Positions 1 to 64,000 of a stretch of 64,000 nucleotides of DNA are shown in pieces. The stretch covers positions 59,375 through 123,374 of the forward strand of contig JAPSLL010000002.1 in assembly GCA_031180805.1 (NCBI GenBank), written 5' to 3'. How positions within the stretch are numbered: the first letter of the stretch is position 1; each line of letters begins with the position of its first letter. The stretch comes from Bacillus sp. (in: firmicutes) (lineage in GTDB: Bacteria > Bacillota > Bacilli > Bacillales > Bacillaceae). Position numbers and translations under genes: made by a program. The notes below the pieces were generated by a model. That model ran no database searches and had not been told where the DNA came from. It saw nothing but the letters and a program-made list of their open reading frames with translations.

Positions 1-132
1 TTCCTGGATCTGTTCCTGGATCTGTTCCTGGATCTGTTCCTGGATCTGTTCCTGGATCTGTTCCTGGATCTGTTCCTGGATCTGTTCCTGGATCTGTTCC
101 TGGATCTGTTCCTGGATCTGTTCCTGGGTCTT
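1..132. repeat. 12-bp perfect tandem repeat encoding (DPGT)n linker
   Basis: Ten identical copies of the 12-mer ttcctggatctg fill 1-120, followed by a diverged copy at 121-132. The array runs off the left edge, so its true length is unknown. On the minus strand it reads in frame with the GH26 gene as Asp-Pro-Gly-Thr repeats, an extended flexible linker of the type found between modules of secreted glycosidases. Perfect identity at every third base points to recent expansion by slippage, so copy number may vary between isolates or be collapsed in assembly. Confidence 0.97.
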
Positions 133-3100
133 CACCTTCACCAAGTAACACAACCTCATCAACGTAAGCTTTTGCTGTACCTTCCCCACTTAGTGGTTCA
201 ATTTTCACGCCAATTGCATTAATACTATTAAGATTTGCAATATCCTCCAACGGTATCATTAATGTTTTGAATTCACTATCATCTACAACAACGACACCAC
301 TATCTACCCACGCCCAATCAGAGCCTGTTTTAATATATAGGCGTGCATTCGCTGTACCAGTTGATAATTTAACCTTCGTACTTATCGCTTTGACTGCAGA
401 TAAATCGATAGCTTGTACCTTTGCAAATTCAAAGCCTGGAGCTTTTGTTAAATCAAATGTTGACGTTAATGACTTTGTACCATGTGAAGCAGCTTCATCA
501 GTCACTGCCGCATTTGTTGCATTTGCTTCATTCGATTCAATGACCCAACCATCAGTTCCCTCTTCAAAGTCGTATAATAAACCCGGTTGCTCCGGCATAC
601 TTCCTGGACCATCTCCACCGTTTGGCACGCCACCGGTACCATCGTTAACAACTTTGATATCATCAAAATAGAGTGTACTGTTAATTGGCTCTGCTAAGTC
701 ATCTTGCGCATTAATATAAATTGAGAATTTCGTAACATTTTTTAGGTTCTCTTTTGTAATGACCTTACCTGCATTACCAACATCCCAAGGTGCAGGAGTA
801 AACTCACTAAAAGGAACCTCAACTAATCCTGAACCATCGGCAGCTAAAGATGGATAGGCTTCGAATGAAATTCCGCCAATATTAATTTGGATAACTAGCT
901 TTTGCGCTTTTCCATCAGAATCTAACCAAAATTGAAGCTTGTTGAACTCTGACCAATTTACATTATTTAATGTTTTTGTAACACCTGTATAGTCCCCTGG
1001 ACCACTAAGTGAGTAGTCATACTTTAATCCGTACGTACCAGATTGCTTATTCGTACCACTTAAAGAGGTTGAAACACTTCCATTTGCAGGAACAAACGCC
1101 TTACTTAATGCAGCATCACTTCCAAGATATGATTCAAAATCATCAACTAAAGATGGATCATTTGGAGCCTCAGCAAAAACACTAAGAAGTCTAATATTAT
1201 CAATATAGAAAGCACCATTCTCTAGTTTCAGCTCTTTTCCAATTAATGAAAGAGCGAGACCTGTAGCAGCCTCTGACTTAGCAGGATCATTTAAATCAAT
1301 TGATGCTGTATATTTTGCATATTCAACTCCTTCAATTGTCGTTGTTTCAAGTTCAGCCAATTGCTTTCCTGTTGTAGATTCACCATACTTTGTATTCCAA
1401 TCTTGAGGAAGCATAGCTATCCCTAAAACACTTGCATTTGCCGTTTTAGCTTTAACAGGAATTAACGCATCAAATGTCACTCGTTTAACAGCAGCTAGGT
1501 TTACGTTAGATAAATCGTTCAATTCTAGCTTTAACTCTTGCCATGTTTGATTTTGTTCCAAGTTCGTCGCATTAATTTTTAACATTCCATTATCATTTAA
1601 CATTGCATGCTCAATAGACGTTATAATCGTATCAGGATACGCACCATTGCTTTGAATCCCTTCGATCCCCTCATCAAACGTAAAACTCTTTATCGCAATT
1701 TCAGAAACCTTAACAATTACTGTAACCGCCTGTTCATGCAATACATTGTTTGCATTATCATAAGCTTTGACAGTAATTTTTGCTGTTCTTCCGTTAACTG
1801 CTGCAGAAGGTGACCAGTCAGCTGTATAATAGAATCCGTCTTTATCAAGTGTCATCGGGAACTCTTCATCTGAGCCCTCTACAGTGTAGACTACCTTTGC
1901 CGGATGATCATTCAATACTCTTGCACGTATCGTTGTTGTATTTGCTTTAATTTCAGCATTTTCTGTCGGTGAGACAACATGCATAAATGGTGATTCCTCT
2001 GCAGTTGATATTTGTTCACCTGTGTACACAGTACCAACTTCCTTTAAAAACGCAGAATAAGAGTCGTTATAGAAGTCGGTGAAATCTGGTAATAATTCAT
2101 GGTCCTCTCCACCCTCTGGAGCATTTTTATAGCCTTTATATGGGACAAATAAGTTTCCACCTAAAGCAAAGTTAGCCCATGTTTGCATATATGAAACCCT
2201 TTTAGCATCAGGGTTAGTCTTTATTGCATTTAAAATTTTTGTAAACCACTTCAAATCTCCGTTACCTGTTGTTTTCATCCCTTGAGGACTATAGCCGTAT
2301 TCAGAAAACGCGGAGACTTTTCCCTTTTCTTGAGCAATTTGTGATATCATCGCTAAATCATTTACTAGCTTACTAATAAATGGATCTGAACCAGGATTAT
2401 CTTGATTATCATATTGGTCTAGTCCAATAATATCAACATAATCATCCCCCGGATATGTTTTTAAATATTCTTCTCTATTTCCATCAAAAGGTCCGTTCGG
2501 TGAGAATGCATATAAAAAATTGCTAACCCCCTTTTTATCGCGTAAGTACTCAACTAAATAACGATATAACTCCTTGTATTCGCTTGTTGTAGTTGTCTGA
2601 GCTCCCCACCAGAACCAGCCTCCATTTTGTTCATGGAAAGGGCGGAATATGACTGGGATTAATTCTCCATTATCGTCCTTTAAATTATTGGCAAATGCTG
2701 CAAGGTTATCTAACCATGCATTAAATTCGTCATTAGCAGGACCACCCGGAAGAATATCTGCCACTGCACTTTTACTACTTGTATCATTGTAACGTCCGCC
2801 TGTCGCGAAGTTAGGAGGATGCATACTAAGTGCAACAATTCCACCTAAATCATGTGCTACCTTCATTGATGTAATTAGATTTTGTCGGTTTTGTTCATCA
2901 GTATTATCAGGTGAACCTGGTTTTTCATCCCCATCAAGGCTTAATGTATCCCATCCAAATATTGCTGGATAATCACCAACTGAATTTAACACCTCAGATT
3001 GAGTTGAACCCACACGAGTTCCTGAACCTGTTATCGTCAATCCTTCATCTGTCGCATGCTGATGTCCAAACAACACTTGGTTACCACTTATGTTTTGTAA

Positions 3101-3256
3101 ATATGTAAACAATTGTTTCGTATAGCTTGAAGCATTAGAATCTACAAGATTGATCGCATTTGATTTCGTTTCCGTTGCAGCAAATGCTGTTGGTAGAACT
3201 GAAAAAATTAAAGCAACCGTTAATATAATAGATAAGTACTGTTTCCCCTTCTTCAA
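1..3256 (-). CDS. Secreted GH26 endo-beta-1,4-mannanase, multidomain (C-terminus cut by window edge)
   Basis: The product cleaves internal beta-1,4 bonds of mannan or galactomannan outside the cell. I read 1085 codons from a TTG start at 3256, chosen because AAGGGGAGG lies just upstream and the protein then opens with a signal peptide (MKKGKQYL..., likely cut near residue 26). The GH26 domain spans about 43-405; the acid/base is E209 in RPFHEQNGG and the nucleophile E319 in FSEYGYS. An Ig-like module (about 421-515), a CBM27-like mannan-binding module (517-692) and two further jelly-roll-like modules (698-870, 888-1037) follow, then a (DPGT)n linker. The C-terminal part lies outside the window; a further binding or anchoring module is possible. 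Family assignment rests on the catalytic motifs and is firm; the module names after residue 690 are less certain. Confidence 0.93.
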   Translation of the reverse strand, partial: MKKGKQYLSIILTVALIFSVLPTAFAATETKSNAINLVDSNASSYTKQLFTYLQNISGNQVLFGHQHATDEGLTITGSGTRVGSTQSEVLNSVGDYPAIFGWDTLSLDGDEKPGSPDNTDEQNRQNLITSMKVAHDLGGIVALSMHPPNFATGGRYNDTSSKSAVADILPGGPANDEFNAWLDNLAAFANNLKDDNGELIPVIFRPFHEQNGGWFWWGAQTTTTSEYKELYRYLVEYLRDKKGVSNFLYAFSPNGPFDGNREEYLKTYPGDDYVDIIGLDQYDNQDNPGSDPFISKLVNDLAMISQIAQEKGKVSAFSEYGYSPQGMKTTGNGDLKWFTKILNAIKTNPDAKRVSYMQTWANFALGGNLFVPYKGYKNAPEGGEDHELLPDFTDFYNDSYSAFLKEVGTVYTGEQISTAEESPFMHVVSPTENAEIKANTTTIRARVLNDHPAKVVYTVEGSDEEFPMTLDKDGFYYTADWSPSAAVNGRTAKITVKAYDNANNVLHEQAVTVIVKVSEIAIKSFTFDEGIEGIQSNGAYPDTIITSIEHAMLNDNGMLKINATNLEQNQTWQELKLELNDLSNVNLAAVKRVTFDALIPVKAKTANASVLGIAMLPQDWNTKYGESTTGKQLAELETTTIEGVEYAKYTASIDLNDPAKSEAATGLALSLIGKELKLENGAFYIDNIRLLSVFAEAPNDPSLVDDFESYLGSDAALSKAFVPANGSVSTSLSGTNKQSGTYGLKYDYSLSGPGDYTGVTKTLNNVNWSEFNKLQFWLDSDGKAQKLVIQINIGGISFEAYPSLAADGSGLVEVPFSEFTPAPWDVGNAGKVITKENLKNVTKFSIYINAQDDLAEPINSTLYFDDIKVVNDGTGGVPNGGDGPGSMPEQPGLLYDFEEGTDGWVIESNEANATNAAVTDEAASHGTKSLTSTFDLTKAPGFEFAKVQAIDLSAVKAISTKVKLSTGTANARLYIKTGSDWAWVDSGVVVVDDSEFKTLMIPLEDIANLNSINAIGVKIEPLSGEGTAKAYVDEVVLLGEGEDPGTDPGTDPGTDPGTDPGTDPGTDPGTDPGTDPGTDPGTDPG

Positions 3257-3361
3257 AATATCCTCCCCTTACTAAAATATAATTTGCATGACCGCTACAA
3301 TTGACAAAATACTAAAAGAAACTAGATTCCTGTTAACCTAGTAAATTGCACCCCCCTTTTT

Positions 3362-3391
3362 TGAAAGCGTTATCTTTCCGACACTATTATA
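3362..3391 (-). promoter_or_regulatory. cre (CcpA) site and -10 box of the GH26 gene
   Basis: TGAAAGCGTTATCT at 3362-3375 matches the catabolite-responsive element TGWNANCGNTNWCA at 13 of 14 positions. On the minus strand a TATAAT -10 box sits at 3386-3391, so the cre covers the first transcribed bases, a position typical of CcpA repression. The -35 region is weak. The inference is glucose repression of the mannanase. Confidence 0.72.
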
Positions 3392-3661
3392 CTTCCTTAA
3401 CTTATTAAATTAAAGTAATTTCTCTAAAATATTTGAATATTTTAAACTGCATTAAATTAAACGATTACTTAATATTTGTTATTAATCTCGATTTATCAAA
3501 AATTTATCCTATTTCCTTAAATTTTATTTAATGGATTCGCATTTTCAGGATATAAGACTATAATCTTATTCGGTTTATCATTAGTTTATCGATTAACTTA
3601 TGTTGCCATTTAACCATTTCGATGGTGAACCCATATACTGGGTAAATGAAAACTTTGACGA
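3392..3661. other. Divergent intergenic region, AT-rich
   Basis: This stretch separates the minus-strand mannanase promoter from the plus-strand GNAT gene. It is very AT-rich. I found no convincing ORF, RNA gene or inverted repeat in it. Confidence 0.5.
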
Positions 3662-3673
3662 GGTGACATACAG

Positions 3674-4114
3674 ATGAAAATAAGAAAAGCAAATATTGCT
3701 GAAACTAAAGAGTTACTTCAATTGACTTCATATGTGATGGGCGAAAGTTCGATGGGATATGTGCAATCAGATATAAATATAGGCTATAACGTTTTTTCCC
3801 CTTTACTAAATAACGGTGCTTATTATCTTATCGCTGTAAAAAATCATTGGATTATTGGGTGGGTATTAATCGGGCCTGATTTCAATCCAATTCACACAGA
3901 GAAAACAGGGAGTATCCTTTCCATATACGTGTTCCCTGATTATCGGAATGAAGGTGTCGGTAAACAGCTGATGATGCGAGCGCTAAAGGAATTGCAGCAA
4001 CAAAACTATCGAAAGGTCCATCTTAATGTCTATACTGGTAATCCAGCAAAAATCCTCTATAAAAAGCTAGGATTTCATGATGTTTCTACTGTAATGGAAA
4101 TGATTTTAAATTGA
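3674..4114 (+). CDS. GNAT-family N-acetyltransferase
   Basis: A 146-residue acetyl-CoA-dependent acetyltransferase of unknown substrate. The ATG at 3674 follows GAGGTGA by eight bases. The GNAT core is visible: the beta-4 strand ILSIYVFPDYR followed by the acetyl-CoA pyrophosphate loop NEGVGKQLM (R/Q-x-x-G-x-G/A type), and a C-terminal NPAKILYKKLGFHDV, the usual end of the fold. It stands alone between the mannanase and the MFS gene, and context does not suggest a substrate. Confidence 0.85.
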   Translation: MKIRKANIAETKELLQLTSYVMGESSMGYVQSDINIGYNVFSPLLNNGAYYLIAVKNHWIIGWVLIGPDFNPIHTEKTGSILSIYVFPDYRNEGVGKQLMMRALKELQQQNYRKVHLNVYTGNPAKILYKKLGFHDVSTVMEMILN

Positions 4115-4268
4115 TAAGTTACCCTTTCTAGTAACAATCATGATCGTATTCATATACATTTGAATGACTTATCGGTTTGTAAATTATCCGTAAAATTTAC
4201 TAGTTTTTCATTTTATTTCCTTATTTTCTTGTACAATGGAATTAAATGTTACTAGGGAGGGCAAATAT

Positions 4269-5549
4269 ATGAGGCGTCTCACGAAAGAGGAAAATAGTTG
4301 GATTTTATATGATTGGGCAAGCTCTGCCTATTCCATCATTATTACGACAGCAGTATTCCCTATTTTTTATAAAGCTGCAGCAACAAATGCCGGGGTTAGC
4401 GCAGCAGACTCGACAGCCTATTTAGGTTACACAGTTGCGATCGCAACCTTTATCCTTGCTATGCTAGGTCCAATTCTTGGTACAATTGCCGATTATGAAG
4501 GAATTAAAAAACGTTTTTTTATGTTCTTTTTTTCGTTAGGTGTGCTATCTACCGCTTTTTTAGCGTTTATACCAAGTGATCAATGGTTGCTCTTATTAAT
4601 ATGTTACACGTTCGCAGCTGTCGGATCGACTGGTGCAAATGTATTCTATGATGCATTTTTAGTTGATGTAACACCAGAGGAAAAAATGAATGATATCTCT
4701 GCGCGCGGCTTTAGCTTTGGCTATATCGGCAGTACGATACCCTTTATTATTAGTATTGCTGTTATCATCCTTTCTCAAAATGGCATCATCCCTATTTCAA
4801 CAACGATTGCCAGTAAAATCGCCTTCTTGATTACAGCTGTTTGGTGGGCAATATTTACAATTCCACTGCTTAAAAACGTAAAACAAAGATATTACATTAA
4901 ACGTGAACCGAACCCTGTCATTAATAGTTTTAGACGTTTAGGAACGACACTAAAGGAAATTCAAAAATATAGAGCTTTGTTTTTATTTTTACTCGCCTAT
5001 TTCTTTTATATTGATGGTGTTGGGACAATTATTTCAATGTCCACTGCATATGGAACAGACCTAGGAATTGGCTCGACAAGCTTATTAATTATTTTGTTTA
5101 TCACACAGGTTGTTGCAGCACCTTTTGCAATACTTTATGGACGTTTATCAGAAAGATTTACCGAAAAAAAGATGCTATATGTCGGCATCATTGTCTATAT
5201 GATTGTCTGTATTTACGCTTACTTTATAAAGACTACATTAGATTTCTGGATATTAGCAATGCTTGTCGCAACCTCACAAGGAGGGATTCAAGCTCTAAGC
5301 AGATCCTATTTCGCTAAGCTTGTACCTAAAGAAAAGGCAAATGAGTTTTTCGGCTTTTATAATATATTTGGCAAATTCGCTTCCATCATGGGTCCGCTTC
5401 TCGTTGGTGTCACTTCCCAGCTGACAGGAAGTTCAAATGCCGGCGTATTGAGCCTAGTTCTACTATTTATCATTGGTCTTATTATTTTAATACGTGTTCC
5501 AGAACCAAAAACAAGCAATAAGAATGCGTCTAATTCTATTTCCATTTAA
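4269..5549 (+). CDS. MFS transporter, UMF1 (Atg22-like) family
   Basis: A 426-residue multi-pass membrane protein. The N-terminus RRLTKEENSWILYDWASSAYS is characteristic of the UMF1/Atg22-like branch of the major facilitator superfamily, whose bacterial members have no firmly established substrate. About twelve hydrophobic segments are evident. I chose the ATG at 4269 because GGGAGG stands nine bases upstream; the frame is open further upstream but without a ribosome site. A rho-independent terminator follows, so it appears monocistronic. Confidence 0.87.
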   Translation: MRRLTKEENSWILYDWASSAYSIIITTAVFPIFYKAAATNAGVSAADSTAYLGYTVAIATFILAMLGPILGTIADYEGIKKRFFMFFFSLGVLSTAFLAFIPSDQWLLLLICYTFAAVGSTGANVFYDAFLVDVTPEEKMNDISARGFSFGYIGSTIPFIISIAVIILSQNGIIPISTTIASKIAFLITAVWWAIFTIPLLKNVKQRYYIKREPNPVINSFRRLGTTLKEIQKYRALFLFLLAYFFYIDGVGTIISMSTAYGTDLGIGSTSLLIILFITQVVAAPFAILYGRLSERFTEKKMLYVGIIVYMIVCIYAYFIKTTLDFWILAMLVATSQGGIQALSRSYFAKLVPKEKANEFFGFYNIFGKFASIMGPLLVGVTSQLTGSSNAGVLSLVLLFIIGLIILIRVPEPKTSNKNASNSISI

Positions 5550-5569
5550 CAGTTATAGCTTGTAATCCC

Positions 5570-5611
5570 GGAGAGGAATTCATTATATGAATATCCTCTT
5601 CTGTTTTTAAA
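5570..5611 (+). terminator. Rho-independent terminator after UMF1 transporter
   Basis: GAGAGGAATTCAT pairs with ATGAATATCCTCTTC, with a one-base bulge and a very short loop, and is followed by TGTTTTT. It lies about 20 bases after the transporter stop codon. Confidence 0.8.
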
Positions 5612-5843
5612 AGCGGTTTATGTAATTACACTAGTTTCCCCCTTCAATAACCGCCTCTACATTTAATTACACTTAACTCATAAAAACATTTCATACAATC
5701 CTTTTCCGAACATGTACTATACTAATTTCCATTCAAACTGTATCATTTTTTACATTTCCAGTTTTTTAGCTTGTCATCAGCTTCTAATCTCCTAAGTATT
5801 CAGAACATTTCATAAAAGATACTAATATCAAACTTTATTTATA
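5612..5843. other. Intergenic region upstream of the siderophore operon
   Basis: AT-rich non-coding sequence between a terminator and the iron-uptake promoter. I see no ORF or structured RNA signature here. Confidence 0.45.
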
Positions 5844-5904
5844 TTGACATTTAATAAAGAAAAATTTATATTAATATCGTAATCAATATTGATAATCATT
5901 TTCA
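5844..5904 (+). promoter_or_regulatory. Promoter with Fur box for siderophore uptake operon
   Basis: TTGACA at 5844-5849 and TATATT at 5867-5872 are separated by 17 bases. Just downstream, TGATAATCATTTTCA at 5890-5904 matches the 7-1-7 Fur box (TGATAATNATTATCA) at 14 of 15 positions, placed where bound Fur would block initiation. Iron-repressed transcription of the following ABC importer is the natural inference. Confidence 0.85.
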
Positions 5905-5933
5905 TTTATTATATTACAATGGAGGTCATAAAG

Positions 5934-6782
5934 ATGGTTCGCCTACTTACTGATGCATTAAACATTGGCTATGGTGAACGATTAATTGTCAAGAATCTCA
6001 GTGTAACGATTCCAGATAAAAAAATAACAACCATTATCGGATCCAATGGTTGTGGAAAATCAACATTGCTGAAGGCAATTACTCGCATTATTGCTCATCA
6101 ATCAGGATCAGTCCTATTAGATGGCAAAGATATTTCAAAAGAAAATACAAAGGTTCTTGCTCAAAAAATGGCTATCCTTCCTCAAACCCCTGAAGGTGCA
6201 GCTGGATTGACCGTTGGTGAATTAGTCTCCTATGGAAGGTTTCCCTACCAATCCGGCTTAGGCAGATTGACGAAAAGGGATTATGAAGTCATCGATTGGG
6301 CATTAGAGGTTACAGGTACCACTAGCTATAAATTTCGGCCTGTCGACGCCCTATCTGGAGGTCAACGTCAGCGCGTCTGGATCGCAATGGCGCTCGCGCA
6401 GGAAACAGAAATTATTTTTCTTGATGAACCTACGACATATTTAGATATGGCTCACCAATTAGAGATTTTAGAATTGTTACAGAAATTAAATCATGAACAA
6501 AATCGAACTATTATTATGGTTCTTCATGATTTGAACCAAGCCGCTCGTTTCGCTGATTATATTATCGCCCTAAAAGATGGTGAGATTGTGAAAGCAGGCG
6601 CTTGTGAAGAAATTATCACGAAAGAAGTGCTCCATGAAGTTTTTCAAATTGATGCGCTGATTGGCCGTGACCCGAGAACAAATAAACCAATGTGTGTTAC
6701 TTATAATTTATTAAAAGGAGAAACGACATATGAAGAAGAAACTATTAGTCCCGTTTATGCTAATGCTAACGCTCATTATTAG
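5934..6782 (+). CDS. Iron-siderophore ABC importer ATPase (YusV/FhuC-like)
   Basis: A 282-residue cytoplasmic ATPase that powers siderophore import. The start at 5934 follows GGAGG by eight bases. Walker A is GSNGCGKST, the signature LSGGQRQR, Walker B IIFLDEPT and the switch histidine lies in MVLHDLNQ. In B. subtilis, YusV is encoded apart from the permeases it serves; here the ATPase leads the operon. Its last 18 codons overlap the next gene by 53 bases in another frame, an unusually long overlap. Confidence 0.92.
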   Translation: MVRLLTDALNIGYGERLIVKNLSVTIPDKKITTIIGSNGCGKSTLLKAITRIIAHQSGSVLLDGKDISKENTKVLAQKMAILPQTPEGAAGLTVGELVSYGRFPYQSGLGRLTKRDYEVIDWALEVTGTTSYKFRPVDALSGGQRQRVWIAMALAQETEIIFLDEPTTYLDMAHQLEILELLQKLNHEQNRTIIMVLHDLNQAARFADYIIALKDGEIVKAGACEEIITKEVLHEVFQIDALIGRDPRTNKPMCVTYNLLKGETTYEEETISPVYANANAHY

Positions 6783-7659
6783 CGCTTGTGGAAACTCAGA
6801 ATCCAGCAAAGAAGAAAGCGGCTCGACATCAAAGGAAAAAGAGCCAGAAACCTTTACATACGAATCTGAAACAGGTCCAGTCGTGGTTCCATCTGGTCCA
6901 CAAAGAGTTGTTGTGCTGTCAGGCTACACTGGAGATGTCATTAAATTAGGCGTCAATGTTGTTGGTGTAGATACTTGGTCTAAAAACAATCCAACCTTTT
7001 CAGAGGAATTAAAGGATGTTGCGGAAGTATCAGAGGATGACCTAGAAAAAATTATCGAATTAGAGCCAGATTTAATCATCGGACTATCAACTCTTAAAAA
7101 TGTGGACAAATTAAAGGAAATCGCTCCTACAGTTACTTATACATGGGGCAAAGTAGATTATTTAACGCAACACTTAGAAATTGGTAAGCTATTAAATAAA
7201 GAAAAAGAGGCTCAAGCCTGGGTTGATGACTTTAAGAAACGTGCTGAAGAGGCTGGGGACGAAATTCGTGCGAAAATCGGCGAGGATTCAACCGTATCTG
7301 TTATCGAAGCATTTGGTAAAGACCTTTATGTTTACGGTGACAATTGGGCACGCGGAACAGAAATTTTATATCAAGCAATGAAATTGAAAATGCCTGAAAA
7401 AGTAAAGGCAGACGTATCAAAGGCAGGTTATTACACACTATCAACTGAAGTACTTCCAGAATATGCAGGTGATTATGTCATTTTAAGTAAGTACTCTGAT
7501 GCAGATACAGCATTCCAAGAAACAGAAACATATAAAAACATTCCTGCTGTTAAAAATGGCCATGTCATCGAAATGCAAGGGGAAGGTGCATCATTCACTG
7601 ACCCAGTTACTCTTGAAAAGCAGCTAGCCTTTTTCAAGGAAGCTTTTCTAGGCAAATAG
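6730..7659 (+). CDS. Iron-siderophore-binding lipoprotein (YfiY/FeuA-like)
   Basis: A 309-residue extracellular receptor of the siderophore importer. It carries a lipoprotein signal: KKK, a hydrophobic stretch and a lipobox ending IISAC with the lipidated cysteine at position 20, then an SESSKEESG-type linker. The helical-backbone periplasmic-binding fold (PF01497) is suggested by PQRVVVLSGYTGDVIKLGVNVVGV and ELEPDLIIGLS. AAGGAG nine bases before the ATG supports the start even though it lies inside the ATPase gene. Gene order and the YfiZ/YfhA-like partners suggest a hydroxamate siderophore, but the substrate is not shown. Confidence 0.92.
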   Translation: MKKKLLVPFMLMLTLIISACGNSESSKEESGSTSKEKEPETFTYESETGPVVVPSGPQRVVVLSGYTGDVIKLGVNVVGVDTWSKNNPTFSEELKDVAEVSEDDLEKIIELEPDLIIGLSTLKNVDKLKEIAPTVTYTWGKVDYLTQHLEIGKLLNKEKEAQAWVDDFKKRAEEAGDEIRAKIGEDSTVSVIEAFGKDLYVYGDNWARGTEILYQAMKLKMPEKVKADVSKAGYYTLSTEVLPEYAGDYVILSKYSDADTAFQETETYKNIPAVKNGHVIEMQGEGASFTDPVTLEKQLAFFKEAFLGK

Positions 7660-7695
7660 AACACTAAGAAGCTATGATTCTACTGCTTGTATGTT

Positions 7696-7759
7696 AAATG
7701 AAACACCTAGATAATGTGGTTCATTTGACAGGGGTTGATTGAGAATTCGATCAACCCCT
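7696..7759 (+). promoter_or_regulatory. Two intercistronic stem-loops between receptor and permease
   Basis: Two hairpins occupy the 135-base gap. The first pairs AAATGAAACAC with GTGGTTCATTT (7696-7725, one mismatch). The second has perfect 10-bp arms, AGGGGTTGAT and ATCAACCCCT (7730-7759), followed by TTCCC rather than a clear T-run. They may partly terminate transcription or stabilise the upstream mRNA, giving more receptor than permease, as is common in such operons. Confidence 0.6.
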
Positions 7760-7794
7760 TTCCCTATTCAAAAGAAAGGATAAATAAGAGACTC

Positions 7795-8808
7795 ATGACA
7801 AACAACAAAACTCGAAATTCAATCCCATTTATTTTCAAACTGATTATAACTATCCTAGTATTTATCAGTATGTTTGTCGTAGCAATGGTTTTTGGTGCAG
7901 CAGACGTCTCGGTTAAAGATGTATGGTTAGCTCTGACATCTTCTGCTTCGGGAGAAAAAATTTCAATTATCCGTGAAATTCGTTTACCCCGTGAAATAGC
8001 GGCTGTTTTTGTTGGCGCTGCTCTTGCTGTTTCCGGCGCAATTATGCAAGGAATGACAAGAAATCCACTTGCTGATCCAGGCTTACTCGGGCTATCCGCT
8101 GGTGCTTATGCAGCTTTGGCCTTTACCATCGCCTTCATCCCGTCAGCCAATTACTTTATTACAATGCTCGCTTGTTTTATTGGAGCAGCCGTAGGGGCAA
8201 TAATGGTATTTGGGATTAGCGCTATTAGAAGGGGAGGTTTCTCTCCACTTCGGATTGTCTTAGCAGGTTCAGCAATTTCCTCCTTTTTATTCGCACTCGC
8301 TGAAGGAATTGGCCTTTATTTTAAAATTTCAAAAGATATTTCCATGTGGACAGCGGGTGGAATGATCGGCACAACCTGGGATCAGCTCAAAGTGATTGTT
8401 CCTTTTATTGTCGTTGGGATCATTATTTCTCTTTTCCTTTCAAGGCAGCTTACAATACTCAGCTTAAGTGAGGAAGTAGCGGTTGGATTAGGTCAAAATA
8501 TTACACAAATCAAAATTCTCCTTTTTATCGTCATTATCATACTTGCAGGTGCATCTGTTGCTCTAGTTGGGAATATGGCCTTTATCGGTCTTATGATCCC
8601 ACATATTGTTCGTGTGATAGTAGGAACTGATTACCGTTATATTTTACCGATGTCAGCCATTGTAGGGGCCACTTTTATGCTATTTGCCGATACACTTGGT
8701 CGTACTCTTAATTCGCCATACGAAACACCAGTAGTAGCAATTGTAGCTATTTTCGGATTACCTTTCTTCCTAATCATTGTCAAAAAAGGAGGAAAAGCAT
8801 TCTCATGA
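7795..8808 (+). CDS. FecCD-family siderophore ABC permease (YfiZ-like)
   Basis: A 337-residue permease with about ten membrane segments. FecCD hallmarks are IREIRLPREIAAVFVGAALAVSGAIMQGMTRNPLADPGLLGLSAG-type sequence near residues 60-110 and the GNMAFIGLMIPHIVR coupling region. I place the start at ATG 7795, since it gives the normal short cytoplasmic N-terminus; an upstream TTG in frame at 7735 lies inside a hairpin. The ribosome site is weak. It overlaps the next permease by four bases, consistent with a permease heterodimer. Confidence 0.9.
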   Translation: MTNNKTRNSIPFIFKLIITILVFISMFVVAMVFGAADVSVKDVWLALTSSASGEKISIIREIRLPREIAAVFVGAALAVSGAIMQGMTRNPLADPGLLGLSAGAYAALAFTIAFIPSANYFITMLACFIGAAVGAIMVFGISAIRRGGFSPLRIVLAGSAISSFLFALAEGIGLYFKISKDISMWTAGGMIGTTWDQLKVIVPFIVVGIIISLFLSRQLTILSLSEEVAVGLGQNITQIKILLFIVIIILAGASVALVGNMAFIGLMIPHIVRVIVGTDYRYILPMSAIVGATFMLFADTLGRTLNSPYETPVVAIVAIFGLPFFLIIVKKGGKAFS

Positions 8809-9812
8809 TCCATCCAGCACTAATAAAAAAACAACGACTCATATTATTTATTTCTCTACTTCTTATTCTAGCTACTATTGTTATTGGCTTAGGAATGGGG
8901 AGTGCGAGCGTATCATATGATCGACTCATCCATATTCTGTTAGGTCAAGGTACCTTTAAAGAGGAATTTGTTTTGTTTTCTATCAGATTGCCAAGAATAT
9001 TGATCACTTTGTTAGCAGGGATGGCACTAGCCGTTTCTGGTGCAATTTTACAAGGAATTACTAGGAATGATTTAGCAGACCCCGGCATCATTGGGATCAA
9101 TTCTGGTGCAGGTGTGGCCATTGCTGTTTTCTTTTTATTTTTCCCAATCGAAGCTGGTTCTTTTGTGTATATGATACCACTCGTCGGCTTTATAGGTGCT
9201 GTCGTAACAGCTTGCCTGATCTATTTGTTAGCTTACAACAAAAATAGCGGCCTGCAGCCTGTAAGAGTTGTTCTAATTGGTGTAGGGTTCTCAACAGCCC
9301 TCTCTGGAGCTATGATTGTTCTAATCTCCTCCGCTGACCGAACAAAGGTTGATTTTATTGCCAAGTGGATCGCAGGTAATATTTGGGGTACGGATTGGCC
9401 ATTTATTTGGGCACTTATCCCTTGGTTAGTAGTTCTGATTCCATTTACGTTGTATAAAGCTAATCGCTTAAATCTCTTAGGCTTAAGCGAGCCAGTTGCC
9501 ATTGGAGTAGGTCTTTCGATTGAAAAGGAACGAATTATTTTACTTCTAACAGCTGTTGCATTAGCTGCTTCTGCTGTATCAGTTACAGGAGGCATTTCCT
9601 TTATCGGACTGATGGCCCCACATATTGCAAAGGCTTTAGTTGGACCAAGAAATCAATTATTTATCCCTGTTGCGCTCCTGCTTGGTGGCTGGCTATTGCT
9701 GTTCGCAGACACGATTGGACGCAATCTCCTTGAACCAAGCGGCGTACCAGCCGGCATCATGGTCTCACTCATCGGTGCTCCTTACTTTGTCTATTTATTA
9801 TTGAAGAAGTAA
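8805..9812 (+). CDS. FecCD-family siderophore ABC permease (YfhA-like)
   Basis: A 335-residue partner permease. It repeats the FecCD pattern: SIRLPRILITLLAGMALAVSG, GITRNDLADPGIIGINSGAG and GGISFIGLMAPHIAKALVG. The ATGA overlap with the preceding stop codon indicates translational coupling. With the ATPase, receptor and first permease it completes the importer. A strong hairpin follows the stop. Confidence 0.91.
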   Translation: MIHPALIKKQRLILFISLLLILATIVIGLGMGSASVSYDRLIHILLGQGTFKEEFVLFSIRLPRILITLLAGMALAVSGAILQGITRNDLADPGIIGINSGAGVAIAVFFLFFPIEAGSFVYMIPLVGFIGAVVTACLIYLLAYNKNSGLQPVRVVLIGVGFSTALSGAMIVLISSADRTKVDFIAKWIAGNIWGTDWPFIWALIPWLVVLIPFTLYKANRLNLLGLSEPVAIGVGLSIEKERIILLLTAVALAASAVSVTGGISFIGLMAPHIAKALVGPRNQLFIPVALLLGGWLLLFADTIGRNLLEPSGVPAGIMVSLIGAPYFVYLLLKK

Positions 9813-9835
9813 AGTGAATTTATATCTTAGAAATT

Positions 9836-9884
9836 CAAATCCCCCTTCAACCGTTCATACATTTAACAGTTGAAGGGGGATTTG
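9836..9884. terminator. Terminator-like hairpin, 16-bp perfect stem
   Basis: CAAATCCCCCTTCAAC and GTTGAAGGGGGATTTG are exact inverted repeats separated by 17 bases, directly after the siderophore permease. There is no strong T-run, but position and stem strength suggest a transcriptional boundary. Confidence 0.68.
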
Positions 9885-9916
9885 ATATGTATTTCGATCT
9901 TCTAAAAGCAATGAAA

Positions 9917-9949
9917 ATGGAGAGTCTCATCTTTTACAAGACTCTCCAT
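9917..9949 (-). terminator. Terminator of the bmrCD operon
   Basis: ATGGAGAGTCT and AGACTCTCCAT form an 11-bp stem with an 11-base loop immediately after the bmrD stop codon. On the minus strand it is followed by TTTTC. Confidence 0.75.
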
Positions 9950-9954
9950 TCCTC

Positions 9955-11988
9955 CTAACTAACCCTTGAAACCTCTTTTCCTAGCTGAAGCTGGTGCATT
10001 TGATAGTATTTTCCTTTTTGTCTAAGAAGCTCTTCATGGTTTCCTCTTTCAACTATTTCTCCTTGATCTAAGACAAGGATTTGATCAGCATTACGTATCG
10101 TTGATAGGCGGTGGGCAATAATGAACGTTGTTCTGCCCTCCTTAACAATATTTAACGCTCGTTGAATCATTGCTTCTGTTTCAGTGTCAATATTCGCTGT
10201 TGCTTCATCTAAAATAAGAATAGCAGGATCATAGGCAAGTGCTCGGGCAAACGAAATAAGCTGACGCTCACCTGCAGACAATGTACTCCCTTTCTCGAGA
10301 ACAGGTTCATCATATTGCTTAGGAAGCTTTTCAATAAACCTGTCAGCACCTACATCCTTTAAAGCCTTAATAATTTGCTCCTCAGTAATATCTGGATTAT
10401 CTAAACTAACATTTGACGAAATTGTCCCTGTAAATAAAAACGGATCTTGAAGCACAATGCCCATATGCTTTCGTAAATGCTGTCTAGGAACTGTGCTCAC
10501 ATCGATACCATCAATCGTGATTTTGCCCTTCTCAATATCATAGTAACGGAATAATAGGTTAATAATCGAGCTTTTCCCCGATCCAGTATGCCCGACTAAT
10601 GCGACAGTCTCACCCTTACTTGCTTGGAAGTTTATATTTTTGAGAACGTCATGCTCTCCATCATATGAAAATGTCACATTAGTAAATTGAACATTTCCCT
10701 CATATCGAGAGATTTCACCCTCTGCAACATTTTCTCCCTTTTCATCTAACAATTCAAATACACGTTCCGAAGCAACTCTCGCCTGCTCAAGCTGGGCAAG
10801 TTGGTTCACAATATCCGTAACAGGTTGGAACAATCTATTTAAATAATCAACAAAGGCATAGAGCATTCCAATTGAAATAATACCAGCAGCATCCATCGAT
10901 TGCCCACCGAAGTACCAAATTAGCACGACAAAGGTTCCATTACGAAGAACACCGACTAAATTATGAGATGTTAAAGAATTTAAACTTAGCAATTTATTTT
11001 GATACGTAAAATGCTCATAGTTCAAATCTTCAAATTCTTTTGTAATCTGTTCCTTCCGTTGAAATGCCCGAATTATTGGCATTCCTTGAATTGATTCATT
11101 AATCATTCCATTTATATCACTTACCCTTGTGCGAATAAGGTGGTTATATTTTGATGCAAGTTTCCGATAGACGATAATCCATAGAACGATAATAGGTACT
11201 AGTAAAAGTGTAATTAACGCAAGCCTTGTATCAAGGAAAAATAATGCGACAAAAATTCCCGTCATATAAATTCCACTTGTAAAAAATGTTGCTAAAACTT
11301 TTACATAAAGCTCCCGAATCGCTTCTGTATCATTTGTTACACGCGAAACGATCTTTCCAGCAGGTCTGTTATCAAAATATTGAATAGGAACCCGCTGAAT
11401 ATGCTCAAATACATCCTTTCTCATCTTTTGAATGATTCGATTGGCTGCCTTTTGGAGCATTAAGGTTTTACCATATTGGAAAAACCCTGCAATAACTAAT
11501 AAACCTACATAGAAGCTTAATAATATAATGATAGGTTTAATTTCCGGCTGATAAAAAGCAAAAATTTCCTGTTGGCTTAACTTTTCAATTTGATAAGTTG
11601 CCTCCTGATTTCCCTTTATAACAGTCAATTGTTGCCCATTAATTTCTCTATCTCCATCAAATGTTAAATGTTGATTTGTTGAATAGAAGGATCGCCCAAC
11701 CTGGACGATTTGCAGTTGGGCATCTCCTACCGTATCTTGTTCTGTCACGTTTGAACTTCTCTTATAGAAAAGCCCATTATATTCAACTGTCTGATCATCC
11801 TTAGTTTCCACTTCAATCCAAGGACTTTCAATGCCCCTCATATGCTCATCAATCACTTTCTTTGCGATAAACGGCCCTGTTAATTCAGCTGCAACAGCAA
11901 ATGTTAACATGACGAGGGCAAAGATAATCGTCCTTTTATAAAGAAGCGCGTAGTGAAACAATCGTTTTCCTGTTGATATCCGTTTCAA
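9955..11988 (-). CDS. bmrD: ABC multidrug exporter subunit BmrD-like (YheH)
   Basis: A 677-residue half-transporter: a membrane domain of six helices with a large extracytoplasmic insertion between the first two (about residues 45-145), then a nucleotide-binding domain. The NBD has Walker A GHTGSGKSS, signature LSAGERQ, Walker B ILILDEATA with the catalytic Glu, and IIAHRLST. B. subtilis BmrD is about this long and carries the canonical catalytic site of the BmrC/BmrD heterodimer, which matches what is seen here. It directly abuts the upstream partner, so the two are co-translated. It exports drugs and dyes across the cell membrane. Confidence 0.9.
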   Translation of the reverse strand: MKRISTGKRLFHYALLYKRTIIFALVMLTFAVAAELTGPFIAKKVIDEHMRGIESPWIEVETKDDQTVEYNGLFYKRSSNVTEQDTVGDAQLQIVQVGRSFYSTNQHLTFDGDREINGQQLTVIKGNQEATYQIEKLSQQEIFAFYQPEIKPIIILLSFYVGLLVIAGFFQYGKTLMLQKAANRIIQKMRKDVFEHIQRVPIQYFDNRPAGKIVSRVTNDTEAIRELYVKVLATFFTSGIYMTGIFVALFFLDTRLALITLLLVPIIVLWIIVYRKLASKYNHLIRTRVSDINGMINESIQGMPIIRAFQRKEQITKEFEDLNYEHFTYQNKLLSLNSLTSHNLVGVLRNGTFVVLIWYFGGQSMDAAGIISIGMLYAFVDYLNRLFQPVTDIVNQLAQLEQARVASERVFELLDEKGENVAEGEISRYEGNVQFTNVTFSYDGEHDVLKNINFQASKGETVALVGHTGSGKSSIINLLFRYYDIEKGKITIDGIDVSTVPRQHLRKHMGIVLQDPFLFTGTISSNVSLDNPDITEEQIIKALKDVGADRFIEKLPKQYDEPVLEKGSTLSAGERQLISFARALAYDPAILILDEATANIDTETEAMIQRALNIVKEGRTTFIIAHRLSTIRNADQILVLDQGEIVERGNHEELLRQKGKYYQMHQLQLGKEVSRVS

Positions 11989-13731
11989 TTAGCTCACCTC
12001 TCCATATGATTCAGCCTGTTGCCGATCGAATTGCTCTTTATACCATTTCCCCTTTTCAAGAAGTTGCTCGTGTGTCCCTTCTTCAACGATTCGCCCTTCA
12101 TCCAAAACAATTATCCAATCAGCATGTTGAATTGCCGACAAACGATGAGCTGTAATAAATGTCGTTTTCCCTGCTCTTTCTTTACGAATGTTTTCTATGA
12201 TTTCTGCCTCAGTCTTTCCATCAACTGCAGACATTGCATCATCTAATAGCAAAATTTCCGGATCTTTAATAAGGGCTCTCGCAATGGATATGCGCTGTTT
12301 TTGCCCACCCGATAAAGCTACACCCTTCTCCCCAACGAGTGTGTCAAGCCCTTTAGGCAAAACTGTTAAATCAAAGGCAGCTAGCTTTAAGGCTTGCTGG
12401 ATTTCCGCTTCACTGACTTCTTCTTTACCGAACTTTAAATTCTCTCGTATCGACCTGGAAAATAGGATTTGCTCCTGTGGAACGTAACCAATCCAAGAAT
12501 GAACATCCTCAATCTTAATAGATTCTAGTGATTTATCAGAAATGAGGATTTCACCAGTTCCTAATGGATATTCCCGTAACAGCTGCTTAAGCAGGGTAGA
12601 TTTCCCACTTCCCGTTTTTCCAACTACACCAATTGTCTCTCCTCGATTAACATGTAGTGAAATGTTTTTCAAATTATCAGTTGTTGCAGATGGGTAACGA
12701 AATGAAACATTTGAAAACACTATTGATTCAGCAACCTCGACATGAGCCGGATTGTTTTTGTCCTTAACGTCTTGTTCATACGAGAGGACCTCATTAACCC
12801 GATCTAATGACGCATTTCCTCGCTGTAAAATATTAATTAACTCACCTACAGCATTCATAGGCCAAATTAGCATCCCTAAGTAGATATTAAAGCTTACCAA
12901 TTCACCTAACGTTATAGCTTGATGGAAAACAAGATATGCACCATAACCAAGGCCAATGACATAACTAATCCCTACTAATATTTTGATTGTCGGTTCAAAT
13001 AATGCATCAACCTTAGCTACTTCAATATTTTTTTGATAAACATCCTCTGTCATATCATTAAATCGCTGTTCATCTGCCTTCTCCTGCACGTATGCCCGGA
13101 TAACCCTAACACCAGCAATCGATTCAAGGACATTATCATTTATATCACCAAAGGCATCTTGTGCCCTCATAAACCGTTTATGAATCATATTACCGAAATA
13201 ATTTATCGCAATAGCCATTATAGGCAACGGTAATAATGCAGCTAGGGTAAGCTGCCAGCTGATCGTTATACTCATAACAAGAATAATAATCATCATAAAA
13301 ATTGTTGAATCTATTAATGTTAAAATCCCAAAACCTGCCGTCATGGAAATAGCCTTTAAATCATTCGTCGCCCGCGCCATCAAGTCACCTGTTCGGTTTT
13401 TCTCATAAAAGCTAGGCATCATTGATAATAAATGTCTCATAAATCGATATCTCAGGATTCGTTCAATTAAATGCGCTCCACCAAAAAGCTGATACATCCA
13501 TACGTACGTAATGGCATAGCTGGATACTATAATCCCTCCAAAAAGAAGGAGTAGCTGCACTAGTCTTTCCCCTGTCATCTGACCAAATTGAATATCATCT
13601 ATAGCAAAACCAATAATTTTCGGCGGAATGATATCTAATACGCTTACAATAATTAATAACGTAATTGCAATTGTATATCTCTTCCAATTCTCTTTGAAAA
13701 ACCAGCTTAACTTTTTAAAAATCGAAAACAT
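11989..13731 (-). CDS. bmrC: ABC multidrug exporter subunit BmrC-like (YheI)
   Basis: A 580-residue half-transporter with six membrane helices and an NBD carrying Walker A GKTGSGKST and LSGGQKQR. Walker B reads ILLLDDAMSAVD: an Asp replaces the catalytic Glu, the degenerate-site signature of the BmrC subunit in heterodimeric exporters. The ATG at 13731 follows AAGGAGG. Expression is probably controlled by the long leader upstream, which contains a translated leader ORF and terminators, as known for B. subtilis bmrB-bmrCD. Confidence 0.9.
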   Translation of the reverse strand: MFSIFKKLSWFFKENWKRYTIAITLLIIVSVLDIIPPKIIGFAIDDIQFGQMTGERLVQLLLLFGGIIVSSYAITYVWMYQLFGGAHLIERILRYRFMRHLLSMMPSFYEKNRTGDLMARATNDLKAISMTAGFGILTLIDSTIFMMIIILVMSITISWQLTLAALLPLPIMAIAINYFGNMIHKRFMRAQDAFGDINDNVLESIAGVRVIRAYVQEKADEQRFNDMTEDVYQKNIEVAKVDALFEPTIKILVGISYVIGLGYGAYLVFHQAITLGELVSFNIYLGMLIWPMNAVGELINILQRGNASLDRVNEVLSYEQDVKDKNNPAHVEVAESIVFSNVSFRYPSATTDNLKNISLHVNRGETIGVVGKTGSGKSTLLKQLLREYPLGTGEILISDKSLESIKIEDVHSWIGYVPQEQILFSRSIRENLKFGKEEVSEAEIQQALKLAAFDLTVLPKGLDTLVGEKGVALSGGQKQRISIARALIKDPEILLLDDAMSAVDGKTEAEIIENIRKERAGKTTFITAHRLSAIQHADWIIVLDEGRIVEEGTHEQLLEKGKWYKEQFDRQQAESYGEVS

Positions 13732-13774
13732 TGAAAAATACCTCCTTATTGTTTTTTAATTTACCGTGGTGCAG

Positions 13775-13831
13775 TTAGCCACCCTTCATCCAATCTAAGT
13801 CAATCCGTCTCACCTGTTCTATTAGCATCAT
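13775..13831 (-). CDS. Second short leader ORF, 18 codons
   Basis: A small ORF in the last part of the bmrCD leader, starting ATGATG after GAAGGGAG and ending TAA; it encodes MMLIEQVRRIDLDWMKGG. The ribosome site and spacing look real. It sits 43 bases before bmrC, so its translation could influence initiation at bmrC. No homologue is recognised, and it could be chance. Confidence 0.45.
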   Translation of the reverse strand: MMLIEQVRRIDLDWMKGG

Positions 13832-13920
13832 CAAAACTCCCTTCACATTTTTATCTATAATAACGAGCAATTAGCTCGGAATATTCATTTGATAAAGCTT
13901 TTCGCTTCACTAGACGCGAA

Positions 13921-13949
13921 AAGGCATCGAGCGTAAGCGCACGATGCCT
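13921..13949 (-). terminator. Leader terminator 2 of bmrCD
   Basis: On the minus strand GGCATCG-t-GCG pairs with CGC-t-CGATGCC around a CTTA loop (13923-13947), followed by TTTTC. It lies downstream of the first leader terminator and 190 bases before bmrC, so transcripts must pass both. Confidence 0.75.
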
Positions 13950-13954
13950 TATTT

Positions 13955-13997
13955 AGACATAAATAAAACGCACGTTACTGAATCAAGTAACCTGCGT
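13955..13997 (-). terminator. Leader terminator 1 (attenuator) of bmrCD
   Basis: On the minus strand ACGCAGGTTACT (13986-13997) pairs with AGTAACGTGCGT (13968-13979) with one mismatch and a six-base loop, followed by TTTTATTTAT. Bases 13982-13992, covering half the 5' arm and the loop, are exactly complementary to 14062-14072 inside the leader ORF, which gives a mutually exclusive antiterminator. Confidence 0.82.
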
Positions 13998-14034
13998 CTA
14001 TATGTGTAAAGATAAGTGGATTAAATAACAACTA

Positions 14035-14112
14035 TCACTTTTTATGTACTGTTATTGGACGGGTTACTTGATATGAATTTTGATAGATGTCATGAATCAT
14101 TCGATTTCTCAT
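14035..14112 (-). CDS. Leader peptide of the bmrCD attenuator, 25 aa
   Basis: A 26-codon ORF with GGAGGG seven bases before its ATG; it begins MRNRMIHDIYQNSYQVT and ends in HKK. It lies 32 bases after a predicted transcription start. Codons 14-17 contain ATCAAGTAACC, which can pair with the first terminator. A ribosome moving through would mask it; a ribosome stalled early by an antibiotic would leave it free to prevent termination. This parallels the bmrB leader of B. subtilis, although I cannot confirm sequence homology. Confidence 0.8.
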   Translation of the reverse strand: MRNRMIHDIYQNSYQVTRPITVHKK

Positions 14113-14150
14113 TGTATAACCCTCCATTTCTTTTAAATTTATTCTTTTCC

Positions 14151-14180
14151 ATTTTATGACTTTCCAATTATTGTTGTCAA
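14151..14180 (-). promoter_or_regulatory. Promoter of the bmrCD leader transcript
   Basis: On the minus strand TTGACA (14175-14180) and TAAAAT (14151-14156) are 18 bases apart. Transcription would begin near 14144, just upstream of the leader ORF and about 410 bases from bmrC. Confidence 0.75.
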
Positions 14181-14391
14181 TGTTTTTTTGCTCCTATTTA
14201 CCCTTTATTTTATCTTAGTTTCTAACTATCCATTCAACATTACTATCTTACAGAAAACACGAGTCATTTAACTATTTTGGAAGAATTTAAAAATAAGGTA
14301 ATTATAGGAATGTTTTTGAATAAAATTTGAAAATATATCTTATTTTCACTTATATATCAGCGTTCATACCACCTATTTGGAAATTATTACT

Positions 14392-14421
14392 TTGACAACG
14401 TAAAGCGATAAAAAGTATTAT
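14392..14421 (+). promoter_or_regulatory. Promoter of the peptide transporter gene
   Basis: TTGACA at 14392-14397 and TATTAT at 14416-14421 are 18 bases apart; the ribosome site AAAGGAGG follows at 14434-14441. The preceding 210 bases between this and the divergent bmr promoter are AT-rich and show nothing else. Confidence 0.7.
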
Positions 14422-14445
14422 AATATAATAGCAAAAGGAGGTTGT

Positions 14446-15942
14446 ATGATGTCAGACATCAACAAGCAGAAAATTGTGTCTAGCGTCCCACAAAAAGGAT
14501 TCTTCGGACACCCTAAAGGATTATTCACTCTGTTCTTTACAGAATTCTGGGAACGTTTTTCATATTACGGAATGAAGGCTATATTAATTTATTATATGTA
14601 TTATTCAGTTTCAAAGGGCGGCTTAGGCTTTGATGAAAGCACAGCACTTGCGATCACCTCAATTTACGGTTCATTAGTTTACATGTCCGGTATTATCGGA
14701 GGTTGGTTAGCAGACCGTATACTTGGTACGTCAAATTCTGTTTTTTACGGCGGAATACTGATTATGCTTGGCCATCTCGCGCTTGCGATTCCAGGTAGTG
14801 TGTCACTATTCTTCGTCTCGATGGTCTTAATCGTTCTTGGTACTGGCTTACTTAAGCCAAATGTATCGAGTATTGTTGGAGAAATTTATAGCGAAGAGGA
14901 CAACCGCCGCGATTCTGGTTTTAGCATATTTTATATGGGTATAAACCTAGGTGCTTTTATCTCTCCATTAATTGTCGGAGAAGTTGGCTTAAAGCATAAT
15001 TTCCACTTAGGCTTTTCTATTGCAGCAATCGGAATGTTTGTCGGTTTACTTGTATTTATGTTTACGAAAAAGAAGAACCTTGGACTCGCTGGAAAGGACA
15101 TAGCTAATCCTTTATCAGCTGGGGAAAAGAAAAAGGTATTCTCAATTATCGGTTTAGGCATCATTATTATTGCAGTGGCTATTGCAATTTCAATTCCGTT
15201 AGGACTATTAACATTTAAGTCCTTTATAAGCCTTATTGGTGTGTTGGGTATTTTAATTCCAACGATATATTTTATTGTTATGTATCGCAGCCCAAAAACA
15301 ACTGCCGTTGAGCGTTCAAGAATTATTGCCTATATTCCATTATTTATTGCATCTGTTATGTTTTGGGCAATTCAAGAGCAAGGTTCAACTATTCTCGCCC
15401 ACTACGCAGACAAACGAACAGATTTACATTTTGCGGGATTAACGATTTCTCCTGCATGGTTCCAATCGTTAAACCCATTATTTATTATTACTTTAGCTCC
15501 TGTTTTTGCTTGGCTATGGGTTAAATTAGGTAATCGCCAACCATCTATACCTAGGAAGTTTTCACTCGGGCTTCTTTTTGCCGGCTTCTCATTTATTGTT
15601 ATTTTAGTACCGGCTTATATAGGTGGAGAACATACTCTCGTTAATCCGTTATGGTTAGTATTAAGCTATTTTATCGTTGTCCTTGGTGAGTTATGTTTAT
15701 CACCTGTTGGACTTTCAGCAACAACCAAGCTTGCACCAGCTGCTTTTTCAGCACAAACAATGAGCCTATGGTTCTTATCAAATGCAGCTGCACAGGCTAT
15801 CAATGCTCAAATCGTTAAATTTTATACAGCAGAAACAGAAATGCTCTACTTTGGGAGCATCGGAGGAATCGCTATTCTTCTAAGTATCATTCTTTTCTTT
15901 GTATCACCAAAAATTCAAAGCTATATGCAAGGTGTAAAATAA
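14446..15942 (+). CDS. POT/PTR-family proton-dependent di/tripeptide transporter
   Basis: A 498-residue membrane protein importing small peptides with protons (DtpT/YclF type). The POT motif FTEFWERFSYYGMKAILIYYMY lies at about residues 30-50, with the ExxER element visible, and the second signature FSIFYMGINLGAFISP at about 160-175. About 12-14 membrane helices. ATG codons at 14446 and 14449 are both usable; the second has better spacing from AAAGGAGG. It stands alone. Confidence 0.93.
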   Translation: MMSDINKQKIVSSVPQKGFFGHPKGLFTLFFTEFWERFSYYGMKAILIYYMYYSVSKGGLGFDESTALAITSIYGSLVYMSGIIGGWLADRILGTSNSVFYGGILIMLGHLALAIPGSVSLFFVSMVLIVLGTGLLKPNVSSIVGEIYSEEDNRRDSGFSIFYMGINLGAFISPLIVGEVGLKHNFHLGFSIAAIGMFVGLLVFMFTKKKNLGLAGKDIANPLSAGEKKKVFSIIGLGIIIIAVAIAISIPLGLLTFKSFISLIGVLGILIPTIYFIVMYRSPKTTAVERSRIIAYIPLFIASVMFWAIQEQGSTILAHYADKRTDLHFAGLTISPAWFQSLNPLFIITLAPVFAWLWVKLGNRQPSIPRKFSLGLLFAGFSFIVILVPAYIGGEHTLVNPLWLVLSYFIVVLGELCLSPVGLSATTKLAPAAFSAQTMSLWFLSNAAAQAINAQIVKFYTAETEMLYFGSIGGIAILLSIILFFVSPKIQSYMQGVK

Positions 15943-15973
15943 CTACACCATATTGATGTAGAGCTTCCTCAAA

Positions 15974-16020
15974 ATAGTGTCTAATTTTGGATAAATAATT
16001 CATTCAAAATTAGACACTAT
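15974..16020. repeat. Perfect 16-bp inverted repeat downstream of peptide transporter
   Basis: ATAGTGTCTAATTTTG at 15974-15989 and CAAAATTAGACACTAT at 16005-16020 are exact inverted repeats with a 15-base loop. The flank is ATATAATA rather than a T-run. A smaller hairpin, CTACACCATATTGATGTAG, lies just before it. It may be a terminator or the ends of a deleted small element. Confidence 0.75.
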
Positions 16021-17797
<1,777 letters not shown>

Positions 17798-17818
17798 AAT
17801 TAGAACAGCATAAATCAA

Positions 17819-17858
17819 ATAGGAATAGAAGATGTTCTTACCTTCTATTCCTATTTTT
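17819..17858 (+). terminator. Terminator after gdhA
   Basis: ATAGGAATAGAAG and CTTCTATTCCTAT form a perfect 13-bp stem with a 10-base loop, followed by TTTTT. Confidence 0.9.
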
Positions 17859-17909
17859 AACTAGGCTCTAGAACTGATGGAGCCTGGAATTCTGGAATTA
17901 ATTAAACGT

Positions 17910-18686
17910 TTAATAACTTTTATAGCGTTTAAACTGAATCATTGTTAAAGCTAGGAGAACAATGATAAATATAGCTGAACATCCCAATGTAATAAAATAT
18001 TGATTTTCCCATTTACCATTTGTTAATATACTTGACGCACTGCTCATAGCACTTGCAGGATTCCAAGCCATATATTTAGGAAAAAGTGATTGGCAAAGGA
18101 CGAACATCGCAACAATAAAAATCGTGATACCCGAAATTTCCCCGTTTTTCTTAAAAATTGTCCCAATAAATACTGTAACTGTCATCACGAATATGATCCA
18201 ACTACTATACATAATTAAACTCACAACAAATCTTTCTAAATGAACATCATTAAATAAAGTATTCGTATAATAATACGCTAACCCATAGCTAATAATAAAC
18301 GATACGATTAGAATGACAGCATTTGCTAGCCATTTGCTCCCTATATAATGAATGGACTCCACAGGCCTAGTCATTAAAAGATGTAATACACCACTTTTTC
18401 TTTCTTGTGATATACACCCCATGACACTTAAGATAAATATTGCAGTTCCGATTATTCCAAATTGTGATAAAGTACTTGAAAGAACCTCTTCTCCAGTTGG
18501 AACAGGAATCTTAATTATTGCCCCTTCTGGTAGATTCCCTGCTGCATTTAAAATATCTGGCATATAATAAAGACTAATAGGTTGTGATATTGCCAGGATT
18601 GCCATAGCGATAGGTAACCAAATTAGTTTTCTATCTCGCCAAGCTTCTAACCATTCCTTTTTAAATAAAATTTGAAAGGTATTCAT
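17910..18686 (-). CDS. yxlG: ABC-2 type permease YxlG-like, sigY operon
   Basis: A 258-residue membrane protein with about six helices and the N-terminal FKKEWLEAWRDRKLIWLP typical of ABC-2 permeases. It is the last gene of the sigY operon, two bases downstream of the ATPase gene. Length and position match B. subtilis YxlG. The transported substrate is unknown. Confidence 0.9.
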   Translation of the reverse strand: MNTFQILFKKEWLEAWRDRKLIWLPIAMAILAISQPISLYYMPDILNAAGNLPEGAIIKIPVPTGEEVLSSTLSQFGIIGTAIFILSVMGCISQERKSGVLHLLMTRPVESIHYIGSKWLANAVILIVSFIISYGLAYYYTNTLFNDVHLERFVVSLIMYSSWIIFVMTVTVFIGTIFKKNGEISGITIFIVAMFVLCQSLFPKYMAWNPASAMSSASSILTNGKWENQYFITLGCSAIFIIVLLALTMIQFKRYKSY

Positions 18687-18688
18687 TA

Positions 18689-19576
18689 TTATCCCATTAC
18701 CTCCATATAAGCATCTTCAAGCGTACCGCTTCTCTCTTCAAAGTGAATAATTGTCATCTCTTGCTTAATACAGTCTTCAAGTAAACAATTACGATATTGA
18801 TTGCTCGTTAGCTTGAATGTTACAGTTGAGGAATTAGAAAAGTTTGCTTCACGTATATAATCTTTCTTAGATAGCCAACTTTTTATATCACCTTCTGTTT
18901 TAAGAAAAAAATAGCCATTTCTGGTCCGTTCCTTTAATCTCTTTATTGAACCAGACCATTTTACTTTTCCAGCCTTCATCATAATAATTTCATCACAAAC
19001 TTGTTCAGCATCATGAAGAATATGAGTTGAAAACAAAATAGACGTTTTCTTTTTTAACTCTTCTAAAATACGCAAGACATCTCTACGTCCCGTTGGATCT
19101 AGAGCAGAGACCGGTTCATCTAAGATTAACAATTTGGGCTCGTGTATCAAAGCTTGTGCCAATCCTAATCTCTGTTTCATACCTCCAGAAAAACCACCAA
19201 TTTTTTTGTTTTTTGCATGATGTAAATCTACGAAATGTAGGACATTGTTGATTTTTTCTTTTAGTTCTCCCTTTTCCATTTTCGATAATTTTCCTGCAAA
19301 GTGGAGAAATTCAACTGCAGTCATCCACGGAAAGAAAGATGGGTACTGAGGTAAAAAGCCAATCTGAGTTCGATCGATGTTTTTACATCCTTGAAATGAA
19401 ATTAGCCCTGAATCAGGTTTTAATAATCCTGATAGCATTTGTAAAGTCGTAGTTTTTCCAGCACCATTTGGTCCCAATAATGCAACACATTGATTAGGTT
19501 GTATATCAAATTCAATATTGTCGACAACGAGATTCGTTTTGTATCTCTTCGATAACCCTTCAACAGTTAATAGCAA
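18689..19576 (-). CDS. yxlF: ABC transporter ATPase YxlF-like, sigY operon
   Basis: A 295-residue ATPase. Walker A is GPNGAGKTT, the signature GFSGGMKQRLGLA and Walker B LLILDEPVSALD, with ILFSTHIL carrying the switch His. The last 90 residues form the extra C-terminal domain usual in ABC-2 exporters. It pairs with the following permease; both are induced with SigY. Confidence 0.92.
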   Translation of the reverse strand: MLLTVEGLSKRYKTNLVVDNIEFDIQPNQCVALLGPNGAGKTTTLQMLSGLLKPDSGLISFQGCKNIDRTQIGFLPQYPSFFPWMTAVEFLHFAGKLSKMEKGELKEKINNVLHFVDLHHAKNKKIGGFSGGMKQRLGLAQALIHEPKLLILDEPVSALDPTGRRDVLRILEELKKKTSILFSTHILHDAEQVCDEIIMMKAGKVKWSGSIKRLKERTRNGYFFLKTEGDIKSWLSKKDYIREANFSNSSTVTFKLTSNQYRNCLLEDCIKQEMTIIHFEERSGTLEDAYMEVMG

Positions 19577-19588
19577 TAGTTTCCCCCC

Positions 19589-19786
19589 CTAATCTCTTTG
19601 ACTATTTCGACCGATAATAAAATAAAGAATCGGTCCAATTATACTTATACATACAATGATTAATACCCAAATCCACTTTTCACTGATTGGTTTCTCATCT
19701 TTCACACAACTTATAATCGCTGTAAGCATTAATATGAGTTGTAATATAATAAGTGGAGCTATTATTTCCCACGGTATATCCATCAT
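19589..19786 (-). CDS. yxlE: YxlE-like small membrane protein (PLDc_N domain)
   Basis: A 65-residue protein with two membrane helices and the ending IIGPILYFIIGRNSQRD, typical of the PLDc_N family of small membrane proteins. It overlaps yxlD by four bases. In B. subtilis the homologous protein contributes to negative control of SigY together with YxlC and YxlD, so an accessory anti-sigma role is likely. Confidence 0.88.
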   Translation of the reverse strand: MMDIPWEIIAPLIILQLILMLTAIISCVKDEKPISEKWIWVLIIVCISIIGPILYFIIGRNSQRD

Positions 19787-20001
19787 TTCCCCTCCCTTTT
19801 AGCTACATTTTTCCTATAGGGTATAACAACAACAAGGTAGTAAAACAACAACGGCATCGGGAATTGAATTAACCCCCATACTCCCCAAAACCAAGCGGAT
19901 GCTCCCTTCCTCCTAGCATCTAAAAAGAGAGTGATGCTTTGCAGAAATAAAATTGGTGTCATTAACAGTATAAAAGCCCAAGTCTCTAAACCTAGTATCA
20001 A
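19783..20001 (-). CDS. yxlD: YxlD-like small membrane protein, negative regulator of SigY
   Basis: A 72-residue protein with two hydrophobic segments around a basic loop (LDARRKGASAWFWGVWG). Four-base overlaps with yxlC and yxlE show tight coupling. Position and size match YxlD, which acts with YxlC to hold SigY inactive. I recognise it mainly by position. Confidence 0.83.
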   Translation of the reverse strand: MILGLETWAFILLMTPILFLQSITLFLDARRKGASAWFWGVWGLIQFPMPLLFYYLVVVIPYRKNVAKREGK

Positions 20002-20327
20002 CGTAAAGACACCTCTTCTCCCTTATTTCTACGTTTCCGCTCAAAAATAAAAGCAATTGGCATAAAACATAAGGCAAAAATTTGCAACAACATAAAAACA
20101 CTTGTTAATTTAAATGCTAATGTCATATAAAAGGCTAAAATAATAATTGCTGTGAATATAAATATTATTAGCTCTCGTCTTTGAGCCCTTTTTCTTTCCT
20201 TCTTATATTCAATTAAAGTATTCATTAACTGAAAGTGTTCTGGTATCTCCACTTCATAAACAGTTTCTACATCTTTCAAGCTTTGCTTTAAGTCAAAAAT
20301 AAGTTCTTCATCATTCCTTCCCTTCAT
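19998..20327 (-). CDS. yxlC: Anti-sigma-Y factor YxlC-like
   Basis: A 109-residue protein with an acidic cytoplasmic N-terminus (ELIFDLKQSLKDVETVYEVEIPEHF) and two membrane helices near the C-terminus. This is the layout of YxlC, the anti-sigma factor of SigY. Its start overlaps the sigY stop by four bases, so the sigma and anti-sigma are translationally coupled. Confidence 0.88.
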   Translation of the reverse strand: MKGRNDEELIFDLKQSLKDVETVYEVEIPEHFQLMNTLIEYKKERKRAQRRELIIFIFTAIIILAFYMTLAFKLTSVFMLLQIFALCFMPIAFIFERKRRNKGEEVSLR

Positions 20328-20857
20328 GATTCAAACTCCTTTCGTATCCGTTTAAGTCCGTAATGAATACGGGTTTTTACTGTACCTTCCTTTAAATTAA
20401 GCATTTTTGCAATTTCCCCATTAGTAAAACCATAATAATGTTTTAACAAAATTGGCGCTCTAATTTCAGGTTCCAATGATGAGAAAACATCCAAATGACT
20501 AGACCATTCATAACCTTTTCTCATAAGATTCCATTTCATTTTTTCCATCACTTCTACCTGAATTTTTTCTAGGCGAACATTCTCCCTCTTTCTTTTACGT
20601 TGGTAGTCAATAAATAAACGTGAAGCAATTGAAATTAGCCAAGTAGAAAATTTAGAGCTGCCTTTGAAGCCTGATAGGTTCGTATAAGCCTTTAGCATTG
20701 TTTCTTGAATTAAATCCTCAGTTAAATCCTTTTGAAGAGTAAGTTTAATAAGATACTTATATAAAAACTGATAATTCATTTGAAACAAATGTGTAAAAGC
20801 TTCATCACTTCCATTTTTAGCTTCCCTAACCAATATAATCTCTTCTTGTTGGTCCAA
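20324..20857 (-). CDS. sigY: ECF RNA polymerase sigma factor SigY
   Basis: A 177-residue ECF sigma factor. Region 2 is visible as DEAFTHLFQMNYQFLYKYLIKLT and LTEDLIQETMLKAYTNLSGFKGSSKFSTWLISIASRLFIDYQRK; region 4 as LEPEIRAPILLKHYYGFTNGEIAKMLNLKEGTVKTRIHYGLKRI. The start is TTG at 20857 with GGGGG ten bases upstream. The gene heads the operon sigY-yxlC-yxlD-yxlE-yxlF-yxlG, and a promoter matching SigY specificity precedes it, so it should be autoregulated. Confidence 0.93.
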   Translation of the reverse strand: MDQQEEIILVREAKNGSDEAFTHLFQMNYQFLYKYLIKLTLQKDLTEDLIQETMLKAYTNLSGFKGSSKFSTWLISIASRLFIDYQRKRKRENVRLEKIQVEVMEKMKWNLMRKGYEWSSHLDVFSSLEPEIRAPILLKHYYGFTNGEIAKMLNLKEGTVKTRIHYGLKRIRKEFES

Positions 20858-20897
20858 TTGATGAAAGCCCCCTAATTTTATTTGTTTCTAATGATAT

Positions 20898-20923
20898 GAC
20901 GCCTCATCTCTGTCATTCGTTCA
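20898..20923 (-). promoter_or_regulatory. Autoregulated SigY-type ECF promoter
   Basis: On the minus strand TGAACG (20918-20923) and CGTC (20898-20901) are separated by 16 bases. This is the -35/-10 pattern described for the B. subtilis sigY promoter. Transcription would start near 20890, about 33 bases before sigY. Confidence 0.85.
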
Positions 20924-20967
20924 TTAAAAAGATCATTTTTATCAAAATCTACTTCATTTTTTAGCAA

Positions 20968-20999
20968 AAAAGACTAATGCGCTTAACATCAGTCTTCCA
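20968..20999 (-). terminator. Terminator overlapping the 3' end of the DUF488 gene
   Basis: On the minus strand AAGACTGATG pairs with CATTAGTCTT (one G-U pair) around a short loop and is followed by TTTTTT. The gene's original TGA lies within the stem. Confidence 0.82.
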
Positions 21000-21354
21000 T
21001 TTCTATTATTTCCTTCAAAATAATCGCATGATTACATTCTTGATTTTTTGCAGCATAAATAAATGTAATCGGCCTTGATTTTTGCTCTTTTACAAATTTT
21101 TTAAGTTCCTATAAACTTGCCTTTTGGTTCCCTTCACTTTTTAACTCTTCCATGTACATCACTTTAAATCCGGTAAACTTTCTTGGTTCATGCTGGAACC
21201 ACTTTCTTAATTCTGTAGTCGGCGCAACTTCCTTCCACCATTTATCAATTTGTAAATCCTGCTTTGAAATACCTCTTGGCCAAATGCGGTCAACAAGAAT
21301 CCGAATTCCATCTTCTATTGACGGCTTTTCGTAAGCTCTTTTCAAGTTTATCAC
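20989..21354 (-). pseudogene. DUF488 (YeaO-like) gene with an in-frame TAG stop
   Basis: The first 81 codons encode a typical DUF488 start, including LVDRIWPRGISKQDL and WWKEVAPTTELRKWFQHEP. A TAG at 21109-21111 ends the frame, but the same frame continues for 40 codons (ELKKFVKEQKSRPITFIYAA and onward) to a TGA at 20989, giving about 122 residues, the normal family length. So this is one nonsense mutation, a sequencing error, or stop-codon readthrough. The function of DUF488 proteins is not well established. Confidence 0.85.
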
Positions 21355-21469
21355 TCAACCCACCCTTCCTGTTTCTAGACCGTTTTATACTTCTAATCTG
21401 TAACACGACTTGTTCCATTTTGTATGTACGTTTCCAAAGTATTTTAACATGGACTAAGTATAATCAAAA

Positions 21470-21512
21470 AAGGTGGTCCAATGTTTCTTTTTCAAAAAAC
21501 TGGACCACCTTT
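21470..21512 (-). terminator. Bidirectional terminator after the nucleoside transporter
   Basis: AAAGGTGGTCCA and TGGACCACCTTT form a 12-bp stem around a 20-base loop, with T-runs on both sides, between nupC and the DUF488 gene. Confidence 0.88.
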
Positions 21513-21539
21513 CACTATATATAAATATTTAGCCTCTTT

Positions 21540-22751
21540 TTATAAAAACATCCCAGCAATAGCAGCATTTAATAATGATGCTAACGTTCCTGCTGCAACA
21601 GCTTTTAACCCCATCTTTGCAATATCCTTCCTACGACTTGGGGCCATTCCACCTAAGCCTCCAAGAAGAATTGCCATTGAACTTAAGTTTGCAAATCCAC
21701 ATAGGGCAAAGCTGACAATAATGACTGTTTTATCTGATAGTTGATCAATTGTAGGTGCAAATGCAGAATACGCAACAAATTCATTAAGAACTAGCTTTTG
21801 ACCGATAAAGCTTCCCGCTGTTACCGCTTCAGACCATGGTACTCCTATGACAAAAGCGATTGGAGAGAAAATAATCCCTAAAATTCCTTCAAGCGATAAT
21901 GCACCATAACCAAAGATACCGCCGATGAACCCCAAAATACCATTTATCAAGGCAATTAGGGCAATAAACGCTAACAACATGGCTCCTACATTAAGCGCTA
22001 ATCTTAATCCATCACTAGCACCTCTTGCAGCTGCATCAATAACGTTTGCCGCTTCTTCATCATTTTCCATCTTAAAATCAGTTTCTTCAATTTTTTCGGT
22101 TTGTGGCATGATAATTTTCGCCATTACTAATCCTGCTGGTGCAGCCATAAAGCTTGCCGCTAGCAAGTATTCAAGCGGAACACCTAATAAAGCATAGCCA
22201 ACAAGAACTGAACCTGCAACAGATGCTAGACCACCTGTCATAACAGCAAATAACTCAGACTTTGTCATCGTTGCTAAATAAGGGCGAATCACTAAAGGCG
22301 CTTCTGTCTGACCAACAAATATATTTGCAGCAGCTGACATCGACTCTGTCTTTGTCGTACCTAATAGCTTCGCTAACCCTCCACCAATAATTTTTATAAA
22401 CCATTGCATAATGCCAAGATAGTATAATACTGAGATTAATGAAGAAAAGAAAATAATAATCGTTAGTACATGAAAGGCAAAAATACTGCCCATTTCCCCA
22501 CCCGATCCTAAAGGACCAAAGAGGAAATTAATTCCTTCATTTGCAAAGCCAATTATATCCTGTACTAGTAAAGAAAACCATTTTAATCCTTCTCTACCTG
22601 CTTCCCATTCCAAAACAATGAATGCAAAGACAAGTTGGATTGCAATACCACCTAATATCGTTCGGGGTTTAATCGCCTTTTTATTATTCGATAAAAGTAG
22701 TGCAAGGGCTAGTACAACAATGATCCCCAAGATTCCCCATAACAAATTCAT
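21540..22751 (-). CDS. NupC/CNT-family concentrative nucleoside transporter
   Basis: A 403-residue membrane protein importing nucleosides with an ion gradient. Family features are [22 protein letters not shown] at the N-terminus, the [39 protein letters not shown] core, and NEFVAYSAF followed by [26 protein letters not shown] near the C-terminus. Length fits YutK or NupC of B. subtilis equally well. GAGGTGA precedes the ATG. It is flanked by terminators and appears monocistronic. Confidence 0.93.
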
Positions 22752-23023
22752 AACTTCACCTCTTAATTTTTTATTTTAACGGTATTAAATAAAAGTAATC
22801 GCATTCAATTACCGTTACTTTGTACAAACGATGATAATTCCCTTCAATAAATCATGTTTTTTCATTAATACATGTCTAAATCCTCAAAGCTTCATTAATA
22901 CGTCAGTCATCAGACAACCTAAATGATTTTATCATTACCGCTCCCTTTCTGTAAATGAATAAATTGAGTATAAAGAATATGCCAGTAGTATTTGCAATTA
23001 TAGATAAGTCATTCACATATTAA
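22752..23023. other. Upstream region of the nucleoside transporter
   Basis: About 270 bases. On the minus strand AAAGTAACGG and GCGATTACTTT form a broken dyad at about 22786-22822, a possible operator. I looked for the conserved core of a purine riboswitch and did not see it. Confidence 0.4.
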
Positions 23024-23025
23024 AA

Positions 23026-23057
23026 AGGGAAGAAAACCACACATGGCTCTCTTCCCT
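23026..23057 (-). terminator. Terminator of the copper operon
   Basis: On the minus strand AGGGAAGA and TCTTCCCT pair around a 16-base loop and are followed by TTTTTAA, 21 bases after the stop codon of the histidine-rich protein. Confidence 0.82.
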
Positions 23058-23078
23058 GATCATTAGACTGCTTAAATA

Positions 23079-23924
23079 CTATTTAACTTTAATAACGAAC
23101 GAGTAAACCATAACTTTACCGTTCTGCTGAAATTCGGCCCAAATTTTATAAATACCTGGTTGTGAAAACTCTGTTTCAAAAATTGTTTCATCCTCTTTCA
23201 ATGGATGTACGTGTAAGTATTGCTCTGCCTTTTCATCTAAAATAACAACATGTCCCATCGCCCCTAAGTACGGCTCGAGTGTTGCTTCATGTACATTAAA
23301 TGATAGTGTAACAGGCTGATTTATCACTAAATCTGTTGTTTTAAGAGTTACCTTCTGTCCATCAATAGTTTGAACTAATTGCTTATCCACTTGTAATGAA
23401 GCATGTTTATGATCCTGCTTTGATTCATTACCAATCGCAAAAGATATCGGTGTAACATTGTATTTTAAGCTTGCTGACTTAATATCAACAAATGCCCGAT
23501 ATGTCCCATCACTTAATTGATGTGATACTTCAAATGTACTTGGTGCTATTTCTTTAGGGTGCAAATGTTCATAACGTTCTAAGTGCTCATCTACAATGAT
23601 GAGGTGAACAAGCTTCTCATGATTTACTTCAAGATCTGTAACAGGGTTACCAGACTTATCTTTCATTGTAATTGTTAATTTTTGATCGTTTGCAACTAAC
23701 CCTACATTGATTTCATTCTCTGCTTTTGAAGAAGTATGCTGTCCATGAGCTTCCTCTGAAATGTTATGTGTTTGCTTACTAGTTTTTGTAGCAGAGTGCT
23801 TTTCCTCATTGTGTACAGTAGCACTCTGATCATCAACAAACAATGAATCATATATAAAATAACCCGCTATGACGATAGCCAAATAGAGCAAAGCTGATGC
23901 AATCCATTTCTTCATTCCATTCAT
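23079..23924 (-). CDS. Membrane-anchored histidine-rich protein, probably copper-related
   Basis: A 281-residue protein with one N-terminal hydrophobic segment (about residues 7-25), a His- and Ser-rich linker (about 38-67) and two similar beta-rich halves. Each half contains a His pair in an alike context: LERYEHLHPKEI and EQYLHVHPLKEDE, preceded by HLIIVDE and HVVILDE. This duplication suggests two related extracellular domains with metal-binding histidines. It lies ten bases after copA, so a role in copper handling outside the membrane is inferred. I do not recognise a named family with certainty. Confidence 0.75.
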   Translation of the reverse strand: MNGMKKWIASALLYLAIVIAGYFIYDSLFVDDQSATVHNEEKHSATKTSKQTHNISEEAHGQHTSSKAENEINVGLVANDQKLTITMKDKSGNPVTDLEVNHEKLVHLIIVDEHLERYEHLHPKEIAPSTFEVSHQLSDGTYRAFVDIKSASLKYNVTPISFAIGNESKQDHKHASLQVDKQLVQTIDGQKVTLKTTDLVINQPVTLSFNVHEATLEPYLGAMGHVVILDEKAEQYLHVHPLKEDETIFETEFSQPGIYKIWAEFQQNGKVMVYSFVIKVK

Positions 23925-23934
23925 CTCCTAGCTA

Positions 23935-26355
23935 TTATAGCTTAACTCTCTGTAATCTTAATGCATTTAAAACGACTGAAACTGAACTAAATGCCATAGC
24001 TGCTCCAGCTAACCATGGTGCTAAGAAGCCTAGTGCAGCAATTGGAATTCCAATTGCATTATAAGCGAATGCCCAGAATAGATTTTGTTTTATATTACGA
24101 ATAGTTTTTTTGCTCATGTAAATAGCATCAGCAATACTTGTTAAATCACCGCGAATAAGCGTAATATCTGCTGCTTCCATCGCTATATCTGTTCCTGTTC
24201 CAATTGCCATGCCTATGTCTGCTAAGGCTAGAGCAGGTGCATCATTAATACCATCACCAACCATAGCAACAATTTTCCCTTTTGCTTGAAGCTTTTTGAC
24301 TTCTTCTGCTTTCTCCTCTGGTAACACTTCAGAAACTACTTGGTCAATTCCTGCCTCAGCTGCAATTGCCCTTGCTGTCCTACTGTTATCACCAGTAATC
24401 ATCATTACTTCAAGACTCATTTCCTTTAGACGATTTACTGCCTTTTTAGATGAATCCTTTATAGTATCTGCTACTGCGATTAATCCAGCATATTGCTGAT
24501 TAATTGCGACTAGCATCGCAGTTTTTCCTTCATTCTCCAATTTCTCCATTGTTTGAAGTGTATTATCAACATTTATTTCATACTTCTCCATTAGTTTACG
24601 ATTCCCTACAACTACGATTTTGTTATCAATCTTTGCACGAATTCCGTAACCAGGGATTGCCTCAAACTCCTCAGGCTTTATGAAGCTTTTGATTTTTGTT
24701 TCAATTCCCGCTACAATCGCCTGAGCTAATGGATGTTCTGATTGCTTTTCTGCTGATCCAACGAGCATCAAAAACTGGCTTTCATCAATGCCATTCTCTA
24801 CCATGGCATCTGTTAAAGTAGGAGTTCCATTTGTGACAGTTCCAGTTTTATCTAGAAGGATCGTTGTGATACGGTGCGTCGTTTCAAGATGTTCCCCACC
24901 TTTAAAGAGAATCCCAAATTCAGCTGACCTCCCTGATCCTGCCATAATTGAAGTCGGAGTAGCTAACCCTAATGCGCAAGGGCATGCAATAACTAAAACT
25001 GCAATTAGCTTTTCTAATGCTTCAGCAAATTGACCCGGAGTAATCCAAATAATCCATATGAAAAATGTAATGAATGCTATACCAACTACGATTGGAACAA
25101 ATATACCTGAAATTTGATCAGCTAATCGTTGAATTGGCGCCTTCGAACCTTGCGCCTCTTCGACGACCTTAATGATTTGTGATAATGCCGTATCACGACC
25201 TACTTTTGTTGCTCGTATTGTTAGAAAGCCGTTTTTATTAATTGTTGCACCAATAACCGTGTCCCCTACTGTTTTATCAATTGGCACACTTTCTCCTGTT
25301 AGCATTGATTCATCTAAAGCTGATTGCCCTTCAATAATGATACCGTCGACAGGTATTTTTTCACCTGGCTTCACTAAAACAATATCTCCAACGATAACAT
25401 CATCTAATGAAATTTCTGCTTCCTTGCCATCACGAACTACCACTGCTGTTTTTGCCTGTAAATCCATTAGCTTTTTGATTGCCTCAGAAGAACGGCCTTT
25501 TGCTCTTACTTCAAATAACTTTCCTAAAATAATTAAAGTAATGAGAACAGCACTTGTTTCATAATACAGCTCTACCATATGTTCGTTTGAGCCTAATGAA
25601 AGAATGGTTAAATACAAACTATAAAAATAAGCAGCAGATGTACCTAAAGCGACAAGGACATCCATATTTGCACTTTTATTTTTAAGTGCTTTATAAGCAC
25701 CTATATAAAATTGTTTTCCAACAATAAATTGAACAGGTGTAGCCAAAGCTAACTGTACCCAAGGATTCATAAACATTTCCGGTAAATAAATAAATGATGT
25801 GAACTCAAAGTGACTCACCATTGCCCATAATAATGGGAGAGATAAAATCATTGAAAAGAGGAATTTGCCTTTTTGAGTTTCTAATTCCTTTGCTTTATGA
25901 TCTGCTATTTCAGCCTTTTCCGCTTCTTTTAAAATTGCATGATAGCCTAGCTTTTCGACAAGCTTTATCATATCGTTTTTACTAATTTGAGAAGGATTAT
26001 ATTCCACTGTTGCACTCTCTAAAGCTAAGTTTACCGTTGCATCTGTGACACCCTCTTGCTTGTTTAATCCTTTTTCAATTCTAGTTGCACATGCTGCACA
26101 GGTCATACCGATGATATTAAACTCAGCCTTTTCCTCAATTACTTCATACCCTAAATCATTTATCTTTTTCTTAAAGTCTTGAACATTTGCTACCTTTTGG
26201 TCATACGTAATCGAAGCACGCTCTAGTGCAAAATTAACCGTTGCATCTTCTACACCATCTATTTTTTTAATCCCTTTTTCAATACGAACTGCACATGCTG
26301 CACAGGTCATTCCTTGAATAGGAAGAGTCATTTCCTTTGTTGACGATTGTGACAT
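23935..26355 (-). CDS. copA: Copper-exporting P1B-type ATPase CopA
   Basis: An 806-residue ATPase that pumps Cu(I) out of the cytoplasm. Two N-terminal HMA domains carry GMTCAACA (C18/C21 and C86/C89). The membrane CPC motif is in [10 protein letters not shown], the phosphorylated Asp in [13 protein letters not shown] is the actuator loop, and [10 protein letters not shown] the hinge. Length equals that of B. subtilis CopA. GAGGGTGA precedes the ATG. A CsoR-like operator lies just upstream, so it may have its own promoter in addition to that of copZ. Confidence 0.96.
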
Positions 26356-26369
26356 TACTTCACCCTCTT

Positions 26370-26384
26370 ATACCCCTATAGGGT
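26370..26384 (-). promoter_or_regulatory. CsoR-like operator upstream of copA
   Basis: ATACCCCTATAGGGT resembles the GC-rich pseudo-palindrome bound by the copper sensor CsoR (TACCC...GGGTA with a central TA-rich step). It lies 15 bases upstream of copA on the minus strand. A -10-like TATAAG overlaps its edge, but no good -35 is seen. Confidence 0.68.
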
Positions 26385-26395
26385 TTGTTTTTTAT

Positions 26396-26425
26396 AAAAA
26401 GAATACGTGCACAAGTTATGCACGT
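26396..26425 (-). terminator. Short hairpin between copZ and copA
   Basis: On the minus strand ACGTGC and GCACGT pair around a nine-base loop and are followed by ATTCTTTTT. This is a weak terminator that could let only part of the copZ transcript reach copA. Confidence 0.5.
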
Positions 26426-26454
26426 TCACTCAAACAATAAAACAACTGTCTATA

Positions 26455-26664
26455 TTAGACAACCTCATATCCTTGGTCTTCAATTGTCTCCTTAATAGCC
26501 TCGAGAGACAGGTCAGAAGAATTGTACTCAACATCGACTTTACCATTAGTTAAATCGACTGTTACTTTGTCAACACCTTGTAAATTACCTACAGACCCTT
26601 CAATTGCTTTCACACAATGTCCACATGACATCCCGCTTACGTGTAATGTTACTTTTTCCATCAT
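26455..26664 (-). CDS. copZ: Copper chaperone CopZ
   Basis: A 69-residue single HMA domain, MMEKVTLHVSGMSCGHC, with the metal-binding cysteines C14 and C17. It delivers Cu(I) to CopA in the cytoplasm. A second ATG directly follows the first. The copZ-copA order matches B. subtilis. Confidence 0.95.
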   Translation of the reverse strand: MMEKVTLHVSGMSCGHCVKAIEGSVGNLQGVDKVTVDLTNGKVDVEYNSSDLSLEAIKETIEDQGYEVV

Positions 26665-26715
26665 TTATCCTCTCCTATTATGTCAGTTTAAATTAATGTT
26701 TATTTCGTTGACTTA

Positions 26716-26745
26716 ATAATACTATACCCCCCTAAGGTATGTAAA
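26716..26745 (-). promoter_or_regulatory. copZ promoter with CsoR operator in the spacer
   Basis: On the minus strand TTTACA (26740-26745) and TATTAT (26716-26721) are 18 bases apart. The spacer holds a CsoR-type site, plus-strand TATACCCCCCTAAGGTATG (26723-26741). CsoR bound there would block polymerase until Cu(I) releases it. Confidence 0.78.
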
Positions 26746-26766
26746 GAGGATTTTTATATTTTTTTC

Positions 26767-27651
26767 TTAAATAGAATCTGCAGATGTTAAAAAGCTTAAA
26801 ACCCTTTTATTAATGAGCTCCGGCTTTTCCATCGACATTAGATGCCCAACACCTGTAATAAGTTCGGCAGTTAAATGTGGTACAAACCTTTTAGCTCTTT
26901 CCAACGCTTCAATAGGGTTATACATTACCTCATGTTCGCCAATTAATAAAAGGACTGGAACTTGGACAGAAGTAAGTTCTTGATCAGTAAAAACATAAGG
27001 AAACCCGTTATCTTTCGGTCTTGTATCCCTATCCTTTTCTATCCACATCATTCCAGCTACTAGTTGACTCTTAATTTTTTCTTCAAGCAGATAACGATTA
27101 GCAAATATCCAATCCAAAAATTGGTTAACACCCTCTTCATTTTGTACCATTCCAAATGCATATGAATAAAACTCCGGCTTAAAAGATAGAAATGACTCAG
27201 CTGGACTCATAAGAACAACTCGATTTAATCGATTTGGAAAATGTAAAGCAAAATTTAATGCATGAAGAGCTCCATAAGATAACCCAACTAAACTTGCCTT
27301 TTCAATTTGCAAGCTATCCATTACCTCCTTTAACCAAACAGAATACGATTTTCGATTGATAAATGGCTTTTTAGGTATGCTTTTATTTTTGTCACCAAGA
27401 ATATCAATACAAATAACCCGATATTGTTTACTCCAATGGAATACATTTGGATACCACATCGTAGAGCTCATACTTCCTCCATGAAGCAACAGTAATGGTT
27501 GTTTCGCTTTATCTCCACTGTCGATGATATGTGTACTTCCAAACGAGGTCTTTACATAGTTTAAGGAGTATGGCAGAGGCCATAATGTTAAACCTCTCTC
27601 ATATGCATTTAAATAGTTTGCTTTTGCTTCATTATCATCAAGATACTTCAT
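26767..27651 (-). CDS. Alpha/beta hydrolase
   Basis: A 294-residue protein with the alpha/beta-hydrolase fold. The oxyanion HGGSMS follows the first strand, the nucleophile elbow is GLSYGA, and a late GVGHLMSMEKP supplies the catalytic His. The substrate is unknown. It is divergent from a PaaX-type regulator and shares with it a 46-bp palindrome, so the regulator probably controls this gene. Confidence 0.88.
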   Translation of the reverse strand: MKYLDDNEAKANYLNAYERGLTLWPLPYSLNYVKTSFGSTHIIDSGDKAKQPLLLLHGGSMSSTMWYPNVFHWSKQYRVICIDILGDKNKSIPKKPFINRKSYSVWLKEVMDSLQIEKASLVGLSYGALHALNFALHFPNRLNRVVLMSPAESFLSFKPEFYSYAFGMVQNEEGVNQFLDWIFANRYLLEEKIKSQLVAGMMWIEKDRDTRPKDNGFPYVFTDQELTSVQVPVLLLIGEHEVMYNPIEALERAKRFVPHLTAELITGVGHLMSMEKPELINKRVLSFLTSADSI

Positions 27652-27669
27652 AATATAACTCTCCCCACT

Positions 27670-27715
27670 TAATATAATATAAAATTTAACGTTCGTTAGA
27701 TTTTATATTATATTA
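27670..27715. promoter_or_regulatory. 46-bp palindromic operator between hydrolase and PaaX-type genes
   Basis: The arms TAATATAATATAAAAT (27670-27685) and ATTTTATATTATATTA (27700-27715) are perfectly complementary, and the centre TAACGTTCGTTA extends the symmetry except for one T/G mismatch per side. TATAAT-like -10 sequences lie in the arms. The symmetry and central position mark it as the likely binding site of the PaaX-type protein. Confidence 0.78.
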
Positions 27716-27814
27716 GTTCTCCATTATCTGTCAACTTCAAATAAACATCATTTAAAAAATAACATTTTGAAAACTCATGTTTATTCTTTATTATTTAATG
27801 TGGAGGTGTACAGG

Positions 27815-28630
27815 GTGAATATTGAGAAACAACTTTTATATTTAATTTCAAAGGTAGAAAAAATTGAAGGAAAGACACTTATCACTATCTTTGAACAAAT
27901 GAACTATACACAACAAACGATTCGAAATGTACTTACGAAGTTAAAGAAGGACCAATATATAACCTCCCCACAACGAGCTCTCTATCAAATTACTTCATTA
28001 GGAATTGAGACTATCCAATCTTTCTATTCTAAGCGGAACTATTATACAGAAAGCTGGGATAAAAAGTGGTATATTGCAATAATTGAAATACCCGAAACAG
28101 AGAGAAAAAAGAGAGATCTATTTAGAAGAAGTATTTTGCAGCTTGGCTTTGGCTCATTATATAAAAGTGTTTATATATACCCTTGGAATATAACAGAACG
28201 GCTTCTTTCCTTAATTGACACGCTCGAGATTGAGAATTATGTCACACTTCTATCAAGCAATGAATTTATTTTAAATGGAGTTAGTGTTGAAGGATCATCT
28301 GGTATTTTTAGGGCTGATACAATATGGGAATTAGATAAGATCCATACGTTATACGAAGAAAAGCACAATTGGTTTTTGCATGACTTTAAGCATAAAGTAA
28401 GTTCATACAACCAAAGCGATCAATTACATCCGCTGCATGTGTTTATCCACTATTTAGAACTAATTGAGGTTATCCATGAGCTATTAATAGTTGATCCAAT
28501 GCTTCCACCCGATTATTTACCAGGAAACTGGATTGGCGCTAAAGTATTAGCAGAATTTCAAAGCTGCTCTAATACTTTAGCTAAGCTAATTCCTCCTGAA
28601 TCTTTTTATTATCAGTTTGTAAAAAAGTAG
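27815..28630 (+). CDS. PaaX-family transcriptional regulator
   Basis: A 271-residue protein. The N-terminal winged helix is visible at about 15-65 (IFEQMNYTQQTIRNVLTKLKKDQYI); the central WDKKWYIAIIEIPETERKKRDLFRRSILQLGFGSLYKSVYIYPW and the C-terminal domain are typical of PaaX-like regulators. Some relatives respond to acyl-CoA or aromatic-degradation metabolites. The start is GTG 27815 with GGAGGTG seven bases upstream. The divergent alpha/beta hydrolase is the likely target, suggesting a local ester-catabolism switch. Confidence 0.86.
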   Translation: MNIEKQLLYLISKVEKIEGKTLITIFEQMNYTQQTIRNVLTKLKKDQYITSPQRALYQITSLGIETIQSFYSKRNYYTESWDKKWYIAIIEIPETERKKRDLFRRSILQLGFGSLYKSVYIYPWNITERLLSLIDTLEIENYVTLLSSNEFILNGVSVEGSSGIFRADTIWELDKIHTLYEEKHNWFLHDFKHKVSSYNQSDQLHPLHVFIHYLELIEVIHELLIVDPMLPPDYLPGNWIGAKVLAEFQSCSNTLAKLIPPESFYYQFVKK

Positions 28631-28634
28631 TATA

Positions 28635-28668
28635 AAAAGGAGGTTAGCCACAATGGTATTGCCTCCTT
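28635..28668 (+). terminator. Terminator after the PaaX-type gene
   Basis: AAAGGAGG and CCTCCTTT pair around an 18-base loop five bases after the stop codon; the T-run is weak. Confidence 0.6.
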
Positions 28669-28769
28669 TGCCTATTGATTTATAAACGAAACAATTAAAT
28701 TATCTCCCCTACTTTTTTGGAATACTAATCAACCGATAAGATAGTTGCAATATGTCCTTCTACATTATC

Positions 28770-28802
28770 TTGTATAGCAGATTACCATGATTTGCTATAC
28801 AA
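28770..28802. promoter_or_regulatory. Inverted repeat in the bceR promoter region
   Basis: TTGTATAGCA (28770-28779) and TGCTATACAA (28793-28802) are perfect 10-bp inverted repeats separated by 13 bases, ending 38 bases before the chosen bceR start. It could be an operator or a hairpin in the 5' leader; the sequence alone does not decide. Confidence 0.5.
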
Positions 28803-28839
28803 TTTATATATGGATTAAGTAAAGATGTGTGGTGAGATG

Positions 28840-29529
28840 ATGTTTAAACTATTATTAATAGAGGATGATAAAACCCTTTTTGAGGAAGTAAAAGAGAGAT
28901 TAATGAGCTGGTCCTATGATGTATATGGAATTTTAGATTTTAATAAAGTTATGGAGGATTTCACGAAAATTAAACCCGACTTAGTCATTATTGATATTCA
29001 ATTACCAAAGTATGATGGATTTCATTGGTGCCGTATGATTCGTTCTCACTCTAATGTTCCAATCATCTTTCTATCTTCACGGGATCACCCTACAGATATG
29101 GTCATGTCCATGCAGCTTGGAGCAGATGATTTTATTCAAAAGCCATTTCATTTTGATGTTCTTATCGCCAAAATACAGGCAATTCTTCGACGTGTTCATG
29201 ATTATAATAACGAGCCAATCGCAATTAAAAGCTGGTGCGGAGCGACTGTTGATTTTGAACGAAATAGTGTCACTAATGATATTGGAACAGTAGAGCTTAC
29301 AAAAAATGAACTCTTTATTTTAAAACAATTAATTGAAAAGAAAAATACAATTATTAGTCGAGAAGACCTAATTCAAGCACTATGGGATGATGAACGGTTT
29401 GTTAGTGACAATACGTTAACAGTAAATGTAAATCGATTACGAAAAAAATTAGATGAGCTTGGATTAGGAAAATATATTGAAACGAAGGTTGGCCAAGGAT
29501 ATATAGCGAAAGAAGAGAATTTCTTATGA
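28840..29529 (+). CDS. bceR: Response regulator BceR-like
   Basis: A 229-residue OmpR-family regulator. The receiver domain begins MFKLLLIEDDKTLFEE and has the phosphoacceptor in VIIDIQLPKYDGFHW and the lysine in QKPFHFD; the winged-helix output domain contains ELFILKQLIEKKN and DNTLTVNVNRLRKKL. It is strikingly like B. subtilis BceR over the receiver. In-frame ATGs also occur at 28825 and 28837; I prefer 28840 because the domain starts there. It should activate bceAB when peptide antibiotics such as bacitracin are sensed. Confidence 0.9.
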   Translation: MFKLLLIEDDKTLFEEVKERLMSWSYDVYGILDFNKVMEDFTKIKPDLVIIDIQLPKYDGFHWCRMIRSHSNVPIIFLSSRDHPTDMVMSMQLGADDFIQKPFHFDVLIAKIQAILRRVHDYNNEPIAIKSWCGATVDFERNSVTNDIGTVELTKNELFILKQLIEKKNTIISREDLIQALWDDERFVSDNTLTVNVNRLRKKLDELGLGKYIETKVGQGYIAKEENFL

Positions 29530-30530
29530 TAAAGGAATTTATCCTCGAAAGAAAAAGCTGGATACTCCTTTTTATCCTCCAGCAAATTATTATTCTCTTG
29601 ATAAGTTATCTCGATCCAACTATACCGTTTTCATCATTGCTCTATATTGTCTTTTTATCGTTCATAGTTTTTGCCACTTTTCTTACGGTTCGTTACTTTA
29701 AAGAGATAAAGTTTTATAAAAGCTTACAGGATTGGGATAATAGTCTTGATTTAGCTAGCATTGATACAGCAAATACACCCTTTACAAAATTGGTAGTTTC
29801 CCATTTAACAAATCAGACAGAGCAGCTAAAGGAGACTGCCTCACAAAATCAGTTAGCACTAGACCAGGAAAAGGATGAGCTATTATCTTGGATCCATGAG
29901 GTTAAAACACCTTTGACAGCAATGCATTTAATGATTGAACGTTTAGAACCTGGAACCCTTAAGTCACAGCTATTATATGAATGGCTTCGAATCCATCTTC
30001 TGCTTGATCAGCAGCTTCATCAAAAGCGTTCGGCCTTTATAGAAAACGATTTGTACGTAGAAATGGTTGATTTAAAGCAGTTAGTATTTAAAGAGATAAA
30101 AGCATTGCAATCCTGGTGCATTCAAAAAGGTATCGGCTTTGATATTAAGCTTGAAATAAAGGAAGTACTCAGTGACGGTAAATGGCTAGCCTTTATCGTA
30201 AGACAGTTATTAACAAACGCAATTAAATATAGTGATTCGTCTGATATATTGATTCGCAGCTATAGTGAAAAAGAAAAGACTATTTTAGAAATAGTTGATT
30301 ACGGAAGAGGAATAAACCAACAAGACCTACCGCGAATTTTTGATAAAGGATTTACTTCAACAACTAATCATCTTGATCATTCTTCAACAGGAATGGGACT
30401 TTATTTAACAAAAAAAATCGCAAAGCCTTTGCAAATAGATATTAATGTCCAATCCCAAATCAATAAGGGAACAAAGGTAATCTTAACATTTCCAAAGAAA
30501 AACGAATTTGACAATGTAATGAGTATGTGA
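29526..30530 (+). CDS. bceS: Sensor histidine kinase BceS-like
   Basis: A 334-residue kinase, the same length as B. subtilis BceS. Two membrane helices near the N-terminus (about 12-29 and 36-56) are joined by a very short loop, the mark of intramembrane-sensing kinases that take their signal from the partner ABC transporter. The H-box is SWIHEVKTPLTA with His124, and the ATP site contains GRGINQQDLPRIFDKGF and GMGLYLTKKIA. It overlaps bceR by four bases. Confidence 0.92.
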   Translation: MIKEFILERKSWILLFILQQIIILLISYLDPTIPFSSLLYIVFLSFIVFATFLTVRYFKEIKFYKSLQDWDNSLDLASIDTANTPFTKLVVSHLTNQTEQLKETASQNQLALDQEKDELLSWIHEVKTPLTAMHLMIERLEPGTLKSQLLYEWLRIHLLLDQQLHQKRSAFIENDLYVEMVDLKQLVFKEIKALQSWCIQKGIGFDIKLEIKEVLSDGKWLAFIVRQLLTNAIKYSDSSDILIRSYSEKEKTILEIVDYGRGINQQDLPRIFDKGFTSTTNHLDHSSTGMGLYLTKKIAKPLQIDINVQSQINKGTKVILTFPKKNEFDNVMSM

Positions 30531-30600
30531 CAAAAATGTCACATGCTTTTTTCATTTGTTAGGACAATAAAAGGAAATACTCGATTATCCCATTTATAAT
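30526..30600 (+). promoter_or_regulatory. BceR-type operator and -10 box of the bceAB promoter
   Basis: TGACA-AAAA-TGTCA at 30528-30541, within the longer dyad TGTGACAAAAATGTCACA (30526-30543), fits the TNACA-N4-TGTNA pattern described for BceR-like regulators. It overlaps the bceS stop codon. TATAAT at 30595-30600 has no good -35, as expected for an activator-dependent promoter; the operator centre is about 70 bases upstream of the start point. Confidence 0.78.
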
Positions 30601-30705
30601 TAGGATAAATTCAGGTGAATGTGGCATACGGAAAGCGAACTCCTAATAGCAAAAGTGTGCGGACATATTTAGCAAACCTATTATAAAAGGAGTTGGAAAC
30701 TAAAA

Positions 30706-31461
30706 ATGAATATATTAGAAGCTCACAAAATTCATAAAAGCTATGGAAATAAGCTTAATAAGCACGAAGTACTCAAAGGAATTGATTTAACGATTGAACG
30801 TGGAGAATTTGTTAGTATTATGGGTGCGTCTGGCTCCGGAAAGACTACTCTTCTTAATGTTCTCTCATCAATCGATCATTTAAGCCAAGGTTCTATTGTA
30901 ATAGAGGGGAAAGAAATGACAAGGATGAAGGAGAAGCAGCTAGCAGAATTCCGTAAACAGCACCTTGGCTTTATCTTCCAGGATTATAATCTGTTAGATA
31001 CTCTCACTGTAAAGGAAAATATTTTATTACCTTTATCAATTACAAAAACCCCCAAAAAAATAGCTGAAGAAAAATTTCAAGGGCTAGCAAATGAGCTAGG
31101 CATCTACGATTTAAAGGATAAATATCCGAGCGAAATATCTGGAGGACAAAAGCAACGGACTTCTGCAGCTAGGGCATTCATCCATGAGCCTAGCATTATC
31201 TTCGCTGATGAACCAACAGGTGCCCTTGACTCAAAGTCAGCTTCCGACCTTTTAAACAAGCTAAGTGAATTAAATCAAAAACGGAAAGCAACGATTATTA
31301 TGGTAACACATGACCCTGTTGCCGCGAGCTATTGCAGCCGAGTCATTTTTATTAAAGATGGGCAAATTTACACGCAATTAAATAAAGGTAACCAAGAAAG
31401 ACAGATTTTTTTCCAGGATATTATGAAAACACAAGGTGTCTTAGGTGGGGTTAAAGCATGA
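30706..31461 (+). CDS. bceA: Peptide-antibiotic resistance ABC transporter ATPase BceA-like
   Basis: A 251-residue MacB/LolD-type ATPase with Walker [10 protein letters not shown], signature [14 protein letters not shown], Walker [14 protein letters not shown] and switch TMVTHDP-like [18 protein letters not shown] stands about a dozen bases before the ATG. With BceB it detaches bacitracin-like peptides from lipid II-cycle targets, and also serves as the sensor for BceS. Confidence 0.93.
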
Positions 31462-33398
31462 ACATCAATCAGCTTATCATCCGAAATCTGAAAAAAAATC
31501 TAAAAAATTATTTCTTATATGTTTTTGCGTTAATTTTTAGTGTTGCCTTGTATTTTTCTTTTGTTACATTGCAATATGACCCATCGATGGATGAAGTGGA
31601 AGGTTCAATTAAAGGTGCAGCCTCGATTCGTGCTGCATCAGTATTACTTGTTGTTATTGTTTCGGTTTTCCTCTTATACGCTAATACGATTTTCATTAAA
31701 AGGCGAAGTAAGGAAATTGGTTTATTCCAATTAATTGGAATGACAAAAAATAAAATCTTCCGCATTTTAACGGTGGAAAATTTCATTTTATATTTTAGTT
31801 CATTATTAATTGGGATTATCGTCGGCTTTTCGGTATCAAAGCTAATTCTAATGATTTTATTTAAAATTATTGAAGTTAAGGAACTTGCAAGCTTACACTT
31901 TTCTAGCCCGGCATTCATCCAAACATTAATCGTTTTTCTCTTTATCTACTTTTTTATTATGATGATGAATTACGGATTTATAAAAAGGCAAACTATCTTG
32001 TCCTTATTTAAAGTAACATCATCAACTGAAGATAAAGTGAAAAAAATATCCTTTTTAGAAATGACGCTTGGCTTAATTGGTTTAATTTTAATTTTGTTAG
32101 GTTACTATGTATCTTCAAGACTTTTTGATGGAGACTATACATCGATTAATAAACTATTCCTCGCTATGATTTTTATTCTTGGAACAGTTATCATTGGGAC
32201 TTACCTGTTTTATAAAGGGTCTGTTAGCTTTCTCGCAAATATAATAAGAAAAAGCAAAGGTGGCTATTTGAATATTAAAGAGGTATTATCGCTATCCTCT
32301 ATCATGTTTCGGATGAAATCAAATGCCTTATTGTTAACGATTATTACAACGGTATCAGCATTAGCAATTGGTCTATTATCGCTAAGCTACATCTCCTATT
32401 ATTCAGCAGAAAAATCGGCAAAAGACAATGTACCATCACATTTCGCCCTATCTAGTCATGAGGATGCTAATAGCTTTAAAAATCTATTACAGAAAAATAA
32501 CATTGCCTTCTCTGAAAAGGTAATTAATGTTATTCAAGTTGATGTTGATATAAAGGATATTTCAGATATAAATTCAGGTGGAGTGAACTTTGACACAAAT
32601 AAAATGACGCTCCCTGTTATTAGTGATAAGGTAGTTGAGCATATCAATGTCTCTGACAAAGAGACAATCTTTACTGGTTATAATGACTTTATGCAAAGGT
32701 TTATAACGTTAAAAAATTCAGGCGAAGTAACATTCATTGGTCTTAAGGGAGAAATTCCACAAACCTTCCTTGGACTTGAGAAGGGGTATATTATTCCATA
32801 CTCTTTTACAAATGGAGGTCTACCGATTGCCATTGTTGATGAAAAGACATTTGAGCGCTTAAAGACAGATATAAATCCTGAGATTCAACTAGATACATCT
32901 CTTTATATCGGCATTGATATTAAGGATGAAAAAGAGTTAGAAAATGCCGACAAGCTATTTAATGAACCAGCGTATACAGCTACTGCTTCATCACAGCTTG
33001 AAATGAGTAAAAATCAAAAAAGCAACATGGGTCTCATCATGTTCATCGTTGCCTTTTTAGGGTTAGCCTTTCTTATTACATCTGGGTGTATCTTATACTT
33101 TAAACAGATGGATGAAAGTGAAGAAGAAAAAGGAAACTATACGATTTTAAGAAAGCTAGGCTTTACTCAAGGCGATTTAATCAAAGGTATTCAATTAAAG
33201 CAAATCTATAATTTTGGTATCCCTTTAGTTATCGGTTTGTTTCATAGCTATTTCGCAGTGCAATCCGGTTGGTTTTTATTCGGTACAGAGGTATGGGCAC
33301 CAATGATCATCGTCATGGTCGTGTACACGATGTTATATTCGATATTTGGCATATTGTCTGTTCTGTATTATAAACGTGTCATTAAAGAAGCATTGTAA
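31458..33398 (+). CDS. bceB: Peptide-antibiotic resistance ABC permease BceB-like
   Basis: A 646-residue permease, the same size as B. subtilis BceB. Ten membrane helices are expected; an extracellular domain of about 200 residues (about 315-520) lies between helices 7 and 8 and is where such transporters recognise their peptide. [27 protein letters not shown] is the FtsX-like coupling segment. It overlaps bceA by four bases. Confidence 0.93.
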
Positions 33399-33404
33399 TC
33401 TAAG

Positions 33405-33434
33405 AAAGCTCCTATTTGATTAGGAGCTTTTTTA
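33405..33434 (+). terminator. Terminator after bceB
   Basis: AAGCTCCTA and TAGGAGCTT pair around a TTTGAT loop, followed by TTTTT. Confidence 0.9.
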
Positions 33435-33548
33435 TTATGTCTATGTAAACAAAACCACCATTTTTTATTATGTAAGTGGTATCATGGTTATTAATAGTTT
33501 TGTAAAACTGCAGTTGGGATAAGTATTCAATTAAAGGGGTTTTATTCA

Positions 33549-33774
33549 TGAACCGAACCATAACATCTTGTTACGTAATCATGTAAAGGTAATTGGTAAT
33601 GGTAAAAGGCAAATGATTTTCGCTCCAGGTTTTGGTTGTGACCAACGTGTATGGAATTTTGTTACTAAAGCTTTTATAGACGAGTACCAACTTATTTTAT
33701 TCGTTTATGTCGGTTCCGGAAATTCTGATTTAACGGCATATGATGAGAAGAGATACAGTACACTTAAAGGGTAG
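33549..33774 (+). pseudogene. rsbQ: Remnant of rsbQ (alpha/beta hydrolase, sigma-B energy-stress pathway)
   Basis: Codons from 33568 encode [20 protein letters not shown] followed by [15 protein letters not shown] and ending RYSTLKG: the first quarter of RsbQ, clearly recognisable. An ATG at 33549 that would have been the start is one base out of frame, the expected oxyanion HG has become PG, and stop codons TAG TAA follow at once. The remaining 200 or so residues are missing. Confidence 0.88.
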
Positions 33775-33830
33775 TAACGATGTCACTTCATTCCCTAAGT
33801 CAGAGAGTGAGTTTAAAAGGATTTACACTT

Positions 33831-34279
33831 GAAAATGTTATATTAGATTGGATAACTACCTTCATACTTTGTTTCTAAACAATGAAGAAGGAAGGCATTA
33901 TTGTACCGCTATTTATCTTGAGATCAATACAGAACAAAAAGTAATTCATTATATAAATGCAGGACATCCTCCTGGCTTATGGCAAGAGATCGATGGAATA
34001 CAACTAGGCTTACATTCTACAAATCCACCGATCGGCACTTTTGAAGGAATTATATTTAAATCAAAAAGATTTACTTATTCAAGAGGAGACAGGCTACTGC
34101 TCTATACAGACGGTGTGACAGAACCGTTAGACTCCACTCATTTAAGTATATTAATGGAGAACAATCGGTCGGCACCTCTTTTAAACCTAAAAGGGAAAAT
34201 AGCCCAAACACTTGATAATTTAGTAATAGATAATCGTAAAAGTGATGATCAATGCTTTATTTTAATCGATTTAAAATAA
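33831..34279 (+). pseudogene. rsbP: Remnant of rsbP (PP2C phosphatase, sigma-B energy-stress pathway)
   Basis: From 33848 the frame encodes the last 140 or so residues of a SpoIIE/PP2C phosphatase: HYCTAIYLEINTEQKVIHYINAGHPPG and SRGDRLLLYTDGVTEPLD, with the metal-binding DG of the C-terminal half. The PAS sensor domain, coiled coil and first half of the phosphatase are gone. A TGA at 33830 blocks the frame upstream. With the rsbQ remnant 70 bases away, one internal deletion of about 1.3 kb best explains the locus. Confidence 0.85.
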
Positions 34280-34293
34280 AGCATTGACCCATT

Positions 34294-35316
34294 TCATAAT
34301 GTTTTTGTTAAAGATGAATTTGCCATTTTATTTGATTTTGCTTTTCTTATTCCTTTTGCCGCTTCTATCCCAGCAAATAAAATATAAGTGAAAATTGCCA
34401 CCGATAAAGTCCATTTCTCCCAACTAGCTCCTAATGATAACACCTCTGTCATATAATCCTTGAATTCCGGAAGAACCAAGCGAGGATTAGTAATAATAAT
34501 CACAAAAGCAATTGATGATATAAATTGGTAACAACAATTAAATACCGCTAATTTTTTCGTCCAATGCCGTGTGATATATTTCCAAATTGAATTTGCTAGT
34601 TCTAATCCAATCACTACTGCTACTAATGGCCAATAAGCATGCAAAACGTCTTGATTAAACGTTGGTGTAACAAACACTAATCCTTCTGGACCTTTTTCAT
34701 AAATCCCAACAAGGCTTGAAGCACTAAAGAAGACGATTGCCCATATGGCGGTCCAGAGCAGACCACCGAATACTTCAAAGCTTGAAATCCTTTTCTCATT
34801 ATCTATATATGGAACCAACTCTAAATCATCTGGTGTCCACTCTTTTCCTGTCATCAGCGAATTTTTATGAACTGGGTCAACTCTTTCGATAATTGCAAAA
34901 ACGACTGTTAGCCAAAAGAAGGTTTGAATAGCCGTTCCTATCATCCTCCATATTCCTAATCCAATTACATCTAAAATGACATTCAATACAGCCTCTTTAC
35001 CGTCATAAGAAACAATATGGTCCGTTATAACGACTGTTAAGGCTACAAACGCTGCAATAGGCAAAATCATTTTTAGTAAATTTAGATAGATCCCATAATA
35101 AGCTGGGCCAATTAAAGATCTGGGCTTATCAAGATAATTATTTGCTAACTTTGCTGGGTTTCCCAATTTCTTTAAGACCGCTTTGACTTCCTTCTCCGTA
35201 TAGTCATCCGGAAGCATATCTTCAATTGTCGATCGCAATTCTAAAGCAATATCCTCACGGCTCTTGTCAGGCAACCTTTTTGTCACCTCTTGAATATAAA
35301 GGTCAATCATCTTCAT
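34294..35316 (-). CDS. Membrane protein with N-terminal HAAS signalling domain
   Basis: A 340-residue protein. The first 65 residues (IDLYIQEVTKRLPDKSREDIALELRS and DYTEKEVKAVLKKLGNPAKLANNY) form the HAAS helical domain, commonly fused or adjacent to PadR-type regulators; six or so membrane helices follow. It overlaps the PadR gene by four bases. The function is unknown, but the pair is a recurrent one-component regulator plus target membrane protein. Confidence 0.82.
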   Translation of the reverse strand: MKMIDLYIQEVTKRLPDKSREDIALELRSTIEDMLPDDYTEKEVKAVLKKLGNPAKLANNYLDKPRSLIGPAYYGIYLNLLKMILPIAAFVALTVVITDHIVSYDGKEAVLNVILDVIGLGIWRMIGTAIQTFFWLTVVFAIIERVDPVHKNSLMTGKEWTPDDLELVPYIDNEKRISSFEVFGGLLWTAIWAIVFFSASSLVGIYEKGPEGLVFVTPTFNQDVLHAYWPLVAVVIGLELANSIWKYITRHWTKKLAVFNCCYQFISSIAFVIIITNPRLVLPEFKDYMTEVLSLGASWEKWTLSVAIFTYILFAGIEAAKGIRKAKSNKMANSSLTKTL

Positions 35317-35651
35317 GAACCATCTTCCCCTCTTAAAAGATTGTAAAGCTCTTCAGACATCTTTTCCCACTCCAACTTTAGCTGCGCTAATACCTCAATA
35401 CCTAGCTCACTTAAAACATAATATCTTCTTGGCCGTGTTTCTGTAGTATCCCAGCTGCTTGTGACAAGCTCCTGTTTTTCTAGCCTTCTGAGCAATGGAT
35501 ATAAGGTGCTTTGTTCTATTGATATCCCGCTTTCCTCTAATAATTGAACAAGTGAATATCCATATTGCGGTGTCTTTAATTGGCTTAAAACAGCGAGGGT
35601 TAAGGTTCCTCTTCTTAATTCTGTCGTAAGTGAATGAAGAATTTCCTCCAC
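35313..35651 (-). CDS. PadR-family transcriptional regulator
   Basis: A 112-residue regulator: winged helix LRRGTLTLAVLSQLKTPQYGYSLVQLLEESGISIEQSTLYPLLRRLEKQELV-type sequence and a C-terminal dimerisation helix (SELGIEVLAQLKLEWEKMSEEL). The start is GTG 35651 after GGAGGTG. It probably represses its own operon; dyads occur upstream. Confidence 0.9.
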   Translation of the reverse strand: MEEILHSLTTELRRGTLTLAVLSQLKTPQYGYSLVQLLEESGISIEQSTLYPLLRRLEKQELVTSSWDTTETRPRRYYVLSELGIEVLAQLKLEWEKMSEELYNLLRGEDGS

Positions 35652-35686
35652 TGATGCACCTCCATTATTATCTGATTTATATTATT

Positions 35687-35716
35687 GTATATCGTATACT
35701 ATGCATCATACAGTAT
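35687..35716. promoter_or_regulatory. Dyads upstream of the PadR gene, putative operator
   Basis: GTATATCGTATAC (35687-35699) is a perfect 5+3+5 dyad, and ATACT...AGTAT (35696-35716) overlaps it. The location immediately upstream of the PadR-type gene suggests autoregulation. Confidence 0.5.
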
Positions 35717-35765
35717 TATTGTGAAGAAAGCAATTGTACTTTTGTATTATTTTCCAAAAATATAT

Positions 35766-35802
35766 AAAAAGGGAGGAAAAAATCATAAAGACCCCTCCTC
35801 CC
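35766..35802 (-). terminator. Terminator of the gan operon
   Basis: On the minus strand GGGAGG pairs with CCTCCC around a 20-base loop and is followed by TTTTTATATA, ten bases after the ganB stop. Confidence 0.8.
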
Positions 35803-35811
35803 ACTCTAAAT

Positions 35812-38616
<2,805 letters not shown>

Positions 38617-38705
38617 TTAAACTGTACAGAATCGTAAGAGGATGAGAGGGTTTGTCCATTTTGACAATCCTCTTTTACCATGATGCTAGTACTTATAATT
38701 AATTA

Positions 38706-38740
38706 TCTCCTCCTGTACAAGTTTTTTGTACAGAAGGAGA
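38706..38740 (-). terminator. Intercistronic hairpin between ganA and ganB
   Basis: TCTCCTCCTGTACAA and TTGTACAGAAGGAGA form a 15-bp stem with one mismatch and a five-base loop, ten bases after the ganA stop. The minus-strand flank TAATTAATTATAA lacks a T-run. It may attenuate readthrough or protect the upstream mRNA. Confidence 0.68.
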
Positions 38741-38750
38741 CCCGAAGTAA

Positions 38751-40814
38751 TTAATCTCTCTTTTTCTCGACAATTCTTACTTCATATTCTTTTAATACTA
38801 GCTCTCCAGATAATTCATCCCCTGTTACTAAATCACGTACAGTGTCAGAGAATGTAACAGGTTGATTTTCTTCTGTGAAATTCATAATGAATATATAATC
38901 TTTCTCAGTATCCTGTCTTACTTGAACAGACACACCTTTGCCATGGTCAACGTTGTAAACAGGCTTTAATGATAACTCATCGATTAATTGTTGATAAAAA
39001 TCTCGATGGAAGTGATCATTTAAGCGAGCACCAATATAATAGGCCTTTCCCTTCTCAAACTTGTTACTCGTAATAGCTGGAGTGTTCGCATAGAAATCCT
39101 GCTTATAAATGCCCTCTACATTTGCTCCACCTACTTCAATCACTGTTGCATAATCCTTTAATAGATAGCTTTCATTCTTAAATGTGACGTAATTCTCATC
39201 CTTTGGATAAAGAGTATCAGTTTCTACAGGATTGATACCGAATATTTCTTGAAGGTCTTGATGCCAGCCACCAGTATATGTTAAGTCATTTTCGTCTACA
39301 AGACCGCTAATATATGTCATAACTAGCCTTCCACCATTCGCTACAAATGATTTTAATCGGGCGATTGTCTCTTCGCTTACTAAATAAAGCATAGGAACGA
39401 TTAATAGCTTATATGATGAAAAATCTTGTTCCTTTGTAATGACATCAACTGGTATATCCTTTTCCCAGAATGGGCGATAATGCTGGTGCAACGTTTGTGG
39501 ATATCGCTTTGTATCTAAGCCAAAGCCTTGTGCATCATTAATTGCCCAGTTGCTTTCCCAATCGTAAAGTATCGCCACATCTGATGTTCGATTCGTTCCA
39601 ACTACATCAGATAGCTTTTCTAATGTTTCTCCAACCTTTGCAACCTCTTTAAAAACTCGATTTTCAGAACTATTATCATGATCGACTACTGCACCATGGA
39701 ATTTTTCTGAAGAGCCACGGGATTTTCGCCATTGGAAATAAAGAATACTGTCAGATCCATGTGCGACCATTTGCATGGAAGATAGTAGGTGCATCCCCGG
39801 GCGTTTTGCCTTATTAACTTGATGCCAGTTAACAGCACTAGGTGTTGATTCCATTAATAAAAACGGTTGTTGCTTCAAACTACGATAAAGATCATCAATA
39901 AATCCTACCTTCATTGCTAAATCAGCAGTCGTTTCCCAATCATTGTGCCAAGCTGGATATGCGTCCCAGCTAATTACATCTAGATGCTTAGCAAATTTGC
40001 TATAATCTAACGATTGGAACGGAATTAAATCATTCGTATCTGCCATGAAGTTTGTTGTAATCGGAACATTTGGTGTTAATTCCTTAATTGGAACAATTTC
40101 ATTTTCAAAGAAAGAAATTGTCTGATCGGTAACAAAGCGACGCCAATCTAAATTATGACCATGTACTGCATTCTCTCCAATCGGAGATGGCGATTCAATT
40201 TGTGACCAATCACTGAAAGTATGGCTCCAAAATGGTGTCCACCAAGCCTTGTTTAAGGCATCTAAGTCATTGTTATACTTCTCCTTTAGCCAGCCTCTAA
40301 ATGCTTGCTGACATTTATCACAATGACACTCACCGCTATATTCATTCGAAATATGCCACATTAAAAGGGCAGGGTGCTGACCATATCTTTCTGCTAGCTT
40401 ACGATTTATTTGCTGTGTCTTTTCTCTGTACACTTCAGATGTAAAGCAGTGATTATGTCTTCCACCGTGCAATTGCTTCATTCTATGCCCATTTGTGCGT
40501 AACACTTCTGGATATTTCTGTGACATCCAAGCAGGACGGGCACCGCTTGGCGTCGCTAAAATAACCCGTCCACCAATTTTATGGATATTCTCAATGACTT
40601 CATCCAGCCATTCAAATTGGTAGACACCTTCTTGTGGCTCAAGAGCACTCCAAGCAAATATCCCCACCGAAAATGTGTTTGTATGTGATAATTTCATTAA
40701 TTTGATGTCATCTGCTAAAATATCTGGTCGATCTAACCATTGATCAGGGTTGTAATCTCCACCATGGAGCATAAATTTTGCATTCGTTACATATGTTTTT
40801 TCTCGTTTTGACAT
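38751..40814 (-). CDS. ganA: GH42 beta-galactosidase GanA
   Basis: A 687-residue cytoplasmic enzyme, the same length as B. subtilis GanA, releasing galactose from imported galacto-oligosaccharides. It has no signal peptide. GH42 signatures are GGDYNPDQW at the N-terminus, acid/base E158 in HISNEYSGECHCDKC, whose cysteines form the structural zinc site, and nucleophile E322 in LLMESTPSAVNW. A trimerisation Rossmann-like domain (about 390-610) follows. GGGAGAG precedes the ATG. Confidence 0.95.
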   Translation of the reverse strand: MSKREKTYVTNAKFMLHGGDYNPDQWLDRPDILADDIKLMKLSHTNTFSVGIFAWSALEPQEGVYQFEWLDEVIENIHKIGGRVILATPSGARPAWMSQKYPEVLRTNGHRMKQLHGGRHNHCFTSEVYREKTQQINRKLAERYGQHPALLMWHISNEYSGECHCDKCQQAFRGWLKEKYNNDLDALNKAWWTPFWSHTFSDWSQIESPSPIGENAVHGHNLDWRRFVTDQTISFFENEIVPIKELTPNVPITTNFMADTNDLIPFQSLDYSKFAKHLDVISWDAYPAWHNDWETTADLAMKVGFIDDLYRSLKQQPFLLMESTPSAVNWHQVNKAKRPGMHLLSSMQMVAHGSDSILYFQWRKSRGSSEKFHGAVVDHDNSSENRVFKEVAKVGETLEKLSDVVGTNRTSDVAILYDWESNWAINDAQGFGLDTKRYPQTLHQHYRPFWEKDIPVDVITKEQDFSSYKLLIVPMLYLVSEETIARLKSFVANGGRLVMTYISGLVDENDLTYTGGWHQDLQEIFGINPVETDTLYPKDENYVTFKNESYLLKDYATVIEVGGANVEGIYKQDFYANTPAITSNKFEKGKAYYIGARLNDHFHRDFYQQLIDELSLKPVYNVDHGKGVSVQVRQDTEKDYIFIMNFTEENQPVTFSDTVRDLVTGDELSGELVLKEYEVRIVEKKRD

Positions 40815-40855
40815 AGTTCTCTCCCTTATCTGTTTGTCCTACTAATTATCTAAAA

Positions 40856-41707
40856 TTAGCCTTTAGTACCACCAGCTGTTAAGCCAGATACAAAGTTCTT
40901 TTGTAACAATAAAAAGACAATTGCAATCGGAATACTAATTAAAATCGCTCCTGCAGCGAATGTTGTATAGCTAGCTCCCATCACATCATTTACTAAATTA
41001 TAGAGTCCGATCGGTAATGTATATGACTCAGGTGTTCTTAATATTGTTGATGACAAGATAAAATCACCTAATGGCCCTGTAAAACCATTCATGGCAACAA
41101 CGGCAACCATTGGTTTTGATAACGGCATAATAATTTGCCAAAAGATTCTTGTGTTACTCGCTCCATCTATTTTCGCACTTTCGTCTAAATCAATTGGAAT
41201 CGAATCCATATAGCCCTTCATCAAATACGTGTTCATAGGAATTTGTCCGCCAATGTATAACAAGATTAGCAACCAATGACTATTCATTAAACCAAGAATT
41301 TGCGCTAAAACAAATAGAGCTATTAATGCTGAGAATTGCGGAATCATTTGCAGTAAAAGGAAGATCGTTAATGCGTTTTTTCTTCCTTTAAATCGGAACC
41401 GTGAAAAGGCATATGCGGTAAAGGAAACACTCAAAATTGTTCCAAGCATTGTAAAAATACTTATTTTCAATGAATTTAAATACCAATTACCGTATTGAAG
41501 ACTTTCTTTCCCTGCAAATAGCTCTTTATAATGATCCAATGTTGGATTTTCCGGAATAATTGACGTACTTACTAAACTATTACCAGGGTTAAAGCTTGCA
41601 CCCACCGTCCAAAGTAAGGGGTAGATGATGACTACCACCATGAATGTTAATAGCAAATAGGAGAATAGGAGTCGAAAGAATTTCTTTCTCTTCATATCTG
41701 TCAGCAT
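40856..41707 (-). CDS. ganQ: Galacto-oligosaccharide ABC permease GanQ (MalG-type)
   Basis: A 283-residue permease with six helices and the EAA-type loop IDLDESAKIDGASNTRIFWQIIMPLSKP that contacts the ATPase. It is four bases downstream of ganP and matches GanQ in length and place. No ATPase gene is in the operon; as in B. subtilis, a shared ATPase such as MsmX must supply energy. Confidence 0.94.
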   Translation of the reverse strand: MLTDMKRKKFFRLLFSYLLLTFMVVVIIYPLLWTVGASFNPGNSLVSTSIIPENPTLDHYKELFAGKESLQYGNWYLNSLKISIFTMLGTILSVSFTAYAFSRFRFKGRKNALTIFLLLQMIPQFSALIALFVLAQILGLMNSHWLLILLYIGGQIPMNTYLMKGYMDSIPIDLDESAKIDGASNTRIFWQIIMPLSKPMVAVVAMNGFTGPLGDFILSSTILRTPESYTLPIGLYNLVNDVMGASYTTFAAGAILISIPIAIVFLLLQKNFVSGLTAGGTKG

Positions 41708-41710
41708 CTC

Positions 41711-42976
41711 TTAAGCCCCCTCTTTAAATGAATTTGTTCGTCTGAATTGCCATAGAGCGATAGCGATAACAAAAACAGATAACAAAATCGTTAATGCTGC
41801 TGCTAAAGAATATTGACTAGACTGCATTGTCAATTTGTAAATCCAAGAAACTAATATATCGGTTCCTCCGGCAGTGCTACCAGGTACAGCTGGTCCTCCA
41901 CCATTAAAGAGATAAATAATATTAAAGTTATTAAAGTTAAAGGTAAACTGCGTAATAATAATCGGTGCCATAGCAATTAAGATCATTGGCATTGTAATAT
42001 GTTTAAATTTCGCAAAGATGGATGCGCCATCAATAGTAGCAGCTTCATATAAATCCTCTGGAATCGATTGCAGTACACCTGTTGTAACAAGAAATATATA
42101 TGGGAACCCTAACCACCCTTGCATAAGGATTAACGCTAATTTTGACCAGTTCGCATCCGTTAACCAAGGAATTGCGTCAATGCCAAAAAACGCTAAAATA
42201 TCATTGTTAATCGCTCCAAAGCTATCATTAAACAAGCCTGCAAAAATCAGAATTGTAACAAATCCCGGTACAGCCCATGGTAATACGAGGATTGTCCGAT
42301 AGAATTTTTTGAAACGGATCTCCTTCTGATTTACAACTACAGCTAATAAAATACCTAGTCCTACTTGAAGAGATGATGCAACAAGTGTCCAAATGATTGT
42401 CCAACCCAATACATCAAAAAATGTTGAACGCCAAATATCCACTGTGAAAATCTGACCAAATGTATCTAATCCTACCCAATCTGCTAAATTAGCAGGTGGT
42501 GAATGATATAAATCATAGTTTGTAAATGCTAAAGCAAAGCTAAATAAAATTGGAAAAATAACAGCAAAGATTAAGATAAATAGAGATGGTCCACTAACTA
42601 AATATGGGTAACCTTGAGCAATTAAATTTTGATATTGCTCTCTTAAAGAATATAGCTCTTTATTTTCATCTCGCATTTCTCCAGTTTTATATGCATCTCT
42701 TAAATTCAAATAATAGATTAGTAGCCCTAAACACGTTACGATTAAAGCAATGATCCCTTCTGCTAATAAGAAAACGGAATTATCACGAGGTACCTCTGTC
42801 CCTAATGTAAAAAGACCCCAAAATCCCATATTTAATAAATCTCCAAAAGCAGTAAAGAACGATACTCCTAAAATAAGAAACAATAGACCTTTTGCCCACT
42901 GCTTGTTGTAAAATTGTCCAAACCCAGGAATTATCGATAATAATAAGGCTTTTTTACGATATGTCACCTTTTTCAC
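41711..42976 (-). CDS. ganP: Galacto-oligosaccharide ABC permease GanP (MalF-type)
   Basis: A 421-residue permease with about eight helices; the N-terminus (LLSIIPGFGQFYNKQWAKGLLFLILG) has the extra segment typical of this MalF subgroup. The EAA-loop reads PEDLYEAATIDGASIFAKFKHITMPM. It forms a heterodimer with GanQ. A 250-base gap full of repeats separates it from ganS. Confidence 0.94.
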   Translation of the reverse strand: MKKVTYRKKALLLSIIPGFGQFYNKQWAKGLLFLILGVSFFTAFGDLLNMGFWGLFTLGTEVPRDNSVFLLAEGIIALIVTCLGLLIYYLNLRDAYKTGEMRDENKELYSLREQYQNLIAQGYPYLVSGPSLFILIFAVIFPILFSFALAFTNYDLYHSPPANLADWVGLDTFGQIFTVDIWRSTFFDVLGWTIIWTLVASSLQVGLGILLAVVVNQKEIRFKKFYRTILVLPWAVPGFVTILIFAGLFNDSFGAINNDILAFFGIDAIPWLTDANWSKLALILMQGWLGFPYIFLVTTGVLQSIPEDLYEAATIDGASIFAKFKHITMPMILIAMAPIIITQFTFNFNNFNIIYLFNGGGPAVPGSTAGGTDILVSWIYKLTMQSSQYSLAAALTILLSVFVIAIALWQFRRTNSFKEGA

Positions 42977-43004
42977 CTCTTTAGAACTTAGAAAGCGGAA
43001 GCGC

Positions 43005-43047
43005 CTTGCTAAAAGCTGGAGCTAGACACTAGACTAAGCGCAAAAAT
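43005..43047. repeat. Bacillus-type intergenic repeat fragment
   Basis: The stretch beginning AAGCGGAAGCGCCTTG and continuing GGAGCTAGACACTAGAC resembles a dispersed intergenic repeat I associate with Bacillus genomes. Only one copy is in the window, so this rests on recall. Confidence 0.4.
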
Positions 43048-43106
43048 TTATAATTTCTTTTCTATAGAATACTATTAGCTTTGTATATATCATCGTGTTC
43101 TATCTT

Positions 43107-43196
43107 AATAGGGTCTGACACCTCCAAATATTCCGGAATTAAGATTTTAAACCTTTAAACCGTCATTATTTTTTGTAGGAGGGGTCTGACCCTATT
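43107..43196. repeat. 19-bp inverted repeat bracketing 52 bases between ganS and ganP
   Basis: AATAGGGTCTGACACCTCC (43107-43125) and GGAGGGGTCTGACCCTATT (43178-43196) are inverted repeats with two mismatches. The GGGTCTGACCC core recurs in intergenic repeats of other Bacillus genomes. The structure could be a small non-autonomous element or an intercistronic mRNA fold that protects the receptor transcript. Confidence 0.65.
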
Positions 43197-43226
43197 TTTA
43201 AGAAAGAACTATCGATTTATTTCTAA

Positions 43227-44504
43227 TTATTTTCCACCATGTTTTGCTGCGATTTGTCCCTTGATTGTTTCAACTGCTTGGTCTAATGCATCTTTTGGCT
43301 CAGCCTTACCTGTAGCGATTGTTTGTAACGCACTATCAGCAGGTGTCCATACTTCATTCATTTCAGGGATATTTGGTGTTAATTCTGAGAATTGAGATTG
43401 CTCAGCAACTGCTTGTGCAGCTTCACTTTCCTTCACAACTGGATCTTCAGCTAATGCTTTTACTGCAGGTACTTCCTGTGTTACTTCATATCTTGTTTTA
43501 GAGTTTTCCTCATTTGTTATAAATTCAACAAATTTCTCTGCCAATTCAGCATTTTTTGAATATGCGCTTACATTGTAGCTTTTAACTCCAACAAATGCGC
43601 TCATATTTTCGCCATTTGATAATTCAGGCAATTTTGTTACGCCATAGTTTACGCCAGCCTTTTTGAACGGCTCTAAATTCCATGGTCCAGATATAATTGC
43701 TGCTGCTTTCCCTTCAGTAAACAATGATTCTAATACATTAATCCCTTGTTCTCCGATAATTCCAGCTGGGAACAGCCCTTCTTTATAAAACTTTTGAATA
43801 TACTCGGCACCTTCAATTGCACCTTCATTATTTAAACCTACATCTGTTGAATCATAAATTCCATTTCCATCAGTTCCAAAAATGTATCCACCATAGCCAC
43901 CTAAAATACTTTGTGCATAATAGATTTGGTCGAATAATGCTAAGAATCCATAGTTACCATCTTTTGTTAGCTCTTTAGACTTTTCATACCATTCATCTAA
44001 TGTCTTTGGTAGCTCATCTTCTGAGATAATATCTTTGTTATAGTAAAGCAATGTCGTTTCGACAGCTTTCGGCAATCCGTAAATTTTGCCCTCAACCATT
44101 TGGGATTGAAGTGCGGATTCTGTATAAATAGCTTGTACACCTTCATCTACTTTTAATTCTTTTATTAATCCTTCTGTTACAGCTGTCCCGATTTGGTCAC
44201 CAGCCATAGTTAGAACATCTGGTCCAGTTCCAGCAGGCCCATCAAGACGCAAGTCTTCAATTTGTTGAGCGTATGCCTTTTCCACTACTTTCACTGTTAC
44301 ATCATGCTCTTTTTCAAATTTTGCAACGGCATCTTTAATACCTTCTGCTTTTTCTATATCTTCCCAAACAATCAGTTCTTTAGTCCCGGTTGTTTCTTTC
44401 TCATTTGCACCACTTTCACTGCTTTCCTTTGGTCCGCATGCAGCTAAGACTAGAACAAAAGCAAGAAAACAGATAATGCTAATATGTCTTTTTACATTTT
44501 TCAT
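43227..44504 (-). CDS. ganS: Galacto-oligosaccharide-binding lipoprotein GanS (CycB)
   Basis: A 425-residue extracellular solute-binding protein of family 1. The lipobox LVLAAC puts the lipidated cysteine at position 23. KELIVWEDIEKAEGIKDAVAKFEKEH, GPDVLTMAGDQIG and YGLPKAVETTLLYYNKDI are typical of the maltose-binding-like fold. It is the first gene of the gan operon, behind a promoter with a LacI-type operator and a cre site. Confidence 0.94.
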   Translation of the reverse strand: MKNVKRHISIICFLAFVLVLAACGPKESSESGANEKETTGTKELIVWEDIEKAEGIKDAVAKFEKEHDVTVKVVEKAYAQQIEDLRLDGPAGTGPDVLTMAGDQIGTAVTEGLIKELKVDEGVQAIYTESALQSQMVEGKIYGLPKAVETTLLYYNKDIISEDELPKTLDEWYEKSKELTKDGNYGFLALFDQIYYAQSILGGYGGYIFGTDGNGIYDSTDVGLNNEGAIEGAEYIQKFYKEGLFPAGIIGEQGINVLESLFTEGKAAAIISGPWNLEPFKKAGVNYGVTKLPELSNGENMSAFVGVKSYNVSAYSKNAELAEKFVEFITNEENSKTRYEVTQEVPAVKALAEDPVVKESEAAQAVAEQSQFSELTPNIPEMNEVWTPADSALQTIATGKAEPKDALDQAVETIKGQIAAKHGGK

Positions 44505-44547
44505 GGATGTTCATCCTTTCAAAATTTTTTACGTTTTCCCCCTATTT

Positions 44548-44595
44548 AGAAAGCGTTCACAAAAATAATATAGCACCTAATAGGAAAACTGTAAA
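44548..44595 (-). promoter_or_regulatory. gan operon promoter with cre site
   Basis: On the minus strand TTTACA (44590-44595) and TATATT (44567-44572) are 17 bases apart. TGTGAACGCTTTCT (44548-44561) matches the cre consensus at 13 of 14 positions and covers the start point, so CcpA should repress the operon in glucose. Confidence 0.85.
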
Positions 44596-44612
44596 TAAAT
44601 ATTTTACTAGTT

Positions 44613-44632
44613 TAAGTAAAAAAGTTTACGAA
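44613..44632 (-). promoter_or_regulatory. Putative GanR operator upstream of ganS
   Basis: TAAGTAAAAAAGTTTACGAA matches the perfect palindrome upstream of the LacI-type gene (45736-45755) at 15 of 20 positions. It lies 17 bases upstream of the gan -35 box. An overlapping dyad, TTTTACT...AGTAAAA (44603-44622), may form a second half of the site. Confidence 0.65.
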
Positions 44633-44640
44633 AACTAAAA

Positions 44641-44664
44641 AACAGCTTAGATTTATAAGCTGTT
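44641..44664. terminator. Bidirectional terminator between ganR and ganS
   Basis: AACAGCTTA and TAAGCTGTT pair around a six-base loop; on the minus strand TTTTTTAG follows the ganR transcript. Confidence 0.85.
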
Positions 44665-44675
44665 TTTTATCCGTT

Positions 44676-45731
<1,056 letters not shown>

Positions 45732-45735
45732 TCAT

Positions 45736-45755
45736 TTAGTAAAATTTTTTACTAA
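45736..45755. promoter_or_regulatory. Perfect LacI-type operator upstream of ganR
   Basis: TTAGTAAAA-TT-TTTTACTAA is a perfect 9-2-9 palindrome 68 bases before ganR. A related site lies before ganS, which supports binding by GanR itself and autoregulation. Confidence 0.75.
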
Positions 45756-45804
45756 TTATTTTTTCGAATGTCGAATTTATATACTAGAGGATGGAGGAAG
45801 AAAA

Positions 45805-45846
45805 AACTCGAAATCGGACTAATTATATTGTCCATGATTTCGAGTT
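45805..45846 (-). terminator. Orphan minus-strand terminator upstream of ganR
   Basis: AACTCGAAATC and GATTTCGAGTT form an 11-bp stem; on the minus strand it is followed by TTTTTTCTTCC. It would stop transcripts entering from the dsbA side before they reach ganR. Confidence 0.78.
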
Positions 45847-45849
45847 ACC

Positions 45850-46180
45850 AATCAATATGATTATTTAAGGGCTTACAATTTTTATTTTAAAACCATACCA
45901 TTATTCTATTTACTATACTTAAGAAATAAGTACTTAAAGTTTGAAATCCCCAATTATGAACAAATGAGGCTAAATTATTTATCAATTCAAAAGACCATTT
46001 TCGTAAACTTTGTTGATTTTACTTAGATGTCTTTTTGGTTGATTTCCTCGTGTAATACTCTCTTTCTATCGGGTAAGTGATAAGCATCAGTGTAACAATC
46101 CTTCAAAAAAGATTTATTAAAAAATAGAGTAACAACTATGATGGACCTTGAAAAACCACGTAGACAAATTTTCTTCCCTG
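45850..46180. other. Intergenic region with diverged repeat copy A
   Basis: No credible gene is seen. Bases 46001-46073 resemble 61953-62024: both begin TTCGTAAACT, and after a variable segment share GTC-TTTTGGTTG-TT...TCGTG...CTC-CTTTCT. About three quarters of the last 45 bases match. This is probably a degenerate copy of a dispersed intergenic repeat. Confidence 0.6.
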
Positions 46181-46188
46181 AAGATAAA

Positions 46189-46213
46189 AAGGACATCATA
46201 CTATGTGATGTCC
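46189..46213 (-). terminator. Terminator after the dsbA-like gene
   Basis: GGACATCA and TGATGTCC pair around a seven-base loop; on the minus strand TTTTTATC follows. It lies 12 bases after the stop codon. Confidence 0.88.
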
Positions 46214-46224
46214 TTACATATTTC

Positions 46225-46962
46225 TTAATTTTGTTCTTTGTTTGTTGGCACTGCACAGCTTCCATCGGCACAAAATGCATCGCTTGACTGATCTGCTGAA
46301 AGATCCTCAAATTTTGGCTTTGGATTCTCTTCTTCCCAGACCTTTTGAAGTGCACTTACAAATGTATCTAATGGCTGAGCACCTGAAATGGCATATTTTT
46401 GATTAATAATAAAGTAAGGCACACCTCTAATTCCATATTGTTGGGCAATACCTTCATCAATTCTCACATCATTTGCAAACACCGTTTTATCATTAAGTAC
46501 TTCTAAAGCCTTCTGTCTATCTAACCCTGAGTCCTCTGCAATATCTGCTAACGTTTCAATATCACTTAAATTCTTCGACTCAGTAAAATATGCATATAGC
46601 AGCTTTTCTGTTATGATTTTCTCTTTATTTTGCTCCTTAGCAAATTTCGCTAATCTATGAGCATCAAACGTATTTGTTGGCTTCATGTCCTCAAAATTAA
46701 ATGTTAAGCCTACCGTTGCCGCCTGCTGACCAATTTGAGCATTACTTTGCTTCGCTTGCTCAATACTCATTCCATATTTAGAAGCTAGTGCTTCATGAAT
46801 ACTTTTACCTGAATATACATCAGCATTTGGGTCTAATTCAAATGCTTTAAATTCGACATCGACAGCATCTTTATGAGGAAATTGTTCTAATGCTAATTCT
46901 AATCTACGTTTTCCTATATAACAAAACGGACAAACAAAGTCTGACCACACTTCAATTTTCAT
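46225..46962 (-). CDS. DsbA-family thiol oxidoreductase (FrnE/YwbO-like)
   Basis: A 245-residue cytoplasmic protein without a signal peptide. The N-terminus MKIEVWSDFVCPFCYIGKRR has the active-site CPFC (C11/C14) and GVPYFIINQKYAISGAQP is the cis-Pro segment of the thioredoxin fold. This is the FrnE-like branch of DsbA proteins. The tail adds a Cys pair in AFCADGSCAVP, unusual and possibly a second redox or metal site. It is monocistronic and divergent from the ABC-LytTR gene. Confidence 0.9.
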   Translation of the reverse strand: MKIEVWSDFVCPFCYIGKRRLELALEQFPHKDAVDVEFKAFELDPNADVYSGKSIHEALASKYGMSIEQAKQSNAQIGQQAATVGLTFNFEDMKPTNTFDAHRLAKFAKEQNKEKIITEKLLYAYFTESKNLSDIETLADIAEDSGLDRQKALEVLNDKTVFANDVRIDEGIAQQYGIRGVPYFIINQKYAISGAQPLDTFVSALQKVWEEENPKPKFEDLSADQSSDAFCADGSCAVPTNKEQN

Positions 46963-47260
46963 TATGCTCCACCTCTTTCAACTAGGTACTATCAATTGTA
47001 GCATGGACTTTGCAAGACTCAAACATACATGCTCATAGCTTTACTGCACTCATTAAAATTCAGGTGAATATCTATCTGTCAAAATACACTTAACAACATT
47101 TAACAAATTCCGCCAATTTCTCCTCGTTCATTTCCTAGGAAATGATCCTATTCTACAAAAAATAACAATATATTAGATTTTTAACTATTACTCGAGTTAT
47201 GGTATTTGAATCAGTATATAATTAGTAATAGTGGAAAATTCCGGTCATAACTCATTTAGT
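46963..47260. promoter_or_regulatory. Divergent region with an 18-bp perfect palindrome
   Basis: TCATTTCCTAGGAAATGA at 47128-47145 is a perfect palindrome. It lies about 75 bases upstream of a TATAAT (47217-47222) in front of the ABC-LytTR gene and could be an operator for either neighbour. The remaining sequence is AT-rich and unremarkable. Confidence 0.5.
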
Positions 47261-47278
47261 GAAAAAGGTGGATATAAC

Positions 47279-48328
47279 ATGAGCATTTTAGAAATAAAGA
47301 AACTAGAAAAGAACGATGAACATTCTCTCATTTTTCCAGAATTTAATTTGACTGCTTCAGAAAAAGACATTATCGCGATTCATGCTAGTACAAATGTACG
47401 TTCAATTCTATTAAAAATGTTAATGGGTGAAATCCCCATTCCCAGCGGGTCAATATTCGTATGTGGAGAGCAGATTACTAGAACATCTATGAAATTTGTC
47501 CATTCAAAAATTGGATTTTCCCTTTTAGATGATGGCCTATATGAAAGATTAAGCGTTAAAGATAATTATCTTTTTTACAGAACAATATATAGTTCAAAGC
47601 TATCTATAGAAGATTGTATTAGAGCAGTTCAACTTGAAAGTAAAAAAGGCTACCGTGTAAGTAAGTTGACATATTCAGAAAAAAGAAGGGTTCATTTTGG
47701 TCGGTTACTTTTTCAAAATCCTGATCTTTATATATTTGAAGAGCCTGATCAGAATGTTGACTTAGAAACAAAGCAAATATTGATTAAATTGGTTAAACAG
47801 CTAAGCCAAGATGGAAAAGCTATCTTAATATTAACGAATAATATTGAAAGTGCCCTTTTTGTAACAAACCAAGTTTATCGATTAGATGAAACAGGGTTAC
47901 ATGCTCTTGATGTTTTATCCGAAGAGGATGTAACTAAAGAAGAGGCATCAGCCACTAAAGAAGAAGAGGAAGTTGTCATTCAACCTGTTCGTTTTGAAAA
48001 AATCCCAACAAAGGTAAACGACAAGATTGTATTATTTGACCCTCCTGAAATTGATTATATTGAGAGCAGTGAAGGCAATTCTATTATCTTTATTAATGGT
48101 GAAGCATACCCATGTGCTTTCACAATGGCAGAGTTAGAGACGAGATTGAATCCATATGGTTTCTTTAGATGCCATCGGTCGTATATCGTTAATTTACAAA
48201 AGGTTCGTGAAGTCGTGACATTTACAAGGAACAGTTTTTCTTTAGTATTAGCAGATGCTAAAAAATCCTCTATCCCATTATCAAAAACGAAAATGGCAGA
48301 ATTAAAAGGAATGTTGGGCTTAAAATAG
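47279..48328 (+). CDS. ABC-ATPase-like/LytTR fusion regulator
   Basis: A 349-residue protein with two parts. Residues 1-210 follow an ABC ATPase, but the motifs are eroded: Walker A reads HASTNVRSILLK in place of GxxGxGKST, the signature YSEKRRVHFGRLL, and Walker B LYIFEEPDQ. After an acidic linker (EEDVTKEEASATKEEEE) comes a LytTR DNA-binding domain (about 240-345) with IDYIESSEGNSIIFINGE and FFRCHRSYIVNLQKVREV. Such ABC-LytTR proteins are known but rare. The start at 47279 has AAGGTGG upstream. It precedes a two-gene ABC-2 transporter and very probably regulates it, perhaps sensing by binding the transporter rather than by hydrolysing ATP. Confidence 0.88.
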   Translation: MSILEIKKLEKNDEHSLIFPEFNLTASEKDIIAIHASTNVRSILLKMLMGEIPIPSGSIFVCGEQITRTSMKFVHSKIGFSLLDDGLYERLSVKDNYLFYRTIYSSKLSIEDCIRAVQLESKKGYRVSKLTYSEKRRVHFGRLLFQNPDLYIFEEPDQNVDLETKQILIKLVKQLSQDGKAILILTNNIESALFVTNQVYRLDETGLHALDVLSEEDVTKEEASATKEEEEVVIQPVRFEKIPTKVNDKIVLFDPPEIDYIESSEGNSIIFINGEAYPCAFTMAELETRLNPYGFFRCHRSYIVNLQKVREVVTFTRNSFSLVLADAKKSSIPLSKTKMAELKGMLGLK

Positions 48329-48330
48329 AC

Positions 48331-48380
48331 TCCATTCATGCTAAATATTCTCCACTCATAAATATCATAGCTCCTTTCAT
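48331..48380 (+). promoter_or_regulatory. Three phased direct repeats, putative LytTR operator
   Basis: TCCATTCAT (48331), TCCACTCAT (48351) and TCCTTTCAT (48372) are near-identical 9-mers starting 20 and 21 bases apart, two turns of the helix. LytTR proteins bind 9-bp direct repeats with this phasing. The repeats lie between the regulator and the ABC genes. TATAAT at 48387-48392 or TATGAT at 48414-48419 may be the -10 they control. Confidence 0.7.
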
Positions 48381-48531
48381 CGAAAATATAATGTGAAATA
48401 CTAATTTGTTTTCTATGATAGAAGCATAAGAAATGCAGAAGCACCTTAAAACAGCTCTCTGCAAAAAGAGAGTTTAAGAATAATGTGCTCTTTACAATAT
48501 CGTCAAACAACTACTATAAAAGCAGTGGAGG

Positions 48532-49386
48532 ATGAAGATGGAGAATATTATTGAAGTAAAAAGATTAGCGAAACTATTTGCAAACCAACAAGCATTAAAG
48601 GATGTTTCATTTGAAGTGAAGAAGGGTGAAATCTTTGGCTTTCTAGGTCCTAGTGGTTCAGGAAAAACAACAACGATAAAAATATTAACTGCTCAGCTAG
48701 CGCAAACAGATGGAGAAGCACTTGTTTTTGGTGTCCCTGCTTCAAAATTAAAGGAAACGGCCTATCGAAAAAAAATTGGGGTTCTCACAGACAACACTGG
48801 TTTATATGAAAGATTAACAGTTTATGATAATTTAAAGCTCTATTGTGACCTATACGATGTACCACATACAAGAATTTCTGAAGTTTTAGAAATGGTGAAT
48901 TTAAGTGAGGCAAAAAAGAAGGTTGTATCAAAGCTATCGAAGGGAATGCTTCAGCGTGTTATTTTAGCAAGAGCGTTTTTACATAAGCCAGATCTTTTAT
49001 TTCTGGATGAGCCTACCTCTGCACTTGACCCAGTTAATACAAAGCATATTTATAAAGGATTAGAAGGCTTAAAGGAACAAGGAACAACTATTTTTTTAAC
49101 TACGCATGATATGAATGAAGCTGAAACACTTTGTGACAGAGTAGCGTTTCTACATAACGGATCCATCCAATTGTTAGGTACACCAAAGTCACTTCGGCAA
49201 AAATTTGCTACTCATACATTAACTGTTGAGCTTACCGATGGCAATAAGGAAATTATTGACAAAGGACCTGAAGGAGCTCAAGCAATCTATGATTATATGA
49301 AGCAAGACAAAATTGTATCCATTTACTCAAATGAACCAACACTTGGGGATATATTTGTAGAAGTAACAGGGAGGAAACTATCATGA
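48532..49386 (+). CDS. ABC-2 transporter ATPase
   Basis: A 284-residue ATPase with intact motifs: Walker A GPSGSGKTT, signature LSKGMLQRV, Walker B LLFLDEPTSALD and switch FLTTHDMNEAE, then a C-terminal extension of about 70 residues. ATGs at 48532 and 48538 lie around GGAGGATGAAG; the second, giving MENIIEVKRL, has GGAGG eight bases upstream and is likelier. It overlaps the permease by four bases. The substrate is unknown; antibiotic or bacteriocin export is typical for such small pairs. Confidence 0.9.
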   Translation: MKMENIIEVKRLAKLFANQQALKDVSFEVKKGEIFGFLGPSGSGKTTTIKILTAQLAQTDGEALVFGVPASKLKETAYRKKIGVLTDNTGLYERLTVYDNLKLYCDLYDVPHTRISEVLEMVNLSEAKKKVVSKLSKGMLQRVILARAFLHKPDLLFLDEPTSALDPVNTKHIYKGLEGLKEQGTTIFLTTHDMNEAETLCDRVAFLHNGSIQLLGTPKSLRQKFATHTLTVELTDGNKEIIDKGPEGAQAIYDYMKQDKIVSIYSNEPTLGDIFVEVTGRKLS

Positions 49387-50093
49387 CAACTTTTTCATTT
49401 AAACGTTCGGCTGCAATACTTCAAAAAGACTATAAAGATGTTTCTAAAAATCTATTTGTTTCATCGTCAGCACTTATGCCACTTATTATCGCTGCACTTT
49501 ATGGACGATTCGGTGTTGAAACGGTTAATGAGCATTATCTAGTATTTAATATGGTTTTTTGTTTAGTATCTGCTTATGTACAATGCTCTCTAATCGCTGA
49601 AGAGAAGGAAAAGAGTACATTACGCGGTCTCATGCTCTCACCCGCAAGTACACTTGAAATATTAGTAGGTAAAAGTCTTCTAAGCTTATTAGGAACTTTA
49701 TTCATTATTATCGTTTGTGCTGTTTTAACAGAATATCTTCCTAAAAACCCATTAGTTATAGCAATCTCTATAATTATTTCAACCTTTTTCTATATTGGTC
49801 TTGGTACTTTACTAGGTTTAATGACAAAATCAGTAATGGAAGCATCTGTCATTATATTACCTTTCATATTTATCTTTTCGTTTGGAGATTTTTTAACAGC
49901 TTTTTCTGAAAAATACCCTTTCTTAAAAGTCGCTGAGTTTATGCCTAACTCGCAATTAATTACTTTAGCCATTGAAGTACAGTCAGGTGCTAATCTTATA
50001 GATGTATGGACGAACCTAGCCATTATTCTCATTTGGGTAGCTGTAGTTTTTATCTTTGTTATCATCGCCTATCGTAAACGTATGATGGACTAA
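49383..50093 (+). CDS. ABC-2 type permease
   Basis: A 236-residue permease with six hydrophobic helices; EEKEKSTLRGLMLSPASTLEILVGKSL is the conserved ABC-2 coupling segment. GGGAGG precedes the ATG, inside the ATPase gene. It completes the exporter regulated by the ABC-LytTR protein. Confidence 0.88.
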   Translation: MTTFSFKRSAAILQKDYKDVSKNLFVSSSALMPLIIAALYGRFGVETVNEHYLVFNMVFCLVSAYVQCSLIAEEKEKSTLRGLMLSPASTLEILVGKSLLSLLGTLFIIIVCAVLTEYLPKNPLVIAISIIISTFFYIGLGTLLGLMTKSVMEASVIILPFIFIFSFGDFLTAFSEKYPFLKVAEFMPNSQLITLAIEVQSGANLIDVWTNLAIILIWVAVVFIFVIIAYRKRMMD

Positions 50094-50144
50094 GATAAAG
50101 GAATGCACAGCCTCAGGTAACAAAAACTTGTTTAAATTGTTATT

Positions 50145-50286
50145 AGGAAAGAATAGCTTGTTAAATATAAGTCCGTTATTTCTGGAAATGATTATGAAGT
50201 AACCTATGAAATTCGTGTTAAAGAAAACGAACAATATTATTTATGGTGTAATAACGTTAAGCTATGATGGTAATTTTACTGCTTAA
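50145..50286 (+). pseudogene. Possible gene relic after the ABC permease
   Basis: One frame reads YKSVISGNDYEVTYEIRVKE, protein-like and with no start codon, to a TGA at about 50266. A neighbouring frame continues with IIYGVITLSYDGNFTA before a stop. A single-base frameshift would join them. I do not recognise the parent protein and the call is tentative. Confidence 0.35.
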
Positions 50287-50296
50287 GAAGTGTAAA

Positions 50297-50338
50297 AAAT
50301 AGAGGCACCGGATTTGTCCAATGTCTCTATTTTTTTAT
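50297..50338 (+). terminator. Terminator, overlapping the end of the YdeI-type pseudogene
   Basis: AAATAGAG and CTCTATTT pair with further imperfect pairing inside, followed by TTTTT. It would serve plus-strand transcripts from the ABC genes and contains the last codon of the opposite gene. Confidence 0.78.
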
Positions 50339-51006
50339 TTTTCAAGGCGATATAAATCTCGGCTTTTATATCCTTCACCAAGAATCATTTTCATTTCTTC
50401 ACGACGCTTTGCTTTCGTGGCCTCTTGTTTTGCACTGTATACAAACCGTGCCCAATCCTTCCGATAGCCTGGAGTAAGGGATTGATAAAAGGCAAGTAAA
50501 TCCGGTCATTCTTGTAAGTCACGTTCGATACTTGGAATGAAATCAATATAATCATCAACACATTGACTAGCCTTTGTTGACCTCTTATTTTTCCCTTTTT
50601 CGTCCTCTTTCAGACCGACTACTGTAAATACATCGTCAAAGCCTACCATTCTGGAAAACTTTATATGACTATTGCCAACATAACCATTTGCATCCGCACC
50701 TATCCCCTCTAACAGGTCATCACGGTGAATGAATGTGGAATATTTTTTGTTCCCTTTTTTAGGATACGCCAGGTACATATAGCCATTTTTATTAAGGTAA
50801 TTTTGCAAAATTACTTGATTAACAAGTTCTTTTAACGATTCCATATCTAATACAAAGGCAAAAATTAAATCATATGAACGATCCTTTTTAAGCTCAGTTT
50901 CATAATTTGACAGCTCTGTTAAATAGTCTTCACCTTCTGGTAGGTTAAGAATCGCAACATCTTCATACTTTTGTAGATTTAGTTTTTCTACTATTGTTTT
51001 AGCCAT
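50335..51006 (-). pseudogene. YdeI/OmpD-associated family gene with an in-frame TGA
   Basis: From ATG 51006, after AAGGTGGAG, the frame encodes about 166 residues (AKTIVEKLNLQKYEDVAILN onward) to a TGA at 50506-50508. The same frame continues past it for 56 codons, PDLLAFYQSLTPGYRKDWAR to SRDLYRLEK, a typical YdeI/OmpD-associated C-terminus. The joined product of about 222 residues is a normal family length. A single nonsense change or a sequencing error is the simplest explanation. Confidence 0.85.
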
Positions 51007-51125
51007 ATACTCCACCTTCACAACGATTCCTATAGCATTAATGATTTGATGAAAATAATACTGCTTTAATTGTTATCATACCATTCATTATTAATGAAGT
51101 GATTTTCTTGGTGATTGATTTTGCT

Positions 51126-51971
51126 TTAAACAACTAGTTTAATTTGATTACCTGTCGGATCTTCTGTCATATAGAAGTCTTCTTCTTTTTTTACAGGTGC
51201 CCCAAGCTGCTTTATCCTTTCAACAATAGCTTCTCTCTCCGCCTCATTTGGGTACACAAGTGTATACCATTTTAAACCGGCACTATTTTCAGATGGTACT
51301 TGCGCATTTGCTCCTTGCCACATATTAACTGCAATATGGTGGTGATAATTCCCCGTTGAAAGGAATGCCGCTTGCGGATAGTAGCTAACAACATTAAAGC
51401 CTAACCCTTTTGTATAAAATTCCTCTGCTTTTTTAACATCAGCTACATGTAAATGGATATGCCCCATTATTGTATTATTAGGTAGCCCTTGCCAACTTTT
51501 ACTACTTTCAGCTAGAATCCCGTCTCCATCAAGTTGTTCTGTCACCATATGAACCAATCCATTGTTCCATGTCCATTGAGACGAAGGTCTATCACGGTAT
51601 ACTTCAATGCCATTTCCATCTGGATCATTTAAGTACAAAGCTTCACTAACATCATGATCTGCTGCCCCAATTGGATATCCAACTTGAATGATATGACGTA
51701 AAAATTGCGATAAATCCTCTCTTGTTGGTAGCAAAATTGCGAAGTGGTATAGTCCTAATGCCCTTTTTTCCTTTGGAATTACTTGATCTGGCTGTTCTAA
51801 AGTTAGCAAGGGGGTTTGCCCATTTGCTGTTAAAATAACCTTTTTATTTTCCTTCTTTAATAGTTGGAAACCAATTATTTCTTGATAAAAGGCTGTAGCT
51901 TTTTCTAAATCTTGAACTTTAATTGTTACTTCTCCAACAAATACATTGGGTTTTTCATGAAATTTATCCAT
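51126..51971 (-). CDS. Two-domain VOC protein, CatE-like extradiol dioxygenase
   Basis: A 281-residue protein made of two vicinal-oxygen-chelate domains (about 8-125 and 165-281). Metal-ligand candidates are the His in GHIHLHVAD, the HHHIAVN segment and Glu near each GNGIEVY/GNQIKLV end. The size matches B. subtilis CatE, a catechol-2,3-dioxygenase of the quinone/electrophile response. It is divergent from an FMN reductase whose promoter carries an MhqR-like site, which supports a role in catechol or quinone detoxification. Confidence 0.85.
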   Translation of the reverse strand: MDKFHEKPNVFVGEVTIKVQDLEKATAFYQEIIGFQLLKKENKKVILTANGQTPLLTLEQPDQVIPKEKRALGLYHFAILLPTREDLSQFLRHIIQVGYPIGAADHDVSEALYLNDPDGNGIEVYRDRPSSQWTWNNGLVHMVTEQLDGDGILAESSKSWQGLPNNTIMGHIHLHVADVKKAEEFYTKGLGFNVVSYYPQAAFLSTGNYHHHIAVNMWQGANAQVPSENSAGLKWYTLVYPNEAEREAIVERIKQLGAPVKKEEDFYMTEDPTGNQIKLVV

Positions 51972-52025
51972 TATTTTCGTCCCTTCGTCATCATTTTTTG
52001 TTGTAATGAATATATTTTAAACGCC

Positions 52026-52054
52026 TTGACAAAATCCATACGGTTTAATACAAT
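52026..52054 (+). promoter_or_regulatory. Promoter of the FMN reductase gene
   Basis: TTGACA at 52026-52031 and TACAAT at 52049-52054 are exactly 17 bases apart. Transcription would start near 52061, leaving a 125-base leader. Confidence 0.85.
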
Positions 52055-52085
52055 TATCTCGAATTAATAATATTTTAATTCAAGA
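52054..52085. promoter_or_regulatory. MhqR-like operator downstream of the promoter
   Basis: TCTCGAATTAA (52057-52067) and TTAATTCAAGA (52075-52085) are inverted repeats with one mismatch. The left half, TATCTCGAATT, equals half of the MhqR operator of B. subtilis as I remember it (TATCTCGAATTCGAGATA). It covers the start point, so a repressor of the MarR type sensing quinones would fit. Confidence 0.6.
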
Positions 52086-52185
52086 AAAATTGGATGTAAA
52101 GGGTTTTCCATTAATAATAGGTGGTGCAATAGATTTGGGGTTTTTAGACATAATATTCGGTAAAAATTCAAAGGAGGAACAGCAG

Positions 52186-52734
52186 ATGACAAATGGTAAA
52201 TTAAAAATTGGGATTATTTTAGGAAGTACACGCCAAGGTCGTGTGAGTCCACAAGTCGGAGAATGGGTAAAATCAATCGCAGATCAACGTGGTGATGCAC
52301 ATTATGAAATCGTTGATATTGCAGAATACAAGCTTCCACTTTTAGGAGAAGGCACTGGTCAAGAGCCTGGCTTACAAGCATGGAATGAAAAGTTAGCAAC
52401 TCTTGATGGCTTTGTTTTTATTGTTCAAGAATATAACCACAGCATTACAGGGGCACTTAAAAACGCACTTGATTCTGCACGTGAAGCATGGAACAACAAA
52501 GCTGCAGGTATTGTAAGCTATGGATCTACAGGTGGAGCTCGTGCTGCCGAACATTTACGTGGTATTATGGGAGAATTATTAATCGCAGATGTTCGTGTAC
52601 ACCCAACACTTTCATTATTTACTGATTTTGAAAATGGAACTACCTTCAAACCAGCTGAATTACATTTTAAAAATGTAAATGAAATGCTTGACCAAGTTAT
52701 TGCTTGGAGCGGAGCATTAAAAACCATTCGATAA
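52186..52734 (+). CDS. NAD(P)H-dependent FMN reductase / quinone reductase family
   Basis: A 182-residue flavodoxin-like oxidoreductase. The FMN phosphate loop is GSTRQGRVSP, EYNHSITGALKNALD binds the isoalloxazine ring and GSTGGARAAEHLR closes the site. The start is ATG 52186 after AAGGAGG, although the frame is open further upstream. Context with CatE suggests two-electron reduction of quinones or azo compounds. Confidence 0.9.
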   Translation: MTNGKLKIGIILGSTRQGRVSPQVGEWVKSIADQRGDAHYEIVDIAEYKLPLLGEGTGQEPGLQAWNEKLATLDGFVFIVQEYNHSITGALKNALDSAREAWNNKAAGIVSYGSTGGARAAEHLRGIMGELLIADVRVHPTLSLFTDFENGTTFKPAELHFKNVNEMLDQVIAWSGALKTIR

Positions 52735-52756
52735 GAAAAACCATATAAAATAATAA

Positions 52757-52793
52757 AACAGGAGTTTATCTTTTAAATAGGCTCCTGTTTTTT
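52757..52793 (+). terminator. Terminator after the FMN reductase
   Basis: AACAGGAG and CTCCTGTT pair around an 18-base loop and are followed by TTTTTTG. Confidence 0.88.
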
Positions 52794-52933
52794 GTTTCTT
52801 GATTATCTATAGTTTTTAACAAACTCCAACTTTAGCTTCATTCCTCCAAATCCATCAATTTTACAATCTATATTATGAATTCCGTTTACTAAACGAATGT
52901 TTTTCACCCTTGCAGACGAAACATATAAAAAAA

Positions 52934-53317
52934 TTACTCACGCTCTTCCATTAGATGTTTATTTAATTCATTTTCCTCTAATACATCATATGTGTTCCCG
53001 TACACTTTCTTTATATGCTTCTCTCCCCATGCACACAGTGAATCTAATATACCTTTCAAGCTCCAGCCATATTCACTTAGCTCATACTCAACTTTAGGAG
53101 GGATTTGTTGGTACACTATTCGATTAATCACCCCATCTGTCTCTAATTCTCTCAATTGTTGGGTTAACATCTTTTGAGTTATATCTGGCATGAGCCGCTT
53201 CAATTCACTTGTTCGTTTCTTTCCATGTGTTAAATGACATAAAATAACACATTTCCACTTCCCACCGATTACTTCTAAAGTTGCTTCAACGGATATATTA
53301 TATTTCTTTTTTTGCAC
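52934..53317 (-). CDS. HxlR-family transcriptional regulator (YtcD-like)
   Basis: A 127-residue winged-helix regulator: [52 protein letters not shown]-type sequence is diagnostic of HxlR/DUF24. The single early Cys in KWKCVIL corresponds to the redox-sensing cysteine of YodB and related proteins. It is divergent from an MFS exporter and aldo/keto reductase, the arrangement of ytcD with ytbDE in B. subtilis. Three operator-like palindromes lie in the shared promoter region. Confidence 0.9.
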
Positions 53318-53336
53318 TATTGCTTCCTCCTTTTTT

Positions 53337-53392
53337 TATAGGTACTAAAAAGTACCTATATTACTTTGTGGTATCTATATTACTTTAAAGTA
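53337..53392. promoter_or_regulatory. Three palindromic operators at exact 19-bp spacing
   Basis: Site 1 has perfect arms TATAGGTACT and AGTACCTATA around AAAA (53337-53360); site 2 is TACTTTGTGGTA (53362-53373, imperfect); site 3 is TACTTTAAAGTA (53381-53392, perfect). Their centres, 53348.5, 53367.5 and 53386.5, are exactly 19 bp apart. The TACT...AGTA core fits operators of HxlR-type regulators such as YodB, so the divergent HxlR protein is the likely ligand. Confidence 0.8.
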
Positions 53393-53524
53393 CGTACTTC
53401 TCACTTTGTTATATGTGTATCATAATAACATTTGCCGGCTGAAATTTATAGTAAAGATTTTTTATATAGTTTGCGTTATAGGAGGATTTTTTTATCCCTA
53501 TACAAAAAGAAGGAGGAGAAAAAA

Positions 53525-54733
53525 ATGACCTTAGATAAAAAAAGAAGTACCTTAGCACTTCTTGCACTAGCAGTTAGTGCATTTGCTATAGGTACTACAG
53601 AATTCATTAGTGTTGGACTTTTGCCTTTAATAGCTGATGATTTACAAATACCTGTTACAACAGCAGGTTTAACTGTTTCGTTATATGCTTTAGGAGTAAC
53701 ATTTGGAGCACCAATTCTTACATCAGTTACTTCAAGAATGTCACGAAAGACTTTATTGCTCTGGATTATGATTATTTTTATTATTGGGAATAGTATTGCT
53801 GCTTGTGCACCAAGCATCACTATTATACTTATTGCACGTATCATTTCGGCATTTTCCCACGGTGTATTTATGTCAATCGGTTCGACAATCGCTGCCGATT
53901 TAGTGCCTGAAAATCGTCGAGCTAGTGCAATCTCGATTATGTTTACAGGACTTACTGTTGCAACAGTGACCGGAGTACCTTTAGGAACATTTATTGGTCA
54001 ACAGTTTGGCTGGCGAATCGCGTTTGTCGTCATCGTTATAGTTGGAATTATCGCACTCTTTTCAAATAGTATCCTTATTCCTGCTAATTTAAAGAAGGCA
54101 ACGCGAACTACATTTAGCGACCAATTAAAATTAGTAACGAATGGCCGCTTATTGCTTGTCTTTATCATTACAGCATTAGGGTATGGCGGAACATTTGTCG
54201 TTTTTACTTATTTAACACCGATCCTTACTAATATAACCGGCTTTAAAGAGGGAACAGTTGCTATTATCCTTCTTGTTTATGGAATCGCCATTGCGATCGG
54301 AAACATGATTGGTGGAAAAGCAGCTAATCAAAATCCAATTAAATCGTTATTTTACATGTTCATTATCCAAGCTATTGTTCTATTTGTTTTATTTTTCGCT
54401 GCACCATTTAAAATAGTAGGATTAATAAGTATATTTTTGATGGGCTTATTATCCTTTATGAATGTGTCTGGATTGCAAGTTTATGTTGTGACGCTAGCTG
54501 AACGATTTGTCCCTTCTGCAGTAGATGTCGCATCCGCGATTAATATTGCTGCTTTTAATGCAGGGATTGCTCTAGGCTCCTTTTTAGGTGGTGTCATTAC
54601 TGATTCCATTGGACTTATTCATACTACTTGGATCGGCTCGCTAATGGTCCTATTCGCTGTATTCTTTACTGGTTTGAGCCGATCCCTTGAGAAAAAAGAT
54701 CAATCTAACTTTAACAGTCAAAAAATCATTTAA
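53525..54733 (+). CDS. ytbD: MFS exporter, DHA1 type (YtbD-like)
   Basis: A 402-residue, twelve-helix exporter. RSTLALLALAVSAFAIGTTEFISVGLLPLIADDL is typical of the AraJ/YdhP/YtbD group, and SRMSRKTLLLW is the loop 2-3 motif. ATG 53525 follows AAGGAGGAG. It is followed after 19 bases by an aldo/keto reductase gene, as in ytbDE. Likely role: efflux of a toxic metabolite under control of the HxlR regulator. Confidence 0.9.
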   Translation: MTLDKKRSTLALLALAVSAFAIGTTEFISVGLLPLIADDLQIPVTTAGLTVSLYALGVTFGAPILTSVTSRMSRKTLLLWIMIIFIIGNSIAACAPSITIILIARIISAFSHGVFMSIGSTIAADLVPENRRASAISIMFTGLTVATVTGVPLGTFIGQQFGWRIAFVVIVIVGIIALFSNSILIPANLKKATRTTFSDQLKLVTNGRLLLVFIITALGYGGTFVVFTYLTPILTNITGFKEGTVAIILLVYGIAIAIGNMIGGKAANQNPIKSLFYMFIIQAIVLFVLFFAAPFKIVGLISIFLMGLLSFMNVSGLQVYVVTLAERFVPSAVDVASAINIAAFNAGIALGSFLGGVITDSIGLIHTTWIGSLMVLFAVFFTGLSRSLEKKDQSNFNSQKII

Positions 54734-54752
54734 AAATTTGGAGGAATTGATT

Positions 54753-55595
54753 ATGATAACAAGCTTACAAGATACAACGAAATTAGCGAACGGTATAGAA
54801 ATGCCTTGGTTTGGCCTCGGTGTTTTTAAGGTTGAGGAAGGTCCTGAATTGGTAAATGCAATTAAATTTGCAATTAAACAAGGGTACCGCAGTATTGATA
54901 CGGCTGCCATTTATGAAAATGAAGAAGGTGTTGGACAAGCTATTCGAGAAGGAATTAAAGAAACAGGCATTTCTAGAGAGGAATTATTTATAACTTCTAA
55001 AGTGTGGAATTCAGATTTAGGGTATGAGTCTACCGTTGCAGCATATGATGCTAGCCTAAAAAAACTAGGCTTAGATTATTTAGATTTATATCTTATTCAT
55101 TGGCCTGTAGAAGGTAGATTTAAAGAAGCTTGGCGTGCATTAGAAACTTTATATAAGGAAGGTCGAGTTAAAGCAATAGGTGTAAGTAACTTTCAGGTCC
55201 ATCACTTAAAGGAGTTAATGAAGGACGCCGAAATAAATCCTATGGTCAATCAAGTTGAGTATCATCCTAGACTCACCCAAAAGGAAGTCCAAACATTTTG
55301 TAAGGAGCACCATATTCAATTAGAGGCTTGGTCTCCTTTAATGCAAGGACAATTATTAGACCATCCACTTTTACAGGAAATTGCAAAAAGCTATAACAAA
55401 ACTGTTGCACAAATCATTTTACGTTGGGACTTACAAAATGGTGTTGTCACAATCCCAAAATCAACAAAAGAACAACGCATTCTAGCTAATGCAAATATAT
55501 TTGACTTTGAGCTAAATGCTGAAGATATGGAACGAATTAATCGTTTAAATGATAACCATCGTGTAGGACCTGACCCAGATAATTTTGACTTTTAA
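54753..55595 (+). CDS. ytbE: Aldo/keto reductase YtbE-like
   Basis: A 280-residue NADPH-dependent reductase of aldehydes, equal in length to B. subtilis YtbE. The catalytic tetrad is visible as D49, Y54, K83 and H116 (SIDTAAIYENE, TSKVWNSD, LIHWP). The C-terminal IPKSTKEQRILANANIFDF binds NADPH phosphate. GGAGG is eight bases before ATG 54753. It probably detoxifies reactive carbonyls alongside the exporter. Confidence 0.93.
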   Translation: MITSLQDTTKLANGIEMPWFGLGVFKVEEGPELVNAIKFAIKQGYRSIDTAAIYENEEGVGQAIREGIKETGISREELFITSKVWNSDLGYESTVAAYDASLKKLGLDYLDLYLIHWPVEGRFKEAWRALETLYKEGRVKAIGVSNFQVHHLKELMKDAEINPMVNQVEYHPRLTQKEVQTFCKEHHIQLEAWSPLMQGQLLDHPLLQEIAKSYNKTVAQIILRWDLQNGVVTIPKSTKEQRILANANIFDFELNAEDMERINRLNDNHRVGPDPDNFDF

Positions 55596-55614
55596 TACCC
55601 TTATTTATTGAAGA

Positions 55615-55641
55615 ATCCGCCTCAAAATAGAATGAGGCGGA
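55615..55641. terminator. Bidirectional terminator between ytbE and the CBS gene
   Basis: TCCGCCTC and GAGGCGGA pair around an 11-base loop between convergent genes; CTCTCTTT follows on the plus strand and CTTCAATAAA on the minus. Confidence 0.75.
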
Positions 55642-55658
55642 CTCTCTTTATCTAACTT

Positions 55659-56114
55659 TCACATTAACGCCTTAAACGATGTTCGAATGACATCCCCACG
55701 GCTAATAATGCCAACTAATACTCCGTTACGTTCTACAGGCAGCTTTTTAATTTGCTTTTTCCCTAACAATGCTGCGATATCCTCTACATCCGTGTCCCAA
55801 GATACTTTTTCCACAGATGTTTTTGCAAGTTCCATTACATTTAATTCAAGTACTTTTTTTACTCTATCTTCAAACTCTTCTTCGTCACCCTTAATAACAT
55901 TTACATAAAAGAAACCATTAATAATGATATCTTTATGCTTTCCGATATAACGCATGATGTCCCCATCACTTACATAGCCAACAATTTCATTTCGGTCATT
56001 TACTACCGGTAACCCACTTATCCCATGTTCGATAAACTTTTCAATTACATTACGAACACTTTCTGTCTCTTTTACTTTGTATACATATTTGTTCATAATA
56101 TCTTGAGCCTTCAT
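55659..56114 (-). CDS. CBS-domain pair protein
   Basis: A 151-residue protein of two CBS domains (about 1-60 and 90-148), with GISGLPVVNDRNEIVGYVSDGDIMR and IKKLPVERNGVLVGIISRGDVIR as the repeated core. Such proteins bind adenine nucleotides. No fused effector domain is present. GGAGGATAAA precedes the ATG. Confidence 0.88.
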   Translation of the reverse strand: MKAQDIMNKYVYKVKETESVRNVIEKFIEHGISGLPVVNDRNEIVGYVSDGDIMRYIGKHKDIIINGFFYVNVIKGDEEEFEDRVKKVLELNVMELAKTSVEKVSWDTDVEDIAALLGKKQIKKLPVERNGVLVGIISRGDVIRTSFKALM

Positions 56115-56202
56115 TTTTATCCTCCTCCATGGATCGTGGAATAGTTACTTTATATAAATATTATATCACTTAACTAGCAAAAACCTTTATTATTATTCAA
56201 CT

Positions 56203-56531
56203 TTCCCTTGTTTTTAGCCTTCGTTAGTGTCCAACTGGAAAAGGAACGGAGATTGGCTATTTGTATCTCTGTAGCACTAGCTGGGGCATGTGTTTCAGTA
56301 GGTGGTGGCATTACGTTCTTAGGTTTAATTGCCCCACATATTGCTAGAAGATTAGTAGGGGCAACCCATGCTAAGGTTCTCCTCCTATCAGCAGCATTAG
56401 GTGGTTTACTTCTCTTGTCAGCTAATACGTTAGGTTGAGTTATTATGGCACCGATGGAATTACCAGTCGGAATTGTCGTGTCTATATTAGGAGCACCTTA
56501 TTTTATTTATCTCCTTATGAGAAAGGTGTAA
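56203..56531 (+). pseudogene. C-terminal relic of a FecCD siderophore permease
   Basis: The frame opens mid-protein at about VQLEKERRLAICISVALAGA, continues with GGITFLGLIAPHIARRLVG, meets a TGA at 56436-56438 after ANTLG, and resumes as VIMAPMELPVGIVVSILGAPYFIYLLMRKV to a TAA at 56529. The family has TLGR here, so the stop probably arose by CGA to TGA. About 230 N-terminal residues and any partner genes are missing. It is not derived from the intact permeases at 7795-9812 in any recent event, judging by the protein differences. Confidence 0.88.
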
Positions 56532-56595
56532 AGGATGAGGGTGGCTCAAAAGGGGCAGACCCTTTTGAGGCACTCTCCATTTTATTTTCTTTCTC

Positions 56596-57807
56596 TTATT
56601 TATTTGCTGGAAAGCTAATTGTCACCGTTGTTCCTTTCCCTTTAGTACTTTGGAAACGAATTGTACCTCTATATTTGGCCGCAATGTTGAAGCATATCAT
56701 CATCCCTAATCCTGTTCCTTTGCTTTTTAATGAATAAAAAGGCGTCCCAAGGGATTTTACTTCTTCTTCTGTCATCCCTGTTCCATAATCAATCACTTTG
56801 ATCTCAACAGCATCTTTTTTTCTTCCCGCTACTATATATACTGAATCCCCTTCTTTGGAAGCTTCAATTGCATTTTTTATAATATTTATTAGCAGCTGTT
56901 TCATTTCAATATTATTTGCGGCTATATAACAATCCTCTATTATTTCTAATTCAATTTTTTTATCATGTAACAACCCATAGGAAAATAGTAAGTCAGTAAC
57001 ACTTTGAAGTACACTTTTTACATTGACTGTTTCTGTTTCTAACTCCTTCGTAGGCTTTGCAACTGCTAGAAATTGAGAAATAACCTGCTCAGCTGTGTTT
57101 AATTCATCGATCATTAATGTAAAATGTCCCTTTTTATCATTATTAACTTCAGGATCACCTTTATATAACTGTAGAAATCCCTTCACAACGGTCAAAGGAT
57201 TTCGAATTTCATGTGCGACTGCAGCTGCAAGCTGTCCAGTTGTTTTTAAACGTTCGGATTGTTGAATTTGTTCAAAGTAAAGCTGCTGCTTTTTAATTCG
57301 CCCATGGGATAAATAGAAGATAAACGATAGGATTCCTTGACTTCCGATAAAATTTATTACATTCCCGATTAAATCCTGTTCAATGTAAGGATAGAGATTC
57401 CCCTTGTCAACAAACGCAATATATCCAAATAGAAGGATGATGGTAATACTATTTAAAACAATCGAAAAATAAAAAAGTTTTGAATCAAAAAACATGATCG
57501 CTGATGCCGGAATCAAGCAAAGAAAAATAAAGGTTGACCACGTCTCCGGATATAAAAAGAATAAAACATAGAAATATGCAGCACCTGTTATAGTAATAAT
57601 TACTCTAAAATAATGTGTCACATATTTTGGGTATAACAATAAACAGATAGTAAGTATAAAGGCAAGAACAATCTGGATAATGTACCCTGCATTTATTTCT
57701 CCTAAAAATGGATTTTTTACTAATATACCAGTTATTAATAAGAAGATAACAATGATCACCGTAATATAATAAAGCCTTTTATTTATATGAGTATAAAATT
57801 TGTTCAT
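56596..57807 (-). CDS. Membrane sensor histidine kinase, KinB-like sporulation type
   Basis: A 403-residue kinase. Six membrane helices (about 12-165) are linked by very short loops, and the cytoplasmic part begins RIKKQQLYFEQIQQSERLKTTG. The H-box AAAVAHEIRNPLTVVKGFLQL has His199; the ATP site shows NIIKNAIEAS, DYGTGM, GTGLGMMI and GKGTTVTI. No response regulator is adjacent, as usual for kinases feeding the Spo0F phosphorelay. The KinB analogy rests on topology and the H-box. Confidence 0.87.
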   Translation of the reverse strand: MNKFYTHINKRLYYITVIIVIFLLITGILVKNPFLGEINAGYIIQIVLAFILTICLLLYPKYVTHYFRVIITITGAAYFYVLFFLYPETWSTFIFLCLIPASAIMFFDSKLFYFSIVLNSITIILLFGYIAFVDKGNLYPYIEQDLIGNVINFIGSQGILSFIFYLSHGRIKKQQLYFEQIQQSERLKTTGQLAAAVAHEIRNPLTVVKGFLQLYKGDPEVNNDKKGHFTLMIDELNTAEQVISQFLAVAKPTKELETETVNVKSVLQSVTDLLFSYGLLHDKKIELEIIEDCYIAANNIEMKQLLINIIKNAIEASKEGDSVYIVAGRKKDAVEIKVIDYGTGMTEEEVKSLGTPFYSLKSKGTGLGMMICFNIAAKYRGTIRFQSTKGKGTTVTISFPANK

Positions 57808-58060
57808 ACATACTCCTTTATTATTTCAAAAATCTTAATATTTACACATCTGGTGTAATTACCTTTGTTTATACTATCACATTATAGGTATTTTTTACTA
57901 AAAAAGCGAACAAATAAAGATCCTACTTAATTAAAACATGAGTATAACATCTACTATTTATTCTTTCCCTCAAATCACAATCATTTTCTAAAATAAGACA
58001 TAGTATGCTGTCACAAGCACATCCTAAGAAGAGGAATTCTGTCTGTATGAAAATGGAGGC
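57808..58060. other. Divergent region between the kinase and threonine dehydratase
   Basis: About 250 AT-rich bases. I looked for a T-box leader, common before ilv genes, and saw neither its T-box sequence nor a terminator. Confidence 0.45.
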
Positions 58061-58067
58061 GAACCTT

Positions 58068-59276
58068 ATGAATCTTAATGACATTGTTATCGCAAGGGAG
58101 AAAATGAAAGGGATTGTTCATACAACTCCACTAGATTATTCAAAAACCTTTAGTAATCTAGCGAAAAATGAAGTCTTTTTAAAGCTTGAAAATCTCCAAA
58201 AAACTGGGTCGTTTAAAGTAAGAGGCTCCTATAATAAGCTTAGCTCCCTTGCAAAGGAGGAGTTAAAGAAGGGCGTTGTGGCTGCTTCAGCAGGTAACCA
58301 TGCCCAAGGGGTGGCATATTCTAGCCAAATGCTTGACGTGCCATGCACGATTGTCATGCCTAAAGGTGCGCCACTTAGTAAGATTCAAGCAACTAAGCAG
58401 TACGGCGCAGATGTTATATTAGAGGGTGGTACCTTTGATGATGCCCTATCTTATGCATTAGAAGTTAAACAGAAAATGGATGCTACATTTATTCATGCGT
58501 TTGACGATGAGGCGATTATTGCTGGGCAAGGTACAGTAGGATTAGAAATTATTGAACAGCTTCCTGATGTTGAGGCAATTATTTGCCCAGTAGGCGGAGG
58601 TGGCCTTATTGCAGGAGTTGCAATGGCAGTAAAAGAGAAAAACCCACATATTTCCGTATATGGTGTCCAAACGCTCGCTTGCCCAAGCATGCAACAATCC
58701 ATTCATGTAAATAAGCCTATTACTGTTGATTCATCACCTACGATAGCCGACGGGATTGCTGTTAAGAAGCCGGGACAAAGGACATTTGAAATTGTCCAAA
58801 AGTATGTCGATGATATCTATTGTGTAGATGAGATGGAGATTGCAAGAACGATGCTTATGCTATTAGAGAGGAATAAACTGCTCGTTGAAGGCTCAGGTGC
58901 ATGCCCCCTTTCCTCATTGCTTTACAATAAAGTTAAACTAAAGGGGAAAAAGGTTGTTGCTATTTTGAGTGGAGGAAACGTTGATGTGAATTTTATATCT
59001 AGAATTATTGAACGTGGTATGGTTGAGTCAGGCAGATTTGTTGAATTTACGATTACTTTAACTGATAAACCAGGCCAGCTTCAAAAGGTCTTGAATTCCA
59101 TTACTGCCCATGATGCGAATATTCAATCGGTTAATTTAAGCCGAATAGGGAAAAATATTCTTCCTGGATATGCACAGCTTGAGATTTCTGTAGAAACAAA
59201 AAATCATGACCATATCTCCCTTCTCCACAAAACTTTAACAGAAAAAGGATATAATGTAGAAATGTCCCATTATTAA
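58068..59276 (+). CDS. ilvA: Threonine dehydratase with ACT domain
   Basis: A 402-residue PLP enzyme converting threonine to 2-oxobutyrate for isoleucine synthesis or threonine breakdown. PLP binds K50 in QKTGSFKVRG; the glycine loop is VGGGGLIAGV. A single C-terminal ACT domain (about 330-402, FVEFTITLTDKPGQLQKVLNSI) suggests amino-acid regulation. ATG 58068 follows GGAGG by nine bases. A single ACT domain fits the Bacillus IlvA/TdcB-like type rather than the two-domain E. coli IlvA. Confidence 0.92.
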   Translation: MNLNDIVIAREKMKGIVHTTPLDYSKTFSNLAKNEVFLKLENLQKTGSFKVRGSYNKLSSLAKEELKKGVVAASAGNHAQGVAYSSQMLDVPCTIVMPKGAPLSKIQATKQYGADVILEGGTFDDALSYALEVKQKMDATFIHAFDDEAIIAGQGTVGLEIIEQLPDVEAIICPVGGGGLIAGVAMAVKEKNPHISVYGVQTLACPSMQQSIHVNKPITVDSSPTIADGIAVKKPGQRTFEIVQKYVDDIYCVDEMEIARTMLMLLERNKLLVEGSGACPLSSLLYNKVKLKGKKVVAILSGGNVDVNFISRIIERGMVESGRFVEFTITLTDKPGQLQKVLNSITAHDANIQSVNLSRIGKNILPGYAQLEISVETKNHDHISLLHKTLTEKGYNVEMSHY

Positions 59277-59307
59277 ATAGCATAACTGGAAAAATTGAAT
59301 CATTCTT

Positions 59308-59355
59308 AAGGCGACACATTAAGGGCTTCTCCAAGTTTGTGCGCCTTTTTTTTTT
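59308..59355 (+). terminator. Terminator after ilvA
   Basis: AAGGCGACACA and TTGTGCGCCTT pair imperfectly around an 18-base loop, followed by a run of ten T. The next 200 bases up to the following gene contain no visible feature. Confidence 0.82.
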
Positions 59356-59574
59356 GCCTCTTTGCATGCTCCTCACAATCTTCTCGCCTTCCTATTCTCT
59401 ACTCTCTATATAAAGATTTTAATTATAATCTTTCAAATCTCCCTCTTCAGGATTTTCTTTTCTCAATTCATCATGTTTTATTTAAAATTAGACATCCTAA
59501 AACTAATAGAACAAATGGGCAAGCACTTAATAGCGATGTATGACATGTTCGTAAGATGAAAGGAGCTAGGGCTT

Positions 59575-60246
59575 GTGAAATTGTTTCAAGTAAGAAAAGG
59601 GCAATTTGTTTATTTTAACAATGAGTTACATCGAGTATATGGTGTCAAACCAATGTATAAGAAATCTGTACATCTTATTAGACTCAAGGATTTAACACAG
59701 CATTTAACAAATGCTGCGAGCGTAGACAGGTATAAGGCAAAGGTTCTTGACAGCTTTGTTTTTAACCATAAAGTCTATACACTTAGAAACGATCGAAAGG
59801 CAGAAGTTGGAGATTATATTTTAATTAACAACCCTATTCCAGATTCACTTGATACATATTCATTAAATGAAATTGAATTAGTTGAATCAGTTGATAGAAA
59901 AGGAGTTATTACAAGTAACTCACACGGGGTTAAACATACTGAATATTTAGTAATGGTTCCTGGACGTAGTCATGATAGTAATCCAATTGATTATCAAAAT
60001 ATTGGAGAGGCAGATACTCTTCAAGACAATGATCCTACCGTTATTCCAATGGTATATCCGAATAATGAATTGGGTCCAACGTATGGCGATATTTATAAAA
60101 AGAAAAAAAGTGATAAAGGCGATGAGGCAATGGTCGTTGCCATGAATAGCGAAACGGTTTTTCTTGGATCCGGATTAGAGGTTTCTCGTGAGGAGTTGCT
60201 GCACGGCGAGGAATGGGAGTTTTTATATAATTTCCTTGATAAATAA
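59575..60246 (+). CDS. Conserved-looking hypothetical protein, 223 aa
   Basis: The start is GTG 59575, nine bases after AAAGGAG. The protein has no signal peptide or membrane helix. The first third (KLFQVRKGQFVYFNNELHRVYGVKPMYKKSVHLIRLKDL) looks like a small beta-barrel that could bind another macromolecule, the middle is Asn/Asp-rich, and the end is acidic. I do not recognise a family. Codon use and base composition match its neighbours, and it is transcribed toward the BCCT gene 72 bases downstream. Confidence 0.72.
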   Translation: MKLFQVRKGQFVYFNNELHRVYGVKPMYKKSVHLIRLKDLTQHLTNAASVDRYKAKVLDSFVFNHKVYTLRNDRKAEVGDYILINNPIPDSLDTYSLNEIELVESVDRKGVITSNSHGVKHTEYLVMVPGRSHDSNPIDYQNIGEADTLQDNDPTVIPMVYPNNELGPTYGDIYKKKKSDKGDEAMVVAMNSETVFLGSGLEVSREELLHGEEWEFLYNFLDK

Positions 60247-60318
60247 TGTGCAGCTATCAAACACTCTTCAGCTTTTTATAAGTGACTTTATATGACAACA
60301 CCTTACTAGGAGGTTTCT

Positions 60319-61848
60319 ATGGATAACAAAAAGGAAATTGGCAACAGTGTGTTTATTATCTCGCTCCTACTTACCCTTATTTTTATTATTTGGGGCGTTC
60401 TTTTTACAGATAATCTAGCAAAAGTCACCGATATCATTTATTCAGGTTCAATTGATTATCTTGGCTGGTTTTACCTAGGTGCCACCTTATTTTTTGTCAT
60501 ATTCTCAGTTTATTTATTGTTTTCAAAGTATGGTGATATTCGCCTTGGGAAAAAAACAGACCGTCCTGACTTTAATACCGCCTCATGGCTTGCGATGTTG
60601 TTCGGTGCTGGAATGGGGATTGGGATCGTGTACTGGAGTGTTGCTGAGCCAGTGACACACTATACGACCCCTCCATATGGAGAACCTTTTACAATCGATG
60701 CGGCAAATACAGCGATGAAATATACATTTTTCCATTGGGGCCTTGATCCTTGGGCAATTTATACCGTGATTGGTTTAGCCCTTGCTTTTTTTCAATATAA
60801 TAAAAGGCTCCCTGCAGCAATTAGCTCTGCCTTCTATCCCGTTTTGGGAGATAAAATCTACGGTCCAATTGGAAAAACAATCGATATTTTATCAATCTTT
60901 GCAACTGTTTTTGGAATTGCAACATCTCTAGGTCTTGGTGCCATGCAGGTTACAGCCGGGATGCATGATATATTCGGAGTTCCAAATGAATTATTCGTCC
61001 AATTAATTGTTATCGTCGTTGCAACAATCGTTTTTATTATCTCAATTAATACGGGTTTAGAAAAAGGAATTCAATATTTATCAAATGCTGCAATGATTTT
61101 ATCATTTGCGATTATGCTTCTTATTCTAATTTTAGGTCCAACAATGACAGTGATCAAAGTCCTTTTTAATACAACAGGTCTTTACTTAAGCGATTTTATC
61201 CATATGAGCCTACGTTTAAAGCCTTTTAGTGAGGGCGAGTGGATCGCAACATGGACATTATTTTATTGGGCATGGTGGATTGCCTGGGCACCTTTTGTGG
61301 GGATGTTTATCGCCCGTGTTTCAAAAGGAAGAACCGTGCGGGAGTTTGTTATCGGTGTATTAGTAGTTCCTACACTTGGGACCTTTCTTTGGATGTCAAT
61401 ATTCGGAGGCTCAGCACTTCAAATTGTCCAAAATATCGGCAATCATGATTTAGCAAAATATATAACAGAGAATGTCTCCCTATCGATCTTTACATTTTTT
61501 GATTATTTGCCTTTAAGCTCTCTCTTAAGTATTTTAGGGTTTGCTGTCGTAGCGATATATTATATAACTGTTGCCGATACATCGACCTTTGTCCTAGGAA
61601 TGCTAAGTGAAGGTGGAACCTTAAATCCTTCAAATAAGATTAAGATGACATGGGGTGTCATTCAATCGGCAGTTGCCGTTGTATTGCTATTAGCCGGCGG
61701 ATTAAATGTATTGCAAACCGCTTCTATCGCTGCTGCCCTTCCCTTTGCTATCATTATGGTTGTGATGTGCTACTCATTACGCAAAGGGCTAGAAAGTGAA
61801 TTGGACGTACAAAGAAGGAATAAACGGAGTAATATCCAGCATTCCTAA
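60319..61848 (+). CDS. opuD: BCCT-family glycine betaine transporter (OpuD-like)
   Basis: A 509-residue, twelve-helix transporter importing betaine-type osmolytes with sodium. The hallmarks are MLFGAGMGIGIVYWSVAEPVTHY and the helix 8 sequence FYWAWWIAWAPFVGMFIARVSKGRTVREF with its tryptophan cage. Length equals that of B. subtilis OpuD. AGGAGG precedes the ATG. It should help in osmotic stress. Confidence 0.94.
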   Translation: MDNKKEIGNSVFIISLLLTLIFIIWGVLFTDNLAKVTDIIYSGSIDYLGWFYLGATLFFVIFSVYLLFSKYGDIRLGKKTDRPDFNTASWLAMLFGAGMGIGIVYWSVAEPVTHYTTPPYGEPFTIDAANTAMKYTFFHWGLDPWAIYTVIGLALAFFQYNKRLPAAISSAFYPVLGDKIYGPIGKTIDILSIFATVFGIATSLGLGAMQVTAGMHDIFGVPNELFVQLIVIVVATIVFIISINTGLEKGIQYLSNAAMILSFAIMLLILILGPTMTVIKVLFNTTGLYLSDFIHMSLRLKPFSEGEWIATWTLFYWAWWIAWAPFVGMFIARVSKGRTVREFVIGVLVVPTLGTFLWMSIFGGSALQIVQNIGNHDLAKYITENVSLSIFTFFDYLPLSSLLSILGFAVVAIYYITVADTSTFVLGMLSEGGTLNPSNKIKMTWGVIQSAVAVVLLLAGGLNVLQTASIAAALPFAIIMVVMCYSLRKGLESELDVQRRNKRSNIQHS

Positions 61849-61869
61849 AGCAACGACACAAAACTCCAA

Positions 61870-61899
61870 TAAGGGTAACTTCATAGTTGCTCTTATTTA
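61870..61899 (+). terminator. Terminator after the BCCT gene
   Basis: AATAAGGGTAACT and AGTTGCTCTTATT pair with two mismatches around TCAT, followed by TAATATT. Confidence 0.62.
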
Positions 61900-61949
61900 A
61901 TATTAAATCTACATAAGCTTATTCCCTTATTCCCTCTTTTTCTTAGGCT

Positions 61950-62100
61950 GTCTTCGTAAACTATTACTTTTTAGTAATAGTCATTTTGGTTGGTTACATC
62001 GTGCAACGCTCACTTTCTTCGGGGTCCAACCTTCCCAAGCATCCCGCAGGAGTCTCGCACTTAAGCACCAATCAACCCTTACAAGAGCCAGGCACATTAA
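61950..62100. repeat. Dispersed intergenic repeat, copy B
   Basis: Bases 61953-62024 share the TTCGTAAACT start and the TTTTGGTTG...TCGTG...CTTTCT end with 46001-46073. The copy continues with ATCCCGCAGGAGTCTCGCAC and CCAATCAACCC, and GGTTGGTT near its left answers CCAATCAACC near its right. A tight hairpin, ACTATTACT-TTT-AGTAATAGT, lies at 61961-61981. The wording resembles an intergenic repeat I associate with Bacillus genomes; it may be a small non-autonomous element. Confidence 0.62.
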
Positions 62101-62177
62101 CTAATATTGCGATTGAAGAGAAAAGTTAATCTTGTTGTCGTAACAGTTACTATTTTGAATAAAGGAAGTGTTTATTG

Positions 62178-62882
62178 ATGGAGTTTTTCCAAAGCCAAGG
62201 ATCACTTACTACAGTTGAGTGGGTTCTGAGAGCTGTCGTATCATTTTTCTTTTTAGTCATTGTGGCCAAAGTACTTGGACAACGAGCTATTTCCCAATTG
62301 AGGCTCCTTGATTTCGTCATTGCTTTAGTAATTGGAAATATTATAGCGCACCCTTTATCTGACGAGGAGCTTGGTCTAAAAGGATCAATTATTACAACGT
62401 TCGTTTTGGTTGTTTTATACATTATAGGGGTTTTTTCCATGCTAAAATTCCCATGGTTTCGGAAGCTTGTAAATCATGAACCAATTACTGTTATAAAAAA
62501 CGGGGAAATTATTTATAAAGGTTTACTCCATGCAAGAATATCTATTGATGTTTTATTAGAAGAATTACGAAAGGATAAAATTGAAGATATTAAAAAGGTT
62601 GCATTAGCTTATTGGGAGGCAGAAGGAAAATTATCCATTTTCTTAGACCCAAAATATGGACCAATAACTCCTGAAACATTAAATATAGAGGTGAAATCCT
62701 TTGATATGCCGCGAACAATCATTAAAGAAGGAAAAATTATTGCCCAGGAATTAACAAACATTCAAAAGGATAAAGAATGGCTCGTTGCCAATTTGAAAAG
62801 ATTATATCAAACTGAGGTAGAAGAAGTCCTATTTGCGACAATTGACAAAACCGAAAAGCTAAATGTCTTTTTATACAAATAG
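62178..62882 (+). CDS. YetF/YcaP-type membrane protein (DUF421)
   Basis: A 234-residue protein with three N-terminal helices (about 15-90) and a cytoplasmic domain. LGQRAISQLRLLDFVIALVIGNIIAHPL is diagnostic of DUF421, and ELRKDKIEDIKKVALAYWEAEGKLSIF is the conserved soluble core. ATG 62178 follows AAGGAAG; an in-frame TTG precedes it. In Bacillus such proteins are often linked to spore germination efficiency or envelope functions, but this one is not characterised. Confidence 0.87.
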   Translation: MEFFQSQGSLTTVEWVLRAVVSFFFLVIVAKVLGQRAISQLRLLDFVIALVIGNIIAHPLSDEELGLKGSIITTFVLVVLYIIGVFSMLKFPWFRKLVNHEPITVIKNGEIIYKGLLHARISIDVLLEELRKDKIEDIKKVALAYWEAEGKLSIFLDPKYGPITPETLNIEVKSFDMPRTIIKEGKIIAQELTNIQKDKEWLVANLKRLYQTEVEEVLFATIDKTEKLNVFLYK

Positions 62883-62930
62883 GAAGATCGATAGGTACTT
62901 ATTCTCTTTCGTATATCATGTTCTAATATT

Positions 62931-62968
62931 TGCGAATGTTTCACATGAAACATCCGCATTTTTTTTTA
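62931..62968 (+). terminator. Terminator after the DUF421 gene, with a parS-like core
   Basis: GCG-AATGTTTCA pairs with TGAAACATCCGC around CA, followed by ten T. The core TGTTTCACATGAAACA (62937-62952) differs from the Bacillus parS consensus TGTTNCACGTGAAACA at one position. Confidence 0.85.
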
Positions 62969-63004
62969 CAACTGTAGACTTCCGATTGATTATGTCTAAT
63001 GGTT

Positions 63005-63952
63005 TTATTGATAACAACGATCAATGTCATCTACAGTTTTCACTTCTCTTACCTTACAACTGTTTGTATACCCATTTGCGAAACTTAACTCAACTAAAGC
63101 TTCATCAAGACCTGCATCTCTAAATATATCAAAGGCCTTAAGTAAATTTGCTTTATTATACTCATTATTTACATCTATCGTTATTTTCTGCTCCATAAAT
63201 AGATCTGCTTGATTACGAGAATAGTCCATTTGCTTCTTCAAATTTGAAGAAGCAAATAAGTTCAATTGCTTTAATTTCTTGTTTATTTCCTCATTAACTC
63301 GTTGATTATTCTGAATGAAAGTAAACTGTTCTTTTAACAGTTTTTCCAATTCTGTTTTATTATTTTTACTATATTCATTCGTTTGGATGTCAAAATATGT
63401 ATATTCTGTTTTAGGCTCTAGTGTAAATGCAACCGACACTTTATTTGGAGTCTGGACAATAAGTGATGCCATGTCATATAACCTTTCAACTAATTGCTCT
63501 GTATTTACATCATTGCCATTATAATAGCCATAAATCTCAATCATAACTATCCCATCTTTTGAATATCCATCAATAGTAACGATCGATAAACCATTTTTTG
63601 AGACAATTTCATTTTTATTCATATAATCCTCGTTATGTTTCAATAGGTATTCATGTTTGCTATTTAAAAAATCCTCGTAAAAATCTTTTAAATCTCCATG
63701 AATATCTCCATTAAATGTAAAATTAGGTTCTTTTACAGATTTAAATGTTAAATCATATTCCTTCCCAAAAAGCTCGCTTAAAACGATAACAAAGGTTGAC
63801 CCAACTGCCTGTTTCTCCTTTACTGATATGACTTTAACCTCTTCCCCGTATTCCTCTTTTATTTCCCCCTCTGTATAATTAGATATCTTTTGCTCAGCAG
63901 TTGTGCAGCCAGATAACAGAATAAGGATTGAAAATATGATCACTTTTCTCAC
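63005..63952 (-). CDS. Lipoprotein of unknown function
   Basis: A 315-residue lipoprotein. The start is GTG 63952 with AAGGAG seven bases upstream; the signal MRKVIIFSILILLSGCTTAEQ ends in a clear lipobox with Cys16. The mature protein is rich in Lys, Asn and Glu, with beta-strand-like segments such as GIVMIEIYGYYNG and SIVTIDGYSKD. It ends in a Cys-containing tail (NSCKVREVKTVDDIDRCYQ) whose two cysteines could form a disulphide. It might belong to the DUF4030-type Bacillus lipoproteins, but I am not sure. Confidence 0.78.
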   Translation of the reverse strand: MRKVIIFSILILLSGCTTAEQKISNYTEGEIKEEYGEEVKVISVKEKQAVGSTFVIVLSELFGKEYDLTFKSVKEPNFTFNGDIHGDLKDFYEDFLNSKHEYLLKHNEDYMNKNEIVSKNGLSIVTIDGYSKDGIVMIEIYGYYNGNDVNTEQLVERLYDMASLIVQTPNKVSVAFTLEPKTEYTYFDIQTNEYSKNNKTELEKLLKEQFTFIQNNQRVNEEINKKLKQLNLFASSNLKKQMDYSRNQADLFMEQKITIDVNNEYNKANLLKAFDIFRDAGLDEALVELSFANGYTNSCKVREVKTVDDIDRCYQ

Positions 63953-64000
63953 TCATCTACTCCTTAATAGTATTCCTAATAGGGCATTTATAAATGTTGC

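Follow-up and report, generated by a model that had tools for sequence, protein, structure and literature searches.

The window, the whole stretch of 64,000 nucleotides of Bacillus sp. DNA that was analysed, carries on its minus strand both halves of an ABC exporter, bmrC and bmrD, preceded by a leader that contains a promoter, two small open reading frames (ORF1 and ORF2) and several hairpins (Table 1). The name bmrC is based on orthology to the Bacillus subtilis locus (L150, 62% identity), which belongs to the same family as the window organism. The start called for bmrD is a TTG immediately past the bmrC stop (11988-11989), which would suggest coupled translation of the exporter halves. On the plus strand, a promoter-like site (TTGACA-18-TATTAT, 14392-14421) lies ahead of a divergent peptide transporter gene (14446-15942), so that both operons would be transcribed away from each other. 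Within the leader, four segments can be recognized that pair as 1:2, 2:3 or 3:4, and the last of these pairings is the hairpin of the terminator T1.

Table 1. Elements of the bmrCD leader and the genes that follow it, in positions of the window.
Feature	Positions	Strand	Description	Basis or remark
Promoter	14151..14180	-	-35 TTGACA, -10 TAAAAT, 18-base spacer	Promoter scan
ORF1 Shine-Dalgarno	14116..14125	-	GGAGGGTTAT; segment 1, pairs with segment 2	Weak for the window alone
ORF1	14035..14112	-	25-aa leader, MRNRMIHDIYQNSYQVTRPITVHKK	Sequence and relatives
Start-complementary stretch	14071..14079	-	AATTCATAT (usually ATTTCATAT), kept as nucleotides; complements the region of the ORF1 start and forms the inner portion of the 1:2 hairpin	
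Segment 2	14057..14067	-	GTAACCCGTCC, within ORF1; partner is segment 1 or segment 3	
11-base segment	14062..14072	-	ATCAAGTAACC, complementary to 13982-13992	Earlier note
Segment 3	13987..13996	-	CGCAGGTTAC, 5' arm of T1	
T1	13961..13996	-	3:4 hairpin 13996..13969 (CGCAGGTTAC..GTAACGTGCG, one G.G mismatch) and T-rich tail TTTTATTT	
T2	13919..13950	-	Second terminator-like hairpin, four-T tail; located where B. subtilis has its tested terminator	
Small hairpin	13864..13879	-	CCGAGC..GCTCG and conserved AT-rich tail	
ORF2 Shine-Dalgarno	13837..13844	-	GAAGGGAG	
ORF2	13775..13831	-	17-18 aa, (M)MLIEQVRRIDLDWMKGG; second conserved small ORF	
bmrC orthologue	11989..13731	-	580 aa, ABC exporter half; Shine-Dalgarno AAGGAGG 13741-13747	
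bmrD	9955..11988	-	677 aa, second exporter half, directly after bmrC	Named by position and family

An earlier note on this DNA had described a good promoter, a 25-aa leader ORF with a strong ribosome site, a terminator with a T-run and 11 bases of the leader that are exactly complementary to that terminator; every coordinate of it that was checked is correct to the base. The promoter matches the consensus at 11 of 12 positions. Promoter-like sites number 7 in the region against 5.6 in shuffles, and only the quality of this site stands out. ORF1 follows a near-perfect Shine-Dalgarno sequence and lies ahead of T1, whose hairpin runs directly into its T-rich tail. The 11-base segment is the exact reverse complement of GGTTACTTGAT (13992..13982), and a match to T1 of at least 11 bases was obtained in 2 of 5,000 shuffles of the leader ORF. 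To these parts are added the complementarity of segment 2 to the ORF1 Shine-Dalgarno sequence, the second hairpin T2 and ORF2, none of which the earlier note had mentioned. The small hairpin between T2 and ORF2, with its AT-rich tail (GTTTATATAGAT or similar), was recovered by pattern in 17 of 20 leaders of the genus. Comparison of the window region and 10 loci with Rfam gave no match above the gathering score. Two sub-threshold matches, ncr1575 and EF3314_EF3315, were rejected as the identity of the leader with scores far below gathering, and no mention of ncr1575 together with B. subtilis was found in the literature searched.

A related ABC exporter was present in 60 of 60 genomes searched, as is expected for so large a family. 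The leaders compared here comprise 97 oriented upstream regions pooled as 30 + 20 + 30 + 17, one batch being 30 of the 43 bmrC-matching genomes in one genus (44 searched) and another 17 of 80 named loci; two loci are present twice (L021/L049 and L130/L160). An automatic call of ORF1, with a strong ribosome site and, farther upstream, a promoter-like TTGA[CT], was obtained for 87 of the 97 regions (no call in L003, L051, L055, L058, L061-L063, L081, L148 and L156). For the 20 leaders of the genus, 19 were called automatically and one, L003, was placed by hand. Wider comparisons used 47 representatives hand-picked among leaders with an ORF1 call, a set that carries no information on the frequency of loci lacking ORF1. 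The 20 genus leaders were used to build a covariance model, which found exactly one copy, beside bmrC, in 20 of 21 genus genomes; trained on the same sequences, it demonstrates uniqueness and not independent discovery. The exception, G010, lacks a close bmrC; its best exporter match is a distant one (E 3.9e-91, 35% identity). Under stricter filters the model matched 0 of 59 other family genomes and is too narrow to trace the order. ORF1, T1 and the antiterminator are thus conserved in the genus (20/21 genomes).

What is conserved in ORF1 does not point to a stalling peptide. A motif R/K-x-R/K within codons 2-9 occurs in only 11 of 47 leaders, and peptide-specific stalling was set aside. The conserved residues ISY look like nucleotide conservation read in different frames, as three leaders (L139, L145, L153) read QFH at the same site.

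T1 is identified by folding (-12.7 and -15.7 kcal/mol) and by conservation; a simple terminator scan reports the small hairpin (13878..13864) alone and misses both T1 and T2. None of 100 shuffles folds as well as the whole leader (z -4.25). A model of the switch by equilibrium folding, with a ribosome moved stepwise along the leader, was discarded after T1 won every state in the window, and folds before and after synthesis of segment 4 were therefore compared in the 20 genus leaders. When a ribosome occupies the ORF1 start and polymerase has not yet made segment 4, 18 of 20 leaders adopt the antiterminator as their minimum-energy fold. In the complete leader, T1 exceeds the antiterminator in stability in 19 of 20 cases with the ribosome in place (mean 5.8 kcal/mol) and in 20 of 20 without it (mean 11.2 kcal/mol); in the window the gap between the two is 3.1 kcal/mol. 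Since occupancy of the start does not overturn the equilibrium preference for T1, the switch would have to be kinetic, with the order of pairing deciding the outcome. If no ribosome is present and segment 4 has yet to be made, 1:2 prevails over the antiterminator in at most 13 of the 20 leaders. One of these, L020, is unreliable, since forcing 1:2 there introduces a non-standard pair and gives a score below the free minimum.

The three pairings leave different traces in the alignments. Across the 20 genus leaders, the consensus is GTRRCC for segment 2, GGTYRY for segment 3 and close to GTRAC for segment 4. The window and three relatives have GTAACC/GGTTAC/GTAAC, that is A/T/A at one position of segments 2, 3 and 4, where two leaders carry a G.U intermediate and the other 14 have G/C/G. 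Standard pairs occupy 97.5% of cells for 2:3 and 97.8% for 3:4, with covariation scores reached by 0 and 2 of 500 shuffles, respectively, although two-sided changes within the genus are confined to one pair in each. For 1:2 the figure is 96.7% and for the inner start-codon pairing 97.5%, neither with an excess of covariation over shuffles; changes in 1:2 are one-sided only. Pairings slid out of register reach no more than 54% of cells for 1:2, 2:3 and 3:4, and up to 70% for the inner pairing. An antiterminator that excludes the terminator and covaries with it is accordingly found, as the earlier note had proposed for a translation-coupled attenuator with mutually exclusive structures; its leader ORF is conserved in relatives and its pairing arms covary, two findings whose absence would have counted against the note's reading. 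Its further remark, that leader and pairing are specific to this sequence, does not hold. The whole genus has the core GTRACC:GGTYAC pairing, pairings related to it are found across the order, and only the extension to 11 bases is local to the window.

Over greater distances, the complementarity is matched to the species. In ungapped comparisons of 47 leaders, a leader's own segments pair better than swapped ones both for 1:2 (23.0 versus 18.6) and for 2:3 (22.2 versus 19.9), a difference reached in neither case by any of 20,000 permutations. A reduced set of 29 leaders, one per group as judged by hand, was combined with a shuffle correction for composition in order to weaken the effects of relatedness and base composition. 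Here the values are z 2.12 versus 0.79 for 1:2 (0/20,000 permutations) and z 1.07 versus 0.21 for 2:3 (3/20,000), and 14 and 8 of the 29 single leaders, respectively, exceed z 1.64; descent is not modelled in these permutation tests. Taken leader by leader the signal is uneven. In gapped comparisons, 10 or fewer of 200 shuffles were as good as 1:2 in 33 of the 37 leaders covered and as good as 2:3 in 9 of 37; without gaps, 25 of 47 (1:2) and 11 of 47 (2:3) lie at or below 15 of 300 shuffles, and the own pairing is the best of its row in only 6 and 5 of 47. Bases outside the Shine-Dalgarno core change together on both sides of 1:2 in the representative alignments, and in a search spanning 18-220 nt the best partner of segment 1 falls inside ORF1 in 32 of 47 leaders, against 14.4 expected by length. 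An anti-antiterminator overlapping the leader ORF is thus seen across relatives, with one-sided variation only in the genus.

Together, these observations argue that a ribosome-mediated transcription attenuator with four mutually exclusive RNA segments controls bmrCD, a reading to which we assign a probability of roughly 0.7. The parts themselves, their conservation and the species-matched complementarity of 1:2 and 2:3 can be read from the DNA; the order of events, an antibiotic response at this locus and the passage of T2 are what we infer from them. Segment 1, comprising the ORF1 ribosome site and start, would pair with segment 2 inside ORF1 as an anti-antiterminator (1:2), segment 2 with segment 3 as the antiterminator (2:3), and segments 3 and 4 as the two arms of T1 (3:4). 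With no ribosome on the leader, 1:2 would form, T1 would follow and the operon would be off. A freely moving ribosome would cover segment 2 while segments 3 and 4 are being made, again permitting T1. If a translation inhibitor arrested a ribosome on or close to the ORF1 start, that ribosome, or a queue behind it, would block segment 1 and leave segment 2 free to capture segment 3 before segment 4 exists, and polymerase would pass T1. T2 would serve as a second check, the one tested in B. subtilis, and ORF2 would be a separate conserved element that perhaps acts at its own translation termination on exporter translation or mRNA stability. The proposal that a ribosome stalled in the first dozen codons gives readthrough keeps its stalling logic and needs an amendment, in that the ribosome must also keep segment 1 open. 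Since segment 2 can sequester the ORF1 Shine-Dalgarno sequence too, an untranslated leader should also terminate.

How polymerase would pass T2 is less apparent. Among the 32 of 47 representatives whose T2 fitted the search pattern, no pairing of the upstream region that would exclude T2 was detected (own 18.1 versus swapped 18.6; 16,585 of 20,000 permutations as high). T2 of the window has only four T in its tail and may simply be leaky here. By eye, leaders of the B. subtilis group offer a plausible pairing of the 3' arm of the first hairpin with the 5' arm of T2.

One competitor retains the switch and dispenses with the Shine-Dalgarno arm, so that only the antiterminator and T1 count and the complementarity of segment 1 is a by-product. 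The antiterminator alone already gives a workable switch, and the window lends 1:2 little help. There 1:2 loses to the antiterminator before segment 4 is made, its score is reached by 108 of 300 ungapped shuffles (4 of 200 gapped), the window is among the 15 of 47 leaders whose best Shine-Dalgarno partner falls outside ORF1, and the genus contains no two-sided change in 1:2. Yet no signal in the analysis is stronger than the species-matched complementarity of 1:2 across the order, and the pairing extends beyond the Shine-Dalgarno core and recurs with new sequences (e.g. L023, L029, L131, L140, L144). This two-element version is therefore unlikely, and the Shine-Dalgarno arm appears supported across relatives while weak in the window alone.

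The four-segment attenuator also bears on the identity of the leader peptide in B. subtilis. The accessible text of the published study (Reilman et al. 2014, PMC4191407) takes a 53-aa GTG frame, BmrB, as the leader and places three stem-loops in its nucleotides 60-162. Locus L150 fits the numbers given there, with a 162-nt, 53-codon GTG ORF 119 nt before bmrC and C at 136 and 140 in T2. ORF1 of L150 (MPRNLRVYQTVSYWRGKPFVLFS, 23 aa) is read in another frame and starts 16 nt upstream of the BmrB GTG. It has an ATG and a longer Shine-Dalgarno sequence, GGAAGGAGGG, whereas the BmrB GTG is preceded by a short AAGGA. Across 14 hand-chosen loci of the B. subtilis group, L150 included, ORF1 is intact in 14, while 6 (L134, L136, L150, L157, L173 and L176) have a BmrB frame that retains the GTG and stays open across T2. 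L157, missed by the T2 pattern, was counted from its translation. Of the 8 loci with a broken frame, L153 is ambiguous in that its ORF1 is itself in the BmrB-type frame (QFH) and stops before T2. The window does not contain a 53-aa leader enclosing the terminator; its leader is 25 aa long and ends before T1. This pattern suggests that the BmrB leader named in B. subtilis may be the wrong reading frame and ORF1 the real leader.

The converse, that the annotated 53-aa frame is the true conserved leader of B. subtilis and ORF1 an overlapping accident, can call on the ribosome site of its GTG, short as it is, and on an in-frame BmrB-GFP fusion that fluoresced from a plasmid; the same source, in the portion available, records no signal from chromosomal BmrB-GFP (PMC4191407). 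With the stronger start of ORF1 and its better preservation in the group, we regard this as very unlikely. The reporter data in the articles examined come from B. subtilis. In the published experiments, preventing translation of the leader lowered expression and abolished induction by lincomycin, and the start-codon mutant also had four 5'-UTR changes that removed alternative starts or ribosome sites (PMC4191407, accessible text). Because of these four changes, the mutant may have hit ORF1, and the two effects of blocking leader translation fit the four-segment model. Least probable of all, T1 and T2 would be plain insulating terminators and ORF1 incidental, with bmrCD switched elsewhere, for example at the promoter, an idea favoured by published control of the B. 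subtilis promoter by AbrB (PMC4191407, in the text available), by T2 having no matched alternative partner in 32 leaders and by the preference for T1 at equilibrium, and opposed by the three-way covariation and the matched complementarity.

The second small frame, ORF2, is conserved in a different manner. Of 93 loci, a count that omits L003, L004 and the duplicates L049 and L160, 76 contain a small ORF with a ribosome site that ends in [E/D/K]-[G/S]-G-stop no more than 140 nt from bmrC; a looser ending raises the number to 80. The motif was defined with the data already in view; with either ending it occurs 0 times on the reverse strand and 2 times in a shifted window, and shuffles give 0.06 per set (0.15 for the looser ending). 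With a ribosome site, the strict motif occurs once in the 64-kb window. No ORF2 was called in 13 of 97 loci. Nine of these are without the ORF2 ending (Paenibacillus, Cohnella, Exiguobacterium, Priestia, Oceanobacillus and L147). Among the others, the ending can be made out by eye in L153, L051 and L052 show D-S-G-stop but no clear start, and L156 is cut by the contig. ORF2 lies 16 to 45 nt from bmrC in most loci and 75, 146 and 312 nt away in three; L003 (312 nt) and L004 (146 nt), instead of about 40 nt, have extra intervening sequence and keep the ending. In L142, two small ORFs ending in EGG-stop were seen by eye, one of them immediately ahead of bmrC, the second at a greater distance and separated from the first by other sequence.

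The 20 genus members share the ending R-I-(D/Y/H)-(L/I)-D-W-(M/I)-(K/E)-G-G, with synonymous changes at several codons and little variation in the last three codons. Across genera of the order, only the last three residues are common; the peptides differ in the remainder of their sequence, in length and even in the stop codon used. Of 49 loci compared, 46 have a call, and in these the third-last residue is E in 27, K in 10, D in 8 and N in 1; the second-last is G in 32, S in 13 (all AGY) and D in 1; the last is G in 43, T in 2 and D in 1; and the stop is TAG in 23, TAA in 18 and TGA in 5. The changes of stop codon and the lack of AGR (Arg) indicate selection on the residues of ORF2, not on a fixed RNA string. 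A hairpin search of 47 leaders, minus the last 35 nt, showed no common terminator after ORF2; L143 has a hairpin over the end of ORF2 with four T in its tail.

At about even odds, ORF2 is a translational-coupling spacer or a short functional peptide that plays no part in sensing. It adjoins bmrC with a ribosome site of its own, and only its last three residues are common across genera. According to the accessible text of PMC4191407, the B. subtilis reporter bmrB162 is still lincomycin-responsive; as this reporter ends upstream of ORF2, ORF2 is not needed for the lincomycin response. Strict coupling, by contrast, is ill served by so variable a distance to bmrC, which also argues against a ribosome on the ORF2 stop occluding the bmrC ribosome site, and conservation limited to residues beside the stop codon, as in termination-arrest leaders (TnaC, SpeFL, MsrDL), suggests an effect at termination. 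A more tentative and less probable alternative is that ORF2 represents the first example of a group of regulatory peptides acting at the stop codon, which might slow termination in a drug- or stress-dependent manner and thereby set exporter translation or message stability.

The architecture has well-studied relatives. The E. coli trp attenuator employs four segments that pair as 1:2, 2:3 and 3:4, with a leader ORF over segments 1-2, and senses charged tRNA at Trp codons. The four-segment plan is the same here, whereas general ribosome stalling, and not the sensing of Trp codons, is the inferred input. The bmrB-bmrCD attenuator of B. subtilis (PMC4191407) is alike in its orthologous exporter, in leader translation, in a terminator before bmrC and in the order of parts; its description, in the text available, includes neither the Shine-Dalgarno arm nor ORF2. 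T1 of the window has a T-run, while the first hairpin of B. subtilis is without one and T2 is the terminator shown there to respond to lincomycin. The vmlR leader of B. subtilis, as described in the accessible text of PMC9226507, likewise has a short uORF inside an anti-antiterminator hairpin, an antiterminator and a terminator, and there an antibiotic-stalled ribosome opens the first hairpin, as is proposed here. Its uORF comprises three codons and has a single-stranded Shine-Dalgarno sequence, compared with about 20-40 codons and a Shine-Dalgarno sequence within the hairpin in the present leaders. In vmlR a hairpin sequesters the Shine-Dalgarno sequence of the main gene, and no counterpart of ORF2 was found in that text. 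The msrDL leader of the mefA/msrD operon (PMC10314930, accessible text) is alike in that the operon has two leader peptides. MsrDL (MYLIFM) acts on a terminator after itself, whereas no common terminator was found after ORF2 in the stretch searched, and the sequences are unrelated.

The attenuator is thus of a known kind, represented by bmrBCD and vmlR, while the leader frame, the 1:2 arm and ORF2 appear new relative to the literature examined. In the articles searched, partly as excerpts, neither ORF2 nor a revised BmrB frame was found.

If right, these findings would affect how a familiar system is read. The bmrB leader of B. subtilis is a studied drug-sensing attenuator and serves as a reporter of translation rate (PMC8670375, accessible text). 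If its true leader is the 23-aa ORF1, results obtained with codon optimisation and in-frame fusions need rereading, and the Shine-Dalgarno arm could explain the off state of the untranslated leader. For B. cereus, the accessible text of PMC5417439 reports possible stem-loops and a drug response with no clear BmrB homologue, to which ORF1 as the leader may offer an answer. ORF2 is conserved beside a multidrug exporter in many genera; if it acts at its stop codon, the exporter would have, besides the transcription switch at ORF1, a separate second switch.
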